The position numbers were made by a program, and so were the translations under genes. DNA of 36,377 nucleotides from an uncultured Clostridia bacterium (GTDB taxonomy: Bacteria > Bacillota > Clostridia > TANB77 > CAG-508): NCBI GenBank assembly GCA_944392515.1, contig CALXWV010000011.1:1-36377 (forward strand), written 5' to 3'. Numbering within the stretch: position 1 is the stretch's first letter; each line of letters opens with the position of its first letter. Below are positions 1 through 36,377 of the stretch, in pieces. Below the pieces are notes generated by a model that ran no database searches, was not told the DNA's origin, and worked only from the letters and a program-made list of their open reading frames with translations.

Positions 1-35
1 ATAATTGCAATAAGTGTTAATAATATTTTTTGCAC
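1..35 (-). CDS. possible start of a gene downstream of polA (partial)
   Basis: A GTG codon at 35-33 opens a frame that runs off the window edge and begins V/M-Q-K-I-L-L-T-L-I-A-I, like a signal peptide or membrane anchor. A GGGAG at 50-46 is a possible ribosome binding site, 10 bases upstream. Only eleven codons are visible. A second frame through the same bases (about 109 to 1) is also open but shows no start codon. The gene that often follows polA in Firmicutes, coaE, is not what starts here, since no P-loop is seen. No function can be assigned and the call may be wrong. Confidence 0.2.
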   Translation of the reverse strand, partial: MQKILLTLIAI

Positions 36-125
36 TTCCTAAACTCTCCCTTAATTTATCTTTCTCTTTTAATGTTATGTAAATATTTTTAAAATCCTTT
101 AAAATATTGCATATTTTTTAATTTT

Positions 126-2810
126 TTATTTTAATTCGAACCAAGTTTTCCCTTCAGATAATTCAACTTTAAGTGGTACATCTAATTTTACTGCATTTTC
201 CATACTTGATTGTAATATTTCTTTTGCTTTTTCTTTTTGTTCTTCTTTTACTTCTAATACTAATTCATCATGTACTTGAAGTACTACTTTTGCATCTAAA
301 TCCTTTATTCCGTCAAATACTTTATTCATAGCAATTTTCATAATATCTGCTGCAGTTCCTTGAATAGGTGTGTTCATTGCTACTCTTGTTCCAAATTGTC
401 TTACTACATAATTATTTGATTTTAGTTCTGGTACATATCTTCTTCTTCCAAATAGAGTTTCAACAAATCCTTCTTCTTCAGCTTTTTTTACTATATCCTC
501 CATAAAGGTTTTTATACCACTATATTTTTTTAAATAATTATCTATATAATTTTGAGCTTCTTTTCTTCCTATTTTTAATTGTTGTGACAATCCAAATGCT
601 GTTATACCATATATTATTCCAAAGTTTACTGCTTTTGCTCTAGATCTTTGTTCTTTTGTAACCTTTGCCATAGGTACTCCAAATACTTTTGATGCAACTT
701 GTTTATGTATATCTTCATCATTTTTAAAAGCTTCTATCATTGTTTCATCTTTTGCAATATGTGAAAGTACCCTTAATTCTATTTGAGAATAATCTGCATC
801 GATAAATACATATCCTTCTTTTGCTTTAAAAGATTTTTTTATGTTTTTACCTTCTCCTTCATGGCTTGGTATGTTTTGTAAGTTTGGTTCTGTACAGCTA
901 ATTCTTCCTGTTGCTGTTATTGTTTGATTAAATACTGCATGTATTCTATTATCTTTTGAATTAATAAATGGAATTAATCCATCTACATATGTAGAACTTA
1001 ATTTGATTAATCCTCTATAATCTAATACTTTTTGTACTATAGGGTGTTCATCTTTTATTCCCTCTAAAGTTTCTACATCTGTTGCATAACCTTTTTTATT
1101 TTTCTTAGGTTCAGTCAATTTTAATTTTTCAAATAGGATTTTACCTAGTTGTTGAGTTGAATTAACATTAAATTCTTCTCCAGCTAAATCATATATCTCT
1201 TTTGTTAAATTGCTTAATCTTTCCTTAAGTTCTTTTCCAAACTTCTCTAGCTCACTTTTTTCCACGAACATTCCATTAAATTGCATATCTCCAAGTACAT
1301 AGGTAAGTGGCATTTCTATTTCTTCGAATAATTTAATTGAACCATCACTTTGCATTTTTTCCATTGTTACAGTATATAATTTATTTAGTGCATATACATA
1401 GGCTCCAACTTCTTCTTTGTTAGAAATATCTTTTACTTGCTCAAAAATGTTAAGCTGTGTATCTTCTTTTTTAGGTATTAATTCATCTAAATCTATATCT
1501 AAATATTGATTAGCTATGTCTTTAATAGTATGCTTAGTATTTGTTGGGTTTAAGATATATGAGGCAACATCTGCATCATATTTTATTCCTTTAAGATTTA
1601 TTCCATATTCTTTAAGTAAAACATAATCTTCCTTTATATTGTAACTTATTTTTGAAATTGCTTCATCTTCCATTATATCTTTTAGCTTTAATATATCTTC
1701 TATATTAGATAATTTAGTATATATTATATTTCCGTTTTTTTCGTATATACCTATACCTAATATGTCCTTTTTTATTATTCTTGATTCATCTTTTGAAGGA
1801 GTTGTTTCAAAATAAAATATTAATTTTTCTTCTATTAATGTATTTATTTCATTAATTAAATCATCTATATCTTTTTCAATAATATTTATTTTTATTTCTG
1901 CCTTTTTTTCTTCTAATTCTTTATTTAAATTAAATCTTTCTATAAACCTATTAAAATTAAGTTTTTTAAATATATCTGCTACTTTTGTTCTATTCCATTC
2001 TACTATTTTAATATCTTCCAAATCATCTTTTATAGGAGCATTTATTTTTATAGTTCCAAGTTCTTTTGAAAGTTCTGCTAAATCTTTATTTTTAATTAAT
2101 GTATCTTTTAGCTTTGATGTTAAATCTACTGTTCCTTCTTCTAATGCTTTATATAAATTTGCTACTGTTTTAAATTGTTTAATTAAGCTTGTACCAGTTT
2201 TGGGACCAACATTTGGAACTCCAGGAATTTCATCAGAAGAATCTCCCATAAGTGCTTTTACTTCTATTAAATCTATTGGCTCTAAACCATATTCTTCTTC
2301 TACTTTTTCTTTGGTATATATTTCTGTTTCAGTTTTACCCATTTTAGTTCTAGGGATTCTTACTGTTATATGGTCCTCAATTAATTGAAATAAATCTCTA
2401 TCTCCTGAAAGTATATATACATCTTTGTTCTCTTTAGCAAACTTTTTAGCGAGTGTGCCTAATATATCGTCTCCTTCATAGTCTGCCATCTCAATTATTT
2501 TTATATTCATATCATTTAATATTTCTTTTATAATTGGCATCTGCTGGGCAAGTTCTTCTGGCATAGCATGTCTATGCTTTTTATATCCATCATATAAATT
2601 CTTTCTTACATTTGCAGCAGTTTTTGAATCAAATGCTATTGCCATATATGTTGGTTCTACTTCTTCAATATTTTTAAACATTATAGACAAAAATCCATAT
2701 ATAGCATTTGTATATGTTCCATCTTTAGTTGTTAACATCTTATTTCCCATGATTCCATAAAAGGCTCTATTCATCATGCTATTACCATCAATTAATAATA
2801 CTTTTTCCAT
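126..2810 (-). CDS. polA: DNA polymerase I
   Basis: Family A DNA polymerase of 894 residues, used in Okazaki fragment maturation and excision repair. The N-terminal 5'-3' nuclease (about 1-290) keeps its acidic metal ligands: D8 in LIDGN, D114/D115 in YEGDD, D137/D139 in SGDRD, and the helix-hairpin-helix region near MGDSSDEIPGVPNVGPKTG. The polymerase domain has motif A (DYSQIELR), motif B (RSRAKAVNFGIIYG) and motif C (HDE at about 847-849). The middle domain looks like a degenerate 3'-5' exonuclease: the usual FDTET is FYFET, and the Y-x-x-x-D motif reads YVYAL, so proofreading is probably lost, as in Bacillus Pol I. AAGGAGA lies about 12 bases before the ATG. It is the last clear gene of the collinear run, 59 bases after the GtrII-like gene, with no terminator between them. 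Confidence 0.97.
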   Translation of the reverse strand: MEKVLLIDGNSMMNRAFYGIMGNKMLTTKDGTYTNAIYGFLSIMFKNIEEVEPTYMAIAFDSKTAANVRKNLYDGYKKHRHAMPEELAQQMPIIKEILNDMNIKIIEMADYEGDDILGTLAKKFAKENKDVYILSGDRDLFQLIEDHITVRIPRTKMGKTETEIYTKEKVEEEYGLEPIDLIEVKALMGDSSDEIPGVPNVGPKTGTSLIKQFKTVANLYKALEEGTVDLTSKLKDTLIKNKDLAELSKELGTIKINAPIKDDLEDIKIVEWNRTKVADIFKKLNFNRFIERFNLNKELEEKKAEIKINIIEKDIDDLINEINTLIEEKLIFYFETTPSKDESRIIKKDILGIGIYEKNGNIIYTKLSNIEDILKLKDIMEDEAISKISYNIKEDYVLLKEYGINLKGIKYDADVASYILNPTNTKHTIKDIANQYLDIDLDELIPKKEDTQLNIFEQVKDISNKEEVGAYVYALNKLYTVTMEKMQSDGSIKLFEEIEMPLTYVLGDMQFNGMFVEKSELEKFGKELKERLSNLTKEIYDLAGEEFNVNSTQQLGKILFEKLKLTEPKKNKKGYATDVETLEGIKDEHPIVQKVLDYRGLIKLSSTYVDGLIPFINSKDNRIHAVFNQTITATGRISCTEPNLQNIPSHEGEGKNIKKSFKAKEGYVFIDADYSQIELRVLSHIAKDETMIEAFKNDEDIHKQVASKVFGVPMAKVTKEQRSRAKAVNFGIIYGITAFGLSQQLKIGRKEAQNYIDNYLKKYSGIKTFMEDIVKKAEEEGFVETLFGRRRYVPELKSNNYVVRQFGTRVAMNTPIQGTAADIMKIAMNKVFDGIKDLDAKVVLQVHDELVLEVKEEQKEKAKEILQSSMENAVKLDVPLKVELSEGKTWFELK

Positions 2811-2869
2811 ATAACTAGCATTCTCCTTATGTTAATTTAGGTTTTAAGGCTTTACCTATAAACCATGTT

Positions 2870-4378
2870 TTAATAAACACATATATAAACTATATCGCCT
2901 TCAAACTTAATTTGATCTTTATTGAATTCATCCCAATCCTTGTCTTTAAAATATTTATCATATTTTTCTTTTGTAGGTAATTCTTCTTCTAAATTTCTCC
3001 CTGTATAATAATTTAAACAATATATTCTAGAATAAACAGTTAAAATTCCTCTTGAATTAAATGTATTTGCAGGTAAGTTATCATATGTTTCTACATAATT
3101 CTTATCTGCAAAGAACATAGCTTTTTTAAGTGTTATACCATTTTCTTTTTCATATTCAATCATTACTTCATTTATTTCATTAATGTACTTTTTTTCTTCT
3201 TTCATTGTGACTTGATTCATATATGCAATGTTATAATAGTCAAATAAATTAATAGAAAACATTATTATTGATAATACTACTAATATTATTGTTGATATTT
3301 TATTTTGATTTTCTTTTTTCGTAATTATGTAAAATAAATATATAAGTGATATACCAATTATAGCACCTATTGCATTTATCATCCTTGCTGAAAGATTAAT
3401 ATTTTTTTGTAAAAAAGCTGGACAAATACAAGCAAGAATTATTATTATTAGCATGAAATAATACTTTATCAAGCTATTAATAGGCTTATTCTTTTCACAG
3501 TTTACTACTAATAGAGTAGTAATTAAAATTTCAATTGCTATTAACATTTTAGGATAATATCCAAAAGTAACATTTGTTATTGGTTGTATAAAGAATCTCC
3601 AAAATATAATAATAATATCTTCAAAGCTTCTCTCTGATGCACCTAATCTACTTTGGTTATTACCAACTATTAAATTAGAAATATTTATAATTGCTACAAG
3701 TGAAATCAATACTAGAATCACTATAGAACCAATTTTAAATAGATATTGTACCCATTCCTTAATAGTTTTTTTCTCATCTATTGCAAAATATAATAAGCTA
3801 AGTCCAATCCATACATTTAGGTTTCCTTGATAGCATAAACCAGCCAAAATAATTAGGAATAAAGTTTTTAAATAAGCCCATTTTTTATTTTCGTGCAAAA
3901 CTCTAGCTGCTATGGTTCCTATGAGTATGCTTAAAGACATTATTAAATTCTCTATATATGCAAAGTTTTCAACTGTTAATGGATTTAAGATAATAAGCAC
4001 TGAAGAAAGTAATATTATCACTTTTAATATTTTATAATTTTTGCTTTGTTCAATTTTACTTCTTAATAATTGCATTATATATGAAAATACATTATATATT
4101 GCAAGAGCATATATTATTGTGCAAATATAATGAACTGCAATTGTATAAAATTCCATTTTTATGTTAAAGAAATCCAAAATTGATAATATCAAGAAGTGCA
4201 CAATTCTTCCATCTTTTAGTGGAGTATATTTATATACTTCTATACCTTCACCAATATTCCAATATGTATCCGTTATTTTATGTGGAAATAAAAATGGTAA
4301 ACATATTATTAGTGATATGATATATATTATTAAAAATCTTTTAATCTTTTCTTTTGATTCTGTCGATATTTTTTTCAT
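2870..4378 (-). CDS. GtrII-like polytopic glucosyltransferase (decoration enzyme)
   Basis: A 502-residue membrane protein with about ten or more hydrophobic segments and a soluble C-terminal tail. It resembles the GtrII/Glucos_trans_II family, whose members move a sugar from an undecaprenyl-phosphate carrier to a polymer outside the membrane. The early D-T-Y-W and K-D-G-R-I-V-H segments match the family's extracytoplasmic loop, and N-P-L-T-V-E-N and L-C-Y-Q-G-N follow in the usual places. It is a paralogue of the protein at 12536-14002: both end in KDWD, then Q-I-x-F-x-G-D, then a Cys near the end. GGAG sits 7 bases before the ATG, and the upstream stop is 31 bases away, so the two genes are probably co-transcribed. 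The sugar and acceptor cannot be told from sequence. Confidence 0.75.
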   Translation of the reverse strand: MKKISTESKEKIKRFLIIYIISLIICLPFLFPHKITDTYWNIGEGIEVYKYTPLKDGRIVHFLILSILDFFNIKMEFYTIAVHYICTIIYALAIYNVFSYIMQLLRSKIEQSKNYKILKVIILLSSVLIILNPLTVENFAYIENLIMSLSILIGTIAARVLHENKKWAYLKTLFLIILAGLCYQGNLNVWIGLSLLYFAIDEKKTIKEWVQYLFKIGSIVILVLISLVAIINISNLIVGNNQSRLGASERSFEDIIIIFWRFFIQPITNVTFGYYPKMLIAIEILITTLLVVNCEKNKPINSLIKYYFMLIIIILACICPAFLQKNINLSARMINAIGAIIGISLIYLFYIITKKENQNKISTIILVVLSIIMFSINLFDYYNIAYMNQVTMKEEKKYINEINEVMIEYEKENGITLKKAMFFADKNYVETYDNLPANTFNSRGILTVYSRIYCLNYYTGRNLEEELPTKEKYDKYFKDKDWDEFNKDQIKFEGDIVYICVY

Positions 4379-4409
4379 TTGCTTTCTCCATTTAATTTTC
4401 TATTATTTT

Positions 4410-5786
4410 CTATAAATTTTTATTTTTTGGCTCTTCTATTAACTTCTTATCTTCTTTATTTATTAAATTATTTTGAAATCCCATATATATTGTTAAAGCT
4501 ATTTGAATATTTATGACTGTAATTATATAGTTTCTATTAGTAAAAAATCTATGAACAAAAGAATGATTTCTTATAAAGAAATACCATATAAATGGAAATA
4601 TTGCTATAATTAAAAATATCATAACTTTTAATAGTTCAATTTTAGGAGTTTTTTCATTTTTTACTTTAGAAATATAAAACTCTTTAATAAGCCCAATAAT
4701 TGAATATATTACTAATAACCCTATAAATATTATTATTACATTTCTTCCAATTTCATTTAAATTCTTTATTACTACTTCTAAAAGCGTTCTGTCTGCAGTC
4801 GTTCTATACATTATTTGTTTAATTGCATCAGATATTATATGTTTATGTAATGTTAAATCTGTAATTACCCATTTTAAAGCCCAACATAATCCATAACCAA
4901 CAGCCCAAGCTATACAGATTTTTATACATTCAATATATAGCTTTTTATTACTTTCTTTAAAATTTAACAAAACATATATTGGCAAAGTAAGTCCTATTGT
5001 AACAAGTGGTGTAGTTAATAAATCAATAAAGCTTGTGCACATACCTATACATAGGAAAACAACTGCTGGATTTTTAAACTTACCATTTCTTAATAATATA
5101 AAAATCATTGCTACTAATGCTATTATAAAGGTTGTAATTTCATTCATCGAATTAGAAACTATAAATAAGTCAAATAATATAAATCCTATTATATAAATTA
5201 TTGCAGTAATTAAATTCAACTTTTTTATTATTAACCAAACTATTATAATACTAAAAATTCCAGTCAAAGCAATTGTTAATATTCTAATAGCTCCTAAATC
5301 CATAATAGCTAATAGTGGTCTTAAGAAAATTAAATATCCATGCCAATATCTTGTATATTCATAAGAATCTACTATATCATCTCCATGCATTAAACCATAT
5401 AATTCTGCAACTTGAAATGTATTATAATATTTATCAGTATATTTTGGACTTGTTCCTATGTGCATTTGTATTTCTTCATGAAAATTTTGAGTCTTGCCAG
5501 GCACATAATTTTTTCTTGCTAAAAGCATTGAACTATATGGATTAGTGCTATCTATTGAATATGCAGTATTTATCATAAGTGCATCAGTAAAGTAAAATAA
5601 ACAATCTTGTCTAAAATAAGTATCTACTAATTTCTTTTCTCCATCTTGCATTAATATTTCTGATGATTTTCTTACATTATTTTCAATTTTGTTTGATGGA
5701 ATTAATGAGCTTAAAAATAATAATGATATCAATATTCCCATTGTAATAATAAATGTTAATATATATTTTACTATAACTTTAATCAT
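4410..5786 (-). CDS. polytopic membrane protein, unknown, possibly GT-C type
   Basis: 458 residues with an N-terminal membrane segment (about 5-29), an extracytoplasmic stretch of about 120 residues rich in Tyr, Asp and His (for example H-I-G-T-S-P-K-Y-T-D), then about eight hydrophobic segments and a short charged tail. I do not recognise a named family. The layout of a large first outer loop followed by many helices fits a GT-C-type transferase or accessory membrane protein of a polysaccharide system. It lies between ruvB (19 bases upstream) and a GtrII-like gene (31 bases downstream) and ends in TAG. An AAGGAA motif precedes the ATG by about 8 bases. It could serve the neighbouring GtrII-like protein, but it is far larger than a GtrA flippase (usually about 120-160 residues). 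Confidence 0.7.
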   Translation of the reverse strand: MIKVIVKYILTFIITMGILISLLFLSSLIPSNKIENNVRKSSEILMQDGEKKLVDTYFRQDCLFYFTDALMINTAYSIDSTNPYSSMLLARKNYVPGKTQNFHEEIQMHIGTSPKYTDKYYNTFQVAELYGLMHGDDIVDSYEYTRYWHGYLIFLRPLLAIMDLGAIRILTIALTGIFSIIIVWLIIKKLNLITAIIYIIGFILFDLFIVSNSMNEITTFIIALVAMIFILLRNGKFKNPAVVFLCIGMCTSFIDLLTTPLVTIGLTLPIYVLLNFKESNKKLYIECIKICIAWAVGYGLCWALKWVITDLTLHKHIISDAIKQIMYRTTADRTLLEVVIKNLNEIGRNVIIIFIGLLVIYSIIGLIKEFYISKVKNEKTPKIELLKVMIFLIIAIFPFIWYFFIRNHSFVHRFFTNRNYIITVINIQIALTIYMGFQNNLINKEDKKLIEEPKNKNL

Positions 5787-5805
5787 TTTTTTGTTCCTTT
5801 GTATT

Positions 5806-6813
5806 TTAATTTTCTATATAATCTATACCTAAATGTTTATATGCTTCAGGAAGTGCTATTCTTCCTCTAGGTGTTCTAGAAATATAACCAATTTGTATTA
5901 AATAAGGTTCATAAACATCTTCTATTGTTGTTACTTCTTCTCCTAAAGTTGTTGCTAATGTTTCAATTCCTACTGGTTTTCCTTGGTATTTTTCTATTAA
6001 TGTTTTAAGTAATCTTCTATCTATAGAATCTAAACCCATATCATCAATATCTAGTTTATTTAATGCAATTTTTGCTATTTCTAATGTAATAGTTCCATTT
6101 CCCATTACTAAAGCATAGTCCCTTACTCTTTTTAATAATCTATTTGCAATTCTAGGTGTTCCTCTAGAACGTTTTGCAATTTCTACTGCTGCATCATTTT
6201 CTATTACTATATCTAATATATTAGCTGACCTTTTTACTATAGTTGTTAAATCTTCACTATTATATAACTCTAGTCTTTCTACAATACCAAATCTATCTCT
6301 AAGTGGCGTTGTTAATGCTCCTGCTCTAGTTGTTGCACCTATTAATGTAAATTTAGGTAAATCTAACCTAATTGACCTTGCACTTGGCCCTTTTCCAATA
6401 ATTATGTCAAGTGTAAAATCTTCAAGAGCTGGATATAGAATCTCTTCTACACTCTTATTTAATCTATGTATTTCATCTATAAAAAGTACATCAAATGGTG
6501 ATAGATTAGTAAGAAGAGCTGCTAAATCTCCTGGCTTTTCTATTGCAGGACCTGATGTAATTTTTAAATTAGAATTCATTTCATGTGAAATAATATTTGC
6601 TAAAGTTGTTTTACCAAGTCCAGGAGGTCCATATAAAAGTACATGGTCAAGTGGTTCTTCTCTTTTTTTAGCAGCTTCTATATATACTTTCATATTTTCT
6701 TTTACTTTAGTTTGTCCTATATATTCACTTAAAGTTTTAGGTCTTAAGACATTTTCTTGTTGTGATTCTAATTCATCTGCCACATTGGGACTAATTAAAT
6801 TTTCGTCATCCAT
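5806..6813 (-). CDS. ruvB: Holliday junction branch migration ATPase RuvB
   Basis: AAA+ motor of 335 residues, the usual length, which drives branch migration of Holliday junctions with RuvA. Visible: Walker A GPPGLGKT (62-69), Walker B with D113/E114 (FIDEIH), sensor 1 GATTRAG (159-165), arginine finger R174 in LRDRFG, and a C-terminal winged-helix region ending near [16 protein letters not shown]. The start codon overlaps the end of the TagO/WecA-like gene by 8 bases (ATGGATGACG contains the upstream TGA), which suggests translational coupling. No ruvA or ruvC is in the window, so the usual ruvAB pairing is broken here, and this repair gene is embedded in a surface-polysaccharide operon. 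Confidence 0.97.
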
Positions 6814-7918
6814 TTTTTGAATTCCTTTTCTTTTCTCTATTTTCTTTAATAGTTTTTATTTCTTCATTTTTAAAATTTTTAAGTTCTTTATATCCTATAG
6901 CAATAATAGCAATAACAATAAGTGCAAAAGATAGAGCTTTCCATAAACCATCATCTATTAATATTACTGCAAACATACCAAGTGTAGCACTTGCTCCATA
7001 AAGTATAGCTACAGCTTGTCTTTGTGAAAATCCTTTTTTCATTAATCTATGATGCAAATGTCCTTTATCTGCTTGAAATACTGCTTTAAAAGATTTACCT
7101 TTTACTATTCTTCTTATAATTGCAAAAATAGTATCAAATATAGGAAGAGCTAGTACTAGTATTGGTGCAATTAATACTACAAGTGTAACTGTTTTAGCAA
7201 CACCTAATATTGAAATGGTTGCTAAACTGAAACCTAAGAACTGTGCACCAATATCTCCTATAAAAGTCTTAGCAGGATTAACATTAAATGGCAAAAATCC
7301 ACCTATTGCACCAGCTAAGGCTGTTATTAAAATAATTGATATTATCGGAGAATCATTTGTTGAAAATATTATAAGTAAACTTATGCAAGATATAAGTGAA
7401 ACTCCAGAAGATAATCCATCTAACCCATCAATTAAATTAATAGCATTAGTTATTCCCACTATCCAACCAATTGTTAAAATAAAAATAAGTACTGGATGAA
7501 TAACTATTTCATTAATTGTATCTATTCTTATTCCAAAGAAATATACAATTAGTGCTGCTAATACTTGTCCGATTAATTTTTGCCAAGGTTTTAGTGTCTT
7601 AATATCATCTAGAAGTGCAAATATTCCTAAAACTATTAAGCCTAATAAAAAGCCTAAGAGTTTCATTCTATAGTTTTCTTCTCCATCAAGCTCTAAATTA
7701 CCTTCAATAGTCATAGTTATTATTAAATAAATTGCAGATAATAAAAATCCTGCTATTACTGCTATTCCACCAATTCTAGGAATTGGCCTTTTATTTACTC
7801 TTCTATCTGATGGATAATCAATTGCTCCTACTTTTTTTGCGAGTTTAATTGTATATGGTACCATGACAAATGATGTTATAAATGCTAATAAAAATGCTAT
7901 TGCAATATCTCCCCACAT
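6806..7918 (-). CDS. undecaprenyl-phosphate sugar-1-phosphate transferase (WecA/TagO/MraY family)
   Basis: Integral membrane enzyme of 370 residues with about ten or eleven membrane segments. It transfers a sugar-1-phosphate, usually GlcNAc-1-P, from a UDP-sugar to undecaprenyl phosphate, the first step of wall teichoic acid, capsule or O-antigen synthesis. Family motifs: PRIGGIAV (47-54), [13 protein letters not shown] with D104/D105, NLIDGLDGL (161-169), FIGDIGAQ (219-226), F-D-T near 261-263 and HLHHRL (287-292). The His motif and length point to the WecA/TagO branch rather than MraY. AGGAGG lies 8 bases before the ATG. The 3' end overlaps ruvB by 8 bases. It is likely the initiating enzyme for the polymer assembled by this locus. 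Confidence 0.9.
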
Positions 7919-7955
7919 ATTTTTACCTCCTATGCATTAGTTTCGTTTTATAATG

Positions 7956-7984
7956 CTTATATTTATTACTTTTTCATTTTACAA
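7956..7984 (-). promoter_or_regulatory. candidate promoter with adjacent inverted repeat before the TagO/WecA-like gene
   Basis: On the minus strand TTGTAA (7984-7979) and TATAAG (7961-7956) are separated by 17 bases. Directly downstream of the -10 box is a perfect 6-base inverted repeat, GCATTA...TAATGC, at 7956-7934, followed by the AGGAGG ribosome site. The arrangement looks like a promoter with an operator-like repeat, but the -35 box matches consensus at only four of six bases and the region is AT-rich, so chance is possible. The -35 box lies inside the end of the upstream gene. Confidence 0.3.
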
Positions 7985-9588
7985 CAATTTTTATTACTTA
8001 TATAAAGTTTTTTATTAATTTTATTTATTATATCTTTAATCCATTGTATATTTTCTTTAACTCCTATACTTGCTATTGGAATTAATATTATTACATAAGG
8101 TAAAACATATCTTGATTTACCTTCCCAAAATAATTGAAAAGCAAAACCTCCTAAAAATATGAGTATTAGTAATATTTGCTCATTAGACAAATCTTTATTT
8201 CTAAAAATAAATATACAAACCAATGTATAGATTATAATTAAAATTATTTTCTCAAATATTATAAAAAAATTATAATTATCTAGTAAAAAATTATTCAAAT
8301 CTTTATACGTTAAAATTTCTTTATTTGTTATATTTTCTAAGTTTAAATCCATAAATCCCGTATTAAGCCAAATACATTCAAAAGTCGGTTCCACCCACAT
8401 AGATAATATTTTATTTTTAAAAAAATTTAAACCTTCTTTTGGATTATGTATATATTCACTAAAAAAATTTATAGCTCTTTGTTTCAATACTTCATTATTA
8501 TGTCCATTTTCTTTCCACTCATCTATGTATTCATCAACATACCATCCTGGTCCTCTATATCCTTCGTTAGATATACCATGATTAATGTGTCCTATTGTAG
8601 GAAATTTTTCACTTGCATCTAATTGTAATGTTACTTCCATATAACCTTTTACTATACTTGTAGGTATTATACTAATACAAATAAATAAAAAAATTAACAC
8701 TATTTTAAACAAAGTCTTTAAAAATTTACTTTTTCTTGTATAATCAATATTTTCTTTTATAAAGCTAATAAATTTTATACAATCTAAACATAAATATATA
8801 ACTAATGCTATAAAAAATATTAACATATTCATTCTGCAAAAATATGACAAGCTCATGAGTATAGCTGATATAAATAAATATCGCACTTTTCGTAATTTGC
8901 TATATTTAATTATAAAATAAATAGAATATATTGAAAATGCTAATCCTAATAAATCACCATATACAAATGTTGAAATCATTGATAGTGGAATAAATGCTAA
9001 GGATAAACAAATTACGGTAAAAGTATTTAATGTATTTTTCTTATCACTAATTAATTTAGCTATAAGATATAATCCTATTATTGTAAAAGTATTAGCAATA
9101 GCATTAATATACTGTAAAATCACAACATTTGTAGTTCCACATACTTTAAAAATTATAGAATAAAATATAATTAAAGTAGTTTGGTGAGGATACATTTGTA
9201 AATATTCATTCTTTATTAATTTATCAATATTTCCATTTGCAATTAGTTTTGCATCATTATATACTTCATATTGGTCATAAATTGGATATGACCTTCTTAC
9301 ATTTATCCATATTATTTGTCCTATAAGATAAAATATTAGTAATATGCTAAAAAATATAATTTTATTTTTTTTACTTATTTTTATATCATTAATTTTATCC
9401 ATTAGTAATAAAATCGTAAAAAATATAGTTATCAGTAATAATATAACAAATATATTGTTTTTAGAAAATTCTAGATACTCTCCATACCATATTTTTGCAT
9501 TATCGCAGTATATTAATATTACTAATATAAAAATACAAATCAATCCTATAATTTTAATTATCTTGTTTATTACTCTATTAACTTTCAT
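7966..9588 (-). CDS. GT-C type polytopic glycosyltransferase (family 39-like)
   Basis: 540 residues with about twelve hydrophobic segments and a Lys-rich tail. After two membrane segments and a third at about 78-96 comes an outer loop reading Y-P-I-Y-D-Q-Y-E-V-Y-N-D-A. This fits the acidic first-loop motif of PMT/ArnT-like GT-C enzymes, which use lipid-phosphate sugars as donors; the following MYPHQTT is also typical. A second outer region at about 330-400 is rich in Gly, Trp and Asp. Likely role: transfer of a sugar from a polyprenyl-phosphate carrier to the exported polymer, using donors made by the GtrB-like enzymes just upstream. The ribosome site is weak (GGAG 13 bases from the ATG). Substrate unknown. 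Confidence 0.7.
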   Translation of the reverse strand: MKVNRVINKIIKIIGLICIFILVILIYCDNAKIWYGEYLEFSKNNIFVILLLITIFFTILLLMDKINDIKISKKNKIIFFSILLIFYLIGQIIWINVRRSYPIYDQYEVYNDAKLIANGNIDKLIKNEYLQMYPHQTTLIIFYSIIFKVCGTTNVVILQYINAIANTFTIIGLYLIAKLISDKKNTLNTFTVICLSLAFIPLSMISTFVYGDLLGLAFSIYSIYFIIKYSKLRKVRYLFISAILMSLSYFCRMNMLIFFIALVIYLCLDCIKFISFIKENIDYTRKSKFLKTLFKIVLIFLFICISIIPTSIVKGYMEVTLQLDASEKFPTIGHINHGISNEGYRGPGWYVDEYIDEWKENGHNNEVLKQRAINFFSEYIHNPKEGLNFFKNKILSMWVEPTFECIWLNTGFMDLNLENITNKEILTYKDLNNFLLDNYNFFIIFEKIILIIIYTLVCIFIFRNKDLSNEQILLILIFLGGFAFQLFWEGKSRYVLPYVIILIPIASIGVKENIQWIKDIINKINKKLYISNKNCCKMKK

Positions 9589-9633
9589 TTTTCTTATGCT
9601 TCTCCATTTAAATTACATTTTTTATTACATATA

Positions 9634-10578
9634 TTAATCGTTAGTTTCCTTTTCTCCGTTGTATTCATTTACTAAATAAAGTGGTCTATTTTTTGATGCA
9701 TTAAATATTCTTCCTAAATACTCTCCTATTATGCCAAAAAGTAAAATTTGTACACCTGAGAAGAATAATACAAGTAGAATAATTGCTTGATATGCTTGAA
9801 TAGCTATGCTTAATTTAATGCATTTTACTATTACATATATAAAGTAAACAAATAAAGCTAAAAAGGTTGGTATTGCAATATATGTTGATATTCTAAGAGG
9901 TGATGTTGTAAATGAAGTTATTCCATCTATTGCAAGGTCAATTAATTTTTTGTAATTCCATTTTGTTTTTCCAGCAACTCTTGCATCTCTATCATACAAT
10001 ATAGCTTTCTTTTTATAACCAATCCAGCTAAACATTGATTTAGAATTTCTATCTGTTTCTCTAAGTTTTTTTAATGCATTTACACATCTTCTATCTAGAA
10101 GTCTAAAATCTCCTGTATCTTTTTGAATTGGAACTGATGTAAGCATTTGAAGTACTCTATAATACATTTTAGATGTGAACTTTTTTAAAAAACTTTCGCC
10201 TGCTCTTGTTTTTCTTTGAGCATATACATCATCATATCCTTCTTCCCAATATTTAATCATTTCAGGAATTAGCTCAGGTGGATCTTGCAAATCTGCATCC
10301 ATAAATATAACTGCATCACCCTTAGCATAATCTAGTCCTGCAATCATAGCTGTTTCTTTTCCAAAGTTTCTTGAAAAATCCACATAAGATATTCTATTAT
10401 CTTTTTCTCTGTATTCTTTTATTAAATTAATAGTATTATCTTTTGAGCCATCATTCACAAATAATATTTCAAATTCATAATTTTCTATACTATTAATTAA
10501 TTTTTCTAATCTCTCATATAAATATGGAAGAGATTCTTCTTCATTATATGCCGGTACAATTATTGTTATTTTTTTCAT
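9634..10578 (-). CDS. GtrB-like family 2 glycosyltransferase (polyprenyl-phosphate sugar synthase), copy 2
   Basis: 314 residues: a GT-A catalytic domain (about 1-230) followed by two C-terminal membrane helices (about 232-255 and 268-292). Motifs are IIVPAYNEEESL at the N-terminus, FVNDGSKDNT, the DxD-bearing MDADLQDPPE, and QKDTGDFRL. These are typical of GtrB/YfdH-type enzymes, which load Glc or a similar sugar onto undecaprenyl phosphate. It is a tandem paralogue of 10615-11553, sharing FSRNFG, MDADLQDPPELIP and KDTGDFRL. The leader is unusual: AAGGAG lies 28 bases before the ATG with a 6-bp hairpin between them, and no closer ribosome site or in-frame upstream start exists. A lipid-linked sugar made here could feed a GtrII-like or GT-C protein nearby. 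Confidence 0.88.
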   Translation of the reverse strand: MKKITIIVPAYNEEESLPYLYERLEKLINSIENYEFEILFVNDGSKDNTINLIKEYREKDNRISYVDFSRNFGKETAMIAGLDYAKGDAVIFMDADLQDPPELIPEMIKYWEEGYDDVYAQRKTRAGESFLKKFTSKMYYRVLQMLTSVPIQKDTGDFRLLDRRCVNALKKLRETDRNSKSMFSWIGYKKKAILYDRDARVAGKTKWNYKKLIDLAIDGITSFTTSPLRISTYIAIPTFLALFVYFIYVIVKCIKLSIAIQAYQAIILLVLFFSGVQILLFGIIGEYLGRIFNASKNRPLYLVNEYNGEKETND

Positions 10579-10588
10579 TACTTTTATA

Positions 10589-10603
10589 TCGTATTATATA
10601 CGA
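10589..10603 (-). promoter_or_regulatory. hairpin between ribosome binding site and start codon
   Basis: On the minus strand the message reads AAGGAG (10612-10607), AAT, TCGTAT-ATA-ATACGA, ten more bases, then ATG (10578). The 6-bp stem with a 3-base loop lies exactly between the ribosome site and the start codon. Removing the hairpin shortens a 28-base spacing to about 13. The same design occurs before the gene starting at 25160. Confidence 0.5.
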
Positions 10604-10614
10604 ATTCTCCTTTC

Positions 10615-11553
10615 TTAATTATTTATATTAATTGTCTTATCAATTATATACTCTGGCCTTTGCTTTGTTTCATCATATATCCTAGCTATATATTCTCCTA
10701 TCATCCAAAGAGATAATAATATAATACCTCCTAAAAATGTCATTGTACACATTATTGATGTCCACCCAGGAGTTAAACTATTCCATTTATATGTAAATGA
10801 AAGAATTGCATATATTAAAATTGCTATTGAAATTAAAACTGAAATAATTCCTAAGCCTCCTACAATTTTTAATGGTTTTGTAGAAAATCCTAAAATGCCA
10901 TCCTTTGCCAATTTAAGCATCTTTTTTAATGGGTATTTTGTTTTACCTGCAAATCTCTCTTTTCTTTCATATTCATAAGCATATTGTTTAAATCCAACCC
11001 AACTAAATAATCCTCTTAAAAATTTATTATGTTCTGGTAATGAATTTATAACATCTACAACTTTTTTATCTACTAATCTAAAGTCCCCTGTATCTTTTGG
11101 TATTTCAACATCTGATAATTTATTTAATGTCTCGTAAAAAACTTTTGCTGTAAGTAATTTAAAAGCTGATTCACCCTCTCTCTTTTTTCTTTTTCCATAT
11201 ATTACTTCATATCCATTTTTCCAATACTCAAGCATATCTGGTATTAATTCAGGTGGATCTTGTAAATCTGCATCCATTATAATAATAGCATCACCACTTA
11301 CATATTTTAGTCCAGCTGTTACTGCTGCTTGATGTCCAAAATTTCTAGAAAAAGATATTATTTTAACATTATCATCTGTCTTAGCTAAATTTTCTAAAAT
11401 TTCTAATGTTTTATCTTTGCTTCCATCATTTATAAAAATGATTTCATAATTATAGTCATTTAAATCTTTTAAAACTTTAGTTACTCTTTTATAACATTCT
11501 TCTGCTACTTGTTCTTCATAATACATTGGTATAACTAACGATATTTTTTTCAT
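10615..11553 (-). CDS. GtrB-like family 2 glycosyltransferase (polyprenyl-phosphate sugar synthase), copy 1
   Basis: 312 residues with a GT-A domain and two C-terminal membrane helices (about 230-252 and 264-288). Motifs: LVIPMYYEEQVAEE, FINDGSKDKT, IMDADLQDPPE with the catalytic DxD, PKDTGDFRLVDK, and the short post-helix tail ARIYDETKQRPEY typical of DPM1/GtrB-like enzymes. The probable role is transfer of a sugar from a nucleotide donor to undecaprenyl phosphate on the inner membrane face. GGGG lies about 7 bases before the ATG and overlaps the region after the upstream TAG, so translation may be coupled. Its tandem paralogue follows directly. Two such synthases suggest two different carrier-linked sugars. 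Confidence 0.9.
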   Translation of the reverse strand: MKKISLVIPMYYEEQVAEECYKRVTKVLKDLNDYNYEIIFINDGSKDKTLEILENLAKTDDNVKIISFSRNFGHQAAVTAGLKYVSGDAIIIMDADLQDPPELIPDMLEYWKNGYEVIYGKRKKREGESAFKLLTAKVFYETLNKLSDVEIPKDTGDFRLVDKKVVDVINSLPEHNKFLRGLFSWVGFKQYAYEYERKERFAGKTKYPLKKMLKLAKDGILGFSTKPLKIVGGLGIISVLISIAILIYAILSFTYKWNSLTPGWTSIMCTMTFLGGIILLSLWMIGEYIARIYDETKQRPEYIIDKTININN

Positions 11554-11563
11554 ATATTATCCC

Positions 11564-12517
11564 CTATTTAATTCCATCTTTTTGTAATTTATTATTTTTC
11601 CTATCTTCAAATTCATTAAGCTTTATTTCAAATTCTTGTTTTGATTTATTTATAAGTGTCTGCAATATCAATCCTCCAAAGAATGATTGAACCATACACA
11701 TATAAAAGAATACACTTGCTACAAATGATGGCATTTTAGGAACTAAGCCACTATTTACATAGTCTATAAGTACTGGTATTAAAAATACTGTTCCTATAAT
11801 AGCACATATAATTGAGATCCATAAGAAAAATGAAAGAGGTCTATAATTTTTATATAATGTAATAATTGTTTTAATTACTCTTGCACCATCTGCATAGGTA
11901 TTTAACTTTGAAAAACTTTCTTCTGGTCTATCTCTATATTCAATTATTACATTTTCCCAATTTAAATTTTTGTCTAACACATGTATTGTCATTTCAGTTT
12001 CAACTTCAAAACCTTTTGACAATACAGGAAAAGTTTTTACAAATCTATAACTAAAAGCTCTATAACCTGTCATTACATCTTTTATTTTACTTTTGTAAAT
12101 CATATTAATTAAAGCCCTTACTATGACATTTCCAATATTATGAAAAGGTCTTTTATTTTCTTTAAAATATGTTGAAGATAGCCTATCGCCTATTACCATA
12201 TCTACATTATTGTTTAATACTAAATCACACATTTTTCTTGAATCTTCTGCTGGATAAGTATCATCTCCATCTGTTATAATATAGCACTCAGCATCTATTT
12301 CTCTAAACATTGTTCTAATAACATTGCCTTTGCCTTGTTTTCTTTCATATCTAACTATTGCTCCAGCTTTTCTTGCAATTTCATCTGTGCCATCTTTTGA
12401 ATTATTATCATATACATAAATTGTAGCTTCTGGCAATTCTCTTTTGAAATCATTAATTACCTTTTCAATCGTTTTTGCTTCGTTATAGCAAGGTATTAAA
12501 ACAGCTATCTTATCCAT
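11564..12517 (-). CDS. membrane-anchored family 2 glycosyltransferase (DPM1-like)
   Basis: 317 residues. The GT-A domain starts AVLIPCYNEAKTIEKV, with YDNNSKDGT and an ITDGDDTYP motif giving the DxD-type metal site; the Q-G-K-G-N-V-I-R segment is typical of dolichyl/polyprenyl-phosphate sugar synthases. Two hydrophobic helices (about 226-250 and 264-288) anchor the C-terminus. It diverges from the two GtrB-like copies downstream, with shorter, DPM1-type signatures, so it may use another sugar. GGAGG is immediately upstream of the ATG. It sits between a GtrII-like gene (18 bases upstream) and the GtrB-like pair (10 bases downstream), inside the likely polymer-decoration module. Confidence 0.87.
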   Translation of the reverse strand: MDKIAVLIPCYNEAKTIEKVINDFKRELPEATIYVYDNNSKDGTDEIARKAGAIVRYERKQGKGNVIRTMFREIDAECYIITDGDDTYPAEDSRKMCDLVLNNNVDMVIGDRLSSTYFKENKRPFHNIGNVIVRALINMIYKSKIKDVMTGYRAFSYRFVKTFPVLSKGFEVETEMTIHVLDKNLNWENVIIEYRDRPEESFSKLNTYADGARVIKTIITLYKNYRPLSFFLWISIICAIIGTVFLIPVLIDYVNSGLVPKMPSFVASVFFYMCMVQSFFGGLILQTLINKSKQEFEIKLNEFEDRKNNKLQKDGIK

Positions 12518-12535
12518 ATTTCCTCCAACTACATA

Positions 12536-14002
12536 TTAAAATTTACAATAATGTATAGTATCACCTATAAATATAATTTGTTCATCACTATAATTATCCC
12601 AATCTTTTTCTTTAAAGCTTTCTTCAATTTCTAGGTTAATTTCTCCTTGAGTAAGATTGATATTATTATAATAATTTATCATTTTTATTATTGACCAATC
12701 TGGATAAAATCCTGTTATATTTGTATCTTTTTTAGCCCATATATAAGGATAAGTATAACTTATATTTTGATCATTATATATACATATTTTAGTAACTTTG
12801 TTCCCAGTTTCTTGTTCATAAGCTTGTATTTCTTTTCCTATACTTAAGCTATTTATTTTATCCATATAATTAAGATTATAATGGTCTATTTCTATTTTGT
12901 TAAAGCTATATAATTGCATAGCTAATATACTTACACTTATTATACCAATTATAATATATTTTATATTATTTTTTTCAGTTGTAATTAAGGCATAAATACT
13001 AACTAATCCCATTATTGTAGCAAATGGATATGTTGACCTTGGTACAAACCATATTGACTCTGTACTTTGCATTATTTGAGGTACAATTGAAATTCCAAGT
13101 ATTGCAATAAATATATAAGCTAATCCTAAGATATTTAAAGCTTTCTTTTTTATACTATCCTTTTTACTTATTAGTATTGAAACTATATAAAATAAAGTAA
13201 GTGCCAAAATAGCTATTACTAAAGTATATTTTGGAAGTATATTATATGATGCAATCATTTCTTTTGAGCCTTGTAGTATCTTTTGTATTGACTCTTGTAA
13301 TACAACCTCTCCTGTTACTCTACTATTTCCATATATGAATTTTACTGTAATTAAATTTATTATTGCAGGAATACCATATCCAAGTAGAATTATTATATTA
13401 TTTTTAATAAAATCCTTAATATTTTTATTATATACAATTACATAAACTGCTGAAATAGCAATAAATAAACCTATTACACCTTGATAGCAAAATGTTGCTA
13501 TAAGCATATAAATAAATATGAATATTAATGATTTTTTATCACCTTCTAAATACTTAACAAATCTTGAAAATGCGAGTATTGATAATAAAATACCTAAGCC
13601 AAATATTCCTTTTTCTATAAACAAAAATAATTCAATAGAAAATGGATTTATTATTGTTATAGTACTAAGAATTAAAGAAAGTGCACTATTTTCTATTTTT
13701 TTACTTATCACTAAATATAAATTATATATTGCTAAAGTAATACAAATAATAGCTAAAATAAATGAACTAAGATATATTAAATAATCACCTAAATTTAATA
13801 CATTTACAGCTCCCCACCAAAGTGCTGTTACAAATCTTCCTGATTCCATAAAGTGATTAAATATTTCTTTTGGGTAACTTGCGAGTACCGAATAAGTATC
13901 TGTAGCATATTCCATTCTTATAAAAATTCCAAAGAATACTAGAGTTATTAATAAACTCAAGTATAGATTTTTGTCTTTTATCTTTTTTATAATTTTTTGC
14001 AT
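12536..14002 (-). CDS. GtrII-like polytopic glucosyltransferase (decoration enzyme)
   Basis: 488-residue membrane protein with about ten to twelve hydrophobic segments and a soluble C-terminal domain. The first outer loop has D-T-Y-S-V-L-A and M-E-S-G-R-F-V-T, matching the GtrII family, whose members transfer a sugar from undecaprenyl phosphate to surface polymers; I-N-P-F-S-I-E-L and F-C-Y-Q-G-V follow as in the paralogue at 2870-4378. The tail has KDWD, then Q-I-I-F-x-G-D and a C-terminal Cys, the same arrangement as the paralogue. AAGGAA is about 13 bases from the ATG. It begins a run with three polyprenyl-phosphate-type GT2 genes, which would supply its donor. Sugar identity unknown. Confidence 0.75.
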   Translation of the reverse strand: MQKIIKKIKDKNLYLSLLITLVFFGIFIRMEYATDTYSVLASYPKEIFNHFMESGRFVTALWWGAVNVLNLGDYLIYLSSFILAIICITLAIYNLYLVISKKIENSALSLILSTITIINPFSIELFLFIEKGIFGLGILLSILAFSRFVKYLEGDKKSLIFIFIYMLIATFCYQGVIGLFIAISAVYVIVYNKNIKDFIKNNIIILLGYGIPAIINLITVKFIYGNSRVTGEVVLQESIQKILQGSKEMIASYNILPKYTLVIAILALTLFYIVSILISKKDSIKKKALNILGLAYIFIAILGISIVPQIMQSTESIWFVPRSTYPFATIMGLVSIYALITTEKNNIKYIIIGIISVSILAMQLYSFNKIEIDHYNLNYMDKINSLSIGKEIQAYEQETGNKVTKICIYNDQNISYTYPYIWAKKDTNITGFYPDWSIIKMINYYNNINLTQGEINLEIEESFKEKDWDNYSDEQIIFIGDTIHYCKF

Positions 14003-14061
14003 ATATAATTAAAATTCCTTCCAGATAGTATTTATAGATGACACATTATATATAATCTTCT

Positions 14062-14085
14062 ATATAATATAATATTATATTATAT
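14062..14085. repeat. 24-bp perfect A/T palindrome
   Basis: Bases 14062-14085 are a perfect palindrome made only of A and T, centred on AATATT between 14073 and 14074. It lies in the 95-base gap between the GT2-GT4 fusion gene and the GtrII-like gene. It could extrude as a hairpin in DNA or RNA, but no U-tract follows on the minus strand, so it is not a standard terminator. It may affect relative expression of the genes on either side. Confidence 0.7.
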
Positions 14086-14097
14086 TTTAATAGTAGT

Positions 14098-16365
14098 TTA
14101 CTCAATATTACTCAATTTTTTAATTGCATTAATTATTCCTGTTTTTTGTAATAACCTTATTAATCCTCTATACCATTTATGTGTCCACATTTTTTCTTTA
14201 AATAATTCAAATTTATAATTTTCTATATCATTTGTACTAAATCCATAGTACGAATTATATTCTTTGGCTTCCCATTTATATTTTTCTTCCATATTAATAA
14301 GTCTATTTGTAATTAATTCTTTGCATATATCTAAGTTATCCTTTGATAATTTTTTTTGTTTATTTGGATTATTTACGGTATTTTCTAATATATCAGACAT
14401 TTTTATTACCATTTGATCAATTGTAAAACCATTCAAAATCTTCTTTCTACAATTTTTCTTATAATCATCTAAATTTGAAATAACTTTATTTATTGCTATT
14501 ACATAATTTTCTACTTCTTCTTTGCTATAATTAAAATCAAAAATATCTTCTTCTTCTTGCATACAAGGAACTATAATGCCTGTTTTTTCATCTATTAGTT
14601 CTTTTTGTCCACCTACATCACTTGAAACTACTGGAACTCCCATAGATAAAGATTCATAAGCTGTAAGTGCTAAGCCTTCTTTAATTGAGCAGTTAATAGT
14701 AATATCACTTATGCTATAAATTTCATCTGTTTTATTTGTTCTACCTAAGAAAATCATATTATTAGTTAAATCATATTTGTTTGCTACTGATTTCATCTTA
14801 TTTAATAGATTACCATCACCAACAATTAAAAATATAAAATCATCTCTTGTTTCTTTTAATTTTTTAGCTACTTCTAATAATAAAAATGGTCTTTTTTGTT
14901 CAGATATTCTGCAAATAAAACTAATTATATATTTGTCTTTTGGAAGATTATATTTTTCTTTTAATTCTTCTTTATTATATTTGCTTGGGTCAAATTTTTT
15001 CTCATCTACACCAATATATACAGTCTCTACTTCTTTTTCATTTCTTCCAAAATGGTCAATTAATATTTTTCTACTATTTTCATTACATACTAAAGTTTTA
15101 TCTAAAACTGAACCTAAATTACTTGAATCTCTTGAATATCCACCATTACGATTATACCATTCTTCCATATGAACATAGTCAATTATAGGGATTTCATTAT
15201 ATTTAGCTTTTAAATATGGAATTAATCCGTATCCAAATTCACTATTTGTATTTAATATAATGTTAATATTATTTTTCTTTATAATATAATTAATAAAGCT
15301 TACCCAATACTTTTGGTCTAGAAATGTAGTTAAATCATATACTGTGCTATATTCTTCAAAAAGTTGTCTATAAGTATTTACTGCAGGCTCTGTTGAAATA
15401 ATAGTTATATCAAATTTTGACTTATCTAACCTAGATATTAAATCAAAATTAAATTGATCTGCTCCTCCCATAACCATCCACGGAATAATCATAAGAATGT
15501 TTATTTTGCTATTTTTCTTCATTTTTATTTTTTGGATACTTTTTTCTTCATCATTTATAATATCCCAATCATAGCTAAAGAAGGGATACTGCACGGCTTT
15601 AACGTTACTATTTATTTTTCTTGCTGTATCATTTACTATTTCCATAGCTCTTTTATTATTCAATCTTGCTCTATTTAATTCACTTTCTTTTTTTCTTCTA
15701 TACCAAGAGCCATAATAATTAATATGAACTGGAAAAAGTCCTTTTGCAATTAGTTTTAGCCATAAATTCCAATCTTCATAAACATTCTTTTCATTTATAT
15801 TAAAGCCATTAACTTCATTAAATGCATCTTTTCTAATCATTGAAGTTATAACTAAGTCATTTTGCTTTTTCATTTTTTTAGCATCAAACCATTTATTCCA
15901 AGTATATTCTATTCCTTCAAATCCAATAGAATCATTATATGCCCATGAAGCTTTTTTATTAGTTTCTAAAGTCCAAAATCCAGTTTCTAAATATGTCTTA
16001 TTTAATAAATCATCACTATCACATAGAACTATGTATTTAGATGTTTTGCTTGATTTGCTTACACCATAATCTCTTGCAACAGAAGCTCCTGCATTTTCCT
16101 TATGATATACTTTTATTCTATTGTCTAATTTTTGTATTTCATCTAATTTTTCTAAACTCTTTTTATCAGTAGAACCATCATCTACAATTATTACTTCAAA
16201 AGCTGGAAAAGTTTGATTAAGCACACTATTTATTGTTTGCTCTATATGTTCCTTATCATTGTAAAAAGGCATAATAATAGATATAAGTGGCTCTATATCA
16301 TCTATGTTTTCAAAATCTATTTTTTCTAATTTTTTTCCTGGCTCTTTTGAAAAGTCAAAATTCAT
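14098..16365 (-). CDS. bifunctional glycosyltransferase: GT2 domain fused to GT4 domain
   Basis: 755 residues, probably a polymer-chain glycosyltransferase with two active sites. The N-terminal GT2 domain (about 25-240) has SIIMPFYNDKEHIEQ, IIVDDGSTDKKSLEKL and LCDSDDLL, the DxD-type site. The GT4 domain (about 290-650) begins ILMIIPWMVMGGADQFN and carries ICRISEQKRP and the E-x7-E motif in KEGLALTAYESLSMGVP, followed by SSDVGGQKELI. A C-terminal region of about 100 residues (K-W-E-A-K-E-Y-N and later) has no clear family match. No membrane segment is seen, so it is likely cytoplasmic or peripheral. AGGA lies 7 bases before the ATG. It follows the ABC permease by 32 bases, suggesting that it builds the exported chain, perhaps adding two alternating sugars. 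Confidence 0.88.
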   Translation of the reverse strand: MNFDFSKEPGKKLEKIDFENIDDIEPLISIIMPFYNDKEHIEQTINSVLNQTFPAFEVIIVDDGSTDKKSLEKLDEIQKLDNRIKVYHKENAGASVARDYGVSKSSKTSKYIVLCDSDDLLNKTYLETGFWTLETNKKASWAYNDSIGFEGIEYTWNKWFDAKKMKKQNDLVITSMIRKDAFNEVNGFNINEKNVYEDWNLWLKLIAKGLFPVHINYYGSWYRRKKESELNRARLNNKRAMEIVNDTARKINSNVKAVQYPFFSYDWDIINDEEKSIQKIKMKKNSKINILMIIPWMVMGGADQFNFDLISRLDKSKFDITIISTEPAVNTYRQLFEEYSTVYDLTTFLDQKYWVSFINYIIKKNNINIILNTNSEFGYGLIPYLKAKYNEIPIIDYVHMEEWYNRNGGYSRDSSNLGSVLDKTLVCNENSRKILIDHFGRNEKEVETVYIGVDEKKFDPSKYNKEELKEKYNLPKDKYIISFICRISEQKRPFLLLEVAKKLKETRDDFIFLIVGDGNLLNKMKSVANKYDLTNNMIFLGRTNKTDEIYSISDITINCSIKEGLALTAYESLSMGVPVVSSDVGGQKELIDEKTGIIVPCMQEEEDIFDFNYSKEEVENYVIAINKVISNLDDYKKNCRKKILNGFTIDQMVIKMSDILENTVNNPNKQKKLSKDNLDICKELITNRLINMEEKYKWEAKEYNSYYGFSTNDIENYKFELFKEKMWTHKWYRGLIRLLQKTGIINAIKKLSNIE

Positions 16366-16397
16366 TTTTTATTCCTTTCTAACATCCCATTTTTATT

Positions 16398-17171
16398 TTA
16401 TAACTCTTCTGCAAATCTCTTTTGAAGTTTGTTAAAGATTAAATATCCTAATATGCAAAGCACTATTCCTATTGCTAAAACTATAAATAATGTTCCAACT
16501 TCTGGCATAGTTTGTCCCCAGAAAATATCTCTATATCCTTCTATTATGTATGTCATTGGGTTAAATTTAAGTATCCACTGAAAATTCTGAGGTATAGCAT
16601 CTACAGCATAAACTATTGGTGTTGCATAGAAGAATAATTGCAAAAGTACACCTATAAAATGTTGCAAATCTCTAAAGTATACAGTAACACTTGATACTAT
16701 TAATGATATACCAAGTAAAAGTACATATTGTACTAATAAAACTAATGGATAAAATAAAACATTAATTGTTAATCCTAATCCATATCCAAATGTAAATAAT
16801 AGTATTAATATTGAAGATATTAAAAATGTAACAGTTTCACTAGTTACAACTGAAATTGGTAATATTTCTCTTGGAAAGTATACTTTTTTTAATATATTAC
16901 CGTTTTCTATCATTGTAAATGATGATCTATTAATTACAGTTGAAAAGTAGTTCCATGGAATAAGACCACAAACCATAAATACAACATAGTTTTCTATATC
17001 ATTTTTCATTATAAGTGGAAATATTATTGCATAAACTATAATTTGCAAAAGTGGATTTACAAATGACCAAAGTACTCCTAAAAATGAGTTTTTATATTTA
17101 CCACCTATATCTTTTTTTATGCTTGTTTTAAGCATTTCTCTATAATCATATAATCTTTTAAAAATATTCAT
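16398..17171 (-). CDS. ABC-2 type polysaccharide/teichoic acid export permease (TagG/Wzm-like)
   Basis: 257 residues with about six hydrophobic segments. The N-terminal amphipathic stretch L-Y-D-Y-R-E-M-L-K-T and K-Y-K-N-S-F-L-G-V-L-W-S-F-V-N-P, and the later A-T-P-I-V-Y-A and F-N-P-M-T-Y-I-I-E-G-Y-R-D motifs, are hallmarks of the ABC2 membrane family exporting lipid-linked O-antigen, teichoic acid or rhamnose-glucose polymers. It pairs with the ATPase encoded 93 bases upstream. AGGA lies 7 bases before the ATG. A 12-bp palindrome (17184-17195) stands just before the ribosome site. Expected location: cytoplasmic membrane. Confidence 0.93.
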   Translation of the reverse strand: MNIFKRLYDYREMLKTSIKKDIGGKYKNSFLGVLWSFVNPLLQIIVYAIIFPLIMKNDIENYVVFMVCGLIPWNYFSTVINRSSFTMIENGNILKKVYFPREILPISVVTSETVTFLISSILILLFTFGYGLGLTINVLFYPLVLLVQYVLLLGISLIVSSVTVYFRDLQHFIGVLLQLFFYATPIVYAVDAIPQNFQWILKFNPMTYIIEGYRDIFWGQTMPEVGTLFIVLAIGIVLCILGYLIFNKLQKRFAEEL

Positions 17172-17183
17172 TCATGTATCCTT

Positions 17184-17195
17184 TCTAAGCTTAGA
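17184..17195. repeat. 12-bp palindrome in the ATPase-permease gap
   Basis: TCTAAGCTTAGA is a perfect palindrome ending directly at the ribosome binding site of the permease gene. It could be a small hairpin or operator, or chance. The rest of the 93-base gap is AT-rich, and I see no clear promoter or terminator in it. Confidence 0.4.
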
Positions 17196-17264
17196 TATTT
17201 CATTTTTATATTATTGCATATAACTTAATTTATATTTTATTTATTGTATCTTTTTATTTAACCA

Positions 17265-18008
17265 TTAAGTTGTTTGTTTTAAATATTCATCTATAACTTC
17301 ATCAGTTTTTCCATCCATTTGAATTACACCTTTATTAAGCCATATTGCTCTATCGCATAATTCTCTTGCAGAACCTAAACTATGTGTTACAAATACCATA
17401 GTTTTGCCTTCAGCTTTTAATTCTTTCATTTTTGCTAAACATTTTTCTTGGAAATGTTGGTCACCTACTGATAAGATTTCATCTACAAGCAAAATGTCTG
17501 CATCAACATTTATTGCAACTGAAAAGGCAAGTCTCATATACATACCTGATGAATATGTTCTTACTGGATTATCTATGTAATTTCCAAGTTCTGAAAATTC
17601 TATTATTTTGTCTAATCTGTTATCTATTTCTTTCTTAGTTAAGCCAAATATAGAAGCATTAAAATATATATTTTCTCTACCAGAAAAATCTGGGTGAAAT
17701 CCTGCTCCTAATTCTAGAAGTGAGGTTAATTTACCTTTTGTTGTAATTTTTCCTTTATTAGGATAAATAATTTTTGTCATAAGTTTAAGTAAAGTAGACT
17801 TTCCGCTTCCATTAACTCCAATTAAAGCAACAGCTTCACCATTTTTTATAGTAAGATTTATATCTTTTAAAACTTCTCTTGTTTCTTTCCTATTTCTTTT
17901 CCAAAATAATAGTTTTTCTTTTAAACTATTTGCTTTATCTAAATAAACATTAAATGTTTTATATACATGTTCAACTATTATTCTGTTTTCATCATTATTT
18001 TTTTGCAT
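17265..18008 (-). CDS. ABC transporter ATPase for polysaccharide/teichoic acid export (TagH/Wzt-like)
   Basis: 247 residues. Walker A GVNGSGKS (64-71), a Q-loop region near L-L-E-L-G-A-G-F-H-P, signature YSSGM (152-156), Walker B ILLVDE (172-177), D-loop S-V-G-D and switch His in VTHS (about 209). The LELGAGFHPDFSGREN segment is characteristic of ATPases that drive O-antigen, teichoic acid and rhamnan export. The protein stops right after the nucleotide-binding fold, so it lacks the C-terminal carbohydrate-binding domain of Wzt-type proteins that read a chain cap. AGGA lies 9 bases before the ATG. It is the first gene after the strong promoter at 18038-18066, which probably drives this exporter and the genes below it. 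Confidence 0.94.
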   Translation of the reverse strand: MQKNNDENRIIVEHVYKTFNVYLDKANSLKEKLLFWKRNRKETREVLKDINLTIKNGEAVALIGVNGSGKSTLLKLMTKIIYPNKGKITTKGKLTSLLELGAGFHPDFSGRENIYFNASIFGLTKKEIDNRLDKIIEFSELGNYIDNPVRTYSSGMYMRLAFSVAINVDADILLVDEILSVGDQHFQEKCLAKMKELKAEGKTMVFVTHSLGSARELCDRAIWLNKGVIQMDGKTDEVIDEYLKQTT

Positions 18009-18037
18009 ATTATGTTTTCCTTTCTATATTCTCATAT

Positions 18038-18066
18038 ATCATAGTATAAAATTACAGTAATGTCAA
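18038..18066 (-). promoter_or_regulatory. strong sigma-A type promoter for the exporter genes
   Basis: On the minus strand a perfect -35 box TTGACA (18066-18061) is 17 bases from TATGAT (18043-18038), a 5/6 match to the -10 consensus. The predicted transcript starts near 18030, leaving a leader of about 20 bases before the ATPase ATG (18008). Spacing and sequence are close to ideal, unlike the AT-rich background. Confidence 0.8.
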
Positions 18067-18086
18067 AGTTTTTACAAACTTTGTCA
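18061..18086. promoter_or_regulatory. inverted repeat overlapping the -35 box (candidate operator)
   Basis: Arms TGTCAAAGTTT (18061-18071) and AAACTTTGTCA (18076-18086) pair over 8 consecutive bases, plus two more after one mismatch, around a 4-base centre. The left arm contains the -35 box of the exporter promoter. On the minus strand no U-tract follows, so it does not look like a terminator of the upstream gene. Its position suits a repressor site, though it might act as a weak hairpin at the end of the upstream message. Confidence 0.5.
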
Positions 18087-18094
18087 TATTTTAT

Positions 18095-19453
18095 TTACTT
18101 TTTTATTATTTTAGCTAAATTATTTACTAATTTAAATCTTTTGCTATTATATACGCTTTGTAATTCTTTATATATTTCTTCTTTTTTTTCTTTTATTTTA
18201 TTTAATTCTGCTTTATTATCTTCTAAATCTTTTCTTAATTTATCTAACTCTTTTAATTCATTTTTATCTATATTTTTTAATTGTGTAATTTCCTTTTCTA
18301 ATTCTGTTTTTTCATTTTGTATTTTTTGAATTAGTTCAAATATTTTTAATTTAGCATCTGTATAGTCTGGTTTTATTGGTTCTGCTAAATATATATTTTT
18401 TTCTATGCTTAAATTATCCTTTACAAACTCATAATTATCTTCTACATTTATATTTTCATTTTCTAAAACTTTTGCTAAGGTTTCTATATCTGTACTTTCT
18501 AAGCTTTCTCCACAAAAACCTTCATTAGCTTCTAACTCAATATTTTTCATAGTTATTACTTGCTTTAGATTATCATAACCAATTTGAACTGCTATCTTTT
18601 TCATAGCTAATGCTTCTAATATTACTCTATCTAATCCTAAAACAATATCATTTTCATCTATTATTTCTTTTACATTATTTTTAGCACCAATAAATTTTAT
18701 TTTATCTTTGCTTATTTTTGTTTTAGCATATTCTTCTAATTCTTTTCTTTTATCTCCAGCTCCTACTATTGTTAGAACTTTATTAGGTTTATTATATATA
18801 TCAAATAAGTCTATTCCGTTTTTTACTGATTGTAATTTTTCATTAGATAGTCTTGAAATTAATACAAATTTTTCTTTTTTATTCTCATTACTACTACTTT
18901 TATATTCATCTAAATTAATGCTATTTTTTAATACGGTAAACTTTTCTTCATTAACATGATATCTTTCTTTTACATATTTAGCAGCTTGGTTTGATATTGC
19001 TATTATTTTACTTGCATTTTCAAAATATATTTTTAGTAAGTCTTTAAAAAATGAATAAGTTTTTTCATACCAGTCATACATATTGTTTTCATCTTGTTTT
19101 ATAGCTTGAAGTGGTGTATGAACATAAGGAACATAAGGAATCTCTTTTATAATGCAAGCTGGAAGCACAGATAATATACATGGTAGTTGATTTATAATAA
19201 CTTGTTCTACGTTGTATTTTTCTATTATATCAATTATTTTGTTTACTCTATTTATATCTATATTATTTTCTAAAGGAAATTCTACTTCTTCAAAATCTAT
19301 ACCTTTTTCTTTTAAAAATTTTGTAAAAATACCCGCTTTAGAAATTACAATAGGCTTAATTCCTCTTTTCTTATATTCAATTACTTGATTTAATACTGAA
19401 GTTTCTACTCCTCCAATATCCATTTTTTCAAGGCATATTAGTATATTTTTCAT
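18095..19453 (-). CDS. GT4-like glycosyltransferase with C-terminal coiled coil
   Basis: 452 residues. The N-terminal half begins ILICLEKMDIGGVETSVLNQ, typical of family 4 enzymes, and the second Rossmann half has VLISRLSNEKLQ and a nucleotide-binding G-A-G-D-K-R segment. The usual E-x7-E signature is altered: where E-G-x-x-R-V-x-L-E is expected it reads L-G-L-D-R-V-I-L-E, so the first Glu is missing. Residues about 360-435 are rich in Lys, Glu and Leu with heptad spacing and predict a coiled coil. It could be an active atypical GT4, or a scaffold that organises other transferases. GGGG lies 5 bases before the ATG. It is the last gene before the internal promoter. Confidence 0.78.
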   Translation of the reverse strand: MKNILICLEKMDIGGVETSVLNQVIEYKKRGIKPIVISKAGIFTKFLKEKGIDFEEVEFPLENNIDINRVNKIIDIIEKYNVEQVIINQLPCILSVLPACIIKEIPYVPYVHTPLQAIKQDENNMYDWYEKTYSFFKDLLKIYFENASKIIAISNQAAKYVKERYHVNEEKFTVLKNSINLDEYKSSSNENKKEKFVLISRLSNEKLQSVKNGIDLFDIYNKPNKVLTIVGAGDKRKELEEYAKTKISKDKIKFIGAKNNVKEIIDENDIVLGLDRVILEALAMKKIAVQIGYDNLKQVITMKNIELEANEGFCGESLESTDIETLAKVLENENINVEDNYEFVKDNLSIEKNIYLAEPIKPDYTDAKLKIFELIQKIQNEKTELEKEITQLKNIDKNELKELDKLRKDLEDNKAELNKIKEKKEEIYKELQSVYNSKRFKLVNNLAKIIKK

Positions 19454-19466
19454 CTTTACCCCTAAT

Positions 19467-20453
19467 TTATTTATTTTTTTTATTTCTTTTAATTTCCTTA
19501 GCAGCTTTTTTTATTTTCTTTTGCTTTTCTTTGTTTTCTAAGTCCTCGTCCTTTTTATCTTCATCTTTTAAATCAAACATTTTTCTTGTTTTAATCAATC
19601 CTGGCAAATACATTATTGCCACAATTATCTTATTTATAAGTCCTGCTACATTTCTTATTGCATGGTCTCTTTCAGCTAAAATTGAAAATAGTATATAATG
19701 CTTGTATATATATAGTCTTTTTTTCAAAGTTACTCCTGCTAAATCCATTTCTAATATTTCTCTAAAGTATTCATAATATCCTAAAGGGTTTTCTTTAAAT
19801 ACTTTTAGTATATTTTTTGAATATCCATCTTTTTGATATTCGCATATCATAATTGGCTCATTTATGCAAATAACATCATACTCTAAATCCATTTGATGAT
19901 ACATTCTAGCTTCTGTTACAAATTTTTCATCAGCTTCTAACTTATATTCAAACTGCTTTCTAATATAGCTATTAAAAACTAATGCTTTTTCACCTGTTAC
20001 ATTTTCTCTAAAATATAAACTAAACATATCACTTCTGTGCAAGTTTTCTGGAAAATTATTTCCCATATTATTACCATTTTGATCATATTTTAAAAATACT
20101 AAAGCATATATTCCATCTTGAAGCTTGTCCTCATATTTTGCTATTGTATCAAAAGCTCCAACAGTAAAATAATCATCTGAATCACATTCTATTATTACGT
20201 CACCTGTTGCATATCTTACTAAATTATTAAGTGCTGCCATTTTTCCTTGATTTTCTTGATAATAATATTTTATGTTAATTATATTTTGCTTAATAAAATT
20301 GGTTACTATATATTTAGTTTTATCTGTTGAACCATCATCCATAACAAGCCATTCAATATCTACATTTGAATTATTATTTACTAATAAGCTTGTATATAAT
20401 TTATTTAATTTTTCTCCTCTATTGTATGCTGGTGTTAGTATTGATATTTTCAT
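19467..20453 (-). CDS. family 2 glycosyltransferase with Lys-rich tail
   Basis: 328 residues from the preferred start. The GT-A domain begins ISILTPAYNRGEKLNK, with MDDGSTDKT and IECDSDDYF (DxD) and a typical acceptor-side region through about residue 220. The last 40 residues (D-E-D-K-K-D-E-D, then K-K-I-K-K-A-A-K) are highly charged and may hold the enzyme at the membrane surface or bind a partner. Two ATG codons are adjacent: the one at 20453 has AGGAG at 6 bases, the one at 20456 only 3, so I chose 20453. Part of the glycosyltransferase run 26325-18095 that builds the repeat unit. Sugar specificity cannot be read from the sequence. Confidence 0.87.
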   Translation of the reverse strand: MKISILTPAYNRGEKLNKLYTSLLVNNNSNVDIEWLVMDDGSTDKTKYIVTNFIKQNIINIKYYYQENQGKMAALNNLVRYATGDVIIECDSDDYFTVGAFDTIAKYEDKLQDGIYALVFLKYDQNGNNMGNNFPENLHRSDMFSLYFRENVTGEKALVFNSYIRKQFEYKLEADEKFVTEARMYHQMDLEYDVICINEPIMICEYQKDGYSKNILKVFKENPLGYYEYFREILEMDLAGVTLKKRLYIYKHYILFSILAERDHAIRNVAGLINKIIVAIMYLPGLIKTRKMFDLKDEDKKDEDLENKEKQKKIKKAAKEIKRNKKNK

Positions 20454-20515
20454 CATTATCTCCTAAATTTCTACTCATATACTTTAAATAGTTTTGCCTA
20501 AATATTAATTTGCAC

Positions 20516-21637
20516 TTAAAGTATATCTTTAATTTTTCTTATGATTTTTTCTTGTACTTCTTCATTTATATTTTCTAATTCTAAAGCATTTTCATTATTT
20601 AAATATTTGATATTATCACTTTTAAGTTCTTTTTCTAAACCTTTAACTATTCCTTCAAAATTGTTATCTAATACTATTGCTTTTTTATATCCATTTGCAC
20701 ATTCTTTAGCAGCAGTATTAGTAAGTATTATTGGTTTATTTAAAATCTTAGCTTCTTCTAATACCATACCATATCCTTCATAATATGAAAGTAAGCAAAA
20801 ATAATCACAATACTTTATATATGGATATGGATTTTCCTTTTGCCCTAATAATATAAATCTATCTGTTAATCCCTCATCATCTATCTCTTTTTGTAAATTA
20901 TATCTTAAAGGACCATCACCAACTATATATATTTTAGTATGTATTCCTCTTTCTTCTAAGGCTTTTTGTACTTTTATAAATCTATCTAATGCTTTTTGTT
21001 CAACTAATCTACAAACTGTAAGTAAATTAATTTCTTTATCTATATATGGAAGTTCTACCTTTTCTTCAGCTTTTTCTAATACTTTTTTATAATCTATATA
21101 GTTTCGTATTATTTCTTCATTTTCTTTATTTGCCCATTTATACTCTTTATTAAAATCCTTTTGATTTTCTTTACTTACAAATACTAATCTTTTGTATTTT
21201 TTGTATTCTATTCCATCAACTAATTTTTTTATTTTAGCTTTTATTCCGCTTCCATATACTTTAGATATATCATTGTGTATCCAAGCTATATTATTAGCAT
21301 TAGATTTTACTGCAAATAGCCTTGTAATAGGTCCTTCTAAAAAAGCTATTTCAGTATCAAATCCTCTTTTCATAATTGCTTCATAAATTTTCTTTTTGTA
21401 TATTATTAATTTTAATGAAGCTTTTATTTTTTCTATTTTAGTTAATTCTTTATATTGCTTTCTATATAAAGCAATTTTTTTAATATTAGAATTTAATTCT
21501 TTTTTTAGTTCTCCACCATCATAAATTGTAAACACAGTTACGTTATATTCGTAAGAAAGTCTATTTGCTAAATCTACTAATACTCTTTCTGCTCCACCTA
21601 TTGTTAAACTAGTTATACCAAATATTATTTTTTTCAA
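20516..21637 (-). CDS. family 4 glycosyltransferase (TTG start)
   Basis: 373 residues. The N-terminus ITSLTIGGAERVLVDLAN is a classic GT4 acceptor-domain start. The donor domain shows VCRLVEQKALDRFIK, IVGDGPLR, LGQKENPYPYIK and the E-x7-E motif in YEGYGMVLEEAKI. It resembles the GT4 at 25216-26325, which has KKNPYPYFK and FEGYPVVFVE. The start is a TTG at 21637: AGGAGGTGAT lies 6 bases upstream, and the residues after it match the family start, while the upstream ATG (21679) would add an odd 14-residue leader and has no comparable ribosome site. Cytoplasmic, repeat-unit assembly. Confidence 0.88.
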   Translation of the reverse strand: MKKIIFGITSLTIGGAERVLVDLANRLSYEYNVTVFTIYDGGELKKELNSNIKKIALYRKQYKELTKIEKIKASLKLIIYKKKIYEAIMKRGFDTEIAFLEGPITRLFAVKSNANNIAWIHNDISKVYGSGIKAKIKKLVDGIEYKKYKRLVFVSKENQKDFNKEYKWANKENEEIIRNYIDYKKVLEKAEEKVELPYIDKEINLLTVCRLVEQKALDRFIKVQKALEERGIHTKIYIVGDGPLRYNLQKEIDDEGLTDRFILLGQKENPYPYIKYCDYFCLLSYYEGYGMVLEEAKILNKPIILTNTAAKECANGYKKAIVLDNNFEGIVKGLEKELKSDNIKYLNNENALELENINEEVQEKIIRKIKDIL

Positions 21638-21693
21638 ACTATCACCTCCTAAATGAAAGTTTTTAAATCTAAACATCATTTAACTACTAATAT

Positions 21694-23205
21694 TTAATAT
21701 TTTATTATATCTTTTTTATTATCTTTGAGCAATTTTTCTTTATTAATATTATCTAGAATCATTATACATACTACAGATATTATGGCAATTAATGATGAGT
21801 TAAAGAATATGTAACCAGATAAGAATGATAATATAATTAAAAGTCCTAATGCTGAAATTGCCATCAAATATGATGTATCTAATTTTTTCTTTAGCCTTTT
21901 TATTACATCTATAATGCCAAATATAAGTATTGCTAAAATTGAGCCTGCATATAGTAAAAAGCCAAATATTCCAAAGTTAAATAATAAACTTGCTAATTCA
22001 TTTTCCATTACCATTTCTCTAAAGTTTGCTTCAAATCCATTTCCAAATAATATTCCTAAAATACTTTTTTGTTCTAATACTAAGTAAAAATTATACATTA
22101 ATTGTTGAAGCCTTGTATTATTTCCTGCTATATTGTGAATAGTTGTATATTCATTAAGTTTTAGTACTGCATTTTGCTGAGCAACAGACATAAAACCATC
22201 CTCTAAAGTTCCATCTAATATACTGTTTTTAATATCTAGCATATCTCCTGTCATGTGACCTACTTCTCCATTTGCTTCATCAATAATATCATATTGTGAT
22301 TCATTCATTTGACTTCTTCTTCTTAAAGTATTTGATCCAACTAAACCAACTGTAATTACTGCTACTGCTAGCAAAATAAAACCAATTATTGCAATCTTAT
22401 TTTTACTAAAAAATACTTCTAATGCAATAAAAACTGCAATTGCAATAAAAAAGCCTAAAAGACCAACTCTTGTCCCAATTAATGCTACTAAGAATATTCC
22501 AACTAACAATAAAACTATTATTGTAGGTATCCTATATTTTTTTTCTTTTATTAAAGGTAGTATTAAAAATGTAGATATACAAAGTATCGCACTTAAACTA
22601 TTTCCTGATTCTATCCATCCCTTAAATCCTATTTGTTCTTCTTCATAAGTGTAAGATGATGTGCCTGTAAGTATTGCTATATATATACTTACAATATATA
22701 TTGCACACATTATTAAAATAGATACTCTTAAGTTAAATACCTTTGTATTTTTTTCATTTTTTATAAATATTTCTTTATTTATATTTTCTTTTTTTACCTC
22801 TATATTAGCTTTATTATCTTTTCTCCAATTTTTATTAATAAACACATAATAAAATACTACTAAATTAAATATTAAGAAAGTATAATTTACTACATACTGA
22901 AGTTCCTCGAGTATACCACCATAAGAACACCCTGTTAAAAATGTTTTAGTTACTGCTAAATGTACTGTGCCATATATTAAATATGTAGTAGCAATACCTG
23001 ATAAAATTAATTTATGCTTTTTATTTGCTTTTATAAATATGTAAATAGCTAATATAATTGGTATAATTGGTCTTATAAATGTTGAAATTGATATATTAGT
23101 GTCAAATGCATTTCTAAATAAGAAACTTGCAATATCTAATATTGGGCAAATAATTATGTAAAAGTATATAATATTCTCCATTTTTATTTTTTTTAATTTG
23201 TTCAT
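21694..23205 (-). CDS. O-antigen ligase/polymerase family membrane protein (Wzy/WaaL-like)
   Basis: 503 residues with about twelve hydrophobic segments. Supporting features are the I-G-T-R-V-G-L-L-G-F segment at the start of a central membrane helix, a large outer loop (about 300-400), and the following F-G-N-G-F-E...E-N-E-L-A-S-L-L-F-N-F-G-I-F-G-F arrangement, which matches the O-antigen ligase-like superfamily. Such proteins polymerise repeat units or transfer finished chains on the outer membrane face. AGGA lies 8 bases before the ATG, and the upstream GT2 gene ends 13 bases away. Its presence with an ABC exporter in one locus is unusual, so it may be a ligase attaching chains to the wall rather than a polymerase. 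Confidence 0.8.
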   Translation of the reverse strand: MNKLKKIKMENIIYFYIIICPILDIASFLFRNAFDTNISISTFIRPIIPIILAIYIFIKANKKHKLILSGIATTYLIYGTVHLAVTKTFLTGCSYGGILEELQYVVNYTFLIFNLVVFYYVFINKNWRKDNKANIEVKKENINKEIFIKNEKNTKVFNLRVSILIMCAIYIVSIYIAILTGTSSYTYEEEQIGFKGWIESGNSLSAILCISTFLILPLIKEKKYRIPTIIVLLLVGIFLVALIGTRVGLLGFFIAIAVFIALEVFFSKNKIAIIGFILLAVAVITVGLVGSNTLRRRSQMNESQYDIIDEANGEVGHMTGDMLDIKNSILDGTLEDGFMSVAQQNAVLKLNEYTTIHNIAGNNTRLQQLMYNFYLVLEQKSILGILFGNGFEANFREMVMENELASLLFNFGIFGFLLYAGSILAILIFGIIDVIKRLKKKLDTSYLMAISALGLLIILSFLSGYIFFNSSLIAIISVVCIMILDNINKEKLLKDNKKDIIKY

Positions 23206-23218
23206 AAACTTGTTCCTT

Positions 23219-24178
23219 TTATCTCCAAAATAGTCTTAATATTTTCGTATAAATTTTAAAGCTAAAATTATTCATTGTCTTCATAAAAATACCATTTACT
23301 GTATTATTTTTCTTAAGTAGCTTATTTTTCTTCCAATTAGGAAACTTAATATTTAAGTTTTGCCAAGTTTCAGTTAAAAGTAAGCTTCTTGTTACTTTGT
23401 CTGGTATTTGAATTATTCTTTTTAACGAACTACATAATAGTATTCTTGCATAAGTGTATTCTATTTGAGTCTCGTATTCATTGTATAACCCTATTTTTTT
23501 ATAATAGTTAATTACATTATCTAATACTTTAAATATTTGCTTTGTTCTTGCATCTTGCTTATTTACTATTGAATTACCTCTTTGCACATAGTATATAAGT
23601 GGCTCTTCTACAAAAGAAAAATTATTGATGTATGGTAATAGTTTATAGAAAAATTCTACATCTTCATAATACAAGCCTACTGGAAATTCCAATTTATTAT
23701 TTATTATAATTTCTCTTTTAATTAATTTATTCCATGCCACAACTCTTGCTTTTTCAAACATTTCTTTTTTATCTTTATATCTAAAGCCCACATCTATTTT
23801 TTCATGGTCAGGATATTTCCATATAAAATCACATTCAACATAATCACTATTTGTAGCTTTCGCTTTTTCATACATCTTTTGATAAATAGTTCTATCCACA
23901 TAATCATCTGAATCTAAAAATGCTATATATTCTCCTGTTGCATATATTAAACCAAAATTTCTAGCACTAGATAATCCTCCGTTTTCTTTTTTTACATATA
24001 TTATGTTCTTATAATCTTTCTTAAATTGTTTTATTAATTTTTCTGAATTATCTGTAGAGCCGTCATTTACTAATATTATTTCTAAATCATCTATGGTTTG
24101 ATTTACTAATGATGTTAAACATCTAGTTATATATTTTTCCACATTATATACCGGAACTATAACACTTACTTTAGGCAT
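23219..24178 (-). CDS. family 2 glycosyltransferase (WcaA/EpsJ-like)
   Basis: 319 residues. The N-terminal GT-A domain has VSVIVPVYNVEKYITRCLTS, LVNDGSTDNS, GLSSARNFGL and FLDSDDYVD with the DxD motif, the standard pattern of exopolysaccharide GT2 enzymes such as EpsJ and WcaA. The C-terminal third is Lys- and Tyr-rich and soluble, with no clear membrane helix. AAGGAGG precedes the ATG by 5 bases. It is related to the next GT2 upstream (24234-25160), and the pair may add successive sugars of the repeat unit. Confidence 0.9.
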   Translation of the reverse strand: MPKVSVIVPVYNVEKYITRCLTSLVNQTIDDLEIILVNDGSTDNSEKLIKQFKKDYKNIIYVKKENGGLSSARNFGLIYATGEYIAFLDSDDYVDRTIYQKMYEKAKATNSDYVECDFIWKYPDHEKIDVGFRYKDKKEMFEKARVVAWNKLIKREIIINNKLEFPVGLYYEDVEFFYKLLPYINNFSFVEEPLIYYVQRGNSIVNKQDARTKQIFKVLDNVINYYKKIGLYNEYETQIEYTYARILLCSSLKRIIQIPDKVTRSLLLTETWQNLNIKFPNWKKNKLLKKNNTVNGIFMKTMNNFSFKIYTKILRLFWR

Positions 24179-24233
24179 TTTGCCTCCTTATATTTTTTCA
24201 TTTATTTATTTTTATTTATATCTTAATTTATAA

Positions 24234-25160
24234 TCAGGAAAGTTTTGTATATAATTTTACATTTATAAATAATAGTAATTTTTTAATTAATTGTTTAATA
24301 TTTCTAACCTTTATATTTCTATACACTTTTCTATTTTTAAGCTCTTGTATATACCATTTTTGTTCTTTTCCATTTAATTCATTTACTTTTAGAAGAATAG
24401 CATTTGTGCAATATATACGTACATTCTCCTTTGTGAAGTTACTTAAGTTGTAATTTTCTACCGTATTTATAATATTATCATAATGGTATAGGGCATCTTT
24501 TGCTTTTTTTATTGTTTTATCCATATTTTTTTCTCTCATTATGCTTTTGTCTGTTTGAACATAATAATATACGTAATTATCTAACGATACCATTTTATTT
24601 GCTTTTAAAATTAATAATGGAAGTAATCCAAAATCTTCATGAAATCTGTCTTTTTCAAAATATAAATTATTGTCTATAAATAAACTTTTTTTGATTATAT
24701 ATGACCAAAGTGTATCTAAATATATATCTGTAAAACATAATTTATTAAAAGCATCTTCACCAGTTGTTACATCAAAAATAGCACCTTTAATTTTTTCCTC
24801 TTTATTTTCTTTTACAATAATTCCTTTTCTTTTGATTATATCTATTCCTTCATTTATATATTTATCTATTCCTTCAAAATAATTACTAGATACATAATCA
24901 TCGCTATCTACAAAAGTAATATAATCTCCTCTTGCTTTATCTATTCCAAAGTTTCTTGAATCTGCAACTCCTGTATTTACCTTTTTATAATATCTAATTT
25001 TATCTGATGCAAAAAGTTCAACTATTTTTTCGGTATTATCTATAGAGCCATCATTAATAAGTATAATTTCATAATCATTATACTGTGTATCTAATATTGA
25101 ATTTAAGCATTTTTCAATTGTTTTTTCTGCATTATATGCTGTAATTATGATACTAATCAT
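24234..25160 (-). CDS. family 2 glycosyltransferase
   Basis: 308 residues. Motifs: ISIIITAYNAEKTIEKCLNS, LINDGSIDNTEK, V-A-D-S-R-N-F-G-I and FVDSDDYVS (DxD). The rest fits the same EpsJ/WcaA-like group, with a Lys-rich C-terminus (K-Q-L-I-K-K-L-L-L). The leader is unusual: AAGGAG lies 29 bases before the ATG, with a 7-bp hairpin filling the gap, as in the leader of the gene starting at 10578. No better start is visible. Located between a GT4 and a GT2 gene in the repeat-unit assembly run. Confidence 0.88.
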   Translation of the reverse strand: MISIIITAYNAEKTIEKCLNSILDTQYNDYEIILINDGSIDNTEKIVELFASDKIRYYKKVNTGVADSRNFGIDKARGDYITFVDSDDYVSSNYFEGIDKYINEGIDIIKRKGIIVKENKEEKIKGAIFDVTTGEDAFNKLCFTDIYLDTLWSYIIKKSLFIDNNLYFEKDRFHEDFGLLPLLILKANKMVSLDNYVYYYVQTDKSIMREKNMDKTIKKAKDALYHYDNIINTVENYNLSNFTKENVRIYCTNAILLKVNELNGKEQKWYIQELKNRKVYRNIKVRNIKQLIKKLLLFINVKLYTKLS

Positions 25161-25171
25161 GAATTATACTT

Positions 25172-25188
25172 GTATAGCAATGCTATAC
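25172..25188 (-). promoter_or_regulatory. hairpin between ribosome binding site and start codon
   Basis: Minus-strand order: AAGGAG (25195-25190), A, GTATAGC-ATT-GCTATAC, eleven bases, ATG (25160). A perfect 7-bp stem with a 3-base loop separates ribosome site and start codon by 29 bases; without the hairpin about 12 remain. It closely parallels 10589-10603 in position but not in sequence. Confidence 0.55.
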
Positions 25189-25215
25189 TCTCCTTTCAAT
25201 AACTTTTTATTATTC

Positions 25216-26325
25216 TTATCCAATAATTTCTTTTATCTTTTTTACAATATTTTCATTAAACTTTTCTGGATCAAAATCTTTAGTTTTTATTCCTTTTTCT
25301 AGGAAGTTTTTCATACCTCTATATACGCCTTTTTCAGATTTTTCCACAACTTGTCCATATACTCCATCTATATCTTTTTTACTATCTGATACATCTGTAG
25401 TTATAATAGGTAAGCCTAATATTTCAGATTCCACAAATACAACAGGATAACCCTCAAATTGTGAAGAAAGTAAAAAGCAATCACTTATTTTAAAGTATGG
25501 ATATGGATTCTTTTTTGCTCCTAACATTATTATATTATCTAAGCCTTTTTCTTCAATTAGTTTTTTATATTCCTTACTATTAGTTCCTTTTCCAACTAAA
25601 AGCACTTTAAACTTAAATCCATTTTTATTTAATTTGTAAGTAGCATCAATTATTCTCGAAATCTTTTTTTGTTTTTCATCATGTCTGCCTACATTTATAA
25701 AAATTGGTTCATTACTATCTTTTTTTAGACTTTCTCCTAATATTTTTTTAAGTTCTTCTTCTGGTATTTTTTCTTTAGATAACTTTTTTATTTTTTCATA
25801 ATCTATTAAGTTATTACAAACAACAGTATTCTTATTAAGCTCTGGAAATTGTGCAATAAATACTTTCTTATCTAAATTAGATACAAAAACTATTTTCTTG
25901 AAGTCTTGTATTTTTAAGCTATTAAAGAATTTTCTATATTGTTTTATGTCATTATCATAAAAATTCATATAATTATTATGAATCCATATTGCGTTATTTT
26001 TACTAGCTACTCTTGCTACAAATGATGAAGGCATACTGTATGTGGCAAAATCTGCTGAAAAGTCAAATTTATTTTTATATTTTACTTTAAATATTAATTG
26101 TTTTACCAAGTTAACTGCTTTCCTTATTAAAGTAATTTTAATACTGCTTGGAGTATATGTTATAACTTTAATTTCTTTTGGTAAGTCTTCTAAAAATACT
26201 CCCTGCTTTTTTTCTAAAACTAAAGTAATATCGTATTCTTTTACTAAATATTTAAGTAAAGTAACTAGAGCTGTTTCTATTCCTCCAACATCTAATGAAT
26301 ATGCAGAAAAGAGTATTTTTTCCAT
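25216..26325 (-). CDS. family 4 glycosyltransferase
   Basis: 369 residues. The N-terminal domain starts ILFSAYSLDVGGIETALV. The donor domain has NVGRHDEKQKKISRII, LLVGKGTNS, LGAKKNPYPYFK, and E-x7-E in FEGYPVVFVESEILGLP followed by TTDVSDSKK. This is the GP-B fold used by retaining enzymes with nucleotide-sugar donors. A paralogue of 20516-21637. GAGG lies 5 bases before the ATG. It is the first gene after the hairpin terminator at 26402-26448, so the run from here needs its own promoter or readthrough. AT-rich -35/-10 combinations exist in 26330-26400, but none is convincing. Confidence 0.9.
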   Translation of the reverse strand: MEKILFSAYSLDVGGIETALVTLLKYLVKEYDITLVLEKKQGVFLEDLPKEIKVITYTPSSIKITLIRKAVNLVKQLIFKVKYKNKFDFSADFATYSMPSSFVARVASKNNAIWIHNNYMNFYDNDIKQYRKFFNSLKIQDFKKIVFVSNLDKKVFIAQFPELNKNTVVCNNLIDYEKIKKLSKEKIPEEELKKILGESLKKDSNEPIFINVGRHDEKQKKISRIIDATYKLNKNGFKFKVLLVGKGTNSKEYKKLIEEKGLDNIIMLGAKKNPYPYFKISDCFLLSSQFEGYPVVFVESEILGLPIITTDVSDSKKDIDGVYGQVVEKSEKGVYRGMKNFLEKGIKTKDFDPEKFNENIVKKIKEIIG

Positions 26326-26401
26326 ATTAACCTCACATCTTTTATTATTTTATTATTTATTAATAAATCAACTTATTTTACGCACTAAATATATCAAAAA
26401 A

Positions 26402-26448
26402 TGCAAAAAAATACAAGTATTTCACTATAAAATGATATACTTGTATTT
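26402..26448 (-). terminator. hairpin terminator after the surface-protein gene
   Basis: On the minus strand AAATACAAGTAT (26448-26437) and ATACTTGTATTT (26420-26409) form a perfect 12-bp stem around a 16-base loop, and a run of seven T (including the stem's last three) follows, then GCATTTTTT. The stem is A/T-rich and so weaker than average, but its length and T-tract fit an intrinsic terminator 44 bases after the stop codon of the gene at 26492. The rest of the 166-base gap shows nothing else clear. Confidence 0.65.
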
Positions 26449-26491
26449 ATAAACACAATTTAAAAATATAATTAACTACAATCTTCGTTCT

Positions 26492-27784
26492 CTATTCAAT
26501 AATCTCGTATGCTGTTTGGGCAGTTTTTCCATCTCCTGTACCCAATCTAGCGTTAGAATTTATTGTAACTACAGGAAATAATGGTAGACTGTCACTGCTA
26601 CTAAGTGAGCCCGAATCTAACATATAACCTATTCTCGTCCCCACCTCTCCATTATATATTGTTGTAATAATAAAATGACAGTAATCATAGAATGTATCTA
26701 CAGATCGTGAGCTCATCCAATATAATGTACTAGTTCCATTTGGAAGAAATATATCATAGTAATTTATTCCATTTTCTAATTTTTTAAATGCCGTTTGTAA
26801 AAATGCATTACTTGCATACCAAAATGTCTGATATGGCTGTATACTTGTATTGGCCATAATATACCCAGTTGAATTTGTTGCTCCTTTATCATTTCGCCCT
26901 ATTAGTCCATTTTGTTCACTTAATCCAAGACCACTTTCCTTTTTATTTCCATTTATTACACTAAGTTTTTCTTCTGTATAAATACTTGGATAATTTTTCC
27001 AGTTTGGGTATGCATTTCCTGTTTGATTTCCATATTTTGTTCCATTATATACATTATTATTTGCTTCTTCTAATGCTGCTTCAGTCATCTTTGCTCTTAG
27101 ATCTTCTACTTTTATACTTCTTGCTTCTATGTTTTTACTGCTATCACCATATAGATTACTACATGCTTCATCTAGTAATTGTACCCCATTATTATATCCT
27201 TGAGCTTCTCCTAAGTACACTGTTCCCTTTGTTGGTTCTGTTGGAACCATTTCTACTTTTCCATTTTCTTCATCAATTGATAATATTCTCCACTTCTCAA
27301 TCTTGTAATTTGCATCTGAACTGTTTAATATTACATCATCAGTTTTAGGTGTTTTTACTGTTGAACAATATTCAGCTTGCCATGTATATGTCCCACTTGG
27401 CACATATTCTATATAATCTCCTATTTGGCACATACCTAATGTTCTATAAGTTCCGGTTATTTTCTTTCCATCTACATATGCTGTTTTTCCATATATTATA
27501 TCTTCGGGAGTTGCAGTTGCATCTGATGTATCTAATATGTGCAATGTTCCTGTTACACCTGCTAAAGTTATTCCTTCCTTTATATACTCTGGTAATAGAT
27601 TTCCATTACTCGAACTACCATTTGAAGAATTATATTTTTTATTTGCTAAATTTACTCTTATAGCGTTCATCCCTAATACTAATCCAATTATTACTATTAT
27701 CGTAATTATTGATATTAGTATAATTAACTTTTGTTTCTTAGTTATAGTTTTCATTTTATACTTTATCCTTTCTAAATTATTCAT
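26492..27784 (-). CDS. membrane-anchored surface protein with fibre-like motifs and possible variable domain
   Basis: 430 residues. A single membrane anchor (about 19-39) follows a basic N-terminus, then a Ser/Asn/Gly linker (50-62). Two short motifs, I-K-E-G-I-T-L-A-G-V-T-G-T (68-80) and D-I-I-Y-G-K-T-A-Y-V-D-G-K-K-I-T-G-T (95-112), resemble segments common in phage tail fibres. The C-terminal part (about 344-413), with Y-W-M-S-S-R, N-G-E-V-G-T-R and F-P-V-V-T-I-N-S-N, resembles a repeated clostridial surface-domain type whose YW-x-x-SR to PVV stretch varies strongly between proteins. Parts of it (around 26600-26720) use G/C-rich codons such as CGA, GGG and ACG, unlike the neighbours. M11 (27754), with AAAGGA 11 bases upstream, is an alternative start. 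It has its own promoter and terminator. Function unknown; adhesion or receptor binding is inferred. Confidence 0.75.
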   Translation of the reverse strand: MNNLERIKYKMKTITKKQKLIILISIITIIVIIGLVLGMNAIRVNLANKKYNSSNGSSSNGNLLPEYIKEGITLAGVTGTLHILDTSDATATPEDIIYGKTAYVDGKKITGTYRTLGMCQIGDYIEYVPSGTYTWQAEYCSTVKTPKTDDVILNSSDANYKIEKWRILSIDEENGKVEMVPTEPTKGTVYLGEAQGYNNGVQLLDEACSNLYGDSSKNIEARSIKVEDLRAKMTEAALEEANNNVYNGTKYGNQTGNAYPNWKNYPSIYTEEKLSVINGNKKESGLGLSEQNGLIGRNDKGATNSTGYIMANTSIQPYQTFWYASNAFLQTAFKKLENGINYYDIFLPNGTSTLYWMSSRSVDTFYDYCHFIITTIYNGEVGTRIGYMLDSGSLSSSDSLPLFPVVTINSNARLGTGDGKTAQTAYEIIE

Positions 27785-27868
27785 TCTTGTAGCATTTTTC
27801 CTTCTTCATTATTTTCCTGACATCATAGATATTTGAATCATTTATAATTAATAATTATTGTTCCTTTT

Positions 27869-28200
27869 TTATTTTATTCTATTCGCTTCTTCTTTTTTCA
27901 AATCTATTATATCTATTTCTATTTTATCTGTCAATACGAGGTCTTTATTATTTTCTTCTCGGTATGTTTCAAGTAAATGTAGGCAATTTTTTTTATTCTT
28001 TTTTCTAATCCTCTAATGTCAAATGTTTCAACACGTTTTATATTTTTTGCTTACTTTATAAAACATAGTTTATTGTTTTAAAAAACTACATCTCATTTCT
28101 GTAAAATCTCTTAATTCATTATTTCTTTTATCTAATCTATGACACTTGTATCTACTGGTATTACTGCTTCTAACTCATCTATTTTAAATCTTTCATAAAA
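27869..28200 (-). pseudogene. possible decayed gene between cpsB and the surface-protein gene
   Basis: The 463-base gap between genes holds four successive open stretches on the minus strand, each in a different frame from the one before it. At 28200-28132 it reads FYERFKIDELEAVIPVDT; at 28144-28070 HRLDKRNNELRDFTEM, ending at TAA; from 28035 RVETFDIRGLEKRIKK; and at 27982-27869 ETYREENNKDLVLTDK, ending at TAA. Frames this long are uncommon in DNA so rich in stop codons, so a frameshifted gene relic is plausible, but picking frames inflates the impression. No family was recognised. The consensus promoter at 27906-27934 lies inside the last fragment. Confidence 0.3.
27906..27934 (-). promoter_or_regulatory. 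perfect consensus sigma-A promoter
   Basis: Minus strand: TTGACA (27934-27929), 17 bases, TATAAT (27911-27906), matching both hexamers exactly at optimal spacing. Transcription should begin near 27899, giving a leader of about 115-145 bases before the surface-protein gene, depending on its start codon. Expression is expected to be strong and, unless an unseen operator acts, constitutive. Confidence 0.85.
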
Positions 28201-28219
28201 TATTTGCAAAAAGTAGAAG

Positions 28220-28243
28220 AAAAAAGACAGTATTCTTACCGCC
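28220..28243 (-). terminator. intrinsic terminator after cpsB
   Basis: Minus strand: GGCGGTA-AGAA-TACTGTC (28243-28226), a 7-bp stem with two G-U pairs and an AGAA tetraloop, followed directly by TTTTTTC. It lies 4 bases after the cpsB stop codon and has a relatively G/C-rich stem for this window, so it likely ends the dockerin-cohesin-cpsCDB transcript. Confidence 0.8.
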
Positions 28244-28247
28244 TTCT

Positions 28248-29003
28248 TTATCTTCTTTTTCCCTTAATCCTCTTTGGCATTTCAATTTCAAATTCTTCAT
28301 TATTTAATATACATCTTGGATTAAGTTCACTTAATTCATATAATTTATCTCTTCCTATTCTTTTTCTAAACTCTTTTTTAATTTCATCCATTCTAGTATA
28401 TATACTACCAGCTCTATGGTTATCTGTACCTAAAAAATGAACAGCATTTGCATCTAAAAGTTTATATAATGTTTCTTTAGCTGTATTACCATATCTTCCA
28501 ATGATACTTGCATAATTACATTGAAGTAGAGCACCTGCTTCTATCCAATCGATTGCAATACCAGGATCATCTTGAATTAATTCATATCTTTCTGGATGAG
28601 CTATTACTGGTATTAAATTCATTTTTGTCAACTTTAAGATTACTTCATCTGTGTACATTACCTTTGCTCTTAATGGTAATTCAAATAGTACATATCTACT
28701 TTCACCTAATGTAGGTACAACTCCTTCTTTTATTAAATCTGGTAAATCATTAGATATATATCCTTCTGCACCAATATGAATATTAATATTTAGCCCTTCA
28801 TCATTAACTTTTTGCATTATAGCATCTATTATATATTTTCTGTCAGTCTTATTAAACTCATATTCACCTTCAATATAATGAGATGTAGCAAAAATATCAG
28901 TAAAGCCTGCATCGCAGGCTTCATTAAGTATTCTAAAGGTTTCTACAATATCTTTTGCTCCATCATCTACACTTGGTAATATGTGTGAATGAGTATCTAT
29001 CAT
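28248..29003 (-). CDS. cpsB: PHP-domain protein tyrosine phosphatase (CpsB/CapC/YwqE)
   Basis: 251 residues, the normal size. PHP metal-binding motifs are intact: D-T-H-S-H-I-L-P-S-V-D-D-G-A-K-D at the N-terminus, F-A-T-S-H-Y near 40, AHPERY (about 136-141) and G-T-D-N-H-R near the C-terminal third. This manganese-dependent phosphatase removes phosphate from the tyrosine cluster of CpsD, cycling the kinase that controls capsule or exopolysaccharide export. AAAGGA precedes the ATG by about 10 bases, and cpsD ends 26 bases upstream. It is the last gene of its transcript, with the terminator right after it. Confidence 0.94.
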   Translation of the reverse strand: MIDTHSHILPSVDDGAKDIVETFRILNEACDAGFTDIFATSHYIEGEYEFNKTDRKYIIDAIMQKVNDEGLNINIHIGAEGYISNDLPDLIKEGVVPTLGESRYVLFELPLRAKVMYTDEVILKLTKMNLIPVIAHPERYELIQDDPGIAIDWIEAGALLQCNYASIIGRYGNTAKETLYKLLDANAVHFLGTDNHRAGSIYTRMDEIKKEFRKRIGRDKLYELSELNPRCILNNEEFEIEMPKRIKGKRR

Positions 29004-29029
29004 AAATAGCTTTTCCTTTCAAAATCTTT

Positions 29030-30022
29030 TTAATCTTTATATTTTTTTATACTATCTAATATTTCTTTTGCTTTATCTGATGGTACTTCAACTTTAGATT
29101 TAAATTTTGTACTCCTTATTTCATCTTGTATTTGTCTTTGAGTATCTTTAATCTTCTCATTTATATATTCATCAACCTTAGTATCTTGTTTTTTTATGCC
29201 ATGAATCTCTTCTTTGCTATTTTTTTCAAATACATTCTTTATTTTTTCATCATTTTCAGAATCGTTATCTTCATAATTTCTATTTGTTTTTCTTACTCTT
29301 CTTTCTGTTTGTAATGAAGGCGTATTCGATGTACTAGCATAGTAATATTTTTCTTCATATTTTTTATTAGATATTTCAACTCTATTTAATACTACTCCTG
29401 CTATATTTCCACCAACTCTTTTTATACGCTTCTTAGCTTCTTTTAAGTCATCTATTTTTGTATATTTATAACTTGTAACTAAAATTGTACTATCTACTAA
29501 TCTAGAAATAATTGTAGAATCAGTTACTAATAAACAAGGAGCACCATCAAAAATTACAACATCAAAATTCTTAGTAACCTCATCAATAAGTTCAATAATC
29601 TTATCTGACATTAATAGTTCTGATGGATTAGGTGGTATATTTCCAGAAGGTAACAAATATAAATTTTCTACTTCTGTTTGTTTTACACAATTCATACCAT
29701 CTATTTTTTGTCTTCTACCTAAATCATTTATTTCAGATAAATAGTTAGAAAGACCAGGCACATTATTCATTTGAAATATTTTATGTTGTCTTGGTTTTCT
29801 CATATCTGCATCAATAATTAATGTTTTGCTTCCTGATTGTGCAAATGCAGTTGCTAAATTAGCAGAAATCCAGCTTTTACCTTCAGCTTGTACAGTACTA
29901 GTAGTAAGTATTGTTTGGCAATCTGATGCTTTATTCATAAATTGAATATTAGTTCTTAAAGCTCTAAAAACTTCTGATATAGGAGACTTAGGATCTGATT
30001 GAGTTATTATTTCTTTTCTCAT
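29030..30022 (-). CDS. cpsD: bacterial tyrosine kinase of polysaccharide export (CpsD/CapB) with C-terminal extension
   Basis: 330 residues, about 100 longer than usual. The P-loop kinase domain has S-E-V-F-R-A-L-R-T-N near 16-25, Walker A TVQAEGKSW (43-51) and Walker A' LIIDADMRKP (68-77). Walker B reads VVIFDGAP (155-162), where the family normally has D-T-P-P. An autophosphorylation cluster Y222, Y226, Y227, Y228 follows the kinase fold. After it, residues 230-330 are charged and rich in Lys, Glu and Asp, possibly helical, which is not typical of the family. Its ATG overlaps the cpsC stop (TAATG), showing tight coupling to its membrane activator. It probably acts at the membrane to control chain length or export. 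Confidence 0.92.
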   Translation of the reverse strand: MRKEIITQSDPKSPISEVFRALRTNIQFMNKASDCQTILTTSTVQAEGKSWISANLATAFAQSGSKTLIIDADMRKPRQHKIFQMNNVPGLSNYLSEINDLGRRQKIDGMNCVKQTEVENLYLLPSGNIPPNPSELLMSDKIIELIDEVTKNFDVVIFDGAPCLLVTDSTIISRLVDSTILVTSYKYTKIDDLKEAKKRIKRVGGNIAGVVLNRVEISNKKYEEKYYYASTSNTPSLQTERRVRKTNRNYEDNDSENDEKIKNVFEKNSKEEIHGIKKQDTKVDEYINEKIKDTQRQIQDEIRSTKFKSKVEVPSDKAKEILDSIKKYKD

Positions 30023-30720
30023 TATTTTTTCCTCCCTCTGCCAAATTCATAAATTGGTATTTCAGCAATAACATTTATACCAATTGCTTTTTCAATATCA
30101 CTACTACTTTTTACTGTGTTATCTAAAAGATTAGCTAAAACAACATATATTACAGACAAAACAATACCTCCAGCTAAAAATAATAATATATCTTTAACAT
30201 GATTTATATTACTTGGTTCTGTTGGAACTTTTGCATCATCTAAAGGTTTAATATTTTGCATATCATATAGTTCTGCTACTCTATCTGTAAATACTTTTCT
30301 TATTTCATTAGCAATTTTAGCTGCAAGACTTGGATCATCATTTTCAACAGATATTTGAATAATCTGTGTGTTTGTAGCAGATGCTACTGTTATTTGGCTT
30401 TTTAATGCTTCAGCAGAAATATTTAAGCCTAAGTTAGAAATAACTGTACTTACAACTGAATCGCTTGTAGCTATTCCTCTATAAGTAGATAAAAGCGAAT
30501 TATTTAATGTGACTTCACTTTGAGTAACTGCAGTTTGTCCTTCTTCAGTTTCAGTATTACTTGTAAGTATTGCTGTTGAAGTTGCAGTGTACATAGGATT
30601 TACAAAATATGTAGTATAAACATATCCTAGAGCAATACAAACAAGTAAAATAATTAGAATTGCTATTTTTCTTTCTAAAAACATGTGTATTACGTTTTTT
30701 AAATCAATCTCTTCTTCCAT
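30022..30720 (-). CDS. cpsC: Wzz/CpsC-type polysaccharide co-polymerase and kinase activator
   Basis: 232 residues with membrane helices at about 19-40 and 177-199 flanking an outer region, the Wzz layout. N-terminal I-D-L-K-N-V-I-H-M-F-L-E-R and the P-x2-P-x-x-P-like segment before the second helix (A-K-V-P-T-E-P-S-N) are family marks. The cytoplasmic tail ends G-R-G-R-K-K, which should contact and activate CpsD, as in split Gram-positive tyrosine kinases. The stop codon overlaps the cpsD start. The cohesin gene ends 28 bases upstream. Role: setting polymer length and switching the kinase. Confidence 0.93.
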   Translation of the reverse strand: MEEEIDLKNVIHMFLERKIAILIILLVCIALGYVYTTYFVNPMYTATSTAILTSNTETEEGQTAVTQSEVTLNNSLLSTYRGIATSDSVVSTVISNLGLNISAEALKSQITVASATNTQIIQISVENDDPSLAAKIANEIRKVFTDRVAELYDMQNIKPLDDAKVPTEPSNINHVKDILLFLAGGIVLSVIYVVLANLLDNTVKSSSDIEKAIGINVIAEIPIYEFGRGRKK

Positions 30721-30748
30721 TCTTAGTTAACCCCTTTTGCTTTTTTAC

Positions 30749-31588
30749 TTAATCATAAAATTTTTTATATCTAATAAATGCAATAATTGAAACAATAATT
30801 ATTATAGCTATAACTCCAACTATTGTATAATTAAATCCTGTTTGTGGTATAGGATCTTTTGCAACTGTTAGATCATCTACTTTTTCTATAGTATTTCCTT
30901 TAATTTCATTTTTTGTTCCACTTTGTTCATTGTTGTTTTTATCATCGTTTTGATTGTTACTTTGATTATTGTTTACATTTTCATCTTGTTTGTTATCTTC
31001 ATCTTCTGTAGGTTCATTATTTACATTGTTGTTATTGCCTTCATTTTCATCTTCTCCAGGCTTTTGTGTGTTATCTTCTTCATTGTTATTAACTTTTACT
31101 GTAACTTTAGCAGTCAAATTCATATTTTCAATATTTACATTTTCATTATCTTCAGAATCTGTTCCATTAGTTAATGCAAAAGAAGTTACTTTAATATCTG
31201 TACTAAAAGAAGCTTTGCTATCTTTAATAGTTAATGTGATTTTTGCTATATCTGTATTATCTTTAACACTAGCTGTATCTAATAAAATTTTTCCTGATTG
31301 ATTAATGCTTGCAGACCAACCATTTAGTCCTTCAATACTTACATTACTAAATATTGTTTTATCATATTCTAAGTTTCCTTCTGCTGCCATTGGCCATGTT
31401 GTTTCTACATTATTAAAATCTTTTAGACTTAAAGTAACATACACTTTTTGATCTGTAATAGCTTTAGATGCATCAGGCGTTATCTTTACTGTTAAAGAAC
31501 CATTAGCCGCTTTAACTGCTGAAGCTATTGAAATAATTAACATTAATATAATTGTGCTTACAATAAATTTTAAATTTACTTTTTTCAT
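30749..31588 (-). CDS. membrane-anchored cohesin-domain surface protein
   Basis: 279 residues. A signal peptide (1-27, cleavage likely after A-V-K-A) is followed by a cohesin-like domain (about 30-166): V-Y-V-T-L-S-L-K-D-F near 49-58, N-L-E-Y-D at 72-76 and a final strand near K-V-T-V-K. A long Asn/Asp/Glu-rich spacer (167-244), a sortase-like I-P-Q-T-G (247-251), a hydrophobic helix (253-272) and a basic tail R-Y-K-K follow. The protein is thus held at the cell surface with its cohesin displayed on a flexible stalk. AAAGGAG lies 7 bases before the ATG. The upstream gene, 12 bases away, encodes a dockerin, its obvious partner, and cpsC follows. Binding is inferred from family knowledge. Confidence 0.85.
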   Translation of the reverse strand: MKKVNLKFIVSTIILMLIISIASAVKAANGSLTVKITPDASKAITDQKVYVTLSLKDFNNVETTWPMAAEGNLEYDKTIFSNVSIEGLNGWSASINQSGKILLDTASVKDNTDIAKITLTIKDSKASFSTDIKVTSFALTNGTDSEDNENVNIENMNLTAKVTVKVNNNEEDNTQKPGEDENEGNNNNVNNEPTEDEDNKQDENVNNNQSNNQNDDKNNNEQSGTKNEIKGNTIEKVDDLTVAKDPIPQTGFNYTIVGVIAIIIIVSIIAFIRYKKFYD

Positions 31589-31600
31589 CTGCTTTCTCCT

Positions 31601-34264
31601 TTAGTTTAATATTATTTTCCTCATTCCAACTAAATCTTTTATATCTAAGTTATCATCTTGATTCGTATCTGCTGCCATCTCTTCAATAGTATCATATTTT
31701 GTATAATCTAACAAGCATTTTCTAAGACTTACTAAATCTCTTATTCCACAATTACCATCCTTGTCTACATCTCCACTTACTATTAAGGTATATTCTTTGT
31801 TATCATATTTCAAAATATCCCCAGTTGAAATTATGTCTTTACTTAAATCTAATTCTTCTCCATTATGTAAAATTGTATAATTATTCAAATTAAGCTCATC
31901 TTTTAATGTATTTGCTAAGGTATTATTTGAAATATTACTAATATATCCATCTTCTATTGTGTAATCCTTATTAATATTTGCAATAGTAACTTCTACTGAA
32001 AATTGTACTCCTTTAATATCTAATTCAAATGTAAACTTACCATTTTCGTAAAATGTATGTTTATTGCTTCCTTCATTATTAGTAATCTTAGTACTATCTC
32101 CAGTAATTAATGTTACAGTAATATTTTCATTTGTAGGTTCATAAATATCTCTATCAAATTCAACTTGTATCTTTCCTTTTTCTTCTGCTACAAAATCATT
32201 TATTTTACTGTCTATAATACTATTTACAATGTTAGTTATATATATAATTCTATTTTTATTTAATACGTTTTCATAAACATTATCTGTAGTTATGCTGTTA
32301 TTATATAAATCTCTTATTTTAATAATTATATTCTCTAAAGATCCTATATCCAAATCCAAATTGTTATTGTATTTGTCTATTGTGTTATTTAAATCATTTT
32401 TTACTGTATCTAATTCAATACTATCTTCAGTAATATAATAAGAATAAATTTCTTTATATTTATCTGCTATATTATCTAATTTTTCTATCAATTCTAATAA
32501 TATGTTTTCCTCAATGCTTATGCTATTATTGTTATATTCATTTACTATTGTGCTGATAAAATTATATAAACATTCATAGCTATATGATACACTATCTTGA
32601 GATACTGTGTCAACATTTTCACTTAATTTGCTAATAGCATTTTTAAGCTCAGTATATGATGCATTAATTGTACTATTTTCTAACAAATTATTATATTCCT
32701 CTTCATTCATAATCTCATCAATAGATGAAGTTGTATCTTGTACCCAATGGTTATTTCTATATTTAATATCAAAGTTATCATAATATGCTTTTATTTCATC
32801 ATAATCATTTGAATTTAATATTTCTTCATTTGATATTTCTTCTATTTCTGAGTCTGATAGGTTATAAAAGCTTGAATTAGTATCTATTCCAAATTCATCA
32901 AGTTTTGTAATATCATTATAACTTTTATCTGAAATATATGTCATAGTATTTTCGTTATTATAATAAATATTGTCGTCTGAATTTAATAATGATTTATATG
33001 TTTCTATAGGAACTGTAGGATATTTATAGTATAATGCTCTACTATTATATAATCTATTATTTCTATATGTTAATCCATTTTCTTCATTTACAATTTGCCA
33101 TATAACTAAATCTGCTGGTTGCCATTTATCATCTCTTGATTCAAATCCCCAACCTTTTCCTTGATTAATTACAATGTTATTTTCTACTTTTGTATCACTA
33201 AAATGAATATTATCATATGTATAATTATTATGGCAGAAAAATTCAAAAGCGTATGTGCAATTTATAAATATATTATTTTCGCAATAATTATTATAAAACC
33301 CGTCTGATACACTATTACCTTGACAAGTATATCCTGCATCATAAACATTTCTTATAATACAATTTTGAACCAATGTATTTTTTGATTGATGCCAAAATTC
33401 AATACCATTTCCATATCTTCCTCCATTAGACGTATATGATCCACCTATATTTTGAATTACACAATTCATAATACAGACATTTTCTATAGGATGTTGTTTT
33501 TTAGAAATTCCATGTACTCCTGTATTTTCTATTATAATTCCATCTAATATCATATTTGAAGAAACATTTACAAGTCTATTTTGAAATGTAATTGCTATTT
33601 TTCCAAGTATATCACTAGGATTTGAATCGCATTTTAAATATAAATATCTATCTTCACAATAGAAATCAAAATTATCTTTTAGTAATTCTTTATTTTTCTT
33701 TCTATTTCCATGAATTTCTCCATGCTCATCTATAAAAGATCCTACATTATATTCACCTTTTAGTTCATTTGAAATTCCAATAAAATCCTTTTTGCTTGAC
33801 ATATCTAATTTATATAAACCATCTTCATATATCCAAGCATTTGTATTGCTTAATACTGCTGCTCCACTTATTCTAGGCTTTTCTAAACTTTCGTCTCCAT
33901 AACTTCCAACGTAAAATAAATTATTTTCATTCGCATCAACTTCGAAATTTAGCAATCCATAAAATGTATCTCCTCTTTTTAAAAGTACTTTATCCCCACC
34001 ATAGTATTTTTTACCATTTGCTATTTCAAAAGACATTGGATTATTTATATCTGTACCATCTATTGAAGTTCCGTCTTGCGACACATAATATGTAATACCG
34101 GTTGATGTATTTTGAGCTTTTATGCACTCTGTTTCTCTAATTAATTCTTTTATATCTTTATTTTTTATGATTATCCCTTCATCTTTCATTCCTATTGCAT
34201 ATAACAAAATGAATAAGATTAAAAATATAATCAATATTTTAAGCCATTTTCTTTTAGGTAACAT
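31601..34264 (-). CDS. secreted right-handed beta-helix protein with C-terminal dockerin
   Basis: 887 residues. An N-terminal hydrophobic segment (8-25) acts as signal or anchor. Residues about 55-460 look like a right-handed parallel beta-helix (K-R-G-D-T-F-Y-G-L, then many N-N-I/N-C-I rungs), the fold of polysaccharide lyases and related enzymes. An all-helical region (about 510-695), an Ig-like domain (about 700-765) and a small linker domain (768-830) follow. The type I dockerin (831-887) has two calcium loops with D832-D834-D836-D843 and D866-N868-D870-D877. GGAGG precedes the ATG. It is 12 bases ahead of the cohesin gene, so the protein is likely displayed by that cohesin. Catalytic residues and substrate are not evident; it may trim or bind the locus polysaccharide or a foreign glycan. 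Confidence 0.88.
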   Translation of the reverse strand: MLPKRKWLKILIIFLILFILLYAIGMKDEGIIIKNKDIKELIRETECIKAQNTSTGITYYVSQDGTSIDGTDINNPMSFEIANGKKYYGGDKVLLKRGDTFYGLLNFEVDANENNLFYVGSYGDESLEKPRISGAAVLSNTNAWIYEDGLYKLDMSSKKDFIGISNELKGEYNVGSFIDEHGEIHGNRKKNKELLKDNFDFYCEDRYLYLKCDSNPSDILGKIAITFQNRLVNVSSNMILDGIIIENTGVHGISKKQHPIENVCIMNCVIQNIGGSYTSNGGRYGNGIEFWHQSKNTLVQNCIIRNVYDAGYTCQGNSVSDGFYNNYCENNIFINCTYAFEFFCHNNYTYDNIHFSDTKVENNIVINQGKGWGFESRDDKWQPADLVIWQIVNEENGLTYRNNRLYNSRALYYKYPTVPIETYKSLLNSDDNIYYNNENTMTYISDKSYNDITKLDEFGIDTNSSFYNLSDSEIEEISNEEILNSNDYDEIKAYYDNFDIKYRNNHWVQDTTSSIDEIMNEEEYNNLLENSTINASYTELKNAISKLSENVDTVSQDSVSYSYECLYNFISTIVNEYNNNSISIEENILLELIEKLDNIADKYKEIYSYYITEDSIELDTVKNDLNNTIDKYNNNLDLDIGSLENIIIKIRDLYNNSITTDNVYENVLNKNRIIYITNIVNSIIDSKINDFVAEEKGKIQVEFDRDIYEPTNENITVTLITGDSTKITNNEGSNKHTFYENGKFTFELDIKGVQFSVEVTIANINKDYTIEDGYISNISNNTLANTLKDELNLNNYTILHNGEELDLSKDIISTGDILKYDNKEYTLIVSGDVDKDGNCGIRDLVSLRKCLLDYTKYDTIEEMAADTNQDDNLDIKDLVGMRKIILN

Positions 34265-34407
34265 TTTTCCTCCATTTTTTACATTATTGATTATATTTTA
34301 ACATTTTAATATTTAATTTTGGTTACAAAGCGATTAATTTTTTGTAATATTAAAAAATTTTTATTTATTTAAAAAAAGTAATAATATAAATATAATTTAA
34401 TATGTAT

Positions 34408-34425
34408 ATGCAATTTTCATTGCAT
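34408..34425 (-). repeat. small hairpin with GAAA tetraloop
   Basis: On the minus strand ATGCAAT-GAAA-ATTGCAT gives a 7-bp stem closed by a stable GAAA tetraloop. It lies about 140 bases before the dockerin gene start. A T-rich stretch follows only about 27 bases later, so terminator function is doubtful; it could be a leader RNA structure. Confidence 0.4.
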
Positions 34426-34648
34426 TATATTCTAATTTTTTTATTTTTTTATACCTACTCCAATGCATTCGAAAATTTTCAATAATCCAGTATATTTCTA
34501 ATATTGAAATTTACTTGAAATTATTATGATATATATATATATCAAATACAACTTCCGTTTTTTTTCAATTTTATTTTCTGTATATTAAATTACACTTTTT
34601 TTCATATTCTTTAACATACATAATATCATTAATATATTCCTTTATAAT

Positions 34649-34668
34649 CTCTAATCAAACTCTAATCA
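34649..34668. repeat. tandem 9-base direct repeat with 11-base period
   Basis: On the minus strand TGATTAGAG occurs twice, 34668-34660 and 34657-34649, separated by two bases. An 11-base period, about one helical turn, is typical of response-regulator binding sites. It lies just after the stop of the GT2 gene and about 385 bases before the dockerin gene. Confidence 0.4.
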
Positions 34669-34686
34669 CTTTTTTCAATAATATCC

Positions 34687-35622
34687 TCACTTTAATTTAA
34701 ATCTATTTTTAATATTTTTATTATCATACATTTTAAAAATATAAGCAAATATTCCTTTATATATAGTTATAAATTTCATTCCTTTAAATTTATTATTTTT
34801 GTATAGAATCTTACAGGATAATATTACATCTTCTAATAAAGTCTTTACAACCCCCTTTATTCCTCGATAAAGCTTTGCATTTATCAAGTTATTTCTAATC
34901 ATATAGAAATAATTCTTTATTCTATCACTGTTATCTTCATTAATTAATGTTAAATTTCTTGCATTTTTTCTCTTGTGTAATACTTTACTTTTACCAACGA
35001 AATATGCTTTTCCAAAATATTTTGTTATTCTCCTAGTATATTCTGTGTCATCTCCCCATATAAAATATTCTTTGATTGGAAGTCCACATTTTTCTATTGC
35101 TCGTCTATTTATTAATAAAGATACAAATGTCGCCTGTTCTATTCTCACAATTCCATATTCCAAGTATCTATACCATCCTTGATAACCATTCTCGTCTAAA
35201 GAACTATCTATTTGCGGAACATTCATAGGCTCTCCATTTACCCCGTAAACTTCACTTGCTAAGAAACTAATTTCTTTATCTTCTATTTTCTTTAACATTT
35301 TTATTAGATTTTCTAAACAATCTTTATTTGGTATTGTATCATCATCCATTATCCATAGCCAGTCATAATTTTTATTATAAGCATATTTCATTCCTTCATA
35401 AAATCCACCAGCTCCACCTATATTTTTCTCTATTTTAATATATTTAATGCATTCATTATCTATATACCCTTTACTTAGTAAGTCCTCATATGTATTATCT
35501 GTTGAATTATTGTCTATAATTATAATTTTAGATACTTTAAATGTTTGCTCTAATATCGCATCTAAGCACTCCATTAATAATTTTTTTCTGTTATACGTTA
35601 CCACAATAGCTGCAACTCTCAT
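34687..35622 (-). CDS. family 2 glycosyltransferase (GlfT2/rhamnosyltransferase-like)
   Basis: 311 residues. Begins VAAIVVTYNRKKLLMECLDA, then IIIDNNSTDNTYE, NIGGAGGFYEGMKYA and WLWIMDDDTIP (the DxD site), and later FIWGDDTEYTRR. This set is typical of galactofuranosyl- and rhamnosyltransferases of the GT2 group, including GlfT2-like enzymes. The Lys-rich C-terminus (about 255-311) has no strong membrane helix. AGGAG lies 8 bases before the ATG, and the upstream GT4 gene ends 22 bases away. Donor sugar not determinable, although UDP-galactofuranose or dTDP-rhamnose are common for this pattern. Confidence 0.9.
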   Translation of the reverse strand: MRVAAIVVTYNRKKLLMECLDAILEQTFKVSKIIIIDNNSTDNTYEDLLSKGYIDNECIKYIKIEKNIGGAGGFYEGMKYAYNKNYDWLWIMDDDTIPNKDCLENLIKMLKKIEDKEISFLASEVYGVNGEPMNVPQIDSSLDENGYQGWYRYLEYGIVRIEQATFVSLLINRRAIEKCGLPIKEYFIWGDDTEYTRRITKYFGKAYFVGKSKVLHKRKNARNLTLINEDNSDRIKNYFYMIRNNLINAKLYRGIKGVVKTLLEDVILSCKILYKNNKFKGMKFITIYKGIFAYIFKMYDNKNIKNRFKLK

Positions 35623-35644
35623 AACTATTTCTCCTTATAAAATA

Positions 35645-36377
35645 TCATATTTTTTCAAATAAAGTTTCCCATTCCTTTTTATTTTTTTCCATAGAAAAAA
35701 ATTGTATTCTCTTTAGAGATTTTTTAGAATATTCTTTTCTTTTTTCATTATTATTAAGTAATTCGATTATTGCTCTAGCTAATATTTTTTCTTTTTCTGT
35801 TAGCTTAGTATTTTCAATAATATTTTTATTTTTAACATCTTCACATACTGGAACTAATATTCCATATTCATCCTCTTCTATATCATTTATATGACCTTTA
35901 AGATTAGAATTAGGGGCTATTATTTCTCTTGGTCCATATTCGCAGTCAGTAGAAATAATTGGTAACCCACAAGCCATTGCCTCTAACAGTATATTTCCTA
36001 GTCCTTCAAACATTGATGAAAAAGTAAATATATCGGCTCTTTTTAAATATTTATATGGATTATCAAAGAAACCTAGTAAAATTACATCTTCCTCTAATTG
36101 CAATTCCTTTATTAAGTCTCTTAAATCTCTTTCTAGTTCTCCTTTTCCAAGAATTACTAATTTTGCAGCAGGAATTTTCTTTTTTACTTCTTTAAATGCT
36201 TTTATTAAATGTTTTTGACCTTTTTGATATGTAAGTCTGCCTACATTCATTATTATTTTTCCACTATTATTATTTAATAGCTCATATATTTTTTCATTTT
36301 CTATTTTCTCATTTGACATTTTTTGAATCTTCTCTATATCACAGGCATTATAAATCACCTCAATTTTTTCAGCATCT
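35645..36377 (-). CDS. family 4 glycosyltransferase (5' end beyond the window)
   Basis: The frame is open to the window edge and reads D-A-E-K-I-E-V-I-Y-N-A-C-D, a segment normally found in the middle of GT4 enzymes, so the true start lies upstream and the GTG at 36358 is internal. The visible part is the donor-binding half: NVGRLTYQKGQKHLIKAF, LVILGKGELE, LLGFFDNPYKYLK, and E-x7-E in FEGLGNILLEAMACGLP followed by STDCEYGPREII. Stop codon TGA at 35645. Cytoplasmic retaining glycosyltransferase; its product probably belongs to the same polysaccharide locus. Confidence 0.9.
   Translation of the reverse strand, partial: DAEKIEVIYNACDIEKIQKMSNEKIENEKIYELLNNNSGKIIMNVGRLTYQKGQKHLIKAFKEVKKKIPAAKLVILGKGELERDLRDLIKELQLEEDVILLGFFDNPYKYLKRADIFTFSSMFEGLGNILLEAMACGLPIISTDCEYGPREIIAPNSNLKGHINDIEEDEYGILVPVCEDVKNKNIIENTKLTEKEKILARAIIELLNNNEKRKEYSKKSLKRIQFFSMEKNKKEWETLFEKI

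Follow-up and report, generated by a model that had tools for sequence, protein, structure and literature searches.

A cohesin-dockerin pair stands directly ahead of the capsule regulatory genes in the window, by which we mean the whole 36,377-nucleotide stretch of DNA analyzed here, from an uncultured Clostridia bacterium. Cohesin-dockerin joints are known mainly from plant-fiber degradation; the one described here is linked to genes that control the coat of the cell itself. Most likely, the pair acts as a plug and socket that fastens a sugar-polymer-processing protein to the wall beside the coat-making machinery. With a probability of about 0.58, we read the pair as a socket, anchored to the wall, into which different proteins processing the cell's own surface polymer can be plugged. 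The open-access papers searched described no cohesin-dockerin pair linked to capsule regulators.

The pair and the capsule regulators lie in one tight gene run

According to the list of open reading frames, the dockerin protein, the cohesin protein, cpsC, cpsD, and cpsB form a tight run, all on the minus strand. The dockerin-tailed beta-helix protein (887 aa, 31601..34264) was delineated from its open reading frame, domain searches, and a structural model and has homologues at loci L047, L048, and L158, and the single-cohesin anchor protein (279 aa, 30749..31588) was recognized from its open reading frame, a profile, a model, and structural matches. All three CpsBCD capsule regulators follow in the order C-D-B, each matching its own family, namely, the Wzz-type chain-length protein CpsC (30022..30720; PF02706, 51 bits; TIGR01006), the tyrosine autokinase CpsD (29030..30022; TIGR01007, over the cut-off), and the CpsB/CapC phosphatase CpsB (28248..29003; PF19567, 177 bits). 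In contrast to the usual CpsBCD arrangement, these genes are preceded by a dockerin-cohesin pair.

The 12 bases that the original prediction had counted between the dockerin and cohesin genes proved exact (31589..31600, minus strand), and this gap contains a ribosome-binding site, AGGAG (coding strand, AGGAGAAAGCAG). Gene order and a terminator scan also agreed with its claim that the pair directly precedes cpsC-cpsD-cpsB with no terminator in between: the scan reported no terminator-like site between the five genes, one further match inside cpsB, and a terminator-like hairpin directly after cpsB (28220..28249, minus strand). A 422-base gap without any open reading frame of at least 80 aa precedes the unit (34265..34686, minus strand) and is presumed to hold the promoter region; in a promoter scan, promoter-like sites were no more frequent than in shuffled sequence. 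Judging from their spacing, the five genes probably constitute one unit and would share an operon. Next after cpsB lies a gene for a 430-aa protein (26492-27784) that has a hydrophobic segment at its N-terminus and matches no Pfam family.

A single cohesin with a sortase-type tail

Taken alone, the window cohesin scored 20.5 bits against PF00963, under the curated cut-off of 24.1, with no match listed by hmmscan, and searches of Pfam, NCBIfam, and PDB with it as a single sequence gave nothing useful; a family profile was needed. In a PDB search, such a profile (A1), made from an alignment of 49 relatives, matched solved cohesins best (1g1k, E = 1.6e-10; also 2vn5, 3ul4, and 1aoh). The AlphaFold2 model (pLDDT 90) has the jelly-roll fold of cohesins, and both Foldseek and VIA-align placed Clostridium perfringens cohesins as its top structural matches (Z 12.6). 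Structure prediction thereby bears out the cohesin that had been proposed for residues 30-166, which we delimit to residues 33-166 (31091..31492, minus strand). In the C. perfringens glycosidases concerned (NagJ and the GH33 sialidase), the cohesin forms one module within a large enzyme, whereas in the window it belongs to a stand-alone anchor protein.

The same protein had been described as a membrane-anchored cohesin protein, a wording in which the cohesin stands and the anchor is incomplete. Its C-terminus (residues 247-279; 30752..30850, minus strand) carries the motif IPQTG followed by a hydrophobic stretch and the basic tail RYKKFYD, although hmmscan found no match to Pfam Gram_pos_anchor in it. 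Given this LPxTG-like tail, the similar ends of most homologues, and five sortases over the cut-off in the window's genome, the cohesin protein is probably anchored to the wall by sortase and not merely bound to the membrane. It resembles the sortase-anchored scaffoldins of Ruminococcus (nonSLH-anchoring, LPxTG; PMC11557425), in which one cohesin and a C-terminal sortase-type signal likewise serve to receive a dockerin protein. Unlike in that system, no multi-enzyme scaffoldin was found here, the genes are those of a capsule operon, and the cargo is not a plant-wall enzyme.

The dockerin protein carries a candidate glycan-active beta-helix

The dockerin protein begins with a hydrophobic segment (34190..34252, minus strand) that appears in the model as part of a long helix (residues 5-50) and may be either a signal peptide or an uncleaved signal anchor. 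Examined by eye, the beta-helix and PslG-like cargos discussed below (window, L047, L048, and L137) look more like uncleaved signal anchors, and leucine-rich cargos (L059 and L064) have a cleavable signal peptide. A beta-helix domain (residues about 55-470; 32855..34102, minus strand) is followed by a stalk (residues 471-700; 32165..32854, minus strand) that is helical in the model and common to PslG-like cargos (blastp with L049, L053, and L074); structure searches, which barely probed the stalk, listed no matches for it. An Ig-like domain and a small module (residues 701-824; 31793..32164, minus strand), modeled as strands and common to other capsule-linked cargos, precede the C-terminal type I dockerin (residues 825-887; 31604..31792, minus strand).

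The dockerin is poorly modeled (pLDDT <50 for residues 831-887), and we therefore identify it from its sequence. Each of its two calcium loops is complete (DVDKDGNCGIRD and DTNQDDNLDIKD), and PF00404 scored 20.3 bits by hmmscan and 26.5 bits in the genome search, against a cut-off of 22.9; the dockerins of homologues at capsule loci reached 26-47 bits. A dockerin family profile also retrieved PDB dockerins (6kg9, E = 4e-5, and others). The pair is therefore what it had been taken for, with the cohesin identified by profile and fold and the dockerin by its calcium loops and PDB matches.

Compared with PDB structures, the model of residues about 55-470 is a right-handed beta-helix that matched lyases and glycosidases at Z 20-26. 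Most of its beta-helix matches were polysaccharide lyases or glycosidases, among them the Vibrio lyase RbmB, whose substrate is that organism's own polysaccharide. The sole PDB relative detectable by sequence was GH136 lacto-N-biosidase (E = 6.2e-9), which shares the beta-helix fold. This match is confined to the N-terminal cap and stops short of the catalytic aspartates (D568 and D575 in ErLnb136; PMC7335108), and we do not claim GH136 membership. We consider the window beta-helix a candidate glycan-active domain; E289, D309, and E341 are conserved acidic residues in it.

Different cargos occupy the same slot

Homologous positions at other capsule loci hold different cargos. A beta-helix is found in the window, L047, L048, and L158, and a PslG-like domain is found at L053, L074, L137, and L182, as well as in a neighboring open reading frame at L049. 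At this last locus (L049:7000-10381), the PslG-like and stalk-dockerin parts lie in two overlapping open reading frames, reflecting either a split gene or an assembly frameshift. The PslG-like profile (A4) finds PslG itself (E = 1.5e-20), and both catalytic glutamates of PslG (E165 and E276, numbered as in PMC6813494) align with invariant glutamates of the profile in the four aligned cargos. A third class consists of leucine-rich-repeat proteins without a known enzyme domain (L054, L055, L059, and L064). Blastp showed that the stalk and dockerin modules are common to different cargo classes. Because the cargo varies, the beta-helix cannot be regarded as the conserved element of the system. The proposal that the cargo is glycan-active and sits close to the polymer of the cell itself gained evidence from the PslG-like hydrolases in the slot and from the exchange at the beta-helix boundary described below.

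The leucine-rich-repeat cargos would also suit a docked protein that is a binder and not an enzyme, retaining the capsule on the wall or serving as an adhesin or matrix protein, and the beta-helix fold does occur in non-enzymes, including adhesins (for example, PfbA, Z 19.9). We regard such a binder as rather unlikely, because PslG-like cargos with both catalytic glutamates occupy the slot at four or more loci and because lyases or glycosidases make up most of the beta-helix matches.

Related domains with anchors of their own were found in genus g11. In genome G044, the protein that bears the beta-helix has an IPYTG signal of its own. In G171, a PslG-like domain is joined to beta-helix repeats, and the C-terminus has a hydrophobic segment but no clear LPxTG motif; both proteins adjoin Wzx, Wzy, and glycosyltransferase genes. 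Since these homologues have their own C-terminal anchors, they support the idea that the dockerin-cohesin joint replaces a direct anchor. Their location in polysaccharide synthesis loci, together with capsule genes and not catabolic or uptake genes as the neighbors in the window, also makes it improbable that the enzyme targets foreign glycans (mucin or milk oligosaccharides, for instance), with the capsule linkage setting only the timing of its surface display. That reading would draw on GH136 lacto-N-biosidase as the only PDB relative detectable by sequence and on the relatives being animal-gut-type metagenome-assembled genomes by their record titles.

A sharp step in DNA identity marks the end of the beta-helix

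A codon-aligned comparison with locus L047 of genome G161 located a junction at 32855..32884 (minus strand), where DNA identity rises from about 64% to about 95%. Identity between the window and G161 is 64% in the beta-helix, 95% in the remainder of the gene (residue about 471 onward), 91% in the cohesin gene, and 90% across cpsC, cpsD, and cpsB, compared with 84-86% for the housekeeping genes polA and ruvB; the flanking DNA on either side of the unit shows no similarity between the two. Fourfold-degenerate sites are 37% identical before the step and 85% identical after it, the step falling at the end of the beta-helix. As silent sites step too, relaxed selection on the protein alone fails to explain the change, and recombination at the domain boundary is the simplest reading. 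From this one species pair, we infer that the beta-helix domain moves with the polymer type. The mosaic gene also suggests how coats may switch type while the processing enzyme stays in place. A more specific version, in which a capsule-specific cohesin subfamily is a universal wall socket and a polymer-matched enzyme domain is swapped at the stalk junction when recombination changes the capsule type, leaving socket and regulators functional with the new polymer, is plausible but somewhat less likely than not.

A proposed route to the cell surface

In the favored socket mechanism, the dockerin that ends the beta-helix protein would bind the cohesin with calcium, and the beta-helix domain would thereby be held at the cell surface, its production coordinated with the CpsBCD phospho-regulatory system. 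There, it may cleave, trim, or release the cell's own capsule polymer as this leaves the cell, as PslG does for Psl. The joint would permit exchange of the glycan domain when the polymer, as we suppose, changes, with stalk, dockerin, cohesin, and regulators kept constant. The nearest precedent for this mechanism is PslG, a membrane-working glycosidase of a Pseudomonas aeruginosa exopolysaccharide operon, which works from the inner membrane, depends for its location on the Wzz-type protein PslE, and interacts with PslE in two-hybrid assays (PMC6813494). Both systems co-encode a polysaccharide-active protein, in our case a candidate one, with polymer synthesis; they differ in that the window encodes a beta-helix cargo, which would be held by a dockerin-cohesin joint instead of an inner-membrane association and by a Gram-positive-type anchor. 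For PslG, the question of why operons for polymer synthesis also encode enzymes that cut the polymer has been raised before (PMC9075953). The joint offers a clean handle, since breaking it would detach the enzyme from the wall without removing the enzyme.

Capsule-linked cohesins form one clade in at least seven genera

The family searched comprised 195 genomes from 39 genera of uncultured Clostridia, gut-type metagenome-assembled genomes by their record titles. CpsB is present in 95 of these genomes. Among 71 directly read cps loci, 13, from seven genera, have a cohesin gene upstream of cpsC, either adjacent or no more than three genes away; this count is a lower bound, as contig ends cut some loci and unread loci were judged by a single-sequence cohesin search only. 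L158 and L182 add further capsule-linked cohesins beyond the 13. In a scan of named genomes, 1 of 80 CpsD loci had the pair (L182), and the other 79 had no cohesin. Given that 58 of the 71 loci read also have no cohesin, the pair is dispensable. In addition to L047, G161 has a second cps locus without a cohesin (L162).

A tree of 58 cohesins placed 14 capsule-linked sequences and one orphan (L063) on one side of a branch with support of 95/92. The capsule-linked cohesins are thus one clade, spread over at least seven genera, and have kept their place at about 25-30% sequence identity. On the CpsC-CpsD tree, the cohesin-linkage label needs six changes, pointing to a patchy presence with losses or transfers. 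Recurring in seven or more genera, the linkage is beyond chance, and the dockerin-cohesin-cps adjacency expected in relatives was found there as cohesin-cps linkage. Pairs of like layout are common in the family, most of them away from capsule loci, and this abundance, together with the many cps loci lacking a pair, could mean that one of several dockerin-anchor pairs came to lie beside cpsC incidentally. We consider this very improbable in view of the separate clade and its retained position.

The cps loci of many relatives include a sortase gene some 0.9-1.2 kb upstream of cpsC; two of these loci, L053 and L182, also have a dockerin and a cohesin. Independently of cohesins, sortase and capsule genes are linked with one gene between them at L092, L098, L104, L106, L108, L110, and L131, and also at L132, L143, L145, L166, L168, and L169.

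Dockerin-cohesin pairs are common across the family

A single-sequence search detected a cohesin relative in 101 of the 195 genomes and 29 of the 39 genera. Among the single-cohesin genes whose upstream neighbor could be read (46), 32 lie directly downstream of a dockerin gene on the same strand, at a median gap of 44 bases. Cohesin and dockerin distances are correlated (r = 0.75), weakly so between distant pairs (r = 0.21). We rejected this correlation as proof of binding, since linked genes are inherited together and linkage alone would yield such congruence.

The profile search of the window's genome found two cohesin proteins, as well as four dockerin proteins that score above the cut-off, and a truncated dockerin end adjoins the second cohesin. 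PF00404 half-matches on contig C10 were set aside, as they sit in very long leucine-rich proteins. Both cohesin proteins carry a single cohesin, and no multi-cohesin scaffoldin of the kind that defines a cellulosome was found in this genome, which is about 77% complete. Contigs C21 and C24 of the same genome encode three dockerin-tailed wall hydrolases, one an amidase and two hydrolase-like (L014:2241-6010 and 8157-11909; L015:6753-9568), each directly followed by a membrane protein that has cadherin-like domains and may be another type of dockerin receptor. These cadherin-like anchors were not detectably cohesins in single-sequence searches, which makes this a weak negative. Elsewhere in the family, loci L075, L078, L079, and L080 hold runs of cohesin, dockerin, cohesin-plus-dockerin adaptor, dockerin, and cohesin genes, which amount to small scaffold chains.
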